Source of the DNA: Saprospiraceae bacterium | GTDB lineage: Bacteria > Bacteroidota > Bacteroidia > Chitinophagales > Saprospiraceae | DNA: 64,000 nt | Assembly (NCBI GenBank): GCA_020629515.1 | Contig: JAHDDE010000016.1 | Span: forward strand, 1-64,000 | Direction of reading: 5' to 3' | In this document: positions 1-64,000 of the stretch, piece by piece | How the letters are laid out: every line of letters begins with the position of its first letter | Numbering within the stretch: position 1 is the stretch's first letter | Notes under the pieces: model-generated | The model's input: the letters and a program-made list of their open reading frames with translations, nothing else | Told to the model about the DNA's origin: nothing | Database searches by the model: none | Translations under genes and position numbers: made by a program

Positions 1-106
1 ATGTCTCATTTTCCATACTATTGGTATTAATATTTAGGCAAAATAACTCATGCGCATATTAAATTATAATATTTATTTGAACATAACACAACAGATCGTT
101 TAATAC

Positions 107-144
107 AAAAAAAAGAGATCGGAAAAGAGCAACGATCCGATCTC
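107..144 (-). terminator. Rho-independent terminator, minus strand
   Basis: A perfect 9-bp stem, GAGATCGGA (115-123) and TCCGATCTC (136-144), is flanked on the plus strand by eight A residues (107-114), which read as a U8 tract on the minus strand. There is no minus-strand protein gene just upstream of it, so it must end a non-coding transcript; it fits the 6S-like RNA. Confidence 0.75.
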
Positions 145-298
145 CTATTCATAGATTAAACCAAAGAATTAAATTAATTCCAAATGGTTTGAGGTTACTT
201 ATATGACAATCGTATGCGCTGTAACCCTCTCGAGATATATGTCGGCATTTTGTCATTTGATCAATTTGCTTTTTATTATGCACTACGTACAAGGAGTC
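107..298 (-). ncRNA. Candidate 6S-like regulatory RNA
   Basis: On the minus strand this stretch folds into one long irregular hairpin followed by an intrinsic terminator. The 5' end (CUCCU, 296-292) pairs with AGGAG (146-142). Inside, CAUA and AAA/AAAG segments near 270-280 pair with UAUG, UUU and CUUU near 151-167, CAAAUG (259-254) pairs with CAUUUG (186-181), and the apical stem is GAGGGUUAC (229-221) with GUAACCUC (198-191). A long hairpin with internal bulges, about 190 nt long, whose 5' end lies right after a promoter-like element and which ends in a U-tract is the layout of 6S RNA, and a 6S-Flavo family is known in Bacteroidota. I matched the architecture only, not a remembered consensus. 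It could also be another small RNA. Confidence 0.5.
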
Positions 299-300
299 TT

Positions 301-328
301 TTAAATTATTTTTTTCTTCAGGATGCAA
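301..328 (-). promoter_or_regulatory. Putative promoter of the 6S-like RNA
   Basis: On the minus strand a TTG (328-326) is followed after 17 nt by TAATTTAA (308-301), close to the Bacteroidota -33 TTG / -7 TAnnTTTG pattern. The predicted start, a few bases downstream, falls at the 5' edge of the closing stem of the RNA at about 296. The last two bases of the -7 element do not match the consensus. Confidence 0.4.
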
Positions 329-373
329 CCTATCTTAGAGCATGAGTGTCCTTAAGACAGAAAACCTTTTAGT

Positions 374-928
374 TTGCCAGAAACTATCATAGATACGAGA
401 AAAGAGCTAATTGAAGCTTGCAAATCGGGCAACCGATATGCACAAAAAAAGCTCTATGAAGACTACTGTGATGCCATGTATACTGTATGTTATAGAATGG
501 TTCAAAATCATGACGACGCTAGTGATATATTACAAAATGCCTTCATCAGTATCTTTAATAACATAGACAAATTCAAGTATGAAAGTACCCCTGGAGCTTG
601 GATAAAAAGAATAGTGGTCAACCACTGCATGAATCACTTCAGGGGTCGCAAAGTACAATATGAAGAATTGAAAGACTATGACGCTGCCGATGAAGAAGCC
701 CCGATAGAAATAGGGCCAGAACTATTGGAAATAAATGCGATCAAAAAAGCTATAAATAGTCTCTCAGATGGATATAGAAGTGTAGTAAATCTCTACCTCA
801 TCGAAGGATATGACCACAAGGAGATCGCTCAGATATTAGGGATCACAGAGAATACTTCTAAAACACAATACCACAGAGCAAAGAAAAAGTTGAGGCAACT
901 ATTAGAAGAGTACAAAATAGCATGTTAA
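374..928 (+). CDS. ECF-type RNA polymerase sigma factor
   Basis: A 184-aa sigma-70 family protein of the ECF type. Region 2 lies at about residues 25-90 (YCDAMYTVCYRM, then DDASDILQNAFISIF) and region 4 at about 127-180 with the helix-turn-helix GYDHKEIAQILGITENT and a basic tail. The start is TTG: the frame is closed upstream by TAA at 353 and offers no ATG before residue 35, which would cut into region 2. It overlaps the following anti-sigma gene by a few bases, so the two are co-translated. The length and two-domain layout are normal for the family. The target regulon is unknown but probably includes its own operon. Confidence 0.92.
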   Translation: MPETIIDTRKELIEACKSGNRYAQKKLYEDYCDAMYTVCYRMVQNHDDASDILQNAFISIFNNIDKFKYESTPGAWIKRIVVNHCMNHFRGRKVQYEELKDYDAADEEAPIEIGPELLEINAIKKAINSLSDGYRSVVNLYLIEGYDHKEIAQILGITENTSKTQYHRAKKKLRQLLEEYKIAC

Positions 929-1494
929 TAGTGATGAATAACAATAGTAGAGACGAACTAAAGGATTTTATTCAGAAGAATCGAGGCGCTTTTGAAGAAT
1001 TAAAAGCGCCAACAAATCTATGGGATCAGATAGAACCTAACTTAGACCCTAATCCTAAGAAAGATCATACCTGGCAAAAGGGACTCATGATTGGATTATT
1101 GTTGGCGATTGCAGCTTTTGTCATAGGCTATACCATGGCAGGACAAGATGACCACATAGGTGAAGAGCTCAACTACCAAAAAGAGGCCCTTGAGTTTGCC
1201 AGTCTTCCTGACTTCGAGGAGACGCAGCAATATTATGAGACGCAAGTCCATCAAGTGTGGAATGAAATACAACTCGTAGGTTATGATGAATCTATAGCTA
1301 ATGATCTGGAACTATTGAATCAGAATGATCAAGAACTTCAAGAGGAGTTGAAAGAAGCTGAAGGCATATATAAAGAACATATCCTCCAGGCGATGATACA
1401 AAATCAACAGATCAAACTCAATTTATTAATGAGTGTTTTGAATGAACTACAAGAATCAGAACAACAAAAACAAAGAAAACATGAAATCATATAA
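922..1494 (+). CDS. Probable membrane anti-sigma factor
   Basis: A 190-aa protein with a soluble N-terminal part (about 1-52), one transmembrane helix (about 55-73, GLMIGLLLAIAAFVIGY) and a long charged, probably coiled-coil C-terminal part. A small single-span protein overlapping the stop of an ECF sigma gene is the usual arrangement for a cognate anti-sigma factor, with the N-terminus binding sigma in the cytoplasm and the C-terminus sensing in the periplasm. I do not see a zinc-binding HxxxCxxC motif. ATG 922 is used here; the ATG at 934 is an alternative. The function is inferred from topology and context. Confidence 0.7.
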   Translation: MLIVMNNNSRDELKDFIQKNRGAFEELKAPTNLWDQIEPNLDPNPKKDHTWQKGLMIGLLLAIAAFVIGYTMAGQDDHIGEELNYQKEALEFASLPDFEETQQYYETQVHQVWNEIQLVGYDESIANDLELLNQNDQELQEELKEAEGIYKEHILQAMIQNQQIKLNLLMSVLNELQESEQQKQRKHEII

Positions 1495-2593
1495 TTATAT
1501 ATTAACACTAATCCTCCTTATCATAGGATCAGGAGAATCGTTAGCCAATAAGGAATTGCAAGAATACCGCAAGACTATCAGTGAAGACTTTCAAGTAAAT
1601 GAAGGAACTGATCTATATATCGAAAATAAATATGGTAATATCGATATCGAAACGGCTGACCAAAATACAATACATATCGATGTAGAAATCATCGTAGAGG
1701 CGCGAAATCAAGAGCGGGCGGATGATATCATGAGCAAGATTGATATATCATTTGATAATAGCGGAAATAGAGTACAGGCTAAAACCAATTATGACTTTGG
1801 CAATAGTTGGAAATGGGGTAAAAAATCAGAGAGCTATAAAGTCCACTACAAGATTACTATGCCAAAGAATATCGATCTAAATCTCACCAATAAGTATGGT
1901 GATATATCAGTAACAGATGTTAATGGAGACGTATATCTATATCTCAAATATGGCAGTGGTCACATGCAAGATGTAGGTGGAGATATGGAAGCTAACTTAG
2001 GATATGTCAACAGTTTCGATATGGGCAACATAGGTGGAGATTTGGAATTGGATATGGCATACAGTCACTTCAGTGTAGAAGACATCAATGATGTAGACAT
2101 TACTTCAAAATACTCACATATTGATATGGCTCATGCTAAAGAGATAGACCTAACCAGTAAATACGATAAATACACTATAGAAAGTGCCCTATCGATCCAG
2201 AATGATGGAAAGTATGATGAATTCAAAATAGGTTATGTAGAGTCATTTGAGATTGACACCAAGTATACACATATACGGATTGAGGAACTGGTTCATAGTG
2301 GTACATTTTATACAGGATATGGCGGAATCAAAATTCGCAAATTAGGCGCAGAATTTAAGTCCATTATTATAGACAGCAACTATACTGGAGTCAACATAGG
2401 TCTGTCAGGCCCTACTCGACTTAACTTAGATACCGAATATGTATACCCAGACTTACCAGATGATCTAACCTTCAGCTATAAGGAAAGAGATGGTAAAGAA
2501 TTCAAACTACAAGGATTTTATAAATCTAAAAACAGCGGAATCATAGAAGCCGAAATGAAATATGGCAACTTGGATATTCGAGAAAAATATTAA
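1481..2593 (+). CDS. Secreted DUF4097-type beta-helix protein
   Basis: An exported protein of 370 aa with signal peptide MKSYNYILTLILLIIGSG. The ATG at 1481, overlapping the end of the anti-sigma gene, is preferred to an in-frame ATG at 1442 because it puts the signal peptide at the N-terminus. The mature part is built of short repeats with a recurring KYG/KYS/KYD core (KYGNIDIET, KYGDISV, KYGSGHM, KYSHIDM, KYDEFKI, KYTHIRI, GYGGIKI, KYGNLDI), as expected for a DUF4097-like right-handed beta-helix. As third gene of the sigma/anti-sigma operon it probably acts in the envelope, perhaps as part of the stress signal or response. No enzymatic motif is visible. Confidence 0.75.
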   Translation: MKSYNYILTLILLIIGSGESLANKELQEYRKTISEDFQVNEGTDLYIENKYGNIDIETADQNTIHIDVEIIVEARNQERADDIMSKIDISFDNSGNRVQAKTNYDFGNSWKWGKKSESYKVHYKITMPKNIDLNLTNKYGDISVTDVNGDVYLYLKYGSGHMQDVGGDMEANLGYVNSFDMGNIGGDLELDMAYSHFSVEDINDVDITSKYSHIDMAHAKEIDLTSKYDKYTIESALSIQNDGKYDEFKIGYVESFEIDTKYTHIRIEELVHSGTFYTGYGGIKIRKLGAEFKSIIIDSNYTGVNIGLSGPTRLNLDTEYVYPDLPDDLTFSYKERDGKEFKLQGFYKSKNSGIIEAEMKYGNLDIREKY

Positions 2594-2626
2594 TCACCCA
2601 ATATTGCATGGATCTTAAATAATATA

Positions 2627-2666
2627 AGATGCAGATACCACAAAAAGGTATCTGCATCTTTTTTTT
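2627..2666 (+). terminator. Rho-independent terminator of the sigma operon
   Basis: A perfect 13-bp stem, AGATGCAGATACC (2627-2639) and GGTATCTGCATCT (2647-2659), with a 7-nt loop, runs into eight T residues. It ends the plus-strand ECF operon just before the convergent cyclase gene. Confidence 0.9.
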
Positions 2667-2700
2667 GGAGTCATGATAAAGAGAATTTTACTCTTTACAT

Positions 2701-4497
2701 CTAAGTTTTAACATAGTACATATTGATATTCGTCCTATTCTTTATATCGATCTCCCCTCTAAACTCAAAATCAAAACTGTCTTTGATAAAATCATAGGTA
2801 GACTGAGATAAATTGATGCTATTAGCTGCTGCATGACTTTCCATTCTTGAAGCTACATTGACAGTATCTCCCCAGATATCATAAGCAAACTTTTTAGAAC
2901 CTACTACACCTGCCACTACAGGGCCTGTATGTATACCTACACGGACATCAAAACACACCTCGTTTTTTTCATTTTCTTTAACCTCATTGATGATATCAAT
3001 AATTTCTATGGCAGCATGAATCATCCTAAATGCATGATCTTCACTCGGATATGGTAGCCCGCATACACACAGATAAGCATCTCCTACTGTCTTGATCTTT
3101 TCTATATCATACTTGTCCATTATATTATCAAATTTGCTGAAGTAGAAGTCCACTCTTTCGACAAGCTTTTCTGGCGGCATATTCTCCGCATGCTTAGAAA
3201 AACTCACAAAGTCAGTAAACATGACCGTGACCGATTCAAATCTTTTCGCCTTTACTTGTCCATATAGTTTCAACTCTTCAGCCGTTTCTTGTGGCAATAT
3301 ATTGAGCAGTAACTCTTCAGATCGATTTTTCTCTTCATTGATTATAGAGCTTGTTTTAGCGATATATCTATATCGCATGTATAAGCCCAGCGCTAATAAG
3401 CCAATAGACAACCCAACTATGACACTCGCTATTAGTCCTATTTTTTGGGATTGTTGTTTCTCTCTCAATAGATCTACTTCAAGTTGTTTTTGTGAAATCT
3501 CAAAATCAGCACGAAGTCGAGAAGTCTCTTTGACCATAGCTATATTATTGACACTATCTCTATAGGCCACAAAATTCTTATAGGAGTTTAGCGCTTTTGC
3601 ATGATCCATGTTGACCATGTGAATCTGATACAGTTTGTAATTGGCATCACTTATTTCTTGCTTTAAACCATATTTATAAGCCAATGCTTCACTTCTTTTG
3701 GCAAATTTTAAAGCCAACAAACTGTTGCCCTTTTCCAAATAAATATCTGATAAAGAATTGAGGTAGATACATATTGGATAATAATCCTCTATTTTTTCCA
3801 GGATATGGACAGCCTCATTAATCTTAATCTCGGCCATCTCAGTTAACCCTTTTTGGGCATTCACAAGTCCAATATTTCCTAAATTATACGCTTTGCCTAA
3901 TTCATAATTAAGCTTATCGAAAATCTCTCCAGAGGTCAAAAAGTATACTAACGCCGAATCCAATAATCCATCATTGATATATTCATCCCCAAGATTGAGC
4001 ATTGCAGAGGCCACATTCAATGAATCACTCTCTTCAATTAATATATCAATACCTTTTTTATAATAATTCACTGCGTCATCATGACTCTCCATCACAGAAT
4101 AGATATCTGCAATCGTAATTTGTGTTAATCCAAAGTCTCTTTTTAACCCATGAGATAACGCAACTTCAGAAGCTGTAAATAAAGCTTCAAGTGCCTCTGC
4201 AAGATTCCCCTTTAATTTTTGAGCCCGTCCTATTTGGAGGTATCCAGAAATGATATAGCTTATAGAATCTAAACTTAGAGCTTCGCTTACGAGCTGATTA
4301 CTATAATAAAGTTTATCGTCTGGATTATTGTGTTCATCAGATAGCTGTTTTAACACAACCAATCTTTTGGATAGATTAGTTTGTTCATTCACTAATACTG
4401 TGGCAAGACTATCTAATTGATCAATATTATACCCAAATAATGCTATTGGTATCACTGAACACACAACTACTAAATGGAAGAAGACTCTACCTATCAT
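2701..4497 (-). CDS. TPR-containing membrane adenylyl cyclase (class III)
   Basis: A signal-anchor or signal peptide (MIGRVFFHLVVV) is followed by a TPR-rich periplasmic region (about 50-330), a coiled segment, a transmembrane helix (about 350-375) and a cytoplasmic class III cyclase domain (about 422-598). Metal-binding Asp429 (FTDF) and Asp473 (GDAYL), adenine-selecting Lys469 (KTVGD) and Asp540 (YDIWGD), and transition-state Asn547/Arg551 (NVASR) are all present, so it should be active and make cAMP from ATP. The ATG at 4497 is chosen over an upstream TTG at 4506. It lies 27 bp after a secreted-protein gene on the same strand, a likely operon. The TPR sensor suggests control by a protein or peptide partner; the ligand is unknown. 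Confidence 0.88.
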   Translation of the reverse strand: MIGRVFFHLVVVCSVIPIALFGYNIDQLDSLATVLVNEQTNLSKRLVVLKQLSDEHNNPDDKLYYSNQLVSEALSLDSISYIISGYLQIGRAQKLKGNLAEALEALFTASEVALSHGLKRDFGLTQITIADIYSVMESHDDAVNYYKKGIDILIEESDSLNVASAMLNLGDEYINDGLLDSALVYFLTSGEIFDKLNYELGKAYNLGNIGLVNAQKGLTEMAEIKINEAVHILEKIEDYYPICIYLNSLSDIYLEKGNSLLALKFAKRSEALAYKYGLKQEISDANYKLYQIHMVNMDHAKALNSYKNFVAYRDSVNNIAMVKETSRLRADFEISQKQLEVDLLREKQQSQKIGLIASVIVGLSIGLLALGLYMRYRYIAKTSSIINEEKNRSEELLLNILPQETAEELKLYGQVKAKRFESVTVMFTDFVSFSKHAENMPPEKLVERVDFYFSKFDNIMDKYDIEKIKTVGDAYLCVCGLPYPSEDHAFRMIHAAIEIIDIINEVKENEKNEVCFDVRVGIHTGPVVAGVVGSKKFAYDIWGDTVNVASRMESHAAANSINLSQSTYDFIKDSFDFEFRGEIDIKNRTNINMYYVKT

Positions 4498-4524
4498 GAT
4501 AACCAATAGAAGTACCTTGTCTTG

Positions 4525-4965
4525 TTAATTCTTTATGACAATTTTTGGATCAATTACAAAAGAACCCTTTCCCTTTACTTTAAACTTAATAGAGTATTTC
4601 TCAGATTGACCAACAGCCCCAGCCACTACCGTACCTCTAATGACATCACCTTGTCTATTGATCTTCTCTTTTCTAAATAGATTGCGGCCTCTTTCATATT
4701 TCATATTGATCAATTCTAATTCCCTCGGATTTTCGTCAACTGCATTAATCTCCCACTTAACCTCATCTCCCAAACGGACCTCTATACTGAAGTCTTCGTT
4801 TGATACATTGTCTGGCTGACCAAAATCGCAAGTTTCTTCTACATTGCTTTTTTTGATCTCCGCAGTATTTACATTTAAGATAATCGTATGAGTAGTCTGA
4901 CTAAAGCCCTCTTTAACTGAAGAGCAAAATAATAACCCGAGTAAACAATAGGATAGTAATTTCAT
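4525..4965 (-). CDS. Secreted protein of unknown function, cyclase operon
   Basis: A 146-aa protein with a clear signal peptide (MKLLSYCLLGLLFCSSVKEG, then FSQ). The mature part is rich in beta-prone sequence and alternates hydrophobic and charged residues, which suggests a small beta-sandwich, but I recognise no family and see no metal-binding set. It is the first gene of a probable two-gene unit with the membrane adenylyl cyclase, whose TPR region would be in the same compartment, so an accessory or ligand role is possible but only inferred. Confidence 0.65.
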   Translation of the reverse strand: MKLLSYCLLGLLFCSSVKEGFSQTTHTIILNVNTAEIKKSNVEETCDFGQPDNVSNEDFSIEVRLGDEVKWEINAVDENPRELELINMKYERGRNLFRKEKINRQGDVIRGTVVAGAVGQSEKYSIKFKVKGKGSFVIDPKIVIKN

Positions 4966-5105
4966 TTTTGATTGATTGTATATTATGAGTGATAATTAAA
5001 GATACTCTTTATTAATAGATAGTAAAGTGCGCAATTCTAAATTAAACAAATCATAAAACCAATCCTTAGCTTGGAGCAATTGCTACGAAGCCTCATTTTT
5101 GTGAT

Positions 5106-6359
5106 ATGAGAGCTATTATTATCCTGTTATTATTTTACACCGTTGGCTTATCAAGTCAAGATGACTTGATATATGATGACTTTGTATATATGCCTCATAT
5201 CAAAAGTGTTAAGTTTCATCATGTCGGACTATTAACCTCAACACCGATACTTGATTTGAACTCAAGAGGCCAATTGATATTAAGATTTGACGATATACTC
5301 GGAGGAGATATTGACTATAACTATAAAATCATACACTGCGATAAAGATTGGAATCAATCCCAGTTAGACGAGTTAGAATACATCAGTGGGTTCAATGATG
5401 AAGAAATCGATACATGGTCCTACTCTAATGGAACTCAAATTGATTATACCCAATATGAACTTCGCATCCCTAACGAAGATGTACAACCCACGCTCAGTGG
5501 TAATTATCTGCTCGTTGTCTACGAAGATGATACTAAAGATCTCATATTGAGCAGAAGATTTATGGTGGTCGAAGGACAAGTAAAAGTCGAGGCAGAAGTG
5601 CGTCGAGCCGCAGTAGCCAATAAGATAAAAAGCCATCATCAAATTACCTTAAGTATCAACTTTGAGGATTATGATATCCCCAATCCTCAAAGAGAGGTAT
5701 TCATTTCCATATTGCAAAATGGTCGCTGGGATAATGCCATAAACAATGTGCAACCCATTTTCGTATCAGGGTTTAATATGCAATTTGATATCGCCAATAG
5801 ATTAATATTCGGTGGCGGTAAAGAATTCAGATTTGCTGATCTAAGAAGTATCCGATATCCAGGATATGGGGTCAACTCGATAGATCGACATAAAGATCAT
5901 ATTGATGTCCTATTAGCCTTGGATAAAAGCAGGTATAACAGTCTTTTGTTTGATTATGATGATCTCAATGGCAATTTTGTTATAGAAAACAAAGATCAAT
6001 CAGATGACGAATTAACTGGTCAGTATGTGGATACTCATTTCACCCTTCTTGATAAAAATCCTAATCTGCAAGATGATGTTTATGTGATAGGTAAATTCAC
6101 CGATTGGCAATGCTTAAGTGAGAATAGACTTGTGTATGACACCACATATCAGAGCTATATAGGTTCCCTCCTTCTCAAGCAGGGCTACTATGATTATCAG
6201 TATGTACGTAAAAATAAAGAAGGGGTGATCGATTATGACCACTATGAAGGAAATCTCTTTGACACCGAGAATGACTATATGATATTAGTCTATTATCGAT
6301 CTTTTAATAATAGATATGATAGATTGATAGGGGCGAGAGTGATATCTTCTCAATTTTAG
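5106..6359 (+). CDS. Type IX secretion system plug protein (DUF5103)
   Basis: A 417-aa exported protein (signal peptide MRAIIILLLFYTVGLSSQ). The N-terminal part (about 30-150) with a GQLILRFDDI-type strand and YNYKIIHCDKDWNQSQL, the middle FADLRSIRYPGYGVNSIDRH and the C-terminal YVIGKFTDWQ / GYYDYQYV carbohydrate-module-like segment match the DUF5103 family. Members of that family were identified as the plug that closes the SprA translocon of the T9SS. Length is typical. It stands alone on the plus strand, with 146 bp to the divergent cyclase-operon gene and 117 bp to tolC. Other T9SS core genes are not in the window. Confidence 0.85.
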   Translation: MRAIIILLLFYTVGLSSQDDLIYDDFVYMPHIKSVKFHHVGLLTSTPILDLNSRGQLILRFDDILGGDIDYNYKIIHCDKDWNQSQLDELEYISGFNDEEIDTWSYSNGTQIDYTQYELRIPNEDVQPTLSGNYLLVVYEDDTKDLILSRRFMVVEGQVKVEAEVRRAAVANKIKSHHQITLSINFEDYDIPNPQREVFISILQNGRWDNAINNVQPIFVSGFNMQFDIANRLIFGGGKEFRFADLRSIRYPGYGVNSIDRHKDHIDVLLALDKSRYNSLLFDYDDLNGNFVIENKDQSDDELTGQYVDTHFTLLDKNPNLQDDVYVIGKFTDWQCLSENRLVYDTTYQSYIGSLLLKQGYYDYQYVRKNKEGVIDYDHYEGNLFDTENDYMILVYYRSFNNRYDRLIGARVISSQF

Positions 6360-6476
6360 TGTAACTCTCTTATGATAATTAGTGTCATTTATCTATGATA
6401 GCGCATTTTTCATATAAATAGTTATTCAACCTTCTGTGTTAAACCTACTTTTATTGCTCTGATAATTTATCTAATT

Positions 6477-7901
6477 ATGAAAAAAACAAGTCTCTACTTA
6501 TTATTAGTTCTTTTTACTGCACAATCGTCAATTGCTCAAGAAGAATGGTCACTCAATAAATGCATACAATATGCTGTTGAAAACAGCTTTGATATGTATC
6601 AATCCAATATCGATATTAGGAGAGCCGAAATAAATACAGAACAGAGTGAAAATCAACGCTTGCCAAGTCTTAATGCTGGCACTAATGCGTCGTGGAATTT
6701 TGGTCGATCTATAGATCCAACCAGTAATGAATTTATCACCACAACATTTTTCTCTAATGGGTACTCTTTGAATACTGGAATATCTCTATATGAAGGAGGA
6801 CGAATTAAAAATGGTATCAAGCAAAGTGAGGCACTCGAAAAAGTCTCAGAGGCAGGGCGAGACGGAATGATCAATCTGATCACTATTAACACAGTTAGTG
6901 CGTTTTTTGAAATCTTATTCGCTGAAGACAACCTTCAAAATGTATCTGTTCAGCTGAAGTCTATTCAAGATCAGATAGATCAGATGAATAAATTAGTTGA
7001 GGCTGGGAGTAGAGCAAAATTTGAATTATATGACCTTGAGGCACAACTGGCCACATCAGAACAGGATCACACAATAGCACAAAATCGCATAGACTTAGCT
7101 TACCTAAATCTTAAAGCGATACTCAATTTACCTTCAGACTTTGACATGACTCTTAAAAAGCCTGATTTTGAGCAAGGAGTTTATAGTAATCTTGATTTAA
7201 TTTCAATAGAGGAGGCATATGAGAGAGCCATAGAATTTCAACCATTGTCAAGACAATTAGATCATCAGATAGAAGCAGCTTCAATTGGTATAGATCTAGC
7301 TAAGTCAGCTTATTATCCCACTGTAGGTTTTGGTGGAAGTTTAGCTACCAATTTTAGTAACCAAGCCAAATTAATTGATGGATTCAGCACACAACTTATT
7401 AATTCTGATGTATTGATTAATAATCAACCTGCTGTTATCTCAGCAGAACAGTCTATACCAATACTATCTAATAGCCCTTATGGGACCCAGATAAGCGATA
7501 ACTTTGGTTATGGATTTGGATTTAACTTGAGCATCCCAATCTATAATAGAGGAGCCACAAAGGCTAACGTGCATCGCGCTCAATTAGATCTTGAAAACCT
7601 ACAAACTGAGAAAAGTAAAACTAATGTAAATCTCAAAAATGACTTGATGCAGCTTATCACAGATGCTAAAGCTGCAAGAAGAAGTCTTGAGGCATCCGAA
7701 AAAACCTTAAAGGCCAGAGAAGTGGCCTATGCTAATGCTCAAAAAAGATATGATTTAGGAGCTATTAACTCTTATGAATATATCAGTATACAAGATCAAG
7801 TCAATACTGCTAAGACTAATTTCTTGCTTTCTAAGTATGATTATATATTAAAGGTCAAACTATTGGATTACTTTCAAGGATATCCCGTAGGTTTGGATTA
7901 G
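6477..7901 (+). CDS. TolC-family outer-membrane efflux channel
   Basis: A 474-aa protein with signal peptide (MKKTSLYLLLVLFTAQSSIA) and two tandem OEP repeats. The first contains WSLNKCIQYAVENS and AVENS-type helices at about 25-230, the second SIEEAYERAIEFQP and KAREVAYANAQKRYDLG at about 250-460. This is the outer-membrane channel of a tripartite exporter. The adaptor gene follows 28 bp downstream. Length and layout are normal for the family. Confidence 0.93.
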   Translation: MKKTSLYLLLVLFTAQSSIAQEEWSLNKCIQYAVENSFDMYQSNIDIRRAEINTEQSENQRLPSLNAGTNASWNFGRSIDPTSNEFITTTFFSNGYSLNTGISLYEGGRIKNGIKQSEALEKVSEAGRDGMINLITINTVSAFFEILFAEDNLQNVSVQLKSIQDQIDQMNKLVEAGSRAKFELYDLEAQLATSEQDHTIAQNRIDLAYLNLKAILNLPSDFDMTLKKPDFEQGVYSNLDLISIEEAYERAIEFQPLSRQLDHQIEAASIGIDLAKSAYYPTVGFGGSLATNFSNQAKLIDGFSTQLINSDVLINNQPAVISAEQSIPILSNSPYGTQISDNFGYGFGFNLSIPIYNRGATKANVHRAQLDLENLQTEKSKTNVNLKNDLMQLITDAKAARRSLEASEKTLKAREVAYANAQKRYDLGAINSYEYISIQDQVNTAKTNFLLSKYDYILKVKLLDYFQGYPVGLD

Positions 7902-7929
7902 TAAAATATAGATCTCAAATACAAAACGA

Positions 7930-9291
7930 ATGGCTAAGAAAAAAAAGTCGGGAAGGAGAAAATGGTTAATTCTCATTCTGTTACTGATCATTGCTGCTAT
8001 AGCAGCCTATGTTTTCTACAAGAAACAAACTGCTCCAAAAGGAGAAGAAGTTGAAACCGCCTCTACAGAAATTAGGACGATAAAAGAAACCGTATCTGCT
8101 AGTGGACGTATATATCCAGAGACAGAAGTGATCATCAGCTCAGATGTATCAGGAGAGATCGTCGAATTATATGTCGAGGAAGGTGATTCTGTAGTACTTG
8201 GTCAAACATTGCTTAGGATAGATCCAGAAGCGTATATGTCTACTGTAGAAAGAGGTGAGGCCAATTTGAATAATGCTAAATCGAATCTATCTACATCTAA
8301 AGCTCAAATCGAAACCAATAGAGCTCAAAAAGTAGAATTAGAAACAAATCTCAAACAAGCCATGAGAGTACATGATCGTAACAAAGAATTGTTTAGCGAT
8401 GGTGTTATCTCTCAGGTTCAATTCGACGAAAGCTTAGCGCAAGTAGAATCCCTGCAAGCCAGTATATCATCGGCAGAGGCCGGCATACGTGCAGCCACTG
8501 AAAGTGCTAAAGCTGCTGAATATACAGTCCTTAGTTCTGAAGCTTCTTTAAAAGAGATGCGGACTAATCTAAAAAGGACTACTATAAAAGCCCCTACAGC
8601 TGGTGTCATATCAAGTCTCTCAGTAGAAAAAGGTGAGAGGGTGGTTGGAACCGCTCAGATGGCAGGTACCGAAATAATGCGTATCTCAGATCTATCAACT
8701 ATGGAAGCACAGGTAGAGGTCACTGAAAATGATATATTGAAAGTAGCTCTTGGTGATATGACAAGCATCGAAGTTGATGCATATATTGATAGAAAATTTG
8801 ATGGAGTAGTAACAGAAATAGCTAATTCAGCGGCTAATGTAGCATCGGGTACCAGCGCAAGTCTTAATACCGATCAGGTCACCAACTTTATCGTTAAAAT
8901 AAGACTCAACACAGCTTCTTATCAAGATCTGTTATCCAGTCAATCCGGACACAAATATCCGTTCAGACCTGGTATGTCTGCATCTGTTGATATCATCACA
9001 GATGTCAAGGAAGATGTCTTAGCTGTCCCAATCCAAGCCGTATCGATGAGGGACATAAGTGGAGAAAAGGAAGATGAAAAGTTTCAGGAAGTAGTATTCT
9101 TATATGAAGCTGATTCAGCACGAATGGTTCATGTCACTACAGGAATTCAAGATGATGAATTTATCCATATCACAGAAGGTCTTGAAAAAGATATAGAAAT
9201 CGTTTCTGGACCCTATTCTGCTCTTTCCAAGATACTAAAAAATGGAACCGAATTGAGGATGAAAGAAGATGATAAGTCAAAAGAAGAGTAA
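7930..9291 (+). CDS. MacA/HlyD-type periplasmic adaptor
   Basis: A 453-aa membrane-fusion protein. A basic start (MAKKKKSGRRKW) leads into one transmembrane helix (about 13-30), a split lipoyl domain (IYVEEGDS-like LYVEEGDSVVLGQTLLRIDP and TTIKAPTAGVISSL), a long coiled-coil hairpin (about 90-200), and beta-barrel and membrane-proximal domains (GMSASVDIITD). It would bridge an inner-membrane pump to the TolC homologue just upstream. No inner-membrane pump follows: the next gene, which overlaps by 23 bp, is a glycosyltransferase. The ABC permease normally found after such adaptors must be elsewhere or lost. Confidence 0.92.
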   Translation: MAKKKKSGRRKWLILILLLIIAAIAAYVFYKKQTAPKGEEVETASTEIRTIKETVSASGRIYPETEVIISSDVSGEIVELYVEEGDSVVLGQTLLRIDPEAYMSTVERGEANLNNAKSNLSTSKAQIETNRAQKVELETNLKQAMRVHDRNKELFSDGVISQVQFDESLAQVESLQASISSAEAGIRAATESAKAAEYTVLSSEASLKEMRTNLKRTTIKAPTAGVISSLSVEKGERVVGTAQMAGTEIMRISDLSTMEAQVEVTENDILKVALGDMTSIEVDAYIDRKFDGVVTEIANSAANVASGTSASLNTDQVTNFIVKIRLNTASYQDLLSSQSGHKYPFRPGMSASVDIITDVKEDVLAVPIQAVSMRDISGEKEDEKFQEVVFLYEADSARMVHVTTGIQDDEFIHITEGLEKDIEIVSGPYSALSKILKNGTELRMKEDDKSKEE

Positions 9292-9874
9292 GCAAGCATT
9301 AATCATATTTGTTAGAGTTCCCGAGTTAGGAAAAGTTAAAACGAGATTAGCACATGATGTCGGGGACCATAAGGCATTAGCCATATACAAAGCATTATTA
9401 GCGCATACTCGCAAGATCGCATTATCAATTGATGCTGATAGGTATTTATACTATCACAACGCTATAGCCAATGATGATTGGTCTGATATAGACTTTATCA
9501 AAAAAGTACAAATATCTGGAGACCTGGGAGACAAACTAAAACAGGCATTCAGCTATGTCAGTCAACGTTCAGAAAAAGTCATTGTCATAGGCAGCGACTG
9601 CGCACAGCTGCAATCCGATCATATCAATCAATCCTTTAGCAAGCTGGATGATCACGACACTGTAATAGGCCCTTCACTCGATGGTGGATATTATTTATTA
9701 GGCACCAAAGATTATCAAGCCGAAATATTTGAAAATATAGAGTGGAGTACCGATAAAGTATATCATCAGACAATAGCTAAAATTCAACATTCTAATCTAA
9801 GCGTAGGCCATGTGGAGGCTTTATCCGATATAGACCATAAAGCAGACTGGGATCAATATGGATGGCCATTGTAG
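9269..9874 (+). CDS. TIGR04282-family (DUF2064) glycosyltransferase
   Basis: A 201-aa nucleotide-sugar transferase-like protein. The N-terminus IIFVRVPELGKVKTRLA is the DUF2064 signature, followed by VIGSDCAQL (the DxD-like region) and GPSLDGGYYLLG. The family is annotated as arsenosugar-biosynthesis glycosyltransferase on the basis of its frequent genomic context, but no arsenite methyltransferase or other arsenosugar gene is seen here, so the substrate is open. The start ATG at 9269 lies inside the adaptor gene, giving a 23-bp overlap and probable translational coupling. Confidence 0.83.
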   Translation: MISQKKSKQALIIFVRVPELGKVKTRLAHDVGDHKALAIYKALLAHTRKIALSIDADRYLYYHNAIANDDWSDIDFIKKVQISGDLGDKLKQAFSYVSQRSEKVIVIGSDCAQLQSDHINQSFSKLDDHDTVIGPSLDGGYYLLGTKDYQAEIFENIEWSTDKVYHQTIAKIQHSNLSVGHVEALSDIDHKADWDQYGWPL

Positions 9875-9880
9875 CAGCTA

Positions 9881-10774
9881 TTATATCTGCTTTCTTGGAT
9901 TGTCCCGTATTAAGTATACTCCAATGATGATAATTAATAAAGAAATGAAATGCCACATACCTAATACTTCTCCATCAAAAAAGCCCCAAACTAATGCTAC
10001 AATCGGAATTAGATATGCCACAGAAGACGCAAAGAGTGCATTAGTATCCTGTACCAATTGATAAAAGATATATAAGCAAAATACCGTACTGATAACAGCT
10101 AAAAAAGTAAGATACATCACTGCATATATCGCATAAGGATGGCTCACTACCTTAGTAGGAATATCGCTAAATGGTATAATTAACCAGAATGGCATACCTA
10201 CTAAAAAAAAAGATAGTGTACTCAACCTAAGTGGTGTAACATCGGTAAAATATTCTTTGACTATATTAACATTGGCACCATAAAACACACTACCTAAGAT
10301 GATAAGAGACCCATAGGCTATCTGACCACCTAAATCATCTGTAGAAGCATCTATAGCTATTAATCCAACAGCTCCAATAAACCCTAACGCTATACCAGAG
10401 ACTTGTCTAATAGTTATTGTACTTTTAAAAAAAACCATACCTATGATAAGGGCAAATATGGGTGTAGTACTATTTAATATACCGGCTATTGCACTACCTA
10501 TTTGTGTTTGAGCAGTGGCAAATAAGACTGCTGGGATAGCACTCCCCGAAAGGGCTACCACCATATACAACTTCCACCTATGCCACTCGTGATCACTCCA
10601 ATACTTAATAAAAAATGGCGTGAATGCGAGACCAGATATAGCCACCCTCAATATAGCCACTTCTACAGGGCTAAAAACAATAAGAGATTTCTTGATTAAA
10701 ATAAACGAAGTGCCCCATATGACACTTAGGAAAATCAATGTCAACCAACTTTTTAAAACAGTACTTTTTGGCAT
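9881..10774 (-). CDS. EamA-family (DMT) transporter
   Basis: A 297-aa integral membrane protein with about ten hydrophobic helices arranged as two EamA repeats (FLSVIWGTSFILIKK in the first, IILGSVFYGANVNIVKEYF in the second). Family members export metabolites or amino acids; the substrate cannot be told from sequence. Its ATG overlaps the stop of the dipeptidase gene by one base (TAATG), so the two are translationally coupled. A joint role in dipeptide or amino-acid handling is possible. Confidence 0.9.
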   Translation of the reverse strand: MPKSTVLKSWLTLIFLSVIWGTSFILIKKSLIVFSPVEVAILRVAISGLAFTPFFIKYWSDHEWHRWKLYMVVALSGSAIPAVLFATAQTQIGSAIAGILNSTTPIFALIIGMVFFKSTITIRQVSGIALGFIGAVGLIAIDASTDDLGGQIAYGSLIILGSVFYGANVNIVKEYFTDVTPLRLSTLSFFLVGMPFWLIIPFSDIPTKVVSHPYAIYAVMYLTFLAVISTVFCLYIFYQLVQDTNALFASSVAYLIPIVALVWGFFDGEVLGMWHFISLLIIIIGVYLIRDNPRKQI

Positions 10775-12015
10775 TAATCAGCCTGATTAGCATGGTCCAA
10801 GACTGACTGCCAGACTCTAAAGAGATTTTTATAACATATCTTTTCAATGTCTTTTTCTGTATAGCCTCTATCCAAAAGTTCTTTGATCAAATTAGGGTAT
10901 TGAGAAACGTCCTTTAGGCCAGTAGGTAGAGAATCACCTACTCCATCAAAATCAGAACCAAAACCCACATGATCAATGCCAGCCAATGCGACAACGTGGT
11001 CTATATGGTTGGCCACCATTTTTACATCTGAATATAAGCTGGGATGATCTTTTCTAAATTCTTCTATTATCTCATCTGCCCTATCGGATCCATAATCAAC
11101 TCCTTCTTTTTGGAGTAGCATTGATAATTCTGCTCTTTGCTCATCTTGTTTTTTCCTTATTTCTCCATCTAAAAAAGTAGATCCAAAATTAATAGCTATC
11201 ACTCCTCCTTTTTTTCCTAATAATCTAATCATGTCGTCATCCATATTCCTTTGAAAACCTGGAGTATATTTTCTACTTGATGAGTGAGAAGCGATCACTG
11301 GTACTTTTGATAATTCTATAGCTTGATAGTATGCATTATCGGAAACATGAGAGATATCAACCATGATCCCTACCCTATTCATCTCCATGATCACTTCTCG
11401 CCCAAAAGGACTCAAGCCACCCCAGGTATTGAGAGTATCATAGGAAGAGTCACATATCAAATTATCCTTGGCGTGAGTCAATGTGATATAACTGATCCCC
11501 CTCTCCTTGAAATAGGCTACATTGGATATATCGTCTTCTATCCCAGAACCATTCTCCATACCCATAGGTAAAGCCACCAATTTATTAGTAAATGCTTTTT
11601 TGCAATCATTGGGAGTACGGGCTATCATAAATTTATCAGAATGAACCTCTGCTATTCCTTCAATCATATTGATTAAAGTATCAGCCAATGCCTTAGATGC
11701 ACCAGCTTGTTGTTGCTTGGCAGAAGGCAGGTAAATAGACATAAAAGGAGCATCTAATCCACCGGCTCTAGATCGTACAAAATCAAAATCCCCTTCATCC
11801 GTTTGGACAGGAATTCCCAAAAATTCTTTTTCTAATCTAAAATTTTTCACACTCAACTTGTATGGCAAATCAACATGACCATCAGTGATAATAAACTTTT
11901 GGGCCAACATATGGGCCTTTTCAGTATTTGTCATACTTATCTCTGAAACCACCTTTTTATTGGTCGAACAGGCCAAAATAAATACAGAAACCCACAAAAA
12001 ACATAAGACTTTCAT
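10774..12015 (-). CDS. Membrane dipeptidase, peptidase family M19 (lipoprotein)
   Basis: A 413-aa protein with a lipoprotein signal (MKVLCFLWVSVFILAC, lipobox ILAC). It has the M19 zinc ligands: HVD in TDGHVDLPYK, Glu in GMENGSGI, His residues in DISHVS and ASHSSSRKY, and Asp in GFGSDFDG. The family hydrolyses dipeptides, including D-amino-acid-containing ones. The ATG at 12015 gives a proper lipoprotein signal; the frame extends to a TTG at 12024. It is co-transcribed with the EamA transporter. Confidence 0.92.
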   Translation of the reverse strand: MKVLCFLWVSVFILACSTNKKVVSEISMTNTEKAHMLAQKFIITDGHVDLPYKLSVKNFRLEKEFLGIPVQTDEGDFDFVRSRAGGLDAPFMSIYLPSAKQQQAGASKALADTLINMIEGIAEVHSDKFMIARTPNDCKKAFTNKLVALPMGMENGSGIEDDISNVAYFKERGISYITLTHAKDNLICDSSYDTLNTWGGLSPFGREVIMEMNRVGIMVDISHVSDNAYYQAIELSKVPVIASHSSSRKYTPGFQRNMDDDMIRLLGKKGGVIAINFGSTFLDGEIRKKQDEQRAELSMLLQKEGVDYGSDRADEIIEEFRKDHPSLYSDVKMVANHIDHVVALAGIDHVGFGSDFDGVGDSLPTGLKDVSQYPNLIKELLDRGYTEKDIEKICYKNLFRVWQSVLDHANQAD

Positions 12016-12033
12016 CGTATTCAATATATTGCT

Positions 12034-12225
12034 TTAATCACAAGATGACATTTTTTCAATGAATTTCATCCCGTAAGGACAATCAAAATATTCAGGGATA
12101 TTTTTATTTCGTTCAAGAAGAAAATCAATAACATCTTTCAGACTATCAGAAGATATATGTTTTTCTATTTTTGCACCAACTAAGAATGATAAGATGTCAG
12201 AGGTAAAGCTTTTTTCAGGCACCAA
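12034..12225 (-). CDS. Possible small ORF antisense to the prs promoter
   Basis: A 63-codon frame upstream of and on the same strand as the dipeptidase gene. It would start at TTG 12225 or GTG 12222, inside the first codons of prs on the other strand, and its codon choice looks ordinary (ending PYGMKFIEKMSSCD). No family is recognised. Divergent overlap with a housekeeping gene and the lack of an ATG before residue 53 argue against it. It may equally be noncoding leader sequence. Confidence 0.2.
   Translation of the reverse strand: MVPEKSFTSDILSFLVGAKIEKHISSDSLKDVIDFLLERNKNIPEYFDCPYGMKFIEKMSSCD
12166..12173 (+). promoter_or_regulatory. Candidate -7 element of the prs promoter
   Basis: TATTTTTG fits the Bacteroidota -7 consensus TAnnTTTG exactly and ends 20 bp before the prs ATG. 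A good -33 TTG at the right distance is not visible, so the call rests on the -7 box and position alone. Confidence 0.4.
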
Positions 12226-13126
12226 ATCTCAGTATCTCGCAGATAAAATATCTGATTATTATGGATATGACCTGTCAGAAATTGAAGTAAAACAATTCAG
12301 CGATGGTGAGATGCAACCTATCATCCAAGAATCGGTAAGGGGATCTTATGTATTCTTTATTCAGTCAACTTTCCCTCCTGCAGATAACCTGTTAGAGCTT
12401 ATACTGTTAATTGATTCAGCTAAGAGAGCTTCTGCAAATTATATAACAGCTGTAATTCCTTACTTCGGATATGCGCGTCAAGATAGAAAAGATAAGCCTC
12501 GTGTACCGATATCTGCCAAAGTAATAGCCAAAATGTTAGAAGCCGCTGGCGCTAATAGAATTGTCACGATGGATCTCCATGCTGATCAAATACAAGGATT
12601 TTTTGATATTCCGGTAGATCATCTTAAGAGTAATGCCATATTCATACCTTATTTAGAGAAAATGGATCTCTCTAATACGATTTTTGCTTCTCCTGACGTA
12701 GGTGGGGTAAAAAGAGCAAGAAGTTTCTCCAAGCACTTTAAAAAGAACTTGGTCATCTGTGATAAAGAACGTGAGATTGCTAATAAAGTAAAAGCCATAA
12801 AAGTAATTGGGGACGTAAAAGGTAAAGATGTCATACTTATTGATGATCTTATAGATACTGCGGGCACCCTATGCAAAGCGGCTCAAGCAATGATAGATGA
12901 AGGAGCCAAAAGTGTAAGAGCGATATGTGCACATCCCGTTCTGTCCGGTAATGCCTATGAGAATATAGAAAAATCAGTCATGACAGAGGTCATCGTCACT
13001 GATACAATTCCTCTAAAGCAAGAGTCATCTAAAATAAAAGTTATTTCGTGTAGCAAATTATTTGCTCGAGCTATCAGAAATACCCATGAGTATAGATCTA
13101 TATCTTCCCTATTTGTAGAAGATTAG
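12194..13126 (+). CDS. prs: Ribose-phosphate pyrophosphokinase
   Basis: A 310-aa PRPP synthetase, which makes phosphoribosyl pyrophosphate from ribose 5-phosphate and ATP for purine, pyrimidine, His, Trp and NAD synthesis. Diagnostic segments are the flexible ATP loop YFGYARQDRKDKPRVPISAK at about residues 94-113, the divalent-metal site VTMDLHADQIQGFF, and the PRPP loop DDLIDTAGTL at about 216-225. Length matches bacterial Prs. The start ATG gives the usual N-terminus (KLFSGTKSQYLADKI). Confidence 0.97.
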   Translation: MSEVKLFSGTKSQYLADKISDYYGYDLSEIEVKQFSDGEMQPIIQESVRGSYVFFIQSTFPPADNLLELILLIDSAKRASANYITAVIPYFGYARQDRKDKPRVPISAKVIAKMLEAAGANRIVTMDLHADQIQGFFDIPVDHLKSNAIFIPYLEKMDLSNTIFASPDVGGVKRARSFSKHFKKNLVICDKEREIANKVKAIKVIGDVKGKDVILIDDLIDTAGTLCKAAQAMIDEGAKSVRAICAHPVLSGNAYENIEKSVMTEVIVTDTIPLKQESSKIKVISCSKLFARAIRNTHEYRSISSLFVED

Positions 13127-13191
13127 AGGATTCTAAGCCTTTATAAATAACTTTTATATTCAGAAGATTTATACATTCATTTAAGATATCA

Positions 13192-13983
13192 TCAGAGACT
13201 TGGGGTCCTTCCTCCATCCACTGGTAAATTAATACCATTAATAAAAGCTGCACTTGGGCTCGCTAAAAAAGCGATAGCAGCTCCTACTTCCAACGGATCA
13301 GCAAATCTCTTAATTGGAGTTGATTCTTTTAGTCGTTGTGCCATCTGCTCATAAGTGATGCCTTCTTTTTTGGCACGTGATTCGACCACTTCTCTTAAGC
13401 GATCTGTAGCAGTAAATCCTGGTAAAACATTATTAACCGTTATACCAAACTGTCCTAATTCATTAGACAAAGTCTTAGCCCAATTGGCAACGGCACCCCT
13501 TGTCGTATTTGACACTCCTAATCCAGTTATAGGAACCTTAACAGAGGTGGAAATAATATTTATAATTCTTCCATAGTTATCTTTTTTCATTCCTGGTACC
13601 AATAACTGGGTGAGTAATTGATTACATATCAGGTGATTATGAAATGCTTTAATAAAATCCTCCGTTTTGGCACTATAAACATCTCCTCCTGCAGGACCTC
13701 CAGTATTGTTAATCAATATGTGATAGTTTCTTTTTAAGCTCAGTCCCCTTACTTTCTTTTGTAAGTCAGTACTATCAGAGAAGTCTGCGACTAAAAAATC
13801 ATGATCTTGTCCTTTAGGGATGTCCATATCCATTTCCTTAATAATACTGGACATTTTTTCAGGACTTCTCGAGACAAGAGTAATATTGGCTCCAAGAGCT
13901 GCTAACTGAACAGCTGCTGCTTTACCTATACCCTTTGAACTACCGCAAACCAATGCATTTTTACCATATAAACTGAGATCCAT
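13192..13983 (-). CDS. SDR-family protein lacking the usual catalytic Tyr/Lys
   Basis: A 263-aa Rossmann-fold protein with the cofactor loop CGSSKGIG (13-20), NNTGG (92-96), strand INIIST with the catalytic-position Ser145, and the C-terminal GINLPVDGG. At the place of the YxxxK motif, 13 residues after Ser145, it reads SNTTR (158-162), so Tyr and Lys are replaced by Ser and Arg. This matches the beta-ketoacyl-ACP-reductase-like SDR subgroup described as lacking a perfect catalytic tetrad. The reading frame is intact, so it is unlikely to be a decaying gene. The reaction, if any, is unknown. It is convergent with prs. Confidence 0.85.
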   Translation of the reverse strand: MDLSLYGKNALVCGSSKGIGKAAAVQLAALGANITLVSRSPEKMSSIIKEMDMDIPKGQDHDFLVADFSDSTDLQKKVRGLSLKRNYHILINNTGGPAGGDVYSAKTEDFIKAFHNHLICNQLLTQLLVPGMKKDNYGRIINIISTSVKVPITGLGVSNTTRGAVANWAKTLSNELGQFGITVNNVLPGFTATDRLREVVESRAKKEGITYEQMAQRLKESTPIKRFADPLEVGAAIAFLASPSAAFINGINLPVDGGRTPSL

Positions 13984-14090
13984 AATATTTATCTAAGTTG
14001 CTGTACTACAAATAAACAGAAGTGGTCATTAAAATCCATACCTATTCTGTTATTTTGGCCCATTATTATTGAAGTCCGTCAAGAATAAAT

Positions 14091-14864
14091 TTGAAGAGAC
14101 ACAAAAAAACATATTTTATTTCGGATGTGCATCTCGGCTATGATGCGACTCTTAGTTCTGATCAAAGAGAAAAACTATTAGTCAGATGGCTCAAAAGTAT
14201 TCAACCCGAAGCTCAGTGTTTATACATTCTTGGCGATCTATTTGATTATTGGTACGAGTATAAAACCGTCATACCAAAGGGTTATATTCAGTTATTCGCA
14301 GTCTTGTCTGAATTTGTCGAATCGGGTATTGAGATTCATTATTTAAAGGGTAATCATGACTTATGGCATTTTGGATATCTCAATCAATACATCGGGCTTC
14401 ACTTACATGATGGACCTATAACCATATCAATAGACGATAAAAAGATGTTTTTGGCTCACGGAGATGGATTAGGTAAAGGAGACTTCGGTTATAAAATCAT
14501 AAAATCCATTCTTACCAATAGCATATGTCAAAAAATATTCTCACTAATACATCCAAGTATAGGTCTACCTTTAATGAAAATAATGAGCCAGTTGAGTCGT
14601 GACAATCATGTCTCTTCTAACCCCATTGACTCTAATCAATCCCAAATAGACTATAGTCAGTCTCTATATCAACAAGACAAAGGGGTTTCCTTTTTTATAA
14701 TGGGTCATAGACATGCCCCAATTATACATAATCTATCGGATGAAAATTGCACTTATATAAATTTGGGTGATTGGATTACGCATTTCACCTATTTAGTATG
14801 GGATGGTTCCGATATGAAACTAAAACAGGTAGATATAAAAAAAGCTAAAGAAATCAATCGTTAG
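14091..14864 (+). CDS. lpxH: UDP-2,3-diacylglucosamine diphosphatase (LpxH-like)
   Basis: A 257-aa calcineurin-like metallophosphoesterase with the full motif set: FISDVHLG (near residue 10), LGDLFDYW, LKGNHD, AHGDGLGKGD and GHRH. The spacing and the GDGLGKGDFGYK segment are those of LpxH, which cleaves UDP-diacylglucosamine to lipid X in lipid A synthesis at the inner membrane. The start is TTG: an in-frame TGA at 14070 and the absence of other start codons leave little choice. It is a single gene, convergent with frr. Confidence 0.88.
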   Translation: MKRHKKTYFISDVHLGYDATLSSDQREKLLVRWLKSIQPEAQCLYILGDLFDYWYEYKTVIPKGYIQLFAVLSEFVESGIEIHYLKGNHDLWHFGYLNQYIGLHLHDGPITISIDDKKMFLAHGDGLGKGDFGYKIIKSILTNSICQKIFSLIHPSIGLPLMKIMSQLSRDNHVSSNPIDSNQSQIDYSQSLYQQDKGVSFFIMGHRHAPIIHNLSDENCTYINLGDWITHFTYLVWDGSDMKLKQVDIKKAKEINR

Positions 14865-14896
14865 CCTTTTATTAATCTAATCGGTTATCGCACCGC

Positions 14897-15460
14897 TTAT
14901 ACTTTCATAATATCTTTCTCCTTAGCTTCGAGTACTGCCTCAATTTTAACGGTATAATCTTTTACCATGGCATCCACTTGACCTTCCTTCTTTTTGCCTG
15001 CATCCTCAGGATATCCATCTTTGACTTCCTTTTTAATAAAATCGATCATTTTATGCCTTCCATTTCTAAGACTAATTTTAGCCTCTTCAGACAAAACTTT
15101 ACACTGCTTTACGAGATCTTTTCTCCTCTCCTCTGTCAACGGAGGTATGCTAATTCTGATAAATTCGCCATCGTTCATGGGGGTGAGTCCAAGATTGGCT
15201 TGAAATATAGCTTGCTCAATAAGTCCTAACATTTTCTTTTCCCAGGGTTGTATTGCCAAGGTGCGTGAGTCTGGTGTAGAAATATTAGCAACCTGAGCCA
15301 AAGGTGTTGGCATATCATAATAATCCACCTTGATACCGTTGAGCATTGATGGCATCGCTTTGCCCGCTCTAATTTTAAGCAATTCTTCTTTTAATCGGTC
15401 TAATGCTTTTTCAAATGAATCTTTCCCTTCATTGATTGCATCTTCTATATTCTGTACCAT
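14897..15460 (-). CDS. frr: Ribosome recycling factor
   Basis: A 187-aa protein with the two-domain RRF layout: the helical stem (about 1-30 and 105-187) and the small beta domain between, with VDYYDMPTPLAQVANIST, IQPWEKK and NDGEFIRISIPPLTEERR. With EF-G it splits the 70S post-termination complex. Length is standard. Its common partner pyrH is not next to it here. Confidence 0.96.
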   Translation of the reverse strand: MVQNIEDAINEGKDSFEKALDRLKEELLKIRAGKAMPSMLNGIKVDYYDMPTPLAQVANISTPDSRTLAIQPWEKKMLGLIEQAIFQANLGLTPMNDGEFIRISIPPLTEERRKDLVKQCKVLSEEAKISLRNGRHKMIDFIKKEVKDGYPEDAGKKKEGQVDAMVKDYTVKIEAVLEAKEKDIMKV

Positions 15461-15497
15461 TTTATTTAACTATACATTTTTACTAAAACAGCACCAA

Positions 15498-16967
15498 TTA
15501 TACTAAAAGTTTCGAATAGGACTTAGAATTTAATTGAGTCTTTCCTTCCATCAAGAATCTATCAACTTCTATAGCCGCTTCTCTACCTTCACTTATAGCC
15601 CATACCACAAGAGACTGGCCTCTTCTCATATCTCCTGCACTAAACACTTTATCAACGCTGGATTTGTAATTAGTATCTGCCACATTTCCTCTATCTGTTA
15701 AGTCTACTTTCAACTGACTCAATAGCCCTTCATGTTGAGGATGGACAAATCCTACTGCGAGCAATGCTAATTCACAATCTATCACTCTCTCGGATCCTTC
15801 AATTTCTCTAAAGGTTGATCTTTGTAAGTCATTATCAAAATACCACTCTATATCTACTAATTTCAACCCCTTCAGGTTGCCTTTATCATCTCCTATAAAT
15901 TCTTTAGTAAGAATGGCCCACTGACGGTCACAGCCTTCCTCATGAGAAGTGGACGTTCTCAACTCCATAGGCCAAAGTGGCCACGGTGTGCTCTCATCAC
16001 GACTCGATGGAGGTTTGGCCAGCAGCTCGATTTGAGTTACAGATTTGGCATTATGACGATTTGATGTCCCTACACAATCAGCACCAGTATCTCCACCACC
16101 TATAACAACGACATTCTTGTCGGTTGCCAGTATTTCGTCTAAGTCAAAAGAAGTTTGACCTCCTACCCTTCTATTGCTCTGCTCTAAGAAGTCCATCGCA
16201 AAATGGACACCTTTTAGATCACGACCTGGTATAGGCAAATCTCGAGGTATAGTGCTTCCTCCACATAATACTACTGCATCATAATCTGCTATAAGTTCAT
16301 CTGCACTTATATCCTGACCTACATTAGTATTTACTTTTATTTCTACTCCAGATCGTTCCATGATCTGGACTCTTCGCTCCACCACCCATTTTTCTAATTT
16401 GAAATCTGGAATACCATATTGAAGCAATCCTCCCACTTTATCATTTCGTTCAAATAGAGTAACGTGATGTCCCGCCTTATTGAGTTGATCTGCTGCAGCC
16501 AATCCTGCTGGACCACTACCTACAACAGCAACCTTTTTACCTGTCCTTTGAATATCCAAATTTGGCTGCACCCAACCTTCCTCATAAGCCTTTTCTGCTA
16601 TAGACTTCTCAATATGTTCTATAGTGACAGGATCACTATTTATGCCTAATACACATGCTTTCTCACAAGGAGCCGGACAAATTCTTCCGGTGAATTCAGG
16701 AAAGTTGTTAGTGTCGCTTAGTATGTCATACGCCTTCTCCCAATTTCCTTTGTATACCGCGTCATTAAAGTCAGGAATAACATTACCTAAAGGGCAACCA
16801 TTATGACAAAATGGGATACCACAATCCATACACCTTGATGCTTGATCCAAGGTTTTCTCCTCAGCAAATTCCACATAAATCTCTTTGTAGTCATTAACTC
16901 TACTTTCTGGGTTTCTTTTGCCTGGCAAATCCCGCCCATGCTTCATGAATCCTTTTATATCTCCCAT
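15498..16967 (-). CDS. gltD: Glutamate synthase small subunit
   Basis: A 489-aa subunit that passes electrons from NADPH to GltB. The N-terminal region holds the Cys clusters for two [4Fe-4S] centres ([16 protein letters not shown] at about 41-56, then CPAPCEKAC), followed by the FAD site [17 protein letters not shown] and the NADPH site [16 protein letters not shown], ending with the [21 protein letters not shown] segment. It starts 9 bp after the gltB stop, so gltBD is an operon. Confidence 0.96.
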
Positions 16968-16976
16968 CTTTTCTTC

Positions 16977-19900
16977 TTATACAGTTACTAATTCTTTCTC
17001 CTTAGCCATCTCAGCAAGCACTCGCTTATATTCCGTTGGCATAATTTTAATAAAATTGGACTTTTGAATCTCCCATTCTTGGAGGATTTCTAAGGCACGT
17101 TGACTTCCAGTATAGTTGAAATGATTTCTGATCAACTGCCTTAAGTTCTTTCGATCTTTTTGATCAAGACTTTCTAAAGCTACCATCTCGGGGTTCACAA
17201 AATTTTCCACAGAATCCGATTCATTATAAATATATGCCACTCCTCCACTCATGCCTGCACCAAAATTTCTACCTATAGAGCCCAAAACAACAACTTGTCC
17301 ACCTGTCATATATTCACATCCATGGGCGCCAAGCCCTTCTACTACAGCAGTTGCACCACTATTCCTTACGGCAAATCTTTCTCCAGCTACACCCTTTATG
17401 TATGCTTCTCCCGAAGTAGCACCGTATAATGCAACATTACCGATGATTATATTTTCATGTGGTATAAAGGTGCTATCTCGATCAGGAATTATAATCAACT
17501 TTGCTCCACTAAGTCCTTTCCCAAAATAATCATTAGAGTCACCTTCTAAAGTGAATGTTAATCCTTTTGCAGCAAATGCACCGAAGCTTTGTCCTGCAGA
17601 TCCTCTAAATCTGAAATTTATAGAATCCTCATCGAGTCCTTTACTACCATACTTCAATGAAATCTCATTAGACAACATAGCCCCTACTGCTCTGTCTGTA
17701 CTGATAACAGGGAAAGTGCTCTGAATAGTTATTTTTTCTTCAAGAGCCAGTTTGGCATATTCTATAAGTGATCTATCTAAAACATTTCCTAATTCATGAT
17801 CCTGCTTTACACTGTTAAAATTGTCAATTTGGTCTGACAGTGGATCTCGAAACAAAATTGGACTTAAGTCAAGATTTTCTAATTTCCAATGTCCCTTGTC
17901 TTCCCTTACTTTCAGTAAGTCACTTCTACCTACCATTTCATTAATAGTTCTGAAACCTAACTCCGCCATAATTTCTCTGAGATCTTGTGCCAAAAAGTGA
18001 AAGAAATTAACCACGTGATCTACTTTTCCGTCAAATTTCTTTCTCAGGTCTGGATCTTGAGTAGCTATCCCAACGGGACAAGTATTCAAATGACACTTCC
18101 TCATGAGAATGCAACCCTCCACTACTAATGCAGCTGTCGCAACTCCCCACTCTTCTGCTCCTAATAACGTGGCAATGGCCATATCTCGACCCGTACGGAT
18201 CTGCCCATCAGCCTGTAGCACTACCCGATTTCTTATTTTGTTTTGAATCAAGGTCTGATGTGTCTCTGCCAAACCTAACTCCCAAGGTAATCCGGCATAT
18301 CGTATAGAACTCCATGGAGAAGCCCCTGTACCCCCATCATGTCCTGCTATCAATATATGATCAGCTTTACCTTTAGCCACGCCAGATGCTATTATCCCAA
18401 CACCCGCCTTAGACACCAATTTTACACTAATTCGGGCTTTTCTATTCGCATTTTTCAAATCGAATATCAATTGGGCTAAATCTTCAATCGAATAGATATC
18501 ATGGTGTGGCGGAGGAGATATCAACCCTACACCTGGAGTAGAGTGACGTACCTTAGCGATCCACTTATCCACCTTATGACCTGGTAGCTGGCCACCTTCT
18601 CCCGGTTTCGCTCCTTGCGCCATCTTAATTTGTAATTCTATAGCATTCGTGAGATAATTGATTGTCACGCCAAATCGTCCCGATGCTACTTGCTTGATAG
18701 CCGACCTCTCCCAATCGCCATTCTCCAATTTTTTAAATCTCACCTCATCTTCTCCCCCTTCTCCACTATTAGATTTACCACCTATTCTATTCATCGCCTT
18801 AGCCAACGTGGTATGTGCCTCATGCGAAATGGAGCCAAATGACATCGCTCCAGTGGCAAATCGTTTTAAAATTTCTTCTACAGGTTCAACCTCTTCTATT
18901 GGAATTGATTTACTACCCTTAAACTCAAAAAGACTCCTTAGAGTACAAGCCTTTTCTTGTTGATTATTAATGGCTTGAGCGAACTTCTGATAAACTTTAT
19001 AATCATTCGTCTTTGTCGAATGCTGCAATAGATGCACGGTCGCTGGGTTAAATAAATGATACTCCCCCCTGCGCTTCCATTGATAGACCCCTAAGTCTAT
19101 CAATTCATCCTCCATTTCGTCATCGAATGCCACAGTATGCTTTGTCAAAGCCTCTTTAGCTAACATGTCAAATGTCATCCCCTCTATACGTGATACAGTA
19201 CCTTTAAAACATTTATTGACTACTTCAGATGATATACCCAATGCTTCAAATGCCTGAGCCCCACGATATGACGCTACCGTCGAGATACCTAATTTTGACA
19301 TAATCTTGAGCAGTCCTTTGTTAACAGCTTTGATATATATCGATTTATATTTCTGGACTACTATATTGGAGTCTAACTTTCCTTGGTCAAATAGCTTTTC
19401 AATACTCTCAAAACTCAATTCTGGGAAAATTGCATCAGCACCATATCCTATTAGTGTAGCAAAATGATGCGTCTCTAAAACATCTCCACCACGAATTATA
19501 AGCGAAGCTTTTTGCCTTAACCCTTTTTCTACTAAAAAATGATGTACCGCTCCACAAGTGAGTAATGAAGGGACCGCAACATCTGTTTTGGATAGCGTTT
19601 TAATATTATCAAAAATCAATAGATTGTAACCCTCAGATATTGCAGCTTCTGCTTGATTACAGATGTCATCTATTTTTAACTCTAATGCTCCGGGTTGATA
19701 TGCCCTATTGAAAGTACAATCGATAGTCTTGGATGAATAGCCATCTATATCAACATACTTAAGCTTGTTGAAACTCTTGTTATCGAGAACTGGACTCTCG
19801 ATTCGTATAAAATTAACCGAATTAGTATTTACTTTCAGTACATTATTGCTACTTCCTAATACAGTCTTAAGTGTCATATATTCCGATTCTCTAAGAGAAT

Positions 19901-21482
19901 CTATAGGAGGATTAGTCACCTGAGCAAATTGTTGTCTAAAATAGGTTGATATGTGCTGAGCATATCTCGACAGAACAGCTAAAGGCACATCCGCTCCCAT
20001 AGATCCTATAGGATCTTTGAAACTACTCAACATGCCTTCTAATATCAGCTCCTCATCCTCTAACGTATAGCCAAATGCGGTCTGCCTTTTCACCAGTGGT
20101 ATGGATGATTTTTTCTCATCACTGATCTTAGCATTAATTGTATCAATATGTATTTTAGATTCCTCTAACCAAGTTCCATATGGTAGTCGGTTACATATGA
20201 CATTTTTAAGTTCCTCATCTCCAATTACCCTTTTTTCGTCTAAGTCTGCTATTAGTATCTTACCAGGCTCAAGACGACCTTTAGTTACAATATTATCTGC
20301 GTCAATCGGAATAACTCCTGTCTCAGATGCCAAAATGAGATTATTATCTTTAGTCACACAATATCTCGATGGCCTCAATCCATTTCGATCCAAGGTGCCC
20401 CCGACTAAAGTACCATCTGTAAAACACATACTTGCTGGACCATCCCAAGGTTCCATGAGCGCTTCATGATACTCGTAAAAATCTTTTTTGTAGCTCTCCA
20501 TGTACTCCGCATTCTGCCATGCCTCTGGTATCATCATCATCATCGCATGAGGTATGCTTCGACCATCTGCAACTAAAAATTCTAAAACATTATCGAAAAT
20601 TGACGAATCACTATTAGTAGGATTAAATAATGGAAACATCATATCCAATTCCTCTTTTGAAAAAGTCGAGCTCTCTATATCTTTCTCTTTCGCCCTCCAC
20701 CAATTTTTATTACCCTCAATAGTGTTAATTTCTCCATTATGGGCAATTACTCTAAAAGGCTGGGCCAGTTTCCATCTCGGCACCGTGTTAGTAGAAAATC
20801 TTGAATGTACTAATGCCACCGCAGAAGTCAACAAATCATTTCTTAAGTCAAGATAATACTGTCTCACTTGTCCTGAGGTCAATTGACCTTTATAAATCAT
20901 TGTTTTTGATGACAATGAACAAACATAAAAATCATGTCGAAATTCAGGAAATGCGCTCACCACTCGATGAGTACAGTACTTTCTTAAAATCAAAAGTTTT
21001 CTCTCGAGCTCTTTAACGCTCAAATTGTCTTTTGCCTGAAAGAAGAAATGGTAGATATCTGGTTCTGTAGATGCACTAGCTTCTCCCAAAAGACTACTTA
21101 CAACTGGCACTTTCCTTTTACCTAATAATTGAAGTCCTAAATCTGCTGCTGAATTATCAACTATCGTATATATCTCTTCGAAATTTTTTCCTTTCGGCAA
21201 AAAGAATGCACCTACTCCATAATCTCCTGCTTTCGGCAATTCAAACGCTAAATGTTCGGACAGAAACAATTCATGTGGTATATGAAGCAATATGCCTGCT
21301 CCATCTCCACTTTCTGGATCACAGCCACATGCCCCTCTATGCTCCATGTTTTCTAACATGGTCAATGCATCAGAAACTAATTTGTGAGAGAATTTCTTCT
21401 CCAAATTGGCTATCATTCCTATTCCACAAGCATCACTCTCTAACTGAGGGACATATAAACCCCGATTATTTACCTTTTTCAT
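16977..21482 (-). CDS. gltB: Glutamate synthase large subunit
   Basis: A 1501-aa enzyme that makes two glutamates from glutamine and 2-oxoglutarate. An 18-residue propeptide precedes Cys19 (ACGIGMIAN), the nucleophile of the type II glutaminase domain (about 19-430). A central domain follows (about 480-765), then the FMN synthase domain with CHLNTCPVGIATQDP and the three [3Fe-4S] cysteines spaced C-x5-C-x4-C (GCILMRKCHLNTC), and the C-terminal beta-helix GXGXG region (about 1260-1450). It is first of the gltBD operon, with 233 bp of upstream sequence in which I see no other clear gene. Confidence 0.97.
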   Translation of the reverse strand: MKKVNNRGLYVPQLESDACGIGMIANLEKKFSHKLVSDALTMLENMEHRGACGCDPESGDGAGILLHIPHELFLSEHLAFELPKAGDYGVGAFFLPKGKNFEEIYTIVDNSAADLGLQLLGKRKVPVVSSLLGEASASTEPDIYHFFFQAKDNLSVKELERKLLILRKYCTHRVVSAFPEFRHDFYVCSLSSKTMIYKGQLTSGQVRQYYLDLRNDLLTSAVALVHSRFSTNTVPRWKLAQPFRVIAHNGEINTIEGNKNWWRAKEKDIESSTFSKEELDMMFPLFNPTNSDSSIFDNVLEFLVADGRSIPHAMMMMIPEAWQNAEYMESYKKDFYEYHEALMEPWDGPASMCFTDGTLVGGTLDRNGLRPSRYCVTKDNNLILASETGVIPIDADNIVTKGRLEPGKILIADLDEKRVIGDEELKNVICNRLPYGTWLEESKIHIDTINAKISDEKKSSIPLVKRQTAFGYTLEDEELILEGMLSSFKDPIGSMGADVPLAVLSRYAQHISTYFRQQFAQVTNPPIDSLRESEYMTLKTVLGSSNNVLKVNTNSVNFIRIESPVLDNKSFNKLKYVDIDGYSSKTIDCTFNRAYQPGALELKIDDICNQAEAAISEGYNLLIFDNIKTLSKTDVAVPSLLTCGAVHHFLVEKGLRQKASLIIRGGDVLETHHFATLIGYGADAIFPELSFESIEKLFDQGKLDSNIVVQKYKSIYIKAVNKGLLKIMSKLGISTVASYRGAQAFEALGISSEVVNKCFKGTVSRIEGMTFDMLAKEALTKHTVAFDDEMEDELIDLGVYQWKRRGEYHLFNPATVHLLQHSTKTNDYKVYQKFAQAINNQQEKACTLRSLFEFKGSKSIPIEEVEPVEEILKRFATGAMSFGSISHEAHTTLAKAMNRIGGKSNSGEGGEDEVRFKKLENGDWERSAIKQVASGRFGVTINYLTNAIELQIKMAQGAKPGEGGQLPGHKVDKWIAKVRHSTPGVGLISPPPHHDIYSIEDLAQLIFDLKNANRKARISVKLVSKAGVGIIASGVAKGKADHILIAGHDGGTGASPWSSIRYAGLPWELGLAETHQTLIQNKIRNRVVLQADGQIRTGRDMAIATLLGAEEWGVATAALVVEGCILMRKCHLNTCPVGIATQDPDLRKKFDGKVDHVVNFFHFLAQDLREIMAELGFRTINEMVGRSDLLKVREDKGHWKLENLDLSPILFRDPLSDQIDNFNSVKQDHELGNVLDRSLIEYAKLALEEKITIQSTFPVISTDRAVGAMLSNEISLKYGSKGLDEDSINFRFRGSAGQSFGAFAAKGLTFTLEGDSNDYFGKGLSGAKLIIIPDRDSTFIPHENIIIGNVALYGATSGEAYIKGVAGERFAVRNSGATAVVEGLGAHGCEYMTGGQVVVLGSIGRNFGAGMSGGVAYIYNESDSVENFVNPEMVALESLDQKDRKNLRQLIRNHFNYTGSQRALEILQEWEIQKSNFIKIMPTEYKRVLAEMAKEKELVTV

Positions 21483-21715
21483 GACAACAACTACTTTAAC
21501 AATTAAAACTCATATTCGGCTGTCATGTCATAATTTCATTTTTCACGATTAATTGAAGTTCATAAGTCAAAATGATTTCTGAACTAATATTTTGGCAATT
21601 AAATGGAACATGACGATTCCGAACTTGACAAAGTACTTCATTTTGTCTATTCAATTCAAGGTGGAATAGTTGAAAATTATTCAGAATGATTTTAGACTAC
21701 AAGAAAGTTGATGAA

Positions 21716-23956
21716 TTAGACTGCGATTGCAGGTTGAGAGATAGATGTTTCGGCTTTCTGATTCTCTATTTTAGGCGTACTCACTTTCTTTATTGTGAAG
21801 TAAAAAGTAGTTCCCCCATCACTATTGGTATCGGCCCAAATTTTACCTTCATGCTTTTCAACAATCTTTTGGCAAAGAGAAAGACCGAGCCCAGTTCCAG
21901 AATAATCTTTCTTATTGTTTAATTGTACGAACGGTTCAAATATTTTCTCCTTAAATTCTTTGTCTAAGCCAATCCCATTATCCTTTACTTTAAATAACCA
22001 TTCTTTAGGCCATTCTTCACAGCAAACACGTACTCTCGGGCATTCATTTGGCTTGACAAACTTTAATGCATTGGCAATTAAATTCTGAAATACCTGTCTA
22101 AGTTTGAGTGGGTCCCCAATCAAAGAATCCGGAATATTAATTAATTGTATTTCGGCTTTTTTCTCTTTGATATTGGTATCAAGATTTCTAATGACTTTTT
22201 CTAGAAGTGCGTGAGTATCGATATTAGTAAGATTAAGCTTCAAAGAATTTACTTCTGAATAACTTAATAAGTCGTTGACCAAATCAAACATATCTTTTGC
22301 CGAAGCAATCGAAAGATCTAAATAATCTTTTTGGCTCCCATCCAAAGAAGCATATACTCCTCTCTTTAATAAACCTAAGAAGCTAGTTATAGTCCTTATG
22401 GGAGATTTTAAATCGTGTGAAGCTATATGAGCAAACTGTTGAAGTTGTATGTTCGATTCTATATACTTTTCTAATTCTGCATTTTTGCTCTCCAAAATCT
22501 TTTCGGCGATTACCAGTTCTTCATTTTTATCCTTGAGTGACTCATTTGACTTTTTTCTTTTTAGGTTAGAATATATTAGCAAGCCGGCCATAATGGTTAG
22601 CAATCCTAAACCAGCGAGCAATCCATTCTGTCGAGAGCTCGCTCTTTGTAGTTTATACTTATAATCTAACTCTTTAATTTTGTCTGCTACTTCTTGTTCT
22701 TTCTTCGACTTTTCTAGAGCGTATCTAACCTGTTGTACAGCTACGTCCTTTGTCTTTTGATGATTTAATAATGCTGCAGATTGCTTGTTCTCAATATCCT
22801 TGTAATAAAATGCTCTTTCAAAATCTCCAATTTGAGAAGCACATGTCGCCATCAGATTACTGGCATGAACTAATATTTCTTTATCCTCCTTTTGGTTAGC
22901 CCACTTAAATGAAGATTTAATAAGCTCTTCTGATTCCGATTTCCTCCCAACTTTGGCAAACAATTCACCCAATTGTAAATTGGCCTTGATTTCTAGCTTT
23001 TTAATAGAACTTTTTTGTGCTTCTTCTTTTGCCTTTAGCGCAAAATCAATGGCTCTATCCTCCGCATTTTTCTGAGCATAAATCTTACTCTTGTAGAGAT
23101 ACGTAATGGATAAATCAGGAAAATTTCCTAAAACTTCTATTATCGAGATAACCTCATCAAATATTTCCTCTGATCTTAAAAAATCATCTTGTTCATACTC
23201 GATGATACCCAACATATTAAGAGGTTTAATCAAAAATTGATTGTTTTTGATTTCATGTCTACGGTCAAGTATAGCCTCTATTATCTTACGAGACTCCTTA
23301 TAATCATCAAGGATTAATTGTACTTCTGCAATATTAACAAGTGCCGCTGAACCAAAATCATAATTACCTTTTTCCTCATATAAATCAAAGGCTTTCTGAG
23401 CATATATGATACATTTTTCATATTGCGCTTGAGCCAAGTAAAGGTCAGAGAACCACAAATAGTTTAGCCCCAAGGCACTCATACCTTTATCCTTCAAGCT
23501 CAACAGATTTTCCTTAGCTTTCAATAAATACTCCTTAGATTCTTCATATTTGGCAAGATCCATTTCAATCTTACCCAACCTATTCAAAAGAATAGCGTAA
23601 TGATATCCATTGTCCTGCTCTTTATAGTAGTCTAATATTTCCCAAATCATGTCTCGTGATTCAAGATTTTTCTCCAACATGAAGAGATAAAGACTATATC
23701 TAAATTTGACTTTTGCTACTAGCCTTTCATTTTCCTCTTTCTTTGCCAATGCAAGTGCCGTCTGCATGGAGGTTAAAGCAGAATTGAGATTATAATTCAG
23801 CTGAACTTTGCTAATTTCTATTAAGGTATTGATACTGTCTTCGGGAGAAGATGCATGTCTTAGGTCGCCATATAAACTATCTTCTTTGATAGACTGAGCT
23901 TCGCCTGCACCAATTATGATGAATGTGAAAAATAATAATAGAGTAGACGTTTTCAT
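21716..23956 (-). CDS. TPR-sensor histidine kinase
   Basis: A 746-aa sensor kinase. The signal peptide (MKTSTLLLFFTFIIIG) favours the ATG at 23956 over one at 23995. A long TPR region (about 40-390) is followed by a transmembrane helix (LLAGLGLLTIMAGLLIY), a coiled coil, a HisKA domain with phospho-acceptor His in AHIASHDLKSPIRT, and a HATPase domain with N box NALKF, G1 DNGIGLD and G2 GTGLGLSLC. No response regulator is adjacent, so its partner is unknown. It lies 129 bp downstream of pntB on the same strand. Confidence 0.9.
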   Translation of the reverse strand: MKTSTLLLFFTFIIIGAGEAQSIKEDSLYGDLRHASSPEDSINTLIEISKVQLNYNLNSALTSMQTALALAKKEENERLVAKVKFRYSLYLFMLEKNLESRDMIWEILDYYKEQDNGYHYAILLNRLGKIEMDLAKYEESKEYLLKAKENLLSLKDKGMSALGLNYLWFSDLYLAQAQYEKCIIYAQKAFDLYEEKGNYDFGSAALVNIAEVQLILDDYKESRKIIEAILDRRHEIKNNQFLIKPLNMLGIIEYEQDDFLRSEEIFDEVISIIEVLGNFPDLSITYLYKSKIYAQKNAEDRAIDFALKAKEEAQKSSIKKLEIKANLQLGELFAKVGRKSESEELIKSSFKWANQKEDKEILVHASNLMATCASQIGDFERAFYYKDIENKQSAALLNHQKTKDVAVQQVRYALEKSKKEQEVADKIKELDYKYKLQRASSRQNGLLAGLGLLTIMAGLLIYSNLKRKKSNESLKDKNEELVIAEKILESKNAELEKYIESNIQLQQFAHIASHDLKSPIRTITSFLGLLKRGVYASLDGSQKDYLDLSIASAKDMFDLVNDLLSYSEVNSLKLNLTNIDTHALLEKVIRNLDTNIKEKKAEIQLINIPDSLIGDPLKLRQVFQNLIANALKFVKPNECPRVRVCCEEWPKEWLFKVKDNGIGLDKEFKEKIFEPFVQLNNKKDYSGTGLGLSLCQKIVEKHEGKIWADTNSDGGTTFYFTIKKVSTPKIENQKAETSISQPAIAV

Positions 23957-24085
23957 AGTGCTCAATTTGATAGCACACCTGAATTCTAGATACAAGGGTT
24001 ACTTAATGATTGACTTAGCCTTAAAGTACCCTATATTTAAAGGTTATTTATTTGACAAAATATCTACATCTTGACCCCTATTGGT

Positions 24086-25465
24086 CTACAGATTTTTTAC
24101 TTCGGAGAGTAATGATTGTATACTATCCTTAGCATCGCCAAAAAACATTTTAGTTTTCTCGTGGAAAAAGAGTTGATTTTGTATACCCGCATAACCTGGA
24201 CTCATACTTCTTTTTAGGACTATAACATGTTTTGCATCCCAGACATTGAGTACTGGCATACCGTATATAGAACTCGTTGGATCGTCCACTGCTGCGGGAT
24301 TAACGACATCATTAGCCCCTACTATAACAACTACATCTGTACTCGGCAGTGCAGCATTGGCATCATCCAAATCTAAGAGCTTAGGATATGGGACATCAGC
24401 TTCTGCGAGCAATACATTCATATGACCTGGCATCCGCCCTGCTACTGGATGTATTGCATACTTTACGTCAACACCATTTGCCTCAAGTGTGTCATCTAAC
24501 TCTTTTAAAGCTTTTTGTGCTTGTGCAACAGCTAATCCATATCCAGGAACAAACATCACCGATTGAGAATAATATAGAAGTATAGAGGCGTCAACGGCAC
24601 TTGTAGTTTTTGCAACTTGATCATCAGCTCCCTGAGCAGCCCCACCTGCAGCAGAAAATCCTCCTATTAATACATTGAAAAGTGAACGATTCATAGCTTG
24701 GCACATCAATACCGTTAAGATAGTACCTGATGCGCCGACAAGAATACCCCCAACTAACATCAAATTATTATCATAAATAAGACCTGCAGCTGCTGCTGAT
24801 AATCCAGTAAAAGAGTTCAATAAAGAAATTACTACTGGCATATCCGCACCTCCAATTGGAGCAACAAAGGACCATCCATAAAAAAGACATAATACTAAAA
24901 ATGCTATCAGCAATGTATTACTTGCATTAGTCATAGCTAGATAGGTGAACATGCCTAAGACAATTATCAGTAAGAATTGATTGATAATATTGTGCTTAGG
25001 CCAAGTTACTTGGCTGTCCCAGATCTTTCCATCTAATTTGAGATAGGCCAACATACTTCCCGTAAAGGCAACACATCCAATCAATAAAGCAAATAGAGAA
25101 ATTACCTTGCCTCCCGTATCAAGAGATACGGTACTCAATTCTACAATAGACAATATAGCGGCACATGCTCCCCCTAATCCATTAAAAACGGACACCATTT
25201 GTGGCATATCTGTCATCTTAATTTTCTTGGCAACTAACCAGCCTATTGTTGCACCAAGCACAATGCCTCCTGCTATCCAAACATAATTTCCTTCTCCATC
25301 TATTCGATTATCACATAAACTGCCTGCTATTCCTATAGCCATACCTATAGCCGCCAGTGTATTACCTTTTCTTGCACTGTCAGGAGAGCTCAACAATCTT
25401 AAACCCCAAACAAATAAAATCGCACCAATTAAATAGGCGATATCAACTATAGTTGTGAATATCAT
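24086..25465 (-). CDS. pntB: NAD(P) transhydrogenase subunit beta
   Basis: A 459-aa protein whose N-terminal half (about 1-265) is a string of transmembrane helices (proton channel dII part) and whose C-terminal half is the NADP(H)-binding dIII domain, with GYGLAVAQAQ, HPVAGRMPGHMNVLLAEA, VVIVGANDVVNPAA and KRSMSPGYAGI. With the alpha subunits it transfers hydride from NADH to NADP+ driven by the proton gradient. It is last of a three-gene operon. Confidence 0.96.
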   Translation of the reverse strand: MIFTTIVDIAYLIGAILFVWGLRLLSSPDSARKGNTLAAIGMAIGIAGSLCDNRIDGEGNYVWIAGGIVLGATIGWLVAKKIKMTDMPQMVSVFNGLGGACAAILSIVELSTVSLDTGGKVISLFALLIGCVAFTGSMLAYLKLDGKIWDSQVTWPKHNIINQFLLIIVLGMFTYLAMTNASNTLLIAFLVLCLFYGWSFVAPIGGADMPVVISLLNSFTGLSAAAAGLIYDNNLMLVGGILVGASGTILTVLMCQAMNRSLFNVLIGGFSAAGGAAQGADDQVAKTTSAVDASILLYYSQSVMFVPGYGLAVAQAQKALKELDDTLEANGVDVKYAIHPVAGRMPGHMNVLLAEADVPYPKLLDLDDANAALPSTDVVVIVGANDVVNPAAVDDPTSSIYGMPVLNVWDAKHVIVLKRSMSPGYAGIQNQLFFHEKTKMFFGDAKDSIQSLLSEVKNL

Positions 25466-25497
25466 ATTCTCTTATTAAAGTGTTTTGTAAGATTCTC

Positions 25498-25809
25498 CTA
25501 TTTCTTCTTTTTCTTAAACATTTCGAGCATCCTATCTGTCACAGCAAACCCTCCCACAACATTTATCATACCTAATGCAATAGCTATAGCGCCAAGTATT
25601 AATGAAAAGTAGTCATCAGATGCGGATCTCCTGATAAGTATGATTGCACCAATTATAATAACCCCACTTATGGCATTGGCCCCAGACATCAGAGGTGTAT
25701 GAAGGACTGTTGGCACTTTAGAAATCACCTCAAATCCTAAGATCACTGTAAAGATCAGGAGGTAAATCAATAATAGATTATCACTTATGAATTGCATAAA
25801 CTGGGTCAT
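25498..25809 (-). CDS. pntAB: NAD(P) transhydrogenase subunit alpha part 2
   Basis: A 103-aa membrane protein with three hydrophobic helices and the conserved VPTVLHTPLMSGANAISG segment. It corresponds to the C-terminal membrane part of fused PntA, here a separate gene as in the three-gene form of the enzyme. It starts one base after the end of the pntAA gene. Confidence 0.94.
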   Translation of the reverse strand: MTQFMQFISDNLLLIYLLIFTVILGFEVISKVPTVLHTPLMSGANAISGVIIIGAIILIRRSASDDYFSLILGAIAIALGMINVVGGFAVTDRMLEMFKKKKK

Positions 25810-25810
25810 A

Positions 25811-26890
25811 CTACGATTTTTTAGAAATGATGGATTTACTTAATATTTCATCTTCAGAATTCATGTCTATCGTCCCATCTCGGACTATATGTTTCAAAAA
25901 ATTATGAATGTTATTGCCATATAAAGTGCTTGCATCTTGAGGCATCCTATTAGCCAAGTTAGAATCACCAATTATTTTTACTCCATTGTGATCAACAACC
26001 TTGTTGTCTTCACATATAGCACAATTACCTCCTGTAGAGGCGGCCAAATCAACAATAACGGATCCTGATTTCATAGCTTCGACAGTCTCCTTAGTTATCA
26101 ATTTAGGTGCTGGTCTCCCTCTCAATTGGGCGGTGGTTACCACAATATCCGATGCTATCGCCTTCTCTTGGATTAACTGTGCCTGCCTCATTTTATATTC
26201 CTCTGTCTGCTCTACTGCATAACCGCCGGCATCTTTATCATCTGTAGCACCTTCTACTTCTACAAACTTAGCTCCTAAACTTTGTACTTCTTCTTTAACC
26301 GCGGCTCTGGTATCAAATGCTTCAACCATGGCTCCTAGCCTTCTGGCTGTAGCAATAGCTTGAAGTCCAGCTACCCCAGCACCGATAACCAACACTTTAG
26401 ATGGTTTGATGCTTCCTGCAGCTGTAATCATCATTGGCATGTATCTCGGCATATATTGTAATGCTGACAATATAGATTGATAACCTGCTATGGATGCCAT
26501 AGAAGACAACACATCCATGGACTGAGCCAATGAAGTTCTCGGAATCATATCAAGGCTAAAGACATTTAGATTTTTTGCTTGTAACCCCTCTCCAATCTTA
26601 GCATCATTAAAAGGAGCATATTGACCAATTATTATAGCACTATCCTTTACAGAATTATATTCTTGATCTGTGATATCCGGAGATATCTGAACTATGATAT
26701 CTGCCCCTGACAGGATATCCTTACGAGATTTAATAGTAACTGATTCATAATCACTATCTCTAAAATAACTACCATCCCCTATTCCTGATTCAATCCATAC
26801 TTCATCTAAAAACTTAAGAAGTTTAGTCACATTAGAAGGTACTATTGGAGAAATATCAGAGTTATTTTCTTTTAAATATGCTATTATCAT
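25811..26890 (-). CDS. pntAA: NAD(P) transhydrogenase subunit alpha part 1
   Basis: A 359-aa soluble NAD(H)-binding dI subunit, with the Rossmann motif VLVIGAGVAGLQAIATARRL, the AFDTRAAVKEEVQSLGA segment typical of alanine dehydrogenase/PntA proteins, and GSVIVDLAASTGGNC. It is first of the pntAA-pntAB-pntB operon; 125 bp separate it from the divergent membrane-protein gene. Confidence 0.95.
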   Translation of the reverse strand: MIIAYLKENNSDISPIVPSNVTKLLKFLDEVWIESGIGDGSYFRDSDYESVTIKSRKDILSGADIIVQISPDITDQEYNSVKDSAIIIGQYAPFNDAKIGEGLQAKNLNVFSLDMIPRTSLAQSMDVLSSMASIAGYQSILSALQYMPRYMPMMITAAGSIKPSKVLVIGAGVAGLQAIATARRLGAMVEAFDTRAAVKEEVQSLGAKFVEVEGATDDKDAGGYAVEQTEEYKMRQAQLIQEKAIASDIVVTTAQLRGRPAPKLITKETVEAMKSGSVIVDLAASTGGNCAICEDNKVVDHNGVKIIGDSNLANRMPQDASTLYGNNIHNFLKHIVRDGTIDMNSEDEILSKSIISKKS

Positions 26891-27018
26891 TAGTACTTTA
26901 TTAGAGTAGATATCGAAGATAATTAACCATTTTCTTTGGAAGCTTTTATTACAACAATTTTATCTAACTATTCTCAATTGACGAGTAATTACAGCAACAA
27001 TTTCTATTTTAGCGATTG

Positions 27019-27417
27019 ATGATGATTAAAACCAAAGAGAGATTAGCCAGAGTAAATGAGTTCATAGATATTAAAATGGGCTTCTTAGGAGCCATTTTTA
27101 TGGGTTCTATTGTCTTTTGGATTAATCACGACCATGGTTGGGACCTTGCCCTTGTCGCTGGTCTCAAACAACTTTCATATACCTTATTTTTTGGAGGGCT
27201 TTTCCTCAAGATGGCGGAGAACATTGCTATTTCTCGCCAATCTAGAAGATGGGCTATTCTACTGGGTGGAGTGATCCCAATGTTCTGCACAGCATTCTTG
27301 ACGTATATCGTTCATGCGTTTAAAGGAACCCCCGAACCCATACATAGTACTATACCAACTATTATTTTCGCTTGGATTAGTTTTACATTTTGGAGCTGGC
27401 ACAAAACAAGATCCTAA
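27019..27417 (+). CDS. Small integral membrane protein, unknown function
   Basis: A protein of about 132 aa with four predicted transmembrane helices (about 20-38, 45-65, 75-97, 107-127) and a basic N-terminus. Two ATGs (27019 and 27022) follow an in-frame TTG at 27016; an ATG is preferred. TATTTTAG at 27005-27012 resembles the -7 promoter box but is very close to the start. I do not recognise a characterised family. It faces the pnt operon divergently and is convergent with the monooxygenase gene. Confidence 0.72.
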   Translation: MMIKTKERLARVNEFIDIKMGFLGAIFMGSIVFWINHDHGWDLALVAGLKQLSYTLFFGGLFLKMAENIAISRQSRRWAILLGGVIPMFCTAFLTYIVHAFKGTPEPIHSTIPTIIFAWISFTFWSWHKTRS

Positions 27418-27459
27418 TATTCTCACACCTTATGACTTAATTTGGATTCCTTCCAGCTT

Positions 27460-28581
27460 TTAAGCGCTACCACATAGATGGTCTAATATCAATTGCGAAT
27501 CACTATTAATTGTCCCTAATATTCCTCCTAACTTATAATTATCAAAGCCTAAAAAATAAGCGCCTTCTAATTCCCCCTTCCCAATAGGTGAATGTGGCAA
27601 TCCATTTTCATCAACATATTGAGATATTTGAGGAAAGAATTCTTGAATCGCTGCCCTATAACCCGTTGCCAAAATAACTGACTGAATAGTAATCTCTTCT
27701 CCACCATTAAAAACAACACTTGATCGATTAAATCTTTCGATCCCTGGCTTGACCTTGATTTTTCCTGATTTTACTGCAGCCATCGTACCTATATCAACTA
27801 TAGGTGTTTTTCCAGTTTCTCTCAATTGCTGTGCAGGGTGCATTGCACTAATCTTCAAGCCATATTTTTCTAAATTGCCGAAATAGATTTTCCTGATTTG
27901 CGAACCCAACCAATCTCCTAAACCAAAAGGCAGTTTCGCCAGTTGCTTAGAAGTCACTTGAACAGGCCGACCATTTAAGTCTCTTGGCACCACGCTTATT
28001 GGACTTCTGACTGATGCATATACCTCCACATCATGTTCACTCAAATCTAAACATAATTCAGCTCCAGTATTTCCAAAACCCACTACCAGCGTTTTCTTCC
28101 CAATGAAAGGTTCATAGTTTTTGTACTGTCTACTGTGTAATATTTCACCTTCAAACTCATTTTTACCCGGCCAATCTGGTATATGAGCTACTCTATTCAC
28201 TCCAGTCGCAACAATAATATTCTTAGCTTGATAAGAATTACTATCTGTCAAGACCTGATAGTAACCATTTTCTTTGGATATAGATACTACCTGCTGTTTG
28301 TATATAGGTATAATATTGAAGTGCTCCATATAACCTTCAAAATATTGCACCAATTGATCTTTCGACACATAAGTGGGATACTCTTCAGGAAATGACATAT
28401 GTGGCAAATGAGAAAATTGTTTGACCGTGTGCAGATGCAGTCTGTCATAATGATTTCTCCAAGCATTACCCGCATGATCTGATCCTTCTATCAAAGTGTA
28501 GTGGAGCCCAGCTTGAGATAAACGTCCGGCCATAGCAAGTCCTGCAGGACCTGCTCCTATTATTAAATTCTCCGTTTGCAT
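27460..28581 (-). CDS. Flavin-containing monooxygenase (class B, YUCCA-like)
   Basis: A 373-aa FAD/NADPH enzyme. FAD site LIIGAGPAGLAMAGRL near the N-terminus, a WRNHYDRLHLHTVKQF segment close to that of FMO/YUCCA proteins, the family signature FxGxxxHSxxY (FEGEILHSRQY), the NADPH site LVVGFGNTGAELCLDL, and ATGYRA near the C-terminus. Class B monooxygenases insert one O2 oxygen into N, S or ketone substrates; the signature is the FMO rather than the Baeyer-Villiger form. It starts 32 bp after the hydroxylase/CDGSH gene on the same strand, so it is probably in the same operon. Confidence 0.88.
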   Translation of the reverse strand: MQTENLIIGAGPAGLAMAGRLSQAGLHYTLIEGSDHAGNAWRNHYDRLHLHTVKQFSHLPHMSFPEEYPTYVSKDQLVQYFEGYMEHFNIIPIYKQQVVSISKENGYYQVLTDSNSYQAKNIIVATGVNRVAHIPDWPGKNEFEGEILHSRQYKNYEPFIGKKTLVVGFGNTGAELCLDLSEHDVEVYASVRSPISVVPRDLNGRPVQVTSKQLAKLPFGLGDWLGSQIRKIYFGNLEKYGLKISAMHPAQQLRETGKTPIVDIGTMAAVKSGKIKVKPGIERFNRSSVVFNGGEEITIQSVILATGYRAAIQEFFPQISQYVDENGLPHSPIGKGELEGAYFLGFDNYKLGGILGTINSDSQLILDHLCGSA

Positions 28582-28613
28582 GAATGCTTTATTGGTGCCA
28601 CTTTTTTTCCTAA

Positions 28614-29684
28614 CTAAATCGAAAGATGCGAATCATCACAATAAGGAGGAGTTTTGGTCAACTTGCATGTACAAATCGATACTTTTCGATCAGATTTTAT
28701 CTCAAATTTTAGTGGCTTAATTTTGGTTCCATTGTGATATCCATTGCAGAATGGCTGATCTCTGCTATATCCACATTGACAGTATAGATAAGTACCAGCT
28801 TTTAATTCTTGCTTGAATGGTTCTGTACCTAAATTTTTTTCTTTTTTGAAATCCTTGTGTAGCTCACTATCTTCTTTTGGAGACTTTACAAATGGATACA
28901 ATAAATGCGAGTACCATGGATCTTTGGGATCTTCTAATAGCCCGAATTTCTCTGGATAAGCGCGTGTAAATTTGGCTGTTCCAAACATTTGGTCCCACAA
29001 TGAAAAAGTATTGCCAAAATTACCATTAGGGTCACTGACATTGTCTGCCATAGATGCGCCATGGTGCGAATAATGAAATGCTGGAGTTATAAAAATTCTC
29101 TCTATTACTGTAGCAATTGGACTCAGCCAGCTGTGTTTATATAGTATAGTGTCCCATGTCCATGTGCTGTGTGTACTGGTTACAACAATTTGCTTAAAGA
29201 TTAAGCCAAAAATGACTGCTGGAGCTAAACCTAAGTAGGTACATATAGCGCCCCACCATAGATTTGGCATCAAAAGATAGTATACCCAAGAATTGCGATA
29301 ACTGACCAATATACCCATATCTTCTGCAGCATGGTGGACTCTGTGGTGTTTCCATAGCCATTCGTTTTCATGAGCTGAGCGATGATACCAATATTGGGAT
29401 ATATCGTCTATCAAAAGATAAAATGGAATGCCTATCCACAAGGACCAAGAGCCTAAAGCATTTGAAAATTGTGGTAACAATGCATCTCCAATAAATACAA
29501 TAGCAAGAACCTGAATAGTTTTAGTAAATGCCACCACAAAAAATCCCATTAATTCGAGTGTCCAGTCAGTTTTATCTCTGTGATCATTATGATAATGTCC
29601 TAATATTACCTCACCTGCTGCAAAAAAGAGTAATATTCCAATTACGGCATAAACGTCAATGTTCGGTATACTTAACCAATCCAT
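28614..29684 (-). CDS. Fatty acid hydroxylase-family protein fused to tandem CDGSH iron-sulfur domains
   Basis: A 356-aa protein in two parts. Residues 1-260 form a membrane hydroxylase of the sterol-desaturase/fatty-acid-hydroxylase superfamily, with the di-iron histidines HRSAH (101-105), HHRVHH (113-118), His172 and HYSHH (204-208). Residues about 298-356 carry two CDGSH-type 2Fe-2S motifs: Cys302/304/313 with His317 (PFCNGYH), and Cys338/340/349 with His353 (PYCDDSH). A clear linker is present and the frame is unbroken. The iron-sulfur tail could supply electrons to the di-iron centre, which is an inference. It is divergent from tetR, with a palindrome between them. Confidence 0.87.
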   Translation of the reverse strand: MDWLSIPNIDVYAVIGILLFFAAGEVILGHYHNDHRDKTDWTLELMGFFVVAFTKTIQVLAIVFIGDALLPQFSNALGSWSLWIGIPFYLLIDDISQYWYHRSAHENEWLWKHHRVHHAAEDMGILVSYRNSWVYYLLMPNLWWGAICTYLGLAPAVIFGLIFKQIVVTSTHSTWTWDTILYKHSWLSPIATVIERIFITPAFHYSHHGASMADNVSDPNGNFGNTFSLWDQMFGTAKFTRAYPEKFGLLEDPKDPWYSHLLYPFVKSPKEDSELHKDFKKEKNLGTEPFKQELKAGTYLYCQCGYSRDQPFCNGYHNGTKIKPLKFEIKSDRKVSICTCKLTKTPPYCDDSHLSI

Positions 29685-29723
29685 AATATATGTTTTGTTT
29701 TATTCGACTAATTATTACTAATA

Positions 29724-29739
29724 TAGTATAATCATACTA
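29724..29739. promoter_or_regulatory. Candidate TetR operator
   Basis: A perfect 6-bp inverted repeat, TAGTAT and ATACTA with a 4-bp spacer, sits in the 65-bp divergent region, 10 bp before the tetR ATG. A site here could repress both tetR and the divergent hydroxylase-monooxygenase unit, as is usual for TetR-family regulators. The region is AT-rich, so chance is possible. Confidence 0.45.
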
Positions 29740-29749
29740 ATTTTAAAAG

Positions 29750-30373
29750 ATGAAAGGAAAAACTAAGCTCAAAATCATCAGAAAATCCATAGAACTCTTC
29801 AACCAATACGGATTTTCTAATATCAGCTTAGGGAAAATCGCTGATGAGCTAAAACTCAGTCCAGGTAATTTAACCTATCACTACAAAAAGAAAGATGATC
29901 TGATGAATGCGGTCTATTCTTACTTTCAATCGGAGATTAATAAAGTGACGCCTCAGGAAGAAATCTTTGCGGATTTACATATGATAGATATTCAAGCAGG
30001 GGCTTTTTACAATTTCCAAAAGCAATTCCAATTCTTTTATTTGGATTTATTAGAGATCGAAAGAGCATTTCCCACCATTGCCACAGCACATTATATACAC
30101 ATTGAGAAACAGATATCGAGATTATTAAGTGTTCTGATTTATAATGTAGGTCATGGATCATTAATTAAATACCGTACCCAAAAGGTATATAATCATCTGG
30201 CACGACAACTATGGATGACAAGTGTATACTGGATGTCGCAATCTATGATACGAGGTCAAAAACATAAAATGCAGGACCTCAAAGATGCTTTATGGTATCA
30301 GATTTATCCTCATCTCACCAATAAAGGATTGTCAGAATTGGCTGTTTTTAACAAAATTGGAAAATTTATATAA
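29750..30373 (+). CDS. TetR/AcrR-family transcriptional regulator
   Basis: A 207-aa protein with an N-terminal TetR helix-turn-helix (NISLGKIADELKLSPGNLTYHY, about residues 23-45, read in two halves) and an all-helical C-terminal ligand/dimer domain rich in aromatic residues (FYNFQKQFQFFYLDLLEIE). It is divergent from the hydroxylase gene and 62 bp upstream of the aldehyde dehydrogenase gene, so it most likely controls the cluster in response to a hydrophobic substrate. Confidence 0.88.
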   Translation: MKGKTKLKIIRKSIELFNQYGFSNISLGKIADELKLSPGNLTYHYKKKDDLMNAVYSYFQSEINKVTPQEEIFADLHMIDIQAGAFYNFQKQFQFFYLDLLEIERAFPTIATAHYIHIEKQISRLLSVLIYNVGHGSLIKYRTQKVYNHLARQLWMTSVYWMSQSMIRGQKHKMQDLKDALWYQIYPHLTNKGLSELAVFNKIGKFI

Positions 30374-30435
30374 GTATTTATCTCCTTTGCAGAATCATAT
30401 TTTACTAATTTCAGAATGTCAAAAATTATAATCGT

Positions 30436-31863
30436 ATGGAAACCGCAGTTAAAATTTCTCACCGAACAGAGCAGATCTCACAAATTTTTAGAGCTCAACA
30501 AATTAATCAACATGTCATAGCACGCACAAGTGCCACCGAAAGAATAAAAAAACTAAAGAAGCTACATAAAGCAGTCTTAGATAATAAAGAAGCTATAAGG
30601 AAGGCATTATATGAAGACTTTAAAAAACATCCCAGCGAGGTGGATCTTACAGAAATCTATCCTGTAACAGGAGATATAAAACATACGATAAGTCATATCC
30701 AAAAGTGGATGAAACCTGAAAAAGTAGGTACTCCTATGGCCCTTATTGGTTCAAGCTCATGGATACATTATGAGCCAAAAGGGGTGTGCCTTATTATCTC
30801 TCCTTGGAATTTTCCAATTAATCTGACTTTTGGCCCCTTGGTTTCTGCTATCGCAGCAGGTAATTGTGTGATGGTCAAGCCATCTGAGCATACACCAGCC
30901 GCATCAGCCATTATGGGTAAAATACTTCGGGATATTTTTGATGACAACGAAGTAGCTCTGGTTGAAGGAGGAATTGAAACTTCTAAAGACTTATTGGATC
31001 TACCCTTTAATCATATATTTTTTACTGGTGCTCCTTCTGTTGGTAAAATTGTGATGGCAGCTGCAGCCAAAAACCTTACCTCTGTAACTCTTGAATTAGG
31101 TGGTAAATCTCCAACTATCGTAGATGAAACGGCCAATCTAAAAGCAGCAGCCAAAAGAATAGCTTGGGCCAAATGCATCAATAATGGGCAGATTTGCATT
31201 GCTCCAGACTACATATATGTACACGAGAGTAAAATGCAAGAACTCATCAAACAAATTGATTTGAACATCAAAAAAATGTATGGTGATAACATTGGCCAAT
31301 CTGACTCCTACTGTCGGATTGTAAATAATAAACACTTCAATAGAGTAAAAAGCTACATGGATGATGCATTAGAAAATGATATTAAAATTGAAAGAGGTGG
31401 CAGTATGAATGGTGCTGAAGATTTTATAGAGCCAACAATAGTGTCCAATATCAATACAGAGATGGATCTCATGATGCACGAGATTTTTGGCCCTCTACTA
31501 CCTATTGTAAGTTACACATCATTAGATGAAGTCATAAACAAGATAAATGAGAAAGAGAAACCACTCGCCCTATATATATACAGCAAGAAAAAGAAAAATA
31601 TAAATCACATATTGAATAATACAAGAGCCGGAGGAACCTGTATAAATCACAGCGCCATTCACTTTTTCAATAATAACCTACCTTTTGGAGGAGTAAATAA
31701 TAGTGGTATTGGCAAGGCACATGGAGAGTTTGGCTTTAAAGCGTTTTCCAATGCACGAGGAGTTTTGAAACAATGGTCTCCAATGAGTGCTATAGAAAAC
31801 ATGATGCCTCCTTACAATAATGTCAAACAAAAATTGATTGATCTAAGTATCAAATATTTTTAA
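30436..31863 (+). CDS. Aldehyde dehydrogenase, fatty-aldehyde type
   Basis: A 475-aa ALDH superfamily enzyme that oxidises aldehydes to acids with NAD(P)+. Catalytic residues are visible: Asn125 (SPWNFP), Glu220 (TLELGGKSP) and Cys254 (NNGQICIAPDY), plus the FFTGAPSVGK cofactor loop. The length, short for a hydrolytic ALDH, and the C-terminal hydrophobic end (NVKQKLIDLSIKYF) resemble class 3/fatty aldehyde dehydrogenases. Its stop overlaps the ATG of the DUF3604 gene (TAATG), so the two are translationally coupled. Confidence 0.92.
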   Translation: METAVKISHRTEQISQIFRAQQINQHVIARTSATERIKKLKKLHKAVLDNKEAIRKALYEDFKKHPSEVDLTEIYPVTGDIKHTISHIQKWMKPEKVGTPMALIGSSSWIHYEPKGVCLIISPWNFPINLTFGPLVSAIAAGNCVMVKPSEHTPAASAIMGKILRDIFDDNEVALVEGGIETSKDLLDLPFNHIFFTGAPSVGKIVMAAAAKNLTSVTLELGGKSPTIVDETANLKAAAKRIAWAKCINNGQICIAPDYIYVHESKMQELIKQIDLNIKKMYGDNIGQSDSYCRIVNNKHFNRVKSYMDDALENDIKIERGGSMNGAEDFIEPTIVSNINTEMDLMMHEIFGPLLPIVSYTSLDEVINKINEKEKPLALYIYSKKKKNINHILNNTRAGGTCINHSAIHFFNNNLPFGGVNNSGIGKAHGEFGFKAFSNARGVLKQWSPMSAIENMMPPYNNVKQKLIDLSIKYF

Positions 31864-33764
31864 TGACAGTATCAACTGGCGCAAAGAAAGTCTTTATAGC
31901 CATAGTGATATTAGCCATATTAGGGTTGATTGCTTGGAGAATATTCAATCCCCCTGGACCCATTCTTGATGAGGTAGAAAACGCCGTACGAGATAGGGCC
32001 GCTAAAGATTGGGAGACTCTGGAAGCCCAAGTCCCTAAAAATGAGATGAATGAGGTGTACTTTGGAGACATGCATGTTCATACTGCATTTTCATTTGATG
32101 CTTATATAGGTGGAACTACGGCAAGACCTACTGATGCCTACAGATTTGCTCAAGGAGATGCGATAGATGTACTGGGGACTCCTGTTAAAATCGAGCGACC
32201 ATTAGATTTTGCGGCTGTGACCGATCACTCCGAATACCTAGGTGAGCTCTATACTATCAACGAACCTTCAGCAGTCGGTCATAACACCTTACATCCTCGA
32301 GTTATCAGGGGAATAGGTGCAGATACGGCTAGACAAAACGAGTTTTTTCAAAAAATGGTTAGGAATACTGGTAATGAAGTCAAAAAACATCCTCGGTTTT
32401 TTAGAGGATATAAAACTACCATAAAAGCTTGGGATATAGCTATTAGTGCTGCTGAAGAACATTATATACCTGGCAAGTTTACCACATTTGCCGCATATGA
32501 ATGGACTCTTGGTGTCAATCTCGCTCATGCACATAGAAATGTGTTTTTCAAGGATATGGTTTTGCCAGATTACCCCATTAGTGCCATAGAAGCTACTAAT
32601 GAAGAACAATTGTGGCAATCACTTGACCAATTTAGATCGCAAGGTGCCACCGTAATGGCTGTGCCACATAATAGTAACCTCAGCGAAGGAACAGCATTTC
32701 CTACCACTCGTGTCGACGGCAGTCCTATTGATAGGGAATATGTCCAAATGAGAAACAAAAATGAACCATTAGTTGAGATACATCAAGCCAAAGGCAATTC
32801 GGAAGTATTTGCACAATTCTGGGAAAACGATGAATTTGCCAACTTTGAAAACTACAATCAAGGGACTCCAGAATTAAGAAATTATGTGCGACATGCATTA
32901 AAAAGAGGACTGGAGTATGAAGAAAAATTAGGAATTAATCCATACAAATATGGATTAATAGGCAGCACAGATACACATAATGCAACTCCTGGTAATACAG
33001 AGGAGACCGACGATTATATAGGCAATCACTGTCAGGTTGATTTAAGGCCAGAAACGCGTGTTCGTAGAGATTGGATCTTAGAACCCTCGGTCAAAACCTA
33101 CAAAGCAGTCAATCCAGGAGGATTGATGGCTGTATGGGCTAGATCCAATACGCGATCTGACATATATGATAGCATGACTAAAAAAGAAACTTACGCCACT
33201 AGTGGCGGGAGGATCAAGCTACGGTTTTTTGGAGGATTTGATTTTAAGGATCATTATGATAGTTATGAGGACTTAGTAAAAGAAGGGTATGAACATGGCG
33301 TCAGCATGGGCAGTGACTTAGACTATGAGCTTTCTAATATCAGAGCTCCAAAATTTATAGTTTGGGCTTCAAAAGACGCTATGTCCGCCAAACTTGAAAG
33401 GATACAGATAATCAAAGGATGGTATAAAAATGAAGAGCTAAACGAGAAGGTATATGATATTGCTCTGTCCAACGGAAGAAGTCCTACTCTTCATAGTTCT
33501 GCACCTGATCTTGGTGATATAGTCGACTTATCTACGGGCGAAGTTGATCCAGACGCTGGAGATATAGAATTAAGCACTGTATGGACCGATCCAGATTTTG
33601 ACCCCAATATTAGGAGCTTTTATTATGCCCGAGTATTAGAAGTAAAGACTCCTCGTTATAGTCTATGGGATGAAATAAAGCATGGAGTAAAATATCCTGA
33701 CGAAGTACCTAAAACCATTAAAGAACGAGCATGGAGTTCTCCAATTTGGTATAGCCCAAAATAA
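31863..33764 (+). CDS. DUF3604 protein, PHP-like metal enzyme
   Basis: A 633-aa protein with one N-terminal membrane helix (about 9-27, VFIAIVILAILGLIAW) and a large exported domain. Metal-binding motifs of the PHP type are clear: GDMHVHTAFSFDAY (HVH at 71-73), VTDHSEYLGE near residue 120, and GSTDTHNATPGNTEE. The family is widespread in marine bacteria, often near catabolic genes, and its reaction is not established. It probably works in the periplasm or on the membrane face. It is co-translated with the aldehyde dehydrogenase gene. Confidence 0.88.
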   Translation: MTVSTGAKKVFIAIVILAILGLIAWRIFNPPGPILDEVENAVRDRAAKDWETLEAQVPKNEMNEVYFGDMHVHTAFSFDAYIGGTTARPTDAYRFAQGDAIDVLGTPVKIERPLDFAAVTDHSEYLGELYTINEPSAVGHNTLHPRVIRGIGADTARQNEFFQKMVRNTGNEVKKHPRFFRGYKTTIKAWDIAISAAEEHYIPGKFTTFAAYEWTLGVNLAHAHRNVFFKDMVLPDYPISAIEATNEEQLWQSLDQFRSQGATVMAVPHNSNLSEGTAFPTTRVDGSPIDREYVQMRNKNEPLVEIHQAKGNSEVFAQFWENDEFANFENYNQGTPELRNYVRHALKRGLEYEEKLGINPYKYGLIGSTDTHNATPGNTEETDDYIGNHCQVDLRPETRVRRDWILEPSVKTYKAVNPGGLMAVWARSNTRSDIYDSMTKKETYATSGGRIKLRFFGGFDFKDHYDSYEDLVKEGYEHGVSMGSDLDYELSNIRAPKFIVWASKDAMSAKLERIQIIKGWYKNEELNEKVYDIALSNGRSPTLHSSAPDLGDIVDLSTGEVDPDAGDIELSTVWTDPDFDPNIRSFYYARVLEVKTPRYSLWDEIKHGVKYPDEVPKTIKERAWSSPIWYSPK

Positions 33765-33813
33765 TAAAGACTGCTTCTACTAAAAATTTTAGCTTGATAT
33801 AAACTTTATAACG

Positions 33814-34707
33814 ATGACCATACTAAATACTCCTGCAGCAGCCTTTGACAACTTGGTAGATTATCCCTTTAAGGGTAACTACATGGATATAGGAGAGGGA
33901 TTGACTATGCACTTCTTAGACGAAGGTGTATCTACTGGCCCTGTAGTATTGCTGTTGCATGGCGAACCTAGCTGGTCCTATTTATATCGCAAGATGATCC
34001 CTGTATTTGCCAAGCAAGGCTATCGGGTCCTAGCTCCTGACCTCATAGGGTTTGGTAAATCTTCTAAACCTGCAGAACAATCAGATTATACTTATGCTCG
34101 CCATATCTATTGGATGAGTACCTGGCTTATAGAATTAGGGATAACAGAGATTAACCTATTTTGTCAAGATTGGGGTGGTATGATAGGATTAAGATTGGTT
34201 GCTAAATATCCTAATCATTTTGCGCGAATTGTCGTTGCCAACACTGGTCTTTCGACGGGTGATCATACCTATCCCGAAGCATTTTTGCAATGGCAAAAGT
34301 TCAGTCAAACTGTTGATATTCTTCCAGTAGGGAAAATTTTACAGAACAGTACAGTGAGAAAGCTAAGTCCTGCAGAAGTAGAAGCATATAAAGCACCATA
34401 TCCAGACAAAAGCTATATGGCTGGAGCTAAAATTTTTCCTTCATTAGTACCGACTCAACCGAATGATATTGAATCGCAAAACAATAGAGACGCATGGGCA
34501 GTATTGTCATCTTGGGAAAAACCACTTTTGACCTTGTTTAGTGATTCTGATCCGATTACGAAAGGTGGTGAAAAACCGTTTCAGAAATTAGTGCAAGGTG
34601 CACAAAATCAGCCTCACCAAATCATCAAAGGAGCGGGTCACTTTCTGCAAGAAGATAAAGGTCCAGAAATAGCCAAAATAATGATTGACTTCATAAGAAC
34701 ATCCTAA
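33814..34707 (+). CDS. Haloalkane dehalogenase, DhlA-like (HLD-I)
   Basis: A 297-aa alpha/beta hydrolase closely resembling DhlA in its key parts. Oxyanion segment HGEPSWSYLYRKM (Glu51), nucleophile Asp119 with halide-binding Trp120 (QDWGG), a second candidate halide Trp160 (FLQWQKF), an acid Asp244 or Asp246 (FSDSDPIT), and base His276 (GHFLQED). The nucleophile is Asp, not Ser, and the acid position after strand 7 fits subfamily I. It would hydrolyse a carbon-halogen bond to an alcohol. Epoxide hydrolase or fluoroacetate dehalogenase activity is less likely given the Trp pair. It lies 49 bp after the DUF3604 gene. Confidence 0.86.
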   Translation: MTILNTPAAAFDNLVDYPFKGNYMDIGEGLTMHFLDEGVSTGPVVLLLHGEPSWSYLYRKMIPVFAKQGYRVLAPDLIGFGKSSKPAEQSDYTYARHIYWMSTWLIELGITEINLFCQDWGGMIGLRLVAKYPNHFARIVVANTGLSTGDHTYPEAFLQWQKFSQTVDILPVGKILQNSTVRKLSPAEVEAYKAPYPDKSYMAGAKIFPSLVPTQPNDIESQNNRDAWAVLSSWEKPLLTLFSDSDPITKGGEKPFQKLVQGAQNQPHQIIKGAGHFLQEDKGPEIAKIMIDFIRTS

Positions 34708-34714
34708 GAATACT

Positions 34715-35125
34715 ATGCTTTTAAATAATCAAAAACATCCTACTAAGGATCAATTTAGACAAATGGTAGCTTCTTTTCCAAAGAACACGCCAGTCACTAT
34801 GGTCAATATATTGAGATTTAATAAGTCAGTAGACGGCTCCGGAGAATCTGGAGAAGAGGCTTATGCTCGCTATGGAAAAAATGTGCTGCCATTTATGAAA
34901 AGTGTAGGGGCAAAATTATTATGGCGAGGGCGCTTAAACAGTACCCTAATAGGAGACAGTGAAGGTTCTCCTCAATTGATTCTGTTAGTGGAATATCCCA
35001 CTATCGACCACTTTATCAAGATGACATCAGATCCTCAATATGTAAAAATATCCGAGGATAGAACTGTTGCACTTGAATATGGCGGTCTCTGGGCATGTCA
35101 AGAAGAGTACTCCCTCTTAAAATAA
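34715..35125 (+). CDS. DUF1330-family protein
   Basis: A 136-aa dimeric alpha/beta-barrel-like protein (ferredoxin-like fold) with PVTMVNILRFN, YARYGKNVLPFMKSVGAKLLW and LVEYPTIDHFIKMTSDPQY, all typical of DUF1330. Function is unknown; relatives often sit in catabolic operons. It starts 7 bp after the dehalogenase stop and is the last gene of the plus-strand cluster, ending 7 bp from the convergent guaB stop. Confidence 0.82.
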   Translation: MLLNNQKHPTKDQFRQMVASFPKNTPVTMVNILRFNKSVDGSGESGEEAYARYGKNVLPFMKSVGAKLLWRGRLNSTLIGDSEGSPQLILLVEYPTIDHFIKMTSDPQYVKISEDRTVALEYGGLWACQEEYSLLK

Positions 35126-35132
35126 TTAGACA

Positions 35133-36617
35133 TTATCCTCTACGCGTATAATTAGGGGATTCTTTAGTGATGCTAATGTTATGTGGATGGGACTCAATCA
35201 CACCAGAACTTGTAATCTTAACCAACGGAGATCCTTGTAATGAGTTGATATCCTTAGCTCCACAATAACCCATGCTTGCCCGAAGTCCTCCCACATATTG
35301 TACCATCACCTCAGATATAGTACCCTTGTAAGGCACTCTACCCTCTATACCTTCTGGCACCAACTTCTTTACATCGTCTTCTGCATCTTGAAAATATCGA
35401 TCCTTAGAACCTTTTTGCATTGCACCTAATGAACCCATACCTCTATAGACTTTAAACTTTCGTCCGTCATAGATAACAGTTTCACCAGGAGCTTCCTCTG
35501 TACCGGCGAATAATGATCCGCCCATGATTGTACTGGCTCCCGCTGCTATTGCTTTAGCTATATCTCCTGTATATCTAATTCCCCCATCTCCGATAATTGG
35601 GACTCCTGCTTTGAGTCCTGCTTTGGCCGCATTCATTATCGCACTCAACTGAGGGACTCCCACACCAGCCACTATTCTAGTGGTACATATACTTCCTGGA
35701 CCAACTCCGACCTTTACCCCATCTACCCCATGATCAATCAATGCTTGTGCTCCTGCCTCTGTTGCGACATTACCACCTATAATTTGCAAGTCTTTAAACT
35801 TATTCTTTACTTCTTTAATCACATTGAGCACTCCTTGACTATGACCATGAGCGGTATCTATGATTATTACATCTACTCCAACCTCCTGGAGAGCCGTAAC
35901 TCTCTCAAAAGTATCTGAACTTACACCTACCGCCGCTCCGACTAATAGTCGTCCATGATTGTCCTTACTTGCGTTAGGATAACTCTCCACTTTGATGATA
36001 TCCTTGTATGTGATAAGTCCCATCAATGTATTGCTATCATCAACTACAGGTAACTTCTCTATCTTATGCTTTTGCAATATCGCTTCGGCTTGTTCAAGGT
36101 TGGTACCTATTGGTGCTGTTATTAGATTATCGGTTGTCATGATATCTTTGACAGTACGTCTGAGATTTGTCTCAAATCTCAGGTCTCGATTAGTCAGTAT
36201 ACCAACTAATTTTCTCTTATAGTCTATCACCGGTATACCCCCAATCTTATAAGTCCTCATCAAATCATGTGCATCTTGCAACGTTGCATCTGGAGTTAAG
36301 GTAACAGGATCTATAATCATTCCACTCTCTGACCTCTTAACTTTACGCACTTGATCGGCCTGATCAGAAATAGACATATTTTTATGTATTATTCCGATCC
36401 CTCCTTCTCGTGCCATGGCTATAGCTAATCCATATTCAGTCACTGTATCCATAGCTGCTGATATGATGGGAGTGTTAATCCACAATTCTCTTGTCAATTT
36501 AGATTTTATGGCCACTTCACGTGGTAAAACCTCAGAATACTGGGGAATCAAAAGAACATCATCGAAGGTAAGTGCCTCAACTATGGCAGGGAAGTTAAAT
36601 CTTGCAGGTTTTTCCAT
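35133..36617 (-). CDS. guaB: Inosine-5'-monophosphate dehydrogenase
   Basis: A 494-aa enzyme that oxidises IMP to XMP with NAD+, the committed step to GTP. The TIM barrel is interrupted by two CBS domains (about 95-210, with [14 protein letters not shown] and [15 protein letters not shown]). The active-site loop with catalytic Cys is [16 protein letters not shown], followed by [10 protein letters not shown] and the flap segment [17 protein letters not shown] 36617 is chosen; the frame runs up to a TTG at 36623. Confidence 0.97.
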
Positions 36618-36752
36618 GATCAAAAGTAAGACTATTCTAAAAAAATGAAAATCAGTTTATCAACGAAATATCAATGCAACTTCATTGATGAAGTGAATTA
36701 TTTCTAAATAGTTCAATAATTAATCCAAATTAGATTCTTTTTATTCAAAAGG

Positions 36753-36760
36753 TAATTTTG
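36753..36760 (+). promoter_or_regulatory. Candidate -7 element of the tadA promoter
   Basis: TAATTTTG matches TAnnTTTG exactly, 23 bp before the GTG start of tadA, a leader length like that proposed for prs. No convincing -33 box is seen upstream. Confidence 0.35.
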
Positions 36761-36783
36761 ATCTTTATCTCAAAATCATTTAA

Positions 36784-37248
36784 GTGGAATTACATTCGGA
36801 CGAGTATTTCATGAAACAAGCCTATAAGGAGGCTCAAAAGGCTTATGATGAAGGAGAAGTTCCTATTGGAGCAGTAGTCGTATCACAAAACAGAATTATA
36901 GCAAGAGCCTATAATCAGACCGAAAAATTAAATGACACTACTGCACATGCAGAGATGATTGCTATAACTTCCGCTGCAGCCTATTTAGGTAATAAATATC
37001 TCAAAGACTGCATCTTGTATGTCACCTTAGAGCCATGTGTGATGTGTGGTGGAGCGATTCAATGGTCACAAATCGGTAAAGTCGTTTATGGAGCAGAAGA
37101 TCCAAAGAAGGGTTTTATGAAATATGGAAAAGACATTTTACACCCAAAAACCAAGTTAGAGTTTGGTGTTTTATCATTGCAGTGTGGTGCGATCGTTCAA
37201 GATTTTTTTCAGGAAAGAAGAAAATTGAAAGAAAAAATCAATCACTAA
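36784..37248 (+). CDS. tadA: tRNA-specific adenosine deaminase
   Basis: A 154-aa deaminase converting A34 to inosine in tRNA-Arg(ACG). Zinc site: HAEM (His and catalytic Glu, about residues 57-60) and PCVMCGGA (two Cys, about 87-94). The C-terminal helix ends with FFQERRKLKEK. The start is GTG at 36784, giving the usual N-terminus (YFMKQAYKEAQKAYDEGEVPIGAVV). Confidence 0.93.
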   Translation: MELHSDEYFMKQAYKEAQKAYDEGEVPIGAVVVSQNRIIARAYNQTEKLNDTTAHAEMIAITSAAAYLGNKYLKDCILYVTLEPCVMCGGAIQWSQIGKVVYGAEDPKKGFMKYGKDILHPKTKLEFGVLSLQCGAIVQDFFQERRKLKEKINH

Positions 37249-37400
37249 CGAGGGTAATTTTAATGCTATCGACCTCTTTTAAAAGTTAGCATATTGTTAA
37301 TCCTCATGCTCTTTTCAATGACACAAGTTAAAGATCAATTAAGAAGAGTACAACGCATCTTCGAGTGCCTTATCATTGTATAAACCAAAAACATATTGCT

Positions 37401-37949
37401 ATGATTCGTTTGATAAAGATGTCAATAGCCATAGTCGGAATAAGTCTTATGCTACCTTCTTGTAGCAATAATCTTAAATATTTCACTAATGACCTATATC
37501 GAGAGAATAGATGGACTGAATCAGAGCTCGAGAGAATACAGTTTTATCTATCTGAGGACATCGTCTTGCAGAGAAAATTAAGAGGAGAGAATACAAAAAT
37601 TACCAATGGAAAAATTAGGGTGGTAGATGGTAGTAAAATCGAAGAAGTAATAATAGAAAAAGGAACTCCAGGAATATTAATAGAATCTCCAGCGAGAGAC
37701 AAATTTGCCATATCTTTCGATTCTTCTGACGAATCAAAATTCCTAATGTTTGGAGTCAATCCAAAAGCCAATGGCAAGTATGTACTTCTTGCTAAAGACT
37801 GGAAAAGAAGGTATGGTACCATCTCTTATGGTAATGAAATCTATGAAACCAGTAATGCAAGTGCTTATGCTGCACTAATGGTGGATATCAAAAAAGCCAG
37901 AAAAGTACAGGTCAAAACAGAAAGAGCTAAAGGAAATAGGATAGATTAG
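37401..37949 (+). CDS. Putative lipoprotein, unknown function
   Basis: A 182-aa protein with a lipoprotein signal peptide (MIRLIKMSIAIVG then LMLPSC, lipobox LPSC). The ATG at 37401 is chosen; the frame extends to a GTG at 37365, which would add 12 residues before the signal. The mature part has a helix (WTESELERIQFYLSEDIVL), then beta-rich sequence (VKVQVK-like repeats). No characterised family is recognised; proteins of this look are common in Bacteroidota. Lies 152 bp after tadA. Confidence 0.72.
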   Translation: MIRLIKMSIAIVGISLMLPSCSNNLKYFTNDLYRENRWTESELERIQFYLSEDIVLQRKLRGENTKITNGKIRVVDGSKIEEVIIEKGTPGILIESPARDKFAISFDSSDESKFLMFGVNPKANGKYVLLAKDWKRRYGTISYGNEIYETSNASAYAALMVDIKKARKVQVKTERAKGNRID

Positions 37950-38075
37950 AAGATGCCAATTGCGCTATCAATCTTATAATCATAAAAAATATTAGTCTTC
38001 GCTTATTTCAAGTTGGTCGATATAAGTATGAGCTATGGAAGGACGGTCTTATCTTCTATAGAATAATCCGGGGAT

Positions 38076-38690
38076 ATGGGATTTTCTTCTTATGCTGTAG
38101 TTTCAAATCGACGTAATCGTGCCTTTCAGCGCAGCGGTAAGCAATCTGTCTTTTCAAAAAAATATTGTCCACCAAAGCTCTATAAAAAATCTCACCATGA
38201 GATCACATTAGATAGTTCAAGTATTCGAACCAAAGAACTGAGAAATTTCTTGATAAAAACCATCCCTGCTCTATTGATCGTGCTTCTCATGACAACCTTA
38301 TTTTGCAGACATTTAGTCCTTGGAGATATCAAAAATCAAACTCAAAACTCAGAAAGAGTAGCTTCTATTTATCCCGATAAGTTTACCGAGATTAAGTCCA
38401 AGTTGTATCATAAACATGTCAAAAGAGGAACAAGACTTCTAAAACAAAAAGACTATAATAATGCCTTTTACGACTTCAAAGTGGCCATCAAAATGTATCC
38501 TACTAAAAAAGCAGAATTAGGACTAACTATAGCTCTCATGCACTTATGTCATAAGGATAAGAGTTATTGTGAAAGTGCCAGAGAACATTTTAATTTCTTA
38601 ATGAAATCAGACAAAGTATCAGAAAATAATAAATCAAAGCTCATAGAGATAGCCTCTGTCTTGTCTGAGTCAAATCTTATCAATCACTAG
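38076..38690 (+). CDS. Single-span membrane protein with TPR-like helices
   Basis: A 204-aa protein. A basic cytoplasmic N-terminus (about 1-60) is followed by one transmembrane helix (about 64-80, TIPALLIVLLMTTLF) and a periplasmic C-terminal helical part with a TPR-like unit (KRGTRLLKQKDYNNAFYDFKV). Function is unknown. It is convergent with pcm, overlapping its stop by a few bases. Confidence 0.68.
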   Translation: MGFSSYAVVSNRRNRAFQRSGKQSVFSKKYCPPKLYKKSHHEITLDSSSIRTKELRNFLIKTIPALLIVLLMTTLFCRHLVLGDIKNQTQNSERVASIYPDKFTEIKSKLYHKHVKRGTRLLKQKDYNNAFYDFKVAIKMYPTKKAELGLTIALMHLCHKDKSYCESAREHFNFLMKSDKVSENNKSKLIEIASVLSESNLINH

Positions 38691-39337
38691 GCAGCATTTG
38701 TGCCTGCCAACATGGGAACAAAGCTAAATGTGCCAAAGAGTTCCTCTCTTTTTTGGGTAGGAGAGACTTTCGTAATTCTCTTCATTTTTTGGATGTCCCC
38801 TTCTCCTACAGGTATAACCATATATCCACCGACCTTTAACTGGTCAAAAAGTGCTTGAGGAAAAAAAGGTGCTGCCGCCGTTATAAGGATTTTATCATAA
38901 GGTGCAAATCTCGGAGCGCCCACAAATCCATCACCAAAAAGTGTTCTGACTCCACCAAGTCCCATTCGAGGTAACACTTCTGAGGTTTTATCAAATAATC
39001 TCTTTTGTCTTTCTATAGTATAGACTTTGGCTCCCATCTTGTAGAGTACTGATGCTTGATATCCTGATCCAGTTCCTATTTCTAATACTTTATCACCTCT
39101 ATTTATTTTCAGTAACTGTGTCTGAAATGCCACTGTATAAGGCTGTGATATCGTTTGACCTGCGTCTATCGGAAAGGCTAAATCTTTATATGCCCATGTG
39201 TCAAAAGCTCTATCCAAGAAAAAATGTCGAGGTATGGTACCAATAGCTTGTAGCACATTGACGTCCCTGATGCCTTTAGATTTTAATATCTGAACTAACT
39301 TCTGTCTCAACCCTCGATGGCGATAAGTATCTTGCAA
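38687..39337 (-). CDS. pcm: Protein-L-isoaspartate O-methyltransferase
   Basis: A 216-aa SAM-dependent enzyme that starts repair of isoaspartyl residues in aged proteins. SAM-binding motif VLEIGTGSGYQASVL, the preceding GQTISQPYTVAFQ substrate loop and the PYDKILITAAAPFFP segment are diagnostic. The start is TTG 39337; it gives the usual N-terminus DTYRHRGLRQKLVQIL and no ATG is available further upstream in the open frame. Confidence 0.94.
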   Translation of the reverse strand: MQDTYRHRGLRQKLVQILKSKGIRDVNVLQAIGTIPRHFFLDRAFDTWAYKDLAFPIDAGQTISQPYTVAFQTQLLKINRGDKVLEIGTGSGYQASVLYKMGAKVYTIERQKRLFDKTSEVLPRMGLGGVRTLFGDGFVGAPRFAPYDKILITAAAPFFPQALFDQLKVGGYMVIPVGEGDIQKMKRITKVSPTQKREELFGTFSFVPMLAGTNAA

Positions 39338-39431
39338 TTCTATTTTTTTATGCGCTTATAGCAACCCTATAAAATATAGAGCTCTCATAATGAAATACTA
39401 ATGTATTATAATTTTATTTAATATGATAATA

Positions 39432-39887
39432 TTATTTTAAGATCATTGCTATATGAGGTAAACCGTCTTCAAGATATTCTTCTCCTACAGGTTGATAACC
39501 TAATCTTTCATAAAAGGGTATAGCATAAGTCTGAGCTGATAACTTAAGGGGTTTTCCGATATTCTTTATAGCACAATCATTAGATACCTTCATCAATTCA
39601 TATCCAAAATTGTTACCTCTATAGTCCTCCTTAACAATAACTCTGCCTATCGATCCATAGTCAGGATACGACAGCCCTCTTGGCACTATTCTCGAATAAG
39701 CAATTAGAATACCATCTGACATGCCTAATATATGCCAAGAATCCTGATCCTTGCCATCTGCATCGAGATAGGGACAATCTTGCTCTACTATGAATACTTC
39801 TTGACGAAGAGTCATGATATCATACAATTCTATTAATTCTAATTCATCAAATTTTTTTATTACAAAATCAATGCGCTTCTTATCCAT
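39432..39887 (-). CDS. GNAT acetyltransferase, ElaA family
   Basis: A 151-aa acetyltransferase. The ElaA signature is present at the N-terminus (LYDIMTLRQEVFIVEQDCPY followed by D-x-D-x-K-DxDSWH), with acetyl-CoA-binding segment IGRVIVKEDYRGNNFGYEL and the C-terminal PFYERLGYQPVGEEY. Substrate unknown. It begins 2 bp after the stop of the lamin-tail protein gene on the same strand, so the two are probably co-transcribed. Confidence 0.87.
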   Translation of the reverse strand: MDKKRIDFVIKKFDELELIELYDIMTLRQEVFIVEQDCPYLDADGKDQDSWHILGMSDGILIAYSRIVPRGLSYPDYGSIGRVIVKEDYRGNNFGYELMKVSNDCAIKNIGKPLKLSAQTYAIPFYERLGYQPVGEEYLEDGLPHIAMILK

Positions 39888-39889
39888 AT

Positions 39890-41638
39890 TTATTTAACTA
39901 AGACAACTGTTTCTTTAACTCTTTTACGTGATCCAGATAGGCTTATGAGATCAATGACTATCACATAAATTCCATTATTAAGTTTTTTCCCACTATTACT
40001 TGTACCATTCCAGCTCCATTGTCCAGATGTGCCAGCTATACGGTTGTTGGACAAGTTATATACCTCTCTTCCCACATCACTATACACCCTAACCGTAGCC
40101 AGATAATCCGTCAGGTCTAACGAATAATTCATCAATAATAGATCATCAACACCATCATCATCTGGTGAAAATACTTTTATTGGAAATTCGACAGAGACTT
40201 TTTCTTCCGTAATTACATTAGAATTGGGTAGACCTGGTGTCCCAAACCCCGAATCTTCAGTCGCACTCGTCCATGATGATCTATTATTGGAAGCTATTTT
40301 GTATCCGACTCTCTCTAAGCTGACTCCATCCACATCGTCCAGTACACTGATATGATCATCTTCATCATAATTCATCTCGTCTATGATCTCTCTACCTGCA
40401 TTTAACAAGGTCACATTACCTTGATCATTATTGAACCTAGGTAGATCAATGATCTCAAATGTGGTACTATCATGTTGAGGATAAACCGATATGATATTCT
40501 CTTTGTCTTCCACAAGCACAGTATATGATACTGGGGCTATTACCAATTCATCGATCACTTTTACTTCATCACCATTATAATGATTTATCAATATGGCATC
40601 TTTTAGAGAAATGCTCAGTTCTGTAGTATTGTATAGTTCAACATAGTCAGATCCATCACCAATAGGATTAAACAATACTTCATTGATAATTATATCCCCA
40701 GGAGATACTGGCTTTGCTAAAGTAAAATCAATCATAGTATCCAAAAGGTTGTCCGATAGATCAGTTATCCCCACCACGGATAAAGTAAGTTCTTCCTGTT
40801 TAGGTAACACGGGAGAAAAAGAAACTAATAATTCATCAATAAGTGGATTATACTTGGTAATTATAGGTCGTTGTCCGAAAGGTAAAACCATAATTTCTGC
40901 TTCGTCGATCGAATGCTCCGCTAAGGGTTCATCAAACTGGAACCTTATGTCTGACTCACTAAAATCGACATGAACTATACTGGGAGGACTTTCGTCTATT
41001 CGTATATCTCCTATGTAAAGATCATCAAAGAAGAACTTATCCGATCGTGTAGAGCTATAATTACAATGGATCAAAAAATAGCCTGATCCACTTATTTGTG
41101 GGTCAATTGAAGCAACAATTTCGGGATTAAACCTAACTCCTCCTTCATAGTCTGTACTAAGTGTTATGGTGGACTGATGTTTTATAATATTGATACGAAC
41201 AAAAGCTCCTTGAGCCAAAACCCCTTCCTTCGTGCTACCTAACAATATCGATCTCCCATTAGTCCTTTGATATAACTCAATAGCATCAGTACTTCCTGAT
41301 TCGCCTATCATGAGATATAACGCATCTGCCTCTTGTGCGAGTGATGATCTCCATAAGTCTATTTTGAGATAATTTTGATTAGAAGGTGGGAAATTCATTC
41401 CCACAAGTAGTTCAATTTCCATCGAATCAGGCAGACTACTCTGGAGATGAATTCTGCTTTGTCCAGCATCAGAATCGTTTAAATAAAGTCTACCGTCCCG
41501 AATCACAAAATTACCTATGTCGCCCATCCATGGCTCTGACAAAGAAGCTTGGTCAATCGTGAAGTCAAAAGATAATTGACAATGAGTATAAGCAACACTT
41601 GTGATTAAGAGAAAGAACGTCCAAATTTGCGGGTTCAT
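39890..41638 (-). CDS. Secreted protein with lamin-tail domain and T9SS-type C-terminus
   Basis: A 582-aa exported protein (signal peptide MNPQIWTFFLLITSVAY). The N-terminal half looks like a laminin-G/concanavalin-type beta sandwich (about 25-210), followed by an Ig-like part, a lamin-tail domain (about 310-430, DIIINEVLFNPIGDGSDYVE and SLKDAILIN) and a C-terminal FlgD/gliding-motility-type Ig fold (VFSPDDDGVDDLLL, VYSDVGREVYNL, LNNGIYVIVIDLI). Such C-termini direct proteins to the cell surface in Bacteroidota. Probable role is adhesion or surface structure; ligand unknown. Confidence 0.82.
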   Translation of the reverse strand: MNPQIWTFFLLITSVAYTHCQLSFDFTIDQASLSEPWMGDIGNFVIRDGRLYLNDSDAGQSRIHLQSSLPDSMEIELLVGMNFPPSNQNYLKIDLWRSSLAQEADALYLMIGESGSTDAIELYQRTNGRSILLGSTKEGVLAQGAFVRINIIKHQSTITLSTDYEGGVRFNPEIVASIDPQISGSGYFLIHCNYSSTRSDKFFFDDLYIGDIRIDESPPSIVHVDFSESDIRFQFDEPLAEHSIDEAEIMVLPFGQRPIITKYNPLIDELLVSFSPVLPKQEELTLSVVGITDLSDNLLDTMIDFTLAKPVSPGDIIINEVLFNPIGDGSDYVELYNTTELSISLKDAILINHYNGDEVKVIDELVIAPVSYTVLVEDKENIISVYPQHDSTTFEIIDLPRFNNDQGNVTLLNAGREIIDEMNYDEDDHISVLDDVDGVSLERVGYKIASNNRSSWTSATEDSGFGTPGLPNSNVITEEKVSVEFPIKVFSPDDDGVDDLLLMNYSLDLTDYLATVRVYSDVGREVYNLSNNRIAGTSGQWSWNGTSNSGKKLNNGIYVIVIDLISLSGSRKRVKETVVLVK

Positions 41639-41717
41639 TAATCGAAGATAAATTGGATTGATTTATGCATTAGTTATAGACCAACTTTTTTTATCATAAA
41701 AACGTCAAAAAAAAGGT

Positions 41718-42716
41718 ATGCGAATAGCAGTTGTAGGAGTAACAGGCATGGTCGGAGGAGTGATGCTCCAAGTGCTCAAAGAAAGAAATCTGAATATTAC
41801 GGAATTGATACCCGTGGCATCTGCCCGATCGGTAGGTAAACAAATTGATTTTGATGGCAAAACTTATTCTGTTGTGTCAATGGAAGATGGTGTAAAAGCA
41901 CAACCTGATATCGCCATATTTTCTGCAGGAGGCAGTACTTCCAAAGAATGGGCCCCAAAATTTGCTGAAGTGGGCACATTTGTGATAGATAATTCATCGG
42001 CATGGAGAATGGATAAAGATAAACCTCTCACCGTCCCAGAGATAAACGCAAATCAATTAACATCAACTGATAAGATAATAGCTAACCCCAATTGTAGTAC
42101 CATCCAAATGGTTGTTGCACTTAATCCTATCCATAAAAAATATGGAATAAAACGATTGGTCATTTCTACGTATCAATCTGTCAGCGGGACTGGAGTAGCC
42201 GCTGTCCGACAGATGAATGACGAAAGAGCTGGTAAAAAAGCTGAGATGGTATATCCACATCCAATAGATCAAAATTGTCTTCCTCATGGAGGCGATTTCA
42301 ATGAGGATGGATATACTACCGAAGAGTTGAAACTACTAAATGAAACGAGAAAAATCCTGAAGGATGATAGTATACAAGTTACAGCAACTGTAGTCAGAGT
42401 GCCTGTGCAAGGTGGTCATTCAGAGTCTGTCAATATAGAAACTCGCCAACCTTTCGAATTAGATGAGGTAATCAAGTTATTAGAAAAAACTGATGGCGTA
42501 ACTGTACAGAATAATCACTCAAAAAATGAATATCCTATGCCGCTTTATGCACATCATAAAGATGACGTATTCGTTGGACGGATAAGACGTGATTTTTCGA
42601 TAGAAAATGGGCTAAATATGTGGATTGTATCAGATAACCTGCGCAAAGGAGCTGCAACTAATGCCGTACAAATTGCAGAATACCTAATAAAAAACGAAAT
42701 TGTACAAACGAAATAG
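41718..42716 (+). CDS. asd: Aspartate-semialdehyde dehydrogenase
   Basis: A 332-aa enzyme of the lysine/threonine/methionine pathway that reduces aspartyl phosphate with NADPH. N-terminal cofactor loop VVGVTGMVGGVML, active-site Cys in NPNCSTIQMV (about 129), Gln in STYQSVSGTG, and substrate-binding Arg/His in VRVPVQGGHSESVN. Length is typical. It is divergent from the lamin-tail protein gene with about 79 bp between. Confidence 0.97.
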   Translation: MRIAVVGVTGMVGGVMLQVLKERNLNITELIPVASARSVGKQIDFDGKTYSVVSMEDGVKAQPDIAIFSAGGSTSKEWAPKFAEVGTFVIDNSSAWRMDKDKPLTVPEINANQLTSTDKIIANPNCSTIQMVVALNPIHKKYGIKRLVISTYQSVSGTGVAAVRQMNDERAGKKAEMVYPHPIDQNCLPHGGDFNEDGYTTEELKLLNETRKILKDDSIQVTATVVRVPVQGGHSESVNIETRQPFELDEVIKLLEKTDGVTVQNNHSKNEYPMPLYAHHKDDVFVGRIRRDFSIENGLNMWIVSDNLRKGAATNAVQIAEYLIKNEIVQTK

Positions 42717-42779
42717 CCTTTACAGGCATTAATGAATAGTATTTATTGTGAATAGAGCGATGCTCAAAACTACTGTGTA

Positions 42780-44093
42780 ATGAAGAATAGAATTGTTGTT
42801 TGGGGAACTAATGAAAAAGAAGAAAAAATATTAGTTGGGTTAGAATTATTAGAAAAGGAAAGTAAAGTAAAGATCAATACATTCCCTGAATTAGTAGCTA
42901 CTGAAGAGTTCTATACCAAGATGATGAATATATGGCGTGAAGGCAACGAGCTACCTTTTCCTGAAGAAAACACAGAAATACTAAGAGACTTATCCATCAC
43001 AGAAGATCTGCTCCCAGAGACTATTAAGACACTAAGAACAGATATACTTAATAGAGCAAAAACAGAATGGCACTTTGTAGTACTGTCCTCTAAGCTGTAT
43101 GAGGCTTATAATGACGAAGTAGAGGAAATCAAAGAAAGAATAGAAAAATTAACCTCATTCGACTCAGGGATATGGGAGGAAATGAAAGGATTTTGGGGAA
43201 AAGTTCAGAAACAAAGTGCCGAAAAAAATCTATTCAGAAAACATGCTAATGAATTAAAAACAAAAACAAATTCGCTCTTTGATAGTATGAAGGCTCTCAA
43301 GAAGAGCATGGATGATGAATTTGAAAAACTGAGCAAAGAACATTTGACTAAGTTTTATGCTAAACTCGATGATGTAGAAGAAAGAATAGAAAAAGGCTTG
43401 GGGCTACAACCTATCTTTAATGAATTAAAAGATCTTCAAAACTCTTTTAAGGGGGTAGACCTGACTAGAAAGGATCGCAATCAACTCTGGAAGCGAATAG
43501 ATAAAGCATTTAAAGCTGTCAAAGAAAAGAGGTATGGCAAGTCAGAAGGAAAATCAGACAATAGTGCTGTAGGGCGAGTCACAAGAAGATATGAGGGTTT
43601 AATGTCCGCTATCGGGAAAATGCAACAATCGATCAATCGAGATAAAAAAGACCAAGAGTTTCAGCAAAAAAGAATTGATACAACAGATGGTCAATTAGAG
43701 TTACAAATTCGTCAAGCCAAAATGGCTATGATCATAGAAAGAATCCAATCTAAAGAGAATAAACTCAAGGAAATGGAATCTACCAAGTTGGAGCTCGAAA
43801 AGAAAATTGAACAGGAAAAAAAGAAAGAGGAAAAAAGAAAGGAAAAACAAGAGGTCGCCAAAGTCAAAGCTACTGTAAAAGAAGAAATTGCTGAGGAAAT
43901 TAAAAAAGCCGCCGAAGAAAGAAAAGGAGAAGAAGAAAAATTGCAAAAAGCAGCTAAGCAATTGAAAGAAAGGAAAAAAGGAAAAAAGGTCGTAAACAAA
44001 AAAATAACGGAAGCTCCGATAGTCGATTTGTCCAATACTAACGATGATGAGGACAACCCTCCTAAAAAGAAAAAAGTAAAAGAGGAAGAATAA
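42780..44093 (+). CDS. Coiled-coil protein with DUF349-like region
   Basis: A 437-aa highly charged, helical protein without signal peptide or membrane helix. A short globular N-terminus (IVVWGTNEKEEKILVGLELL) leads into long coiled coils; LTRKDRNQLWKRIDKAFK resembles the DUF349 repeat. The last 130 residues are a Lys/Glu-rich coil ending in an acidic-basic tail (KKKKVKEEE). No enzymatic motif. DUF349 proteins are linked to ribosome and stress roles in some bacteria, but here that is only a weak hint. It follows asd by 63 bp. Confidence 0.7.
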   Translation: MKNRIVVWGTNEKEEKILVGLELLEKESKVKINTFPELVATEEFYTKMMNIWREGNELPFPEENTEILRDLSITEDLLPETIKTLRTDILNRAKTEWHFVVLSSKLYEAYNDEVEEIKERIEKLTSFDSGIWEEMKGFWGKVQKQSAEKNLFRKHANELKTKTNSLFDSMKALKKSMDDEFEKLSKEHLTKFYAKLDDVEERIEKGLGLQPIFNELKDLQNSFKGVDLTRKDRNQLWKRIDKAFKAVKEKRYGKSEGKSDNSAVGRVTRRYEGLMSAIGKMQQSINRDKKDQEFQQKRIDTTDGQLELQIRQAKMAMIIERIQSKENKLKEMESTKLELEKKIEQEKKKEEKRKEKQEVAKVKATVKEEIAEEIKKAAEERKGEEEKLQKAAKQLKERKKGKKVVNKKITEAPIVDLSNTNDDEDNPPKKKKVKEEE

Positions 44094-44114
44094 AACTTAT
44101 AAGTTTAGTCCGCC

Positions 44115-47100
44115 CTAATTCTTAATGAACTTCTTACTTTTTACGATACCTTGATCATTCTGTATAGAAAGGATATACATACCTGCAGAAAGATGTCCTA
44201 CATCAAGAGACAAACTACTTTGTGCAACTCCTTCGGATAATTTTAGTTGTTGGACTACCCTACCTTCCATATTGGTTATTAATAATGCGACTGGATTTTC
44301 GTCTTTTAATAATGATATAAAAACTACATCCCCAGCGGGATTTGGAAATATACTCAGTCCGCCTAACTCATTTATTTCTGATATAGTTGGTAGGCTAATA
44401 GATCCAGAACTAATATATGTTTTGGTATCTATACATTGTCGTCCATCCGAATAATTGATACATGTTTCAGCAATTAATTCTTCTATTTCAAGTATCTCAA
44501 CGTTGTCAATGAACCAACCTGAAGTTCTTGATCCACTATTCAAGTTCTGTCCTATCAAATTAAACCTGATTTGTACTTCATTCTCTTTATAATCTGACAA
44601 ATCAATCAATACGGGATGCCATGACGTCTCACCTGTATAGGCGCTTATCAATGAACGATAAAATATGTCTTCGGTAATTTGATCAGGATAGCCATTCACT
44701 AGGAACTGCTCTTCTCTTAAAGGAACCCAGGTCATTCCCTCATCGATAGAAATTTCTACAATACCCCCATCGACTCCAGCCTGAAGATCATAACGATGAT
44801 AAAAAAGCAATCCTGGCCGCCTCAGATCATATAGAGATCCAATATTGTCAATATCCAGATAGCTATTAAAGTCTCCTGATTCTCCTATCACATTATAAGA
44901 AGATTCACCTCCTACTTTAGTAATTTTTTGAGGGAACCAATTGTTATTGACCGTTGCTGAGGTCTTAATATTATCGTCTCCAAATTCAAATCCCTCAAAA
45001 AACTTAAACCTCGCAGGCGTGATCCCATCCGCTTTAATAATATATCGTAACTCTATTTGTTCTTTAGATTGGAGGGATGCAATATTGTATTCAAGCGAGC
45101 CATCGACTAATTCGACGCTATCATCAACTTCTATTAATGTGTGCCCATCAGGAATTGCTTCGTTAATAGAAAAATCAATTAAGTCATTTTCGGAGCCATT
45201 CACCACTTTTAGTATAACCAGCAGTTCATCATCTAATCCTACGATTGGGTTAATACTTTTTTCAATAGACAGCTGATCCAGACAAGATAATGGGGCTTTA
45301 AATCCATCTAAATTATCTGTTCTTATATTTCGCAATCCCCCTATTGCATCAATTCCAAATCCTCTTCGTGCAAAAGTCTTCCACAATAGACAACTATTGA
45401 TACCATTGTTATTGATGCCATCTGCTCTTATGATAGCATCACGAGCCTCAATAAGGCTAGGGTTACAAGGTTGTAATTTTAATCCATCTACTACCAGTTG
45501 TATGGCTATATAGTTGCCACTATTTTTATCGCTCCAAGAGCGATCATAGCCATATTGATCTATTAAGTTCCAATACATATCCCACAATACTGACGCCCAG
45601 ACTTCTCCTAGAGCATGTGGACTTGAGGTAGCTCTCATATGACTATGAGTTTGGGGATTAATATTCATATCGGTACTATAGTGGTATCTTCTAATCCCAA
45701 TACCATCAATAGGTTGGCCCAATACATATGAAGCAATACCTCTTTTATCTGACCCTCGATCTTCCTTTGAGTGAGTCATGACTAATGCAAAAAAATCTGA
45801 CCATCCTTCTCCTGCTTGTTCATCATTGTTAAGGCAAGAACTATTGGAAGCACCTCCAGTGAGTCGATCTGTTAAGCCATGGGCATACTCATGAACCACA
45901 ATTCCATTATCAAAACTTGAAGAAACTTCCTCAACTTCATCAGTTAACTTCATGATAACCTCCTCTCCCTGAAGGATTTGCTCTTTGATCAAATCACAAT
46001 CTTCTTTAGTCATAAAGACAGCTGGAATATTCACTTGATTGGCAAAATTTCCCGCTGCCATATTGATCACCCCCGTATTTGGCTCATTATTACATATTAC
46101 ACAGGCTACTGCACCTCTATCCTGTGCATTGACTACTTTCTCACTGAAGTGACAGATTCCTCTATCGATGAGGGCTATGGACCCTCTAATGTTGTTCGCA
46201 TTCTGTATTATTTCACATGCATCTGAGGTCACCCCTTCTTCATCATCCACGATTATTAATGAACTTGTTATCTCTCCTACGATATTTGGCCCAAATTGTG
46301 CGATTCCGTTATTATACATGCCAGCCAATGTAGCGGGAGAACTAACCTCCACATTAGACCCAACTATCCACTTAAACATCTGCATAGTCCCCGAAGCACC
46401 ATCATCAGGAGAACTGAAAGTAGCATTGTCAACATCCTGACCATCCAAAGCATGAGCATTAATGGGATCCCCCGAGACACCACCCTTCCCATAATTATTC
46501 ATTTGAAAATTTCCCGATGCTTCATCAAATCCGAATTGATATGACCAGTCATGCATCAAGTTGTTCCAATAAAAGAGATTGGTCAGATCTGCATCAATAT
46601 TAGCTAATGGTCCTAAGGCAGGTTTGTGATCAAAATTAAACTTCAATAACTGTCCACCATCAGGTTCGTCACCCAAGGACTGGTCAATATCGGCAGTATC
46701 TTGATAAGCATGCACATTGTTCCCTCTGGTGATCGTAAAATCCGCACCTGACACACCATCCACATCATGCCAACCAAAAGGCGAGGCGATAGGATCTGCA
46801 GGATCTGCGACAATCTCTTGTACACCGTGATTAGGACTTTCCATGGGCCAAGGATATACCTTGTAGGAAGAAGGCATAATAGCCTGGCTATGAGATTTGG
46901 TAGATAAATGTCTATTTAACTTGAAAGGTCCTTGACTATGTGGCTTGCTAAAAACACACTTTCGAACTAAATTTTGCTGTTCTAATATATCTCCATTCGT
47001 TGCATCAATATGAAAAATCCAATGATCTCCATTCTCTTGATCCTTCCATATTAATTTATAGGCTTTTATCAGTCTATTGTCTTTGGATATCCATTCTTTT

Positions 47101-47525
47101 GAGATAGCTACAGAATCCAGAAGAATATTATATCCTTTTTTTGTAGAGATTTTTTTTATCCATTTCGCAGGCCGCTCCCACTTAGCGTTTTTACGTAACT
47201 GGGTATTAGCAATAGGTATTAAACTATGACCTCCTATGTAAAGGGATGCCTCCTTAAAAGAATAATTCGCCACCGCATTGTGGATTGGTATATTTGAAAG
47301 ATATTGTTGAAGATAGACATGGGTCAATCCATTATGAGCGCTATAAGTACTATGCGACACACGCACATCTTTCAGGTCATTTTCCTCAAATCCATCTTTT
47401 ATTAACACCTCTTTAAAATCACTTAAATAGGGATGTAATAATCCTACTGACTGTCCATAAAAAACAGTTGCGCCAAAAATCGCAATTATCAAAAGCGAAT
47501 AGGAAATACTCCAACGGTGTAACAT
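44115..47525 (-). CDS. Secreted M36 (fungalysin) metallopeptidase with PA and T9SS domains
   Basis: An 1136-aa exported protease. Signal peptide (MLHRWSISYSLLIIAIFGAT), an FTP/PepSY-type propeptide (about 30-190), an M36 catalytic domain with zinc motif HEYAHGLTDR and downstream Glu in GEGWSDFFALVMT, and an inserted protease-associated domain (IALIDRGICHFSEKVVNAQ) before the zinc site. Then come beta-sandwich modules and a T9SS type A sorting domain (LSIFPNPAGDVVFI, SAGMYILSIQND, KKFIKN). It is probably released or surface-bound to degrade external protein. Convergent with the coiled-coil gene. Confidence 0.93.
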   Translation of the reverse strand: MLHRWSISYSLLIIAIFGATVFYGQSVGLLHPYLSDFKEVLIKDGFEENDLKDVRVSHSTYSAHNGLTHVYLQQYLSNIPIHNAVANYSFKEASLYIGGHSLIPIANTQLRKNAKWERPAKWIKKISTKKGYNILLDSVAISKEWISKDNRLIKAYKLIWKDQENGDHWIFHIDATNGDILEQQNLVRKCVFSKPHSQGPFKLNRHLSTKSHSQAIMPSSYKVYPWPMESPNHGVQEIVADPADPIASPFGWHDVDGVSGADFTITRGNNVHAYQDTADIDQSLGDEPDGGQLLKFNFDHKPALGPLANIDADLTNLFYWNNLMHDWSYQFGFDEASGNFQMNNYGKGGVSGDPINAHALDGQDVDNATFSSPDDGASGTMQMFKWIVGSNVEVSSPATLAGMYNNGIAQFGPNIVGEITSSLIIVDDEEGVTSDACEIIQNANNIRGSIALIDRGICHFSEKVVNAQDRGAVACVICNNEPNTGVINMAAGNFANQVNIPAVFMTKEDCDLIKEQILQGEEVIMKLTDEVEEVSSSFDNGIVVHEYAHGLTDRLTGGASNSSCLNNDEQAGEGWSDFFALVMTHSKEDRGSDKRGIASYVLGQPIDGIGIRRYHYSTDMNINPQTHSHMRATSSPHALGEVWASVLWDMYWNLIDQYGYDRSWSDKNSGNYIAIQLVVDGLKLQPCNPSLIEARDAIIRADGINNNGINSCLLWKTFARRGFGIDAIGGLRNIRTDNLDGFKAPLSCLDQLSIEKSINPIVGLDDELLVILKVVNGSENDLIDFSINEAIPDGHTLIEVDDSVELVDGSLEYNIASLQSKEQIELRYIIKADGITPARFKFFEGFEFGDDNIKTSATVNNNWFPQKITKVGGESSYNVIGESGDFNSYLDIDNIGSLYDLRRPGLLFYHRYDLQAGVDGGIVEISIDEGMTWVPLREEQFLVNGYPDQITEDIFYRSLISAYTGETSWHPVLIDLSDYKENEVQIRFNLIGQNLNSGSRTSGWFIDNVEILEIEELIAETCINYSDGRQCIDTKTYISSGSISLPTISEINELGGLSIFPNPAGDVVFISLLKDENPVALLITNMEGRVVQQLKLSEGVAQSSLSLDVGHLSAGMYILSIQNDQGIVKSKKFIKN

Positions 47526-47639
47526 GAATTAATAATTCTTAAACGAATAGAAGGTCGTACCTTTACCATACAATATACGTTTTAAGAATATTGTTCGTCC
47601 ATCAACCAAATTAATTATCAAATTAAAGATTCCTCTTAA

Positions 47640-48389
47640 TTGCGACCTAAAAAGAAAAGTGCTCAACTGATATATGGTAGAAATCCCATAGTTGAAGCTA
47701 TACATCAGAATAAAAAATTCGAAAGAATATTTATCAAGGATACATTAACAGGAGATCTTGAGAAAGAAATTAGGGCACTGTGCAGAGAATATGGCATAAC
47801 ACTTAAAAAAGTCCCTTTGGTAAAACTGGATAAAATCTGTCATTCTAAAAATCATCAAGGAGTGGCTGGTTTTATGTCTCTGATCGAATATCAAGAATTA
47901 GAAAATGTAATTCCACTTCTTTTTGAACAAGGTCTTTCACCCGTCATAATGGTTTTGGACAATATCACTGATATTAGAAATATTGGTGCTATAGCACGAA
48001 GCTGTGAAGTTATGGGAGCGCATGCTATAGTCATCAGTGGCAAAAACAGCAGTATCATAAATGAAGATGCCATCAAGACCAGCGCAGGAGCTCTATTTAG
48101 GTTGCCTGTGTGCAAGGAAAAAACTACGTTAAATGTCATCGATATTTTTAATTCTTACGGTATCAAATCAGTAGGAACCTCGCTAAGAGCAAAAAATGAA
48201 CTTTCAGGAAATCTTCAAGGCCCTATAGGTGTTATATTAGGGTCTGAGGAGAATGGCCTTCACATAACAATTGAGCATAAATGTCAGGAGTTAGTAAAGA
48301 TCCCTCAGTCGGGAGATACTGACTCTTTGAATGTATCAGTAGCAGCAGGAATTCTCTTATATGAATTAATGCTACAGAATAATAATTAA
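47640..48389 (+). CDS. rlmB: 23S rRNA 2'-O-methyltransferase RlmB (SpoU family)
   Basis: A 249-aa SPOUT methyltransferase that modifies G2251 of 23S rRNA. The N-terminal substrate-binding part (QLIYGRNPIVEAIHQNK, VPLVKLDKICHSKNHQGVAG) precedes the SpoU motifs LDNITDIRNIGAIARSCEV, LGSEENGLH and IPQSGDTDSLNVSVAAGILLY. The start is TTG 47640. It heads a tight operon, 8 bp before the TraB/GumN gene. Confidence 0.93.
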   Translation: MRPKKKSAQLIYGRNPIVEAIHQNKKFERIFIKDTLTGDLEKEIRALCREYGITLKKVPLVKLDKICHSKNHQGVAGFMSLIEYQELENVIPLLFEQGLSPVIMVLDNITDIRNIGAIARSCEVMGAHAIVISGKNSSIINEDAIKTSAGALFRLPVCKEKTTLNVIDIFNSYGIKSVGTSLRAKNELSGNLQGPIGVILGSEENGLHITIEHKCQELVKIPQSGDTDSLNVSVAAGILLYELMLQNNN

Positions 48390-48397
48390 ACAATCAG

Positions 48398-49321
48398 ATG
48401 AAAAATATTTTAACTTTTTTAAGCCTTATTTCACTGGTCATGTATTCATGCAAGTCCAATGAAAGCGTAGGGGCAAAAAGCATAAATAAAGTAGATCAAG
48501 AGCTTGAAAATGCTTTATTGTGGGAGATTACCGGCAATGGACTGACACAAAGTTCTTACTTATTTGGGACCATACATATTATAGACTCTGAAGACTACTT
48601 TCTACCTGAAGGTACACTATCAGCTATAGATCAAAGTGCGGAGGTGTTTTTCGAAATCGATATGACAGAGATGAATGACATTTCTAAAATGATGCCATTG
48701 CTACAGAAAGCCTATATGGATGATGATTTGACACTTAAAGATCTACTTACAGAAGAAGATTATGGTCTTGTTCAGGCACATTTCGAAAAAATGAATCTTC
48801 CATTGTTCTTTTTTGAAAGAATAAAACCGATGTTTTTAACGGTATTCGCTTCAGGAGATATCAACCCTGGAGATATCCAATCCGGAAAGGTTAAGTCTTA
48901 TGAAATGGAATTTGCCAAAATTGCAGAAGAAAGCAATAAGAATATCGGAGGATTAGAAACCATTGATTATCAGATTTCAATATTTGATAGTATCCCCTAT
49001 ACAGCTCAAGCTGAAATGCTGATAGAAACTATTAAGTCCGCTGATCTTGGAGATGATCAGTTTATGGAATTAGTACGACTTTATAAAGAACAAGATGTAC
49101 AGGCGTTATACGAGATGATGCAAGATGAGGATAGCATAGAAGAATATGAAGATGTACTATTAATCCAAAGAAATAAAAACTGGATTCCTATTATGTCCCA
49201 AAGGATGGCCTCTAACAAAACTTTCTTTGCCGTAGGAGCAGGTCACTTGGGAGGCCCTATGGGTGTGATAAATCTATTGAAGAAAGCAGGATATATCCTC
49301 ACACCTGTTAATCCAGTATAA
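48398..49321 (+). CDS. TraB/GumN-family lipoprotein
   Basis: A 307-aa protein with a lipoprotein signal (MKNILTFLSLISLVMYSC). The family hallmark SSYLFGTIHIID near the N-terminus and the C-terminal TFFAVGAGHLGGPMGVINLL are both present; these two GxxH-type motifs form the putative metal-dependent protease site of TraB/GumN (Tiki-like) proteins. Substrate unknown. It lies 8 bp after rlmB and 6 bp before the carbonic-anhydrase-like gene. Confidence 0.87.
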   Translation: MKNILTFLSLISLVMYSCKSNESVGAKSINKVDQELENALLWEITGNGLTQSSYLFGTIHIIDSEDYFLPEGTLSAIDQSAEVFFEIDMTEMNDISKMMPLLQKAYMDDDLTLKDLLTEEDYGLVQAHFEKMNLPLFFFERIKPMFLTVFASGDINPGDIQSGKVKSYEMEFAKIAEESNKNIGGLETIDYQISIFDSIPYTAQAEMLIETIKSADLGDDQFMELVRLYKEQDVQALYEMMQDEDSIEEYEDVLLIQRNKNWIPIMSQRMASNKTFFAVGAGHLGGPMGVINLLKKAGYILTPVNPV

Positions 49322-49327
49322 TTTAGG

Positions 49328-49843
49328 ATGGCCAATATTGTACCCGTTCGGGGTAAAACACCCCACATTCATGATAGCTGCTGGGTTGCTGAGGATGCAG
49401 TGATAGTTGGGGATGTTTCAATAGCACAGCAGTGTAGCATTTGGTTTAAAAGCGTAATCAGAGGAGACGTTTGCAGTATCAGTATTGGTCAAAAAACTAA
49501 TGTCCAAGATGGTGTCATAATACACGGTACTTATAATAAGTCTCATACAATTATAGGCAACAATGTCTCAATAGGTCATGGCGCAATCCTTCATGGCTGT
49601 ACAATAAATGACAATGTACTCGTAGGGATGAGAGCCGTAATCATGGATAATACCACAGTAGAATCGAACTGCATAGTGGCTGCAGGCGCTGTAGTGTTAG
49701 AAAATCAGGTATTGAAATCTGGATATATCTATGGAGGAACTCCAGCCAAGATTATTAAAGAATTAGACCCCGAGAATACACAGTTTCATATCACTCGTAC
49801 CGCAGATGCTTACTTATTATATTCGAGTTGGTATAGAGAATAA
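49328..49843 (+). CDS. Gamma-carbonic-anhydrase-like protein
   Basis: A 171-aa left-handed beta-helix protein of hexapeptide repeats (VAEDAVIVGDVSIAQ, VLVGMRAVIMDNTTV). The gamma-class zinc histidines are present: one in VIIHGT and two in GHGAILHGC. Family members such as YrdA/PaaY are trimers with carbonic anhydrase or thioesterase-like activity; the physiological substrate is uncertain. It is last in the rlmB operon. Confidence 0.88.
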   Translation: MANIVPVRGKTPHIHDSCWVAEDAVIVGDVSIAQQCSIWFKSVIRGDVCSISIGQKTNVQDGVIIHGTYNKSHTIIGNNVSIGHGAILHGCTINDNVLVGMRAVIMDNTTVESNCIVAAGAVVLENQVLKSGYIYGGTPAKIIKELDPENTQFHITRTADAYLLYSSWYRE

Positions 49844-50012
49844 TCAATTTAATCCCATTAATTTCTCTTGTCACTGTATTATCGAAAAAGTGAGCAATTG
49901 ATCAAGAAAATTCAATTACGACAATACCTGAAAGGAGGAAATAAATTCTAAAAGTACCTCGCCAAAGGCAACCGTATTTGAAGAAAAAGTTTATTTGTAC
50001 GAGATGATTTCG

Positions 50013-51029
50013 TTATAACAGCGCCCTATACTTGATATATGCCCTCAGATCAGCCAGTTGCTGATTACTCATTTTCTCCATTGTATAATTAGGCATATAG
50101 GACTTCTTGCCGTACTTAGAATAAGTACCATAACGAGCTACTTGATATAAAGAGTGTCGACTATAGGTTTCAGCCGCTTTATCTAAATATCTAAAGCTCA
50201 TTTTATTATCATCAAGATGTAGAAAAGAATATCTCTTTTGATAATGACAGTGTAGACAACTATTATCGTAGATCAATTTCCCATTTTCTTGGTCACCACT
50301 TAGCCCAGTCCCAATTTTTCGATCCACTGGCGGAGGAATAAAAGTGGCATCCGAAGCAGTAAGATATTTTCGCTTTATCAATTTGACCCCTTCTTTTTTC
50401 AGGACCTCATTACCCATAGCACTCTGTATAGACTGCAATTCTAAATCTGAAAGGTTCAAATCTTTGACCTTGAGATCAATCGTCCATAGATATGCCAAAA
50501 TAGACTCAATCTCCCACTCCTTTAGGGCTCTTCCCTGAGCGCATTCTTGGGCACAAAGCTGTATTGCTTCTCTAATATCTTCTCTTGCTGGTGCAACTAA
50601 CTCACCATACTTTTTATCGTAATCTCCGTTGTAATAAGTTTCTCTATTGACCGCACCATATAGTGTGGTTGCCTGCAAAAAAGGAATTCCTTTTTCAACT
50701 GTATACTCTAATCGTGCTTGAGGATCATTGATGGAGAGATCGGGATCTTCTCTTTCTAAATTATGACAAGAGGTACAAACAAAATGTTTACTTTGACGCT
50801 TAGATTTTTTTAGCCCTTTTCTATTAGAGAATCCGTTTCTGATTATATCTTCTCCCAAGTCTGCAGAGGCGTCGATATCAATTTTTGGTCTTTTCTCATT
50901 AAAATCTTCTCCAAACTGTTCTAACAACTCAATAACCGAATCATCAGAGTCAATGGTATATGCATCATGTCCTACACTTCCTATGCCAAGACTGACCAAT
51001 GCTATAAGCGCTATGACTAAATATTTCAT
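50013..51029 (-). CDS. Diheme c-type cytochrome
   Basis: A 338-aa exported protein (signal MKYLVIALIALVSLGIG) with two heme-binding CxxCH motifs: FVCTSCHN at about residue 84 and SCLHCHYQ at about 260. Candidate Met ligands are in KSYMPNYTMEKMS. The first domain also has CAQECAQGRALKEWEI without the heme His. It would carry electrons in the periplasm. It follows the DUF5777 barrel gene by 6 bp, a recurrent pairing in Bacteroidota respiratory or detoxification operons. Confidence 0.88.
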   Translation of the reverse strand: MKYLVIALIALVSLGIGSVGHDAYTIDSDDSVIELLEQFGEDFNEKRPKIDIDASADLGEDIIRNGFSNRKGLKKSKRQSKHFVCTSCHNLEREDPDLSINDPQARLEYTVEKGIPFLQATTLYGAVNRETYYNGDYDKKYGELVAPAREDIREAIQLCAQECAQGRALKEWEIESILAYLWTIDLKVKDLNLSDLELQSIQSAMGNEVLKKEGVKLIKRKYLTASDATFIPPPVDRKIGTGLSGDQENGKLIYDNSCLHCHYQKRYSFLHLDDNKMSFRYLDKAAETYSRHSLYQVARYGTYSKYGKKSYMPNYTMEKMSNQQLADLRAYIKYRALL

Positions 51030-51035
51030 AATTAT

Positions 51036-51920
51036 CTATAAACTAAAAAGTCTTGATATCGTGAAGCCTAATCTATACTCGCCATCACCCCAACTACTCG
51101 AAGTGTAAGGTATATAGTCAGTTTCTGATATTCCTCTTGAATTAGTTAGATTAATTTGGAACACATGACCACCACTGGTGTCAAACTCAAATCCGATGCC
51201 AACTGGCGCAGTGAAATCGATGCCTGTATCTCTTTCATTATTGAGTAATGGAATGTTAGCATCAAAGATAAGTCCAAACGCCTTAGAAATTTGTATGCGC
51301 ATTCCAGCATTAATGCCTACCAAATCATTGCGATCACCTGCATCAACCACATTTCTAAAAGTCCAAGAGGTACCAAGCTGTAAAGAAATCCTATCTGAAA
51401 ACTTCCTTGCTATATTAAGACCTAAATGATAGGCGAGTCGATGAGAGCTTTTAGCAAAAGTTGTTATCTGTCCTTCTATCGTACTCTTTTGCATAGTAGA
51501 GTATGCTCCAACCCCCAAAACTGCCAAACTGAAAGGAGCATTGCCATTGACCTCTTGATTCATCAGTTTAAATTTGACTAAGCCATTCAAGTTTTGTTTT
51601 AAAGGACCAACACCTTTAGTTCTATTAATGCCAATCATCATATTGTCAGTCAGCCCATATTCAAATCCTATAGAAACGTCACTTGCACTCTCAAGACCGT
51701 AAAACGTAGTCCATCCTCCTGATTCTCCTGCCAGATCACCAAATCTATGGACTATTCTAAAATCCATTTTTCTCGCTGGCAAAGTCTCAACAGAATGATT
51801 ATTTATTACTCTAGTATGTCTAAAAGTTTGAATTACTTTTTCTTCGACCATATCATCACTTGATTGGCCTATCAGCAAAACTGAAAAGAGAAAAAACAAC
51901 GTGGTTAAGAGTGCTTTCAT
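51036..51920 (-). CDS. DUF5777-family outer-membrane beta-barrel protein
   Basis: A 294-aa protein with signal peptide MKALLTTLFFLFSVLLIGQ; the ATG at 51920 is preferred to an in-frame ATG at 51986 that would bury the signal. The N-terminal KVIQTFRHTRVINNHSVETL and MDFRIVHRFGDLAG match DUF5777, followed by alternating beta strands and a C-terminal aromatic strand (YRLGFTISRLFSL), as expected for a barrel. It is cotranscribed with the cytochrome c gene and may form a channel or dock for it, an inference. Confidence 0.8.
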   Translation of the reverse strand: MKALLTTLFFLFSVLLIGQSSDDMVEEKVIQTFRHTRVINNHSVETLPARKMDFRIVHRFGDLAGESGGWTTFYGLESASDVSIGFEYGLTDNMMIGINRTKGVGPLKQNLNGLVKFKLMNQEVNGNAPFSLAVLGVGAYSTMQKSTIEGQITTFAKSSHRLAYHLGLNIARKFSDRISLQLGTSWTFRNVVDAGDRNDLVGINAGMRIQISKAFGLIFDANIPLLNNERDTGIDFTAPVGIGFEFDTSGGHVFQINLTNSRGISETDYIPYTSSSWGDGEYRLGFTISRLFSL

Positions 51921-52032
51921 AATGAGCAGATATAAATCGAAAACAAATAAAACTCTTTTAATATAAATTTGTGTTCTATTTGTCAACAGATAATACTAAA
52001 ATTCAGTTAATAAACTTAAGTAATCATAAAAT

Positions 52033-52446
52033 ATGTATCCAGTAGAACTTACAATACCCATGGCCAAAGATCTTACAGATTTTGGATTTGTTGGGCTAAA
52101 GTCTTCAGAAGAAGTTAAAACACTTATAGATAAAAAAGAAGGTACACTATTATTGGTGGTCAATTCTGTGTGTGGATGTGCCGCTGCTAATGCTCGACCA
52201 GGAGCAAAAATTGCTATACAAAATGCTAAAAAGCCAGATGTTTGTGCCACGGTATTTGCTGGCGTAGATCGTGATGCTGTCGAAACAGCAAGAGAATACT
52301 TGCTTCCTTATCCTCCATCTTCTCCTGCAATTGCTTTATTCAAAGAAGGACGATTGGTACACATGCTAGAGCGTCATCATATTGAAGGAAGATCAGCTCA
52401 GATGATAGCAGATAACCTTGTTCAGGCATTTGATGCTTACTGTTAA
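52033..52446 (+). CDS. BrxA/BrxB-family bacilliredoxin
   Basis: A 137-aa thioredoxin-fold protein of the YphP/YqiW family. The active-site motif is CGC in NSVCGCAAANARPGA (about residues 52-56), in the place of CxxC. Bacilliredoxins remove low-molecular-weight thiols such as bacillithiol from proteins, and many Bacteroidota make bacillithiol. The C-terminal RLVHMLERHHIEGRSAQMI is family-typical. Confidence 0.91.
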   Translation: MYPVELTIPMAKDLTDFGFVGLKSSEEVKTLIDKKEGTLLLVVNSVCGCAAANARPGAKIAIQNAKKPDVCATVFAGVDRDAVETAREYLLPYPPSSPAIALFKEGRLVHMLERHHIEGRSAQMIADNLVQAFDAYC

Positions 52447-52462
52447 TTTTAGGTAAAACGTA

Positions 52463-52505
52463 ATATAGAAGAAGGGCTCACAAAATGTGAGCCCTTCTTC
52501 TATAT
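52463..52505. terminator. Long perfect hairpin between convergent genes
   Basis: A 20-bp perfect stem (52463-52482 with 52486-52505; ATATAGAAGAAGGGCTCACA on the left) closes a 3-nt AAA loop. It lies 17 bp after the bacilliredoxin stop and 23 bp from the stop of the convergent secreted-protein gene, so it probably ends transcription in both directions. A T-run is absent right after it on the plus strand, which is unusual for an intrinsic terminator. Confidence 0.7.
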
Positions 52506-52527
52506 ATGATCTATGCTTGATCAAACT

Positions 52528-55116
52528 CTATTTTGTTATCAATAAGAGTTGATTAGTATGTTTAGTTCCAATTGTAATAGTGAGCATGTATTGTCCCATA
52601 GGAATCTCCGATATATCCAATGATATCTGAGAATTACCTTTTTCTATAGTCTTTGAAGTCCAGTTAGAAACTTTGCGGCCCTGTATGTCATATAATTCCG
52701 CTTCGTACAATGATCCGTCTTCAATATCAAGATCCAGAGTCACAAATGAAGATGCTGGATTAGGATAAATATTCACTCCAATATTTTTATTCCTTTCGAT
52801 ATCTACAACTACTATTTCAGAGTAGTCAAATCCTCCATCAAAATCTACCTGCTTTAATCTATAATAATATGTAGCACTTAGATCAATGTCCGAATCGATG
52901 AAATCATACTCTATCATTTCGCTTGAATTTCCATTACCAGATATTTCTGCGAATGCCTCAAATTTGGCATTGTCTCCTACTGCACGCTCAATGACGAATT
53001 TGTCATTATTGATTTCTAATGCCGTTGCCCACGAGAGCACATTAACATTGCGATTTTCATCCCATACCCCATCAAAATATACTAATTCGACTGGTAAAGC
53101 ACCAGATCTCAATCCTGCATTAACACCCAAGATTTCTTCGCTTACATCTAAGAAAAACACATCTGTAGCAATAGTATTCGGATCTACATCACTATCCAGC
53201 AATTCATCCTCTCCTTGATCTCTATCTACATAACTCCCTCCTGCATCAGAAGCTTTAGGTCTTACTTGATATGAGCCCATCGGGATCCCTTCAAAGCAAT
53301 ATTCCCCATTTTCGTTGGTTGCCACTACGCTGATCACTTGGTTATCATTATCTATACTTACTAACTCCATCTGCGTATTTGCAATTAATTCATCTACCCC
53401 TGCATCATAGGTGCTATTTTCTTGTGCGCCTAACTCCCTCCAAACAATACCACAAATAGTACCTCCAGGATATGTACCAAAATCAATATTATCAGTTTTA
53501 ACACCTGGAGCAAGATCAAATAATGATGTGGTATTAGGACCATTAGAATTGTCCGCATCACTGTCTATATCGTCATCAGCTCTTCGATTGGCTGGACTAA
53601 GTACATTGCCATCAGGCAAGATAATTTCAGCATAAAAATTAGCCGGAGGTATCTCATCAAAACAATAACTTCCCACTTCTCCAGTCGTGGCATCAGTAGT
53701 AGTAGTTATACTATTTATTAATACTCCAGATTCATCATATAGATTAATCACCACATCATTAATACCTTCTTCTCCTTCATCTTGTACCCCATTACCATTT
53801 GCATCATTCCATACTACACCACCAAACCCACTTGAGGTATAAAAACCTGCATCAATATTAGTTATAACCTGGCCTGGAGTAACATTTATAGTAGAGGTCA
53901 AGCCTGTCATAGGATCAGGATCACTATCTAAATTAGCATCGTTTCCAACTCCTTGTGTAGCAATAGTGAAGCCATCAGGACCCACAAATTCTATCACATA
54001 ATTACTTTGATAAACATGAAAAATATAATAACCTGGTTCTCCAGTATCAGGATTATTCACTGTAGTCGTTATACAAGATGGGAAATCTGGAAAATCTGGA
54101 ACTCCATCATTATTAAAGTCTGCGTATAAATTAACTGTCACCCCATTTAGTCCACTTTCATTATCATCTTGTAGACCATTTCCATTAGTATCTTCCCAAA
54201 CGAAATCTCCAATAGTAGCTACCTCTTCACCAGTAATTCTTTGTTCTTGTACGCCTATACAACCTGAGGCCAATGATACAGTCACTGTATAAACAGCTGG
54301 AGTATTGGCATCTACTTCTATAAAAGATTCAGTTGAACCCGTACTCCATTCATAGCTATCATATTCTTCTCCCACCTGCAATATGGCAGTTTGTGTAATG
54401 TCACATCCTTTTAAATCAAAAAAGATCGTTGGATCCAAAGATTGGCATACCCCGAATATGAATCCCTCACTGATATCAAAACATGTACCTGTAATATCCA
54501 AAATATTATTGCCTACCTCTAATCCGTTGATTCCCTCATTGGTATCATAACTTATCGCAAATGCTACATATAGTCCCGCTTCTAACTGTCCAAAATCCGA
54601 ATCTTCTTGTATCACCGTAATGTTACCTTGCTGATCAGTCAGTACAAATACAGTTGTTAAAGAAGGATCATTGCTGCCAGAATTTACCTCTAAAACTATA
54701 GATTCTCCAAAACAGTAATTACATGGATCCAAAGATTCACAAACTGTAATTGGAAATGGGGCGCCTACATCTATACATGTGCCTGTAACTACATTGATAT
54801 TACTACCAACCGTTAAACCTTCGACTTCAGAATCACTTTTATAATTGACCCCGTAAATCACATAGTAGCCTTCATTATCTATCGAAAAAGAAGTTTCCTC
54901 TGATATTGCTATAATATCTCCAACGGCATCGGTTAATACATACTGAGTCGTATATAGATCTGTAATATTTTGACCTGATGCATTAAAGGTTATAATACCC
55001 GTTTGATAGTCACAACTCTGTGCATTTAGAGCATTAAAGGATACTGATGTCAAAATCAAGAAAGCCAAAAGAGCGCATTGGTTTAATTGTGTTTTGATAT
55101 AAGTTGACTTTTCCAT
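52528..55116 (-). CDS. Secreted SdrD-B-like repeat protein with T9SS sorting domain
   Basis: An 862-aa exported protein. Start ATG 55116 precedes the signal (CALLAFLILTSVSFNALNA); the frame extends to an ATG at 55221. Two similar N-terminal modules, each ending in VCESLDPC or VCQSLDPT, are followed by three SdrD-B-like/prealbumin-like domains with Ca-binding type repeats (GDFVWEDTNGNGLQDDNESG, GGVVWNDANGNGVQDEGEEG and GIVWRELGAQ). Then comes a fibronectin-like VELVYFDGVWD/VLSWATALEINND module and a T9SS type A domain (IYPNPASSFVTLDLD, MGQYMLTITIG). A surface or secreted adhesin is likely. Confidence 0.88.
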   Translation of the reverse strand: MEKSTYIKTQLNQCALLAFLILTSVSFNALNAQSCDYQTGIITFNASGQNITDLYTTQYVLTDAVGDIIAISEETSFSIDNEGYYVIYGVNYKSDSEVEGLTVGSNINVVTGTCIDVGAPFPITVCESLDPCNYCFGESIVLEVNSGSNDPSLTTVFVLTDQQGNITVIQEDSDFGQLEAGLYVAFAISYDTNEGINGLEVGNNILDITGTCFDISEGFIFGVCQSLDPTIFFDLKGCDITQTAILQVGEEYDSYEWSTGSTESFIEVDANTPAVYTVTVSLASGCIGVQEQRITGEEVATIGDFVWEDTNGNGLQDDNESGLNGVTVNLYADFNNDGVPDFPDFPSCITTTVNNPDTGEPGYYIFHVYQSNYVIEFVGPDGFTIATQGVGNDANLDSDPDPMTGLTSTINVTPGQVITNIDAGFYTSSGFGGVVWNDANGNGVQDEGEEGINDVVINLYDESGVLINSITTTTDATTGEVGSYCFDEIPPANFYAEIILPDGNVLSPANRRADDDIDSDADNSNGPNTTSLFDLAPGVKTDNIDFGTYPGGTICGIVWRELGAQENSTYDAGVDELIANTQMELVSIDNDNQVISVVATNENGEYCFEGIPMGSYQVRPKASDAGGSYVDRDQGEDELLDSDVDPNTIATDVFFLDVSEEILGVNAGLRSGALPVELVYFDGVWDENRNVNVLSWATALEINNDKFVIERAVGDNAKFEAFAEISGNGNSSEMIEYDFIDSDIDLSATYYYRLKQVDFDGGFDYSEIVVVDIERNKNIGVNIYPNPASSFVTLDLDIEDGSLYEAELYDIQGRKVSNWTSKTIEKGNSQISLDISEIPMGQYMLTITIGTKHTNQLLLITK

Positions 55117-55137
55117 TAGTTTACTTTTGTAAAGAGT

Positions 55138-55154
55138 GAACAAACAGTTTGTTC
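55138..55154. promoter_or_regulatory. 17-bp palindrome upstream of the SdrD-B-like gene
   Basis: GAACAAAC, a central A and GTTTGTTC form a perfect inverted repeat 22-38 bp upstream of the chosen ATG at 55116. The position suits an operator in the promoter or leader of this gene. It could also be chance in AT-rich sequence. Confidence 0.35.
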
Positions 55155-55254
55155 TGTAATCATTTCTTGTATGATCCAAGTGTTGAGATGCAGAAGTCAT
55201 TATTAAAGTGTTATTGTCCACCGTTATATATTTTGTATCAGGCGATAATTCTTA

Positions 55255-56754
55255 TTAGTTTCTACTCAATGTAGGTGCTTGTGCTACACAACTTTCAGAA
55301 CATCTAATAGTCTGACTACATCCAGGATCTTGACAGTCTACTAAACCATCTTCATCATTATCCAGCCCATCTTGACAAAATTCCTCCCCGATTTCGTTCG
55401 ATTGCTGTTCACATGACGAGGTAAAACATGCTGCATTACCACTTGCGGCAGATAGATCATTAAAAGCAGTTATATCAAGCTCTCTAACATCTGTTGGAGT
55501 CATCCATTCTTCTATTTCTAATTCTTGTGCATTGTAGTTGCCAGTTAAAGCTGTTCTGGCCCATGCTGTTTCAAAACAAACCTCTCCATCTGTGATCCCC
55601 TCATCTGTTATAGTAAAACAGATCTCTGCAGTAGTGGTCGGAGCAGATGTGCTTATAATTACATCACTTCCGGCATTTTGACTGACCAAATTGATCGAAA
55701 AATCTACATATCCTAAATCTGCCTCAAATCCTAATGAACCTACTCCTGTAGCGTTTTGATTTTCGATTGGTGTTCCTCCCATTGTTGCAGCTGGTTGAAA
55801 ACCAGACTCCAAACGAGATACTACAGAAGCAAATGTTCCGACACCACTGTTATAATAAAGACGGTAATTCTGATCCGCTAACTCAAAACTTGCTTCGCCG
55901 GTACCAGTCAGTTGCACATTATAACAAGCCATTCCAGTAGTACAATCAACCGACGAAAGAGCCAAATTAATTTGATAAGAGTTATTCTCCGGTACACATG
56001 GGGCTACCATGGCACAATCTGTATCAAGACAATCTACCAACCCGTCATTATCATTATCTACTCCATCACTACATGTGATAGTTGTGTTTTCATTTTCTTC
56101 TCCTCCACATATACTTGTGAGACATGCTTCGCCTGAATCGTTCTGATCCATATCATCAAAGACACTACCTACAGCTTCTGCTGTTGAATTAGTTGCTAAC
56201 CATTGAGATATTTCTACAAATGCTGTTGCATACCCATCAGTTTTACCCATTCTGGCCCATACTAAATTGATACACTCACTGGGGTTATCTATAGCAGACT
56301 GTGGGACTTCAAAACATAAGCTCGATGTGGTTACCCAGTCCCCTGAAGAAGGAAGATTGATACCACCATTTGACAAATTCATTAAGTCGATAGAGTAATT
56401 CAAGAAACTTAATGTCTCTGCAAAAGGTAAATCTCCAGGAAATGAAGAAGCATCAACATTTTGTTGATCTGAAGTCAATAATGGTGAAGAATACTGCGCA
56501 TCAGGCAACAATGACATCACTGAGCCATTTATGTACGATGCCGTAGAAGCATCATAATATATTCGATAATTCTGTCCAGCTAAATTCCATGTTTGGCCAT
56601 CAGCACTCCTGACCTGCACGAGATAACAAGCTTCACGATTTTCACAATCTAAACCGTCCAACTTAAATCTAACATCAAATTCTTGAATGGCAAACATCTG
56701 AGTTGCCAATAGCGATAACATCGCCACTAAAAGTGAAGTATACGTTTTCATCAT
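55255..56754 (-). CDS. Secreted protein with internal tandem duplication
   Basis: A 499-aa exported protein (signal MMKTYTSLLVAMLSLLATQM). Two copies of one module follow: about 25-255, with NYRIYYDAS and C-terminal CSDGVDNDNDGLVDCLDTDC, and about 258-485, with NYRLYYNSG and CQDGLDNDEDGLVDCQDPGC. The repeated C-x-DGxDND-x-DGLVDC motif is a calcium-binding-like, disulfide-rich stretch common in Bacteroidota exoproteins. I do not see a standard T9SS sorting domain. It is 138 bp upstream of the SdrD-B-like gene, possibly in one unit. Function unknown. Confidence 0.78.
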   Translation of the reverse strand: MMKTYTSLLVAMLSLLATQMFAIQEFDVRFKLDGLDCENREACYLVQVRSADGQTWNLAGQNYRIYYDASTASYINGSVMSLLPDAQYSSPLLTSDQQNVDASSFPGDLPFAETLSFLNYSIDLMNLSNGGINLPSSGDWVTTSSLCFEVPQSAIDNPSECINLVWARMGKTDGYATAFVEISQWLATNSTAEAVGSVFDDMDQNDSGEACLTSICGGEENENTTITCSDGVDNDNDGLVDCLDTDCAMVAPCVPENNSYQINLALSSVDCTTGMACYNVQLTGTGEASFELADQNYRLYYNSGVGTFASVVSRLESGFQPAATMGGTPIENQNATGVGSLGFEADLGYVDFSINLVSQNAGSDVIISTSAPTTTAEICFTITDEGITDGEVCFETAWARTALTGNYNAQELEIEEWMTPTDVRELDITAFNDLSAASGNAACFTSSCEQQSNEIGEEFCQDGLDNDEDGLVDCQDPGCSQTIRCSESCVAQAPTLSRN

Positions 56755-56910
56755 TTTAATTTATTTCAGGGCATCAAACCTGAATACTCGAGGCTAAGGT
56801 AAACATATTATTGAAATATTTAATATATAAATGAAAAAATATTTGGATTTTATGTTGCACACTTCTTGAGTGATCTAATTAGGTCAAGGATTTAAGGTAT
56901 TACAACAGCT

Positions 56911-57372
56911 CTATTTGGGTAATAGACTTTGCAAAATATTTTCGATAAGATTGAAATTATATCCTTTACTCATTGCCATATTGAGTGCTTTTTGCCTAAG
57001 CTGGTGATGAGAATATCTCGATTTTCTTAATTCAATATATTTTGTCAAGACTTGTCTCAGATTTTCTATATATAATTCCTCATCAATCTCTTTGAGCCCT
57101 TTGTTTATGCAATAAGCAGAAACTCGTTTTAATTTAAGTCCTTGTATTATTTTATTTCTCCCCCACTTTTTGATTCTATACTTACCCCTTACATAACTAC
57201 AAGCATACCGTTCCTCATTTAAATAATCCTCCTGAATCAACATGGCAATAACTTCATCGAGTGTATCTCCATAGACCTGATAACTTAATAATTTAGTTCT
57301 GACCTCACTATGGCAGCGATCTTGGTATGCACAATACTTTTTAAGTTTATCAAAAGCTTGAGATTTAGTCAT
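56911..57372 (-). CDS. recX: RecX-family regulatory protein
   Basis: A 153-aa all-helical protein with three-helix repeats. CAYQDRCHSEVRTKLLSYQV, EDYLNEERYACSYVRGKYRI and WGRNKIIQGLKLKRVS are the RecX signature. RecX binds RecA filaments and limits recombination. recA is not adjacent here. The gene is divergent from the MscS gene. Confidence 0.9.
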   Translation of the reverse strand: MTKSQAFDKLKKYCAYQDRCHSEVRTKLLSYQVYGDTLDEVIAMLIQEDYLNEERYACSYVRGKYRIKKWGRNKIIQGLKLKRVSAYCINKGLKEIDEELYIENLRQVLTKYIELRKSRYSHHQLRQKALNMAMSKGYNFNLIENILQSLLPK

Positions 57373-57444
57373 ATTCTTAAGTGACTACTGATAACTTTAG
57401 AGGTCAATATTAACATATTCTTTAACTTAAATATTTGAGACTTC

Positions 57445-58263
57445 ATGAATTTAGAAACACTAATTCCCAAAATTACAGATATGGCCATCGAATATGCCCC
57501 AAAGGTACTTATGGCATTACTTACCTTAATAATAGGTTTTTGGATCATAGGAAAGATTGTTAAATTTTTAGAAAAAGCGTTGAACAGAAGTGATATGGAT
57601 GTATCACTTTCCAAATTCTTAAGTTCAATCGCCAGTGTCTTATTAAAAATCATGCTTTTATTTTCGGTAGCAAGCATGTTCGGTATAGATACGACCTCAT
57701 TTGTAGCCATTTTTGGCGCCTTAATGGTAGGTATTGGTATGGCACTCAATGGGAGTATAGGTCATTTAGCCAGCGGTATCATGTTGATGATATTCAAACC
57801 ATTTAAAGTCGGTGATCTTGTGGATATAGGAGGAGGTCACTTGGGGACTGTTGAGGCGATCAATGCCTTTAATACCACTCTCGCAACTCTTGACAATAAA
57901 CGAATCATAGTCGCCAATAGCAACGTTACTGGCAATACAATAACTAACATCTCTGGTCAGGGTATCGTAGGGGTGGAACTTACTTTCGGTATTGGTTATA
58001 ATGATAATATCGACGAGGCAAGAAAAGTCATTCTTGAAGTCGGAAAAAATTGTCCTTTTATACTTGATGATCCTGCACAAGGAGTAGTTGTCGCTGAATT
58101 AGGAGATAGCTCTGTGAATTTGGCAACGAGGCCTTTTTGCAAAAGTGAACACTACTGGGATACATTATTTTATATGCAAGAGCACGTCAAAAAAGAATTT
58201 GACAAGGCTAACATTGGCATACCATATCCAACAATGGATATTAATATGGTTAGTAGTAATTAA
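57445..58263 (+). CDS. MscS-family mechanosensitive channel
   Basis: A 272-aa small-conductance channel: N-terminal transmembrane helices (about 17-35 and 55-95), the Gly/Ala-rich pore helix (VGIGMALNGSIGHLASGIM), then the beta domain (PFKVGDLVDIGGGHLGTVEA) and VANSNVTGNTITNIS, with a C-terminal alpha-beta domain. It would open on membrane tension and release solutes on osmotic downshift. Length is typical of the short MscS form. A terminator hairpin follows. Confidence 0.93.
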   Translation: MNLETLIPKITDMAIEYAPKVLMALLTLIIGFWIIGKIVKFLEKALNRSDMDVSLSKFLSSIASVLLKIMLLFSVASMFGIDTTSFVAIFGALMVGIGMALNGSIGHLASGIMLMIFKPFKVGDLVDIGGGHLGTVEAINAFNTTLATLDNKRIIVANSNVTGNTITNISGQGIVGVELTFGIGYNDNIDEARKVILEVGKNCPFILDDPAQGVVVAELGDSSVNLATRPFCKSEHYWDTLFYMQEHVKKEFDKANIGIPYPTMDINMVSSN

Positions 58264-58299
58264 GAAAGATTTATATAGATTATAATTCAAGGATTATGA

Positions 58300-58334
58300 A
58301 TGGTTTTGGGATACTATCCTGAAACCATTTTTTT
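58300..58334 (+). terminator. Rho-independent terminator after the MscS gene
   Basis: A stem of ATGGTTT (58300-58306) with AAACCAT (58322-58328), extended inside by GGAT/ATCC, leads into seven T residues (58328-58334) 37 bp after the MscS stop. Confidence 0.7.
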
Positions 58335-58467
58335 ATCCTGGCAAGAATTCACCGTTCTTGCTATAGATCCATATTAACATAATAATGAACAAAAAGAAGT
58401 AGACAAAAAACCATATCATACATCCACCCTTTTTATCGTAATTAATTTCTTCTGGTCCGTGAGACAT
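58333..58467 (-). CDS. Small single-span membrane protein (44 aa)
   Basis: A 44-codon frame starting at ATG 58467. It begins MSHGPEEINYDKKGG, continues with one hydrophobic segment (WFFVYFFLFIIMLIWIY) and ends with SKNGEFLPG, so it reads like a genuine short membrane protein with an acidic/basic cytoplasmic head. It accounts for most of the otherwise empty 312-bp gap between the MscS gene and the aminopeptidase gene; I see nothing else coding there. Its stop overlaps the T-run of the terminator of the convergent MscS gene. No family is recognised. Confidence 0.55.
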   Translation of the reverse strand: MSHGPEEINYDKKGGCMIWFFVYFFLFIIMLIWIYSKNGEFLPG

Positions 58468-58575
58468 TATTAATACATCTTTATGAGCTGCAAAGAAAAG
58501 CAATATCTATGAAAATAATCCAATAAATAAGAGACAACGCAATATTGAAATATTAAAAATAATAACTGACGGTCC

Positions 58576-60342
58576 TTAACCCTCTATTTCACGACATTGC
58601 GTACACAACCATTCGGTCAATTCATCATCCAATTCTGGGATCAATACGTCTTTAACTTTTCTATGATATACGTTCAGCCAATTTATTTCCTTATCCGTCA
58701 TCAGGTCGAGATTAACTAATTCTATTTGTATAGGAAAATAGGTAATCGTCTCAAAACAAAGAAAGTTGCTATTTGTACATTCTTTGACCAGTATTAAGTT
58801 TTCAATCCTAATACCATATGCGCCCGGTGCGTAGTATCCGGGTTCATTGGAGACAATCATACCTGGCTCCAAGATAACGTGAGCTCTGGGACTTATGCCT
58901 TGTGGCCCTTCATGGACATTGAGAAAATACCCAACTCCATGACCTGTTCCATGACCGTAGTTTTTATCGTGCTGCCAGAGGTATTGACGAGCTAATATAT
59001 CCAATTGTGCTCCATTAGTACCCCTGGGAAATTTAGCTGTGGCCAATGCTATATGCCCTTTAAGCACTAATGTATAGGCTAATTTTTCATCTGCAGTGGG
59101 ATCTCCTAACGTGAACGTCCTTGTGATATCTGTGGTCCCATCTAAGTATTGTCCTCCACTATCACATAGCAATAATCCAGTAGGTTCAATCTTAAGAGCA
59201 CTCTCTTTATTAGGCCTATAATGTACGATAGCTCCATTCTCTTTATATCCTACTATCGCTGGAAAACTTTCGCCATAATAACCCAATTTTTCCTTTCTAC
59301 ATTCGACTATTTTATTAGAAAAATCATACTCAGAGCATTCGTTTTCCTTAGAAGTCATTAACCATTGAAAGGCTTTTGTAAGGGCTTGGCCATCTTTTAT
59401 CATGGCGTTATTAATATGCTGAATTTCAATAGTGGACTTTATTGCTTTCATTTGTTCTATAGGAGATGTACACCTATAAATCGCACTATTTCTAAGTTGA
59501 TTATATAGCGTTACATTAACTTTCTTTACATCGACCATAATAGTCCCATAGCTCACTTCATTAATACTATAGGCTCTGTCATATTCCTCTATAAACACAT
59601 TTTCATTTTCTAAGACCCTTTTTACCGCCTCGGGAACCTTACGCTCATTTATAAACAGATAACAATCTTTCAACCCAATTAAGGCAAATGCATAAAACAC
59701 TGGATTATAACTTACATCTCGTCCTCTTAAATTAAAAATCCATGCTATTTCATCTAATGCTGTGACCATTAGCCAGTCTGCATTTGCATTTCTCAATTGT
59801 TCTCTAACCGATTCTATCTTATTCTTTCGAGGATTGCCGGCATATCTATCATCAAAGAGGAAAATTTTCTTAGTGGGTAAATCTGGACGACCTTCGATCC
59901 ATTCCTCCTCAATGAATTGCACTGTACTGTCAAACTTAAATTTCTTTTTTGCTGCTTTTTTCTTGAGTTGCTCTAAGGTGAATATTGACATAAGTCTTCC
60001 ATCAAAACCAATGGTACTACTATTATCCAATTGATTCATCAACCAATCTTGATAGGTATCTGAAGAGCCAATCATTTTATGTAGAGTGATTCTGGTTCCG
60101 TCGAGTTCTTTATCTCCCTGTATAAAATATCGCGAGTCTGTCCATAACCCGATATGCTCCTGTGTAATGACCATTACTCCATTAGACCCAGTAAATCCGC
60201 TTATCCATTCTCTACATTTCCAGTAGTCCGCTATGTATTCTCCCAGATGAGGGTCGCTGTCTAACACAATTAATGCATCAACATCCCGTGCTCTCATTTT
60301 GGCACGTAAATTGCTAAATAAATTAAATTTTAAGTTTGGCAC
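58576..60342 (-). CDS. Xaa-Pro aminopeptidase (M24B)
   Basis: A 588-aa enzyme releasing N-terminal residues preceding proline. Two creatinase-like N-terminal domains (about 1-300) precede the pita-bread catalytic domain. Metal ligands are Asp in LLCDSGGQY and GTTDITRTF, His in GTGHGVGYFLNVHEGP, and Glu in SNEPGYY and GIRIENL. GTG 60342 is the start that gives a full N-terminus (PNLKFNLFSNLRAKMRAR); ATG 60297 would trim about 15 residues. A 16-bp direct repeat surrounds the start region. Confidence 0.91.
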   Translation of the reverse strand: MPNLKFNLFSNLRAKMRARDVDALIVLDSDPHLGEYIADYWKCREWISGFTGSNGVMVITQEHIGLWTDSRYFIQGDKELDGTRITLHKMIGSSDTYQDWLMNQLDNSSTIGFDGRLMSIFTLEQLKKKAAKKKFKFDSTVQFIEEEWIEGRPDLPTKKIFLFDDRYAGNPRKNKIESVREQLRNANADWLMVTALDEIAWIFNLRGRDVSYNPVFYAFALIGLKDCYLFINERKVPEAVKRVLENENVFIEEYDRAYSINEVSYGTIMVDVKKVNVTLYNQLRNSAIYRCTSPIEQMKAIKSTIEIQHINNAMIKDGQALTKAFQWLMTSKENECSEYDFSNKIVECRKEKLGYYGESFPAIVGYKENGAIVHYRPNKESALKIEPTGLLLCDSGGQYLDGTTDITRTFTLGDPTADEKLAYTLVLKGHIALATAKFPRGTNGAQLDILARQYLWQHDKNYGHGTGHGVGYFLNVHEGPQGISPRAHVILEPGMIVSNEPGYYAPGAYGIRIENLILVKECTNSNFLCFETITYFPIQIELVNLDLMTDKEINWLNVYHRKVKDVLIPELDDELTEWLCTQCREIEG

Positions 60343-60350
60343 GTAAATTG
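60298..60350. repeat. 16-bp direct repeat around the aminopeptidase start
   Basis: TTTGGCACGTAAATTG occurs at 60298-60313 and again at 60335-60350, 37 bp apart. The upstream copy contains the GTG start codon and the downstream copy directly precedes the internal ATG, on the gene strand. Confidence 0.85.
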
Positions 60351-60507
60351 TTATTTATCAATGTATAGTATATTACAAATATTTTTAATATGTTTGTTTG
60401 AGCATGAAAAGCTGTTAAAAAAGTTCTTTATGAGAACCCAAATCAAAAGAATTTTGTTTCAATTAATCGTAAGGTATTGATATAACTTTACACAACGAAA
60501 AGAACCG

Positions 60508-62001
60508 ATGTTAAGACAGAGTTTATCTCAGAAAATGATTCAGAAGCTATCCCCTCAGCAAATTCAGCTGATGAAACTGCTTCAGATACCCACTGCCACT
60601 TTAGATCAAAGAATCAAAGAGGAGTTAGAGGTCAATCCCGCACTTGAGGAAAGTGAAGACTATGATGAGGTCTTTGATATTAATGAAGAAGAAATAAGAG
60701 AAGGCGAGACAAAAGAAGAAGAGAATTTTGAACTTGACGACTATCTCTCTGACTATATAGATGACGATCCCACGTTATACAAGCTAAAGGGAGATTATTT
60801 TATAGACGATGAAGAGAAAGCCGCACCAATAGCTGTATCCACGAGCTTTCATGAGCACTTAGGTCAGCAATTGGGTATGATGGAATTTGATAATCCTACA
60901 GAGGAACTCGTGGCCAGACAGATAATTGGGAGTATTGATGAAGATGGATATCTGAGAAGAGAGCCTGAAGCACTTGTTGACGACTTATTATTCACTCAAA
61001 ACATTGAGGTAGAACCAGAAATCATTTATAATCAATTAGCTAAGATTCAGAAATTAGAACCTGTAGGTATAGGAGCTAGAGATCTTCAAGAGTCCTTGAT
61101 TATACAACTTGATGCTAAGTTTGAATTCGAAACTGACAGTGCTAAACTCAAAATAAAAGGCATAGCGCACAAAATATTGGACAAGTATTTCAATGAATTC
61201 TCCAAAAAGCACTACAACAGGTTAAAGAGATCTCTTGGATTGTCCGATTCGGAGTTGAAAGACGCGATCGACGAAATATTAAAATTAAATCCAAAACCTG
61301 CCAGTGCATTTGCTAATGGTAGTGCTAAAAATAGGGTCAACCAATATGTCGTACCCGATTTTATCATCACAAATAGGGATGGTGAACTCGATCTCACTCT
61401 AAATAATAAAAATGCCCCTGACCTCAGGATTAGTGATCAGTATGTAGATATACTCAAAGGATATAAAGACAATACCCAAGGAAGAAGATCTACTAAGCAA
61501 GAGAAGGAAGCAGTCATGTTTATTAAGCAAAAAATAGATTCAGCCAAATGGTTTATTGATGCCATAAAACAGAGACAAGAGACACTACATAATACGATGT
61601 ATACTATCATGCAATATCAAGAAGATTTCTTCAGATCAGGTGATGAGCGCAGACTAAAGCCCATGATATTAAAAGATATAGCTGAGATTACAGGACTTGA
61701 TATCTCTACGGTGTCAAGAGTGGCCAATAGCAAATTCGTTCAAACAGAATTTGGAACAAAGAGATTAAAAGACTTTTTCTCAGAATCAATTCAAACTACA
61801 AGTGGCGAGGAAGTATCTACTTTAGAAGTTAAAAACATCCTTCGTGAAGTGATCAGTAGAGAACATAAGCGCAAACCTCTCTCAGATGAAAAACTCAAAG
61901 ACATCCTCCAAGAAAAAGGATATAATATAGCCAGAAGGACAGTCGCAAAATATCGTGAACAACTCAACATACCAGTGGCACGACTTCGAAAAGAACTATA
62001 A
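60508..62001 (+). CDS. rpoN: RNA polymerase sigma-54 factor
   Basis: A 497-aa sigma factor. N-terminal activator-interacting region rich in Gln/Leu (KLSPQQIQLMKLLQIP, about 11-50), an acidic linker (about 50-110), the core-binding domain, a helix-turn-helix (DISTVSRVANSKF, about 399-412) and the RpoN box ARRTVAKYRE near the C-terminus, which contacts the -24 element. It needs an AAA+ enhancer-binding activator to open promoters; none lies in the window. Confidence 0.96.
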   Translation: MLRQSLSQKMIQKLSPQQIQLMKLLQIPTATLDQRIKEELEVNPALEESEDYDEVFDINEEEIREGETKEEENFELDDYLSDYIDDDPTLYKLKGDYFIDDEEKAAPIAVSTSFHEHLGQQLGMMEFDNPTEELVARQIIGSIDEDGYLRREPEALVDDLLFTQNIEVEPEIIYNQLAKIQKLEPVGIGARDLQESLIIQLDAKFEFETDSAKLKIKGIAHKILDKYFNEFSKKHYNRLKRSLGLSDSELKDAIDEILKLNPKPASAFANGSAKNRVNQYVVPDFIITNRDGELDLTLNNKNAPDLRISDQYVDILKGYKDNTQGRRSTKQEKEAVMFIKQKIDSAKWFIDAIKQRQETLHNTMYTIMQYQEDFFRSGDERRLKPMILKDIAEITGLDISTVSRVANSKFVQTEFGTKRLKDFFSESIQTTSGEEVSTLEVKNILREVISREHKRKPLSDEKLKDILQEKGYNIARRTVAKYREQLNIPVARLRKEL

Positions 62002-62015
62002 GGAATTGCTATATT

Positions 62016-62050
62016 AGAAAAGGCTTCAAGACATTTTTGAAGCCTTTTCT
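62016..62050 (+). terminator. Terminator after rpoN
   Basis: A perfect 14-bp stem, AGAAAAGGCTTCAA (62016-62029) with TTGAAGCCTTTTCT (62037-62050), encloses a 7-nt loop 14 bp after the rpoN stop. The stem's own T-rich end replaces a separate U-tract. Confidence 0.8.
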
Positions 62051-62155
62051 ATTTTAACTTTGTCCCGTCCTAACAACAAAAGGCAGTCTACAATTAATTA
62101 ATGTATAATCTAAAGCGAATAGGGTATTCTAATCGTTTAGATAAAAACAATTGTT

Positions 62156-64000
62156 ATGAGAACCGTAAGCCTATCTATTTTAATGCTACTTTTTTTATAC
62201 ACTAATATCCCTGCCCAAACTATAGATTCTCGTATCAAAAAGGTAACAGTCTACAATGAAGGGGCTACAATCACAAGAAATGCTAACTGTCAGTTGAGAT
62301 CTGGGCTTAATGAGATAGTAATAAAAAATTTACCCTTATCAATAGATGAATCATCACTTAGGATTTCTGTTTCTCAAGGAGCCACATTATTGTCTGAAAA
62401 GGTACATAGAGAATATTTTGATATTCAAAAAATCAACACTTATTATGATAGTTTACTTCTGATAATTGAAGACAGTCTTGAAGTCGTAAAAATAAGACAG
62501 GAAGTCATAAGTGGTCAAATAGATATCCTCAATATTAATCAAGAAATACCAAGCAGTTATAATTCAACATGGGATTATCAAGATATATTCAAGCTTTCTC
62601 AAGAGTATGGCAAGCAGATGACCTTACTTCAAAAATCATTGCTACAATTAAAAATAATTGAAAGAGGATGGGCAAATAAAAAAAATGCCCTCATCAAACA
62701 AAAGTCAATTGAAGGCAATCAATCCAAAATTGGAGAATCTCATCTCAGACTTTCATTGTCATCTGAAAGCTCAAGAAGCATTGATATAGAGATCGATTAT
62801 TTTATCGACGAGGCAGGATGGTCTCCAAGTTATGATTTACGCACTTCCGATATTAATAGTCAACTGAAAATAATCTATAAAGCTGCGGTATTTCAAAATA
62901 CGGGTGAAGATTGGAATAAGATAAATCTCAGCCTTTCTAACGCAGAACCAACTGCCGATTTTTCCTTGCCCAACTTGAATCGATATCAACTCGACTTTAA
63001 CAATTATTATAATTATAATACGAAACCCAAAATTAATAACAACCCTATCTATGGTAGAGTGCGAGGATTTGTAAGAGATGTATCAAATGAACCTCTGATC
63101 GGTGCCAACGTAATGATAGAGGGTACGTCAATAGGAACAATTACTGATATTGATGGGTCATTTTCCATTTATGTGCCTAAGGGAAGTCAATTTTTTGAAG
63201 TAAGCTACACTGGATATAATAAAGAAAGAGTAGCTATCAATCAGAATAATTTAAATATCAAATTAATCACATCAGAATTACTAGATGAAGTAGTAGTCAC
63301 AGGATTAGCTAGTAGGGCCTCAGGTGTTTCTATCAGAGGATATAGCTCAATAGAGGTAGCTCAAGAGGCCATCCCTACCCAGATCACTAAATCACAAACA
63401 TCGTTCAGCTATGATATCGATGTCTTATACGATATCCCAAGCTCTGGAGAAGAACAATCAGTAATCATTAAAACCACAGATGTCGATGTACAATATGAAT
63501 ATATCACAATGCCCAAATTATCAGAACATGCGTACCTAACTGCTCGAATTAAGGACTGGCAAAAATTAGATTTGTTATATGGACCTGCGAATATTATAAT
63601 AGATAATCGGTATTCTGGTAAGACTTATATAGGTGAAGAACAAATCAATGATGATTATATCTTGTCACTGGGTAAAGATGATAAAATCATAGTGAGAAGA
63701 GAACTCAAAAAGGACTTTGAAAAGAAAAAATGGACTGGAAATAATATTGTCGAAACTCGTCATTGGGTAACTTCCATACAAAATAACAGGACGACACCAG
63801 TAAAAATAAAGGTTTTAGACCAGTATCCTATCTCTCAAAATAACGCTATCAAAGTCGAACTTAAACAACATGATGGTGCAGAAATCAATAAAGATGAAGG
63901 TCTATTAACTTGGTTTACAGATTTAGAGCCATTATCACAATCTTTTTACAACAACAAGTACGAAGTTAAATACCCGAAGAATAGAAATCTCTTAATAGAT
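62156..64000 (+). CDS. DUF4139 (MuiA-like) protein with inserted carboxypeptidase-regulatory-like domain, partial
   Basis: The first 615 codons of a gene that runs past the window end. Signal peptide MRTVSLSILMLLFLYTNIPA, then DUF4140 (VTVYNEGATITR, about 25-90), a helical segment, and the start of DUF4139 (about 205-265: WSPSYDLR, EDWNKINLSLSNAEP). At about 300-372 a carboxypeptidase-D regulatory-like beta sandwich is inserted (RVRGFVRDVSNEPLIGANVM, DIDGSFSIYV), followed by LDEVVVTG and SIRGYSS, as at the start of SusC-type plugs. DUF4139 then resumes (FSYDIDVLYDIP, ISLG-like YILSLGKDDKIIV). Some relatives are called mucoidy inhibitor MuiA; function here unknown. Confidence 0.85.
   Translation, partial: MRTVSLSILMLLFLYTNIPAQTIDSRIKKVTVYNEGATITRNANCQLRSGLNEIVIKNLPLSIDESSLRISVSQGATLLSEKVHREYFDIQKINTYYDSLLLIIEDSLEVVKIRQEVISGQIDILNINQEIPSSYNSTWDYQDIFKLSQEYGKQMTLLQKSLLQLKIIERGWANKKNALIKQKSIEGNQSKIGESHLRLSLSSESSRSIDIEIDYFIDEAGWSPSYDLRTSDINSQLKIIYKAAVFQNTGEDWNKINLSLSNAEPTADFSLPNLNRYQLDFNNYYNYNTKPKINNNPIYGRVRGFVRDVSNEPLIGANVMIEGTSIGTITDIDGSFSIYVPKGSQFFEVSYTGYNKERVAINQNNLNIKLITSELLDEVVVTGLASRASGVSIRGYSSIEVAQEAIPTQITKSQTSFSYDIDVLYDIPSSGEEQSVIIKTTDVDVQYEYITMPKLSEHAYLTARIKDWQKLDLLYGPANIIIDNRYSGKTYIGEEQINDDYILSLGKDDKIIVRRELKKDFEKKKWTGNNIVETRHWVTSIQNNRTTPVKIKVLDQYPISQNNAIKVELKQHDGAEINKDEGLLTWFTDLEPLSQSFYNNKYEVKYPKNRNLLID

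Follow-up and report, generated by a model that had tools for sequence, protein, structure and literature searches.

In alkane degraders, the module that oxidises long-chain alcohols consists of an AlkJ-type GMC alcohol dehydrogenase, the aldehyde dehydrogenase AlkH and the ligase AlkK. DhaA, the haloalkane dehalogenase (HLD) of Rhodococcus, belongs to HLD-II. The Rhodococcus haloalkane catabolic operon brings together a regulatory gene, the dehalogenase gene dhaA, and genes for an alcohol dehydrogenase and an aldehyde dehydrogenase (PMC3414701). A repressor, a dehalogenase and an aldehyde dehydrogenase are likewise found together in the window, the 64 000 nucleotide stretch of Saprospiraceae DNA analysed here, and this combination fits a conversion of halide to alcohol, aldehyde and acid. 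However, the window locus has a class 3 aldehyde dehydrogenase (ALDH) and adds two oxygenases and a DUF3604 protein and, unlike the Rhodococcus operon, its cluster contains no alcohol dehydrogenase gene. Its dehalogenase, unlike DhaA, is of the HLD-I type, and it is a lineage-specific addition. The locus resembles the Alk module in that genes for GMC oxidase, aldehyde dehydrogenase and AMP-binding ligase are found in relatives around the ALDH, the FA_hydroxylase (FAH) or the flavin monooxygenase (FMO). It differs in using a FAH-family oxygenase with a fused CDGSH domain rather than AlkB and rubredoxin, in its TetR control, and in that the steps are dispersed in the window genome. The features of the locus and its flanks are as follows.

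27016..27417, plus strand: hypothetical gene (flank), converging on the gene set
27460..28581, minus strand: FMO-like FAD/NADPH monooxygenase, 373 aa (Pfam FMO-like, 2.8e-34; FxGxxxHxxxY signature); adjoins ALDH in eight genera
28614..29684, minus strand: FAH-superfamily membrane hydroxylase with a fused double CDGSH [2Fe-2S] domain (Pfam)
29723..29740, no strand: putative TetR operator ATAGTATAATCATACTAA, a palindrome common to 8/8 genomes from three genera
29750..30373, plus strand: TetR-family repressor (Pfam TetR_N, PF13972)
30436..31863, plus strand: class 3 ALDH, a fatty/aromatic aldehyde dehydrogenase (Pfam Aldedh)
31863..33764, plus strand: DUF3604 protein (Pfam, 7.8e-197), membrane-anchored, predicted PHP-fold metallohydrolase with a C-terminal beta-sandwich
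33814..34707, plus strand: haloalkane dehalogenase, HLD-I type (NCBIfam, PRK00870 model)
34715..35125, plus strand: DUF1330 protein (Pfam, 5.8e-8)
35133..36623, minus strand: IMPDH (flank), converging on the gene set

All seven genes that an earlier note on this DNA had placed between 27460 and 35125 are present and positioned as it described, and the limits of the set are clear because both flanking genes converge on it. The claim that several of the genes are coupled by overlap was overstated: ALDH and DUF3604 (TAATG) form the single overlap, and the remaining gaps between co-directional genes range from 7 to 62 nt. Terminator-like sites in the region were not in excess of those in shuffled sequence.

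A conserved putative operator

The palindrome TTAGTAY-N4-RTACTAA lies between the hydroxylase and TetR genes, and the window copy (29723-29740) is mismatched at the outermost base. The palindrome was found in the shared divergent promoter region of all of the genomes examined that have such an arrangement (8/8, representing three genera). Its 16 bp core occurs only once in the 3.9 Mb genome that includes the window, and is unique in five of the eight. The TetR recognition region, SPGNLTYH, is retained in orthologues. A palindrome conserved in this way fits an autoregulated divergent TetR operator, and we regard it as the putative site. The locus is a divergon around one repressor, as opposed to seven independently conserved partners.

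G002 (compared genomes are labelled G, g or L plus a number) is a congener, a sister species with a 5.0 Mb genome that has no DUF3604 gene at its TetR-ALDH locus. Only two perfect copies of the 18-mer palindrome were found in G002, each 16-17 bp before an operon or gene. One precedes an amidohydrolase-DUF3604-DUF3604 operon and the other precedes a gene for an AMP-binding acyl-CoA ligase, which suggests that DUF3604 and acid activation are probably members of the regulon. The earlier note had included DUF3604 in the system, and this operator in trans strengthens that assignment beyond the case originally made. A further promoter palindrome, from outside the training set, was found upstream of SDR-MaoC-DUF3604 in L253. 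In the window genome, no operator was found before a ligase gene. Sites with one mismatch were mostly inside genes. Copies in contigs C324 and C377 of G021 and C898 of G356 are in coding or convergent regions and were taken to be chance occurrences.

Gene neighbourhoods in related genomes

The arrangement recurs in the two other genomes of the genus that were examined, G001 and G002. DUF1330 is retained in G001, while the G002 locus lacks it and DUF3604 as well. ALDH and FAH genes were found within 10 kb of one another in 11 of 37 genomes, representing six genera, and ALDH and FMO genes in 12 of 47, representing at least eight; in each case the expectation is approximately 0.4% per genome. The arrangement therefore exceeds chance, and ALDH3 is the hub of the set. 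A gene for a GMC alcohol oxidase adjoins ALDH or FMO in five genomes (G262, G010, G073, G024 and G039) and DUF3604 in L252, and an AMP ligase gene adjoins FAH in G131. No GMC alcohol oxidase gene was found in the window cluster, or in G002 at the threshold used, but the window genome has a GMC homologue elsewhere, in contig C67. The recurrent ALDH hub with its oxygenases and alcohol oxidase, the conserved palindromic operator and the intact catalytic residues of the dehalogenase support the suggestion that the genes form a coherent system for oxidation with a single regulator.

While the ALDH-FAH and ALDH-FMO pairs recur, the dehalogenase and DUF3604 genes are scattered outside the genus, and so are FMO and FAH, which are paired only within it. 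Conservation of the seven genes as a single pathway is not supported, and the scattering that the earlier note had named as evidence against a shared system is found in part. As the HLD and DUF3604 genes are away from ALDH in most relatives and FAH is paired with FMO in this genus only, these front ends may also have roles in other pathways.

In G021, the 40 nt tail of contig C47 is found in the reverse complement of contig C375, 101 nt in, which is consistent with the two being adjacent but is supporting evidence only.

A proposed route

We consider that the locus probably works as a TetR-repressed divergon in which a hydrophobic alcohol or aldehyde is oxidised to an acid that is then activated to an acyl-CoA, with alternative suppliers of the alcohol. 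The operator palindrome and its distribution, the recurring gene pairs and the invariant catalytic residues are seen in the sequences themselves and the fold of DUF3604 is predicted, while the order of reactions, the binding of TetR and the class of substrate are those that we infer. TetR would sit on the palindrome until released by a ligand, probably the substrate or an acyl product. At the core of the route, ALDH3 would turn a long-chain, terpenoid or aromatic aldehyde into the acid. The aldehyde would be produced from the alcohol by a GMC alcohol oxidase, encoded away from the locus in the window genome, and the acid would be converted to acyl-CoA by an AMP-binding ligase such as the one that has the same operator in G002. 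Alcohol could enter via C-H, through the CDGSH-linked membrane hydroxylase, via C-X, through the dehalogenase, or via DUF3604, which as a periplasm-facing PHP-type metallohydrolase may cleave an ester, for example a phosphoester. The FMO may put oxygen onto some substrate. The direction given in the earlier note, from C-H or C-X to alcohol, aldehyde and acid, is inferred in the same way. Counted against an oxidation regulon are the lack of a GMC oxidase gene at the locus and, at the threshold used, in G002, the separation of HLD and DUF3604 from ALDH in most relatives, the failure to find an operator before a ligase gene in the window genome, and the companions of DUF3604 elsewhere, which are peptidylprolyl isomerase and HupE/UreJ.

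Oxidative enzymes

Among solved structures (PDB), the ALDH is closest to class 3 enzymes and fatty aldehyde dehydrogenases, and the catalytic Cys and Glu are present, in GQIC at 251-254 and in ELGGK starting at 220. The hydroxylase matches PF04116 and not the desaturase family, and no AlkB (FA_desaturase-type) hydroxylase was found in the cluster. Its HX3H, HX2HH and HX2HH boxes and hydrophobic segments are those of a membrane protein of the FAH superfamily. The His residues (H101/H105, H114/H117/H118, H172 and H204/H207/H208) and both sets of CDGSH ligands (C302, C304, C313, H317 and C338, C340, C349, H353) are invariant in 15 orthologues. The double CDGSH domain fused to the hydroxylase suggests that this membrane oxygenase carries its own electron donor, and no paper on such a hydroxylase-CDGSH fusion was found in the literature searched. 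In the FMO, the dinucleotide-binding motifs GAGPAG at 9 and GFGNTG at 168, together with FEGEILHSRQY at 143, which fits FxGxxxHxxxY/F, are those of a class B flavin monooxygenase.

An alternative to catabolism is that the set modifies lipids or detoxifies their products. FAH and FMO would then tailor membrane lipids (of a sphingoid base, ornithine lipid or carotenoid type), while ALDH3 would clear fatty aldehydes arising from lipid turnover or peroxidation. In NCBIfam the FAH has a single relative, OlsE, which is an ornithine-lipid hydroxylase, and the match is far below the OlsE cutoff. The gene after ALDH in G131 is of the sphingolipid delta4-desaturase type, the one after FAH in G137 encodes a KAS III, and there is an RPE65-type carotenoid oxygenase gene near ALDH in G016. 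However, the operators in G002 precede a CoA ligase gene and DUF3604, GMC oxidase and AMP ligase genes are neighbours in relatives, and the repressor architecture looks inducible. We therefore find this explanation unlikely.

Dehalogenase

The window protein scored 429.6 bits against NF002043 (PRK00870), for which the curated cutoff is 265, and is close to the solved HLD-I-type structures 6f9o, 4mj3 and 5esr. It is similar to these over its full length and shares their catalytic residues, but differs in genomic context, namely the TetR/ALDH3 divergon. D119, W120, W160, D246 and H276 are invariant in 13 orthologues and the same in the aligned solved relatives. We take these to play the DhlA roles of Asp nucleophile, two halide-stabilising Trp, Asp acid and His base. 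On the family model and these residues, the protein can be assigned as an HLD-I-type haloalkane dehalogenase, in agreement with the DhlA-like enzyme previously proposed. Elsewhere, the neighbours of HLD orthologues are genes for acyl-CoA metabolism, in keeping with the proposed route. HLDs in organisms with no history of exposure to synthetic organohalogens are thought to target natural halogenated compounds (PMC6299022), and the HLD here is placed in a regulon for aldehyde chemistry.

The model score, the intact active site, the TetR-ALDH-HLD gene order and the same combination of functions in the Rhodococcus operon could together indicate a dhaA-like catabolic operon for a natural halogenated alkane, with the remaining genes as accessories. 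This is improbable, as HLD joins TetR-ALDH in this genus only, g115 retains the repressor, operator, FAH and ALDH without HLD, and the operon has no alcohol dehydrogenase. A loose neighbourhood of useful oxidoreductases and hydrolases gathered beside a repressor, with no common pathway, would account for the scattering of genes beyond ALDH-FAH-TetR and ALDH-FMO in most relatives and for the G002 locus without DUF3604 and DUF1330, but is very improbable given the gene pairs that recur in several genera and the operators in trans before DUF3604 and the ligase.

DUF3604

When the structure model of the DUF3604 protein (pLDDT 91.4) was compared with known structures, the first 14 matches (VIA rows) were PHP proteins or PHP-bearing polymerases, with Z from 15.9 to 7.2, and the next fold was at Z 4.2. 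Foldseek alone was borderline (best E 1.2e-3). Nine residues (H71, H73, D79, H122, E213, H224, H269, D370 and H372) are invariant in 44/44 sequences and match what we take to be the PHP metal-ligand order, H-H-D-H-E-H-H-D-H, by order rather than by superposition of the ligands. The model shares its fold and nine-residue metal site with PHP metallohydrolases (3e38, 2anu, Endonuclease Q and PsfC, 7rty). It differs from them in its extra C-terminal beta-sandwich and membrane anchor and in having no match to a Pfam PHP family up to E 1; DUF3604 itself was the sole Pfam match. Single and profile searches of PDB sequences gave no meaningful match, and designed TIM barrels were rejected as relatives because the match was a chance one of 29 residues. 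When the single DUF3604 protein was used to query the genome contigs, no relatives were found. The family is nevertheless large and widespread, with at least 585 confirmed relatives among the 598 pattern matches listed. We predict that DUF3604 is a membrane-anchored PHP-fold metallohydrolase. No functional paper on DUF3604 was found in the literature searched, and the predicted fold, intact metal site and shared operator give it a likely pathway and make it open to test as an enzyme.

Extending the TetR-repressed oxidation route, we tentatively suggest, while thinking it rather doubtful, that periplasmic PHP metallohydrolases of the DUF3604 type act on an ester, such as a lipid phospho- or sulfo-ester, to free a hydrophobic alcohol for a dedicated GMC-ALDH3-acyl-CoA-ligase route under one TetR operator. 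The dehalogenase and the CDGSH-powered hydroxylase would be further inlets to the same pool, and the whole would be a previously unrecognised catabolic regulon.

In the 58%-complete assembly of G001, DUF3604 appears to be broken. As FMO, FAH and HLD also carry stops in G001, assembly error is likelier than decay of DUF3604.

Gene set and its conservation

All seven genes that the earlier note had grouped at 27460-35125 were found there, on either side of a 65 bp divergent region:
leftward: FAH, a FA_hydroxylase-superfamily membrane protein with a fused double CDGSH iron-sulfur domain, followed by FMO, a flavin monooxygenase-like flavoprotein
rightward: TetR, ALDH (class 3 aldehyde dehydrogenase), DUF3604, HLD (an HLD-I haloalkane dehalogenase) and DUF1330
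29723-29740: palindrome between FAH and TetR, the putative TetR operator

The sole overlap in the set is between ALDH and DUF3604 (TAATG), and the genes on both flanks converge toward the set. The assembly comprises 98 contigs (3.9 Mb). A split NAD(P) transhydrogenase (alpha, 4TM, beta; 24086-26890) adjoins the set and keeps its position in the congener G002; it is probably a housekeeping enzyme and could supply NADPH.

The grouping is kept in both other genomes of the genus. G001 has FAH-TetR-ALDH-DUF3604-HLD-DUF1330, with an extra alpha/beta hydrolase gene before HLD and FMO close by, past one inserted gene. The order in G002 is FMO-FAH-TetR-ALDH-HLD, without DUF3604 and DUF1330 at the locus; its chromosomal position, with the transhydrogenase genes on one side and IMPDH on the other, is unchanged.

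Outside the genus, the set splits into two recurrent pairs that have ALDH in common. No more than 10 kb separates FAH from ALDH in 11 of the 37 genomes with both genes (6 genera) and FMO from ALDH in 12/47 (8 genera), against a chance expectation of approximately 0.4% per genome. Because congeneric genomes are not independent samples, the counts by genus are the more reliable. The FAH/TetR-ALDH divergon is identical in layout in G021 and four genomes of genus g115, and three further genomes have the FAH-ALDH pair without TetR. G021, where contigs apparently join, and G073, from a different family, add to the FMO-ALDH count. HLD accompanies ALDH in this genus only.

A putative operator and sites in trans

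The palindrome TAGTAY-N4-RTACTA is present between FAH and TetR in 8/8 genomes examined with that arrangement, and TetR would bind it. In the three congeners, approximately 10 bp separate it from the start codon of TetR and 40 bp from FAH. It is single-copy genome-wide in the window genome, G001, G123, G267 and G334; the pattern read backwards, used as a control, has between 2 and 11 hits per genome.

G002 contains three copies, one of them between FAH and TetR. The other two are the only perfect 18-mers, TTAGTAY-N4-RTACTAA, in its 5.0 Mb: one precedes an amidohydrolase-DUF3604-DUF3604 operon by 16 bp, the other an AMP-binding acyl-CoA-ligase-type gene by 17 bp. Thus, the congener that lacks DUF3604 at the locus has it under the same putative operator elsewhere. 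As the backward core gives 4 hits in G002, counts alone are no proof of extra sites, which draw their support from lying immediately ahead of start codons and from the identity of the genes that follow.

A weight-matrix scan of approximately 3.1 Mb of partly redundant fetched sequence added one promoter site that was not in the training set; it precedes an SDR-MaoC-DUF3604 operon in a further Saprospiraceae MAG (L253). The scan also gave a weaker site with one mismatch in G002, TTAGTAAAATCGTACTAA (L243, G002:C1:66937-66954), at a distance of 187 bp ahead of a SusC/TonB-receptor-like gene, possibly an uptake gene of the regulon. It further picked up a variant palindrome, TTAGTAAGACCTTACTAA, common to the FAH promoters of three genomes of genus g95 (L170 1449, G331; L174 2601, G301; L179 1438, G382). 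No TetR gene adjoins FAH at these g95 loci. At L180, L181, L183 and L215, a gene for a Crp-type (cNMP-binding) regulator adjoins the CDGSH-hydroxylase gene in place of TetR.

DUF3604 is a predicted PHP-fold protein

The nearest named relatives of the window DUF3604, among the matches listed, are from uncultured Saprospiraceae MAGs. Its AlphaFold2 model, built from 44 sequences, has a mean pLDDT of 91.4. Foldseek alone was borderline, with a PHP domain as top match (E 1.2e-3). With VIA-align, PHP-type proteins or PHP-bearing polymerases fill the first 14 rows, with Z from 15.9 to 7.2, and the score falls to Z 4.2 at the next fold. H71, H73, D79, H122, E213, H224, H269, D370 and H372 are invariant (44/44) and follow the order of known PHP metal sites. 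A PHP fold is predicted with confidence. Residues 450-633, approximately, form a separate beta-sandwich in the model, with weak, non-specific matches. As the N-terminus has a hydrophobic segment, the body probably faces the periplasm.

In many bacteria, a peptidylprolyl isomerase and a HupE/UreJ protein are encoded alongside DUF3604 (L216-L218; L255-L265), so that in this set a general enzyme is put to a special use. Sulfatase genes and tandem DUF3604 arrays are sometimes found in the same neighbourhoods.

Enzymes and proposed function

ALDH groups with class 3 and fatty aldehyde dehydrogenases. In 15 orthologues of FAH every histidine box and both CDGSH ligand sets are kept, making a fused [2Fe-2S] electron donor a reasonable prediction. 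FMO has the FxGxxxHxxxY signature. A GMC oxidoreductase, with alcohol oxidases among its closest solved relatives, adjoins ALDH or FMO in G262, G010, G073, G024 and G039 and directly follows the DUF3604 most similar to that of the window (L252). The window genome has a GMC homologue on contig C67, which could supply the alcohol-to-aldehyde step missing from the set.

The cluster described in the earlier note is confirmed, and its reading as a route through alcohol and aldehyde to acid is supported in part and sharpened. On balance, we favour a regulon that turns a hydrophobic alcohol or aldehyde into acid and acyl-CoA; any of several enzymes could provide the alcohol. Directly observed are the sequences, the conserved positions of the genes and the invariant catalytic residues; the substrate, the order of reactions and what FMO and DUF1330 do are our inference. 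The main rival, a lipid-tailoring or aldehyde-detoxifying role, seems rather unlikely. HLD scores well over the curated cutoff, its nearest solved dehalogenases are 6f9o, 4mj3 and 5esr, and E51, D119, W120, W160, D246 and H276 are invariant among 13 orthologues, but a dhaA-like haloalkane operon is still less probable because the dehalogenase joins the divergon in this genus only. Elsewhere, the neighbours of HLD orthologues encode acyl-CoA dehydrogenase, AMP ligase, thioesterase, P450 or enoyl-CoA hydratase.

The chemistry of the favoured alcohol- or aldehyde-oxidizing regulon is of a known kind. What is new is the putative operator, the connection in trans with DUF3604 and a CoA ligase, and the predicted PHP assignment; we know of no earlier description of any of the three, within incomplete literature coverage.

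All four g115 loci (L182, L184, L185 and L186) have a ThuA-family gene downstream of ALDH, possibly as a lineage-specific member. In L201 (G131:C137), which also carries FAH and an AMP-binding ligase gene, a sphingolipid delta4-desaturase-type gene immediately follows ALDH (12975-13922).
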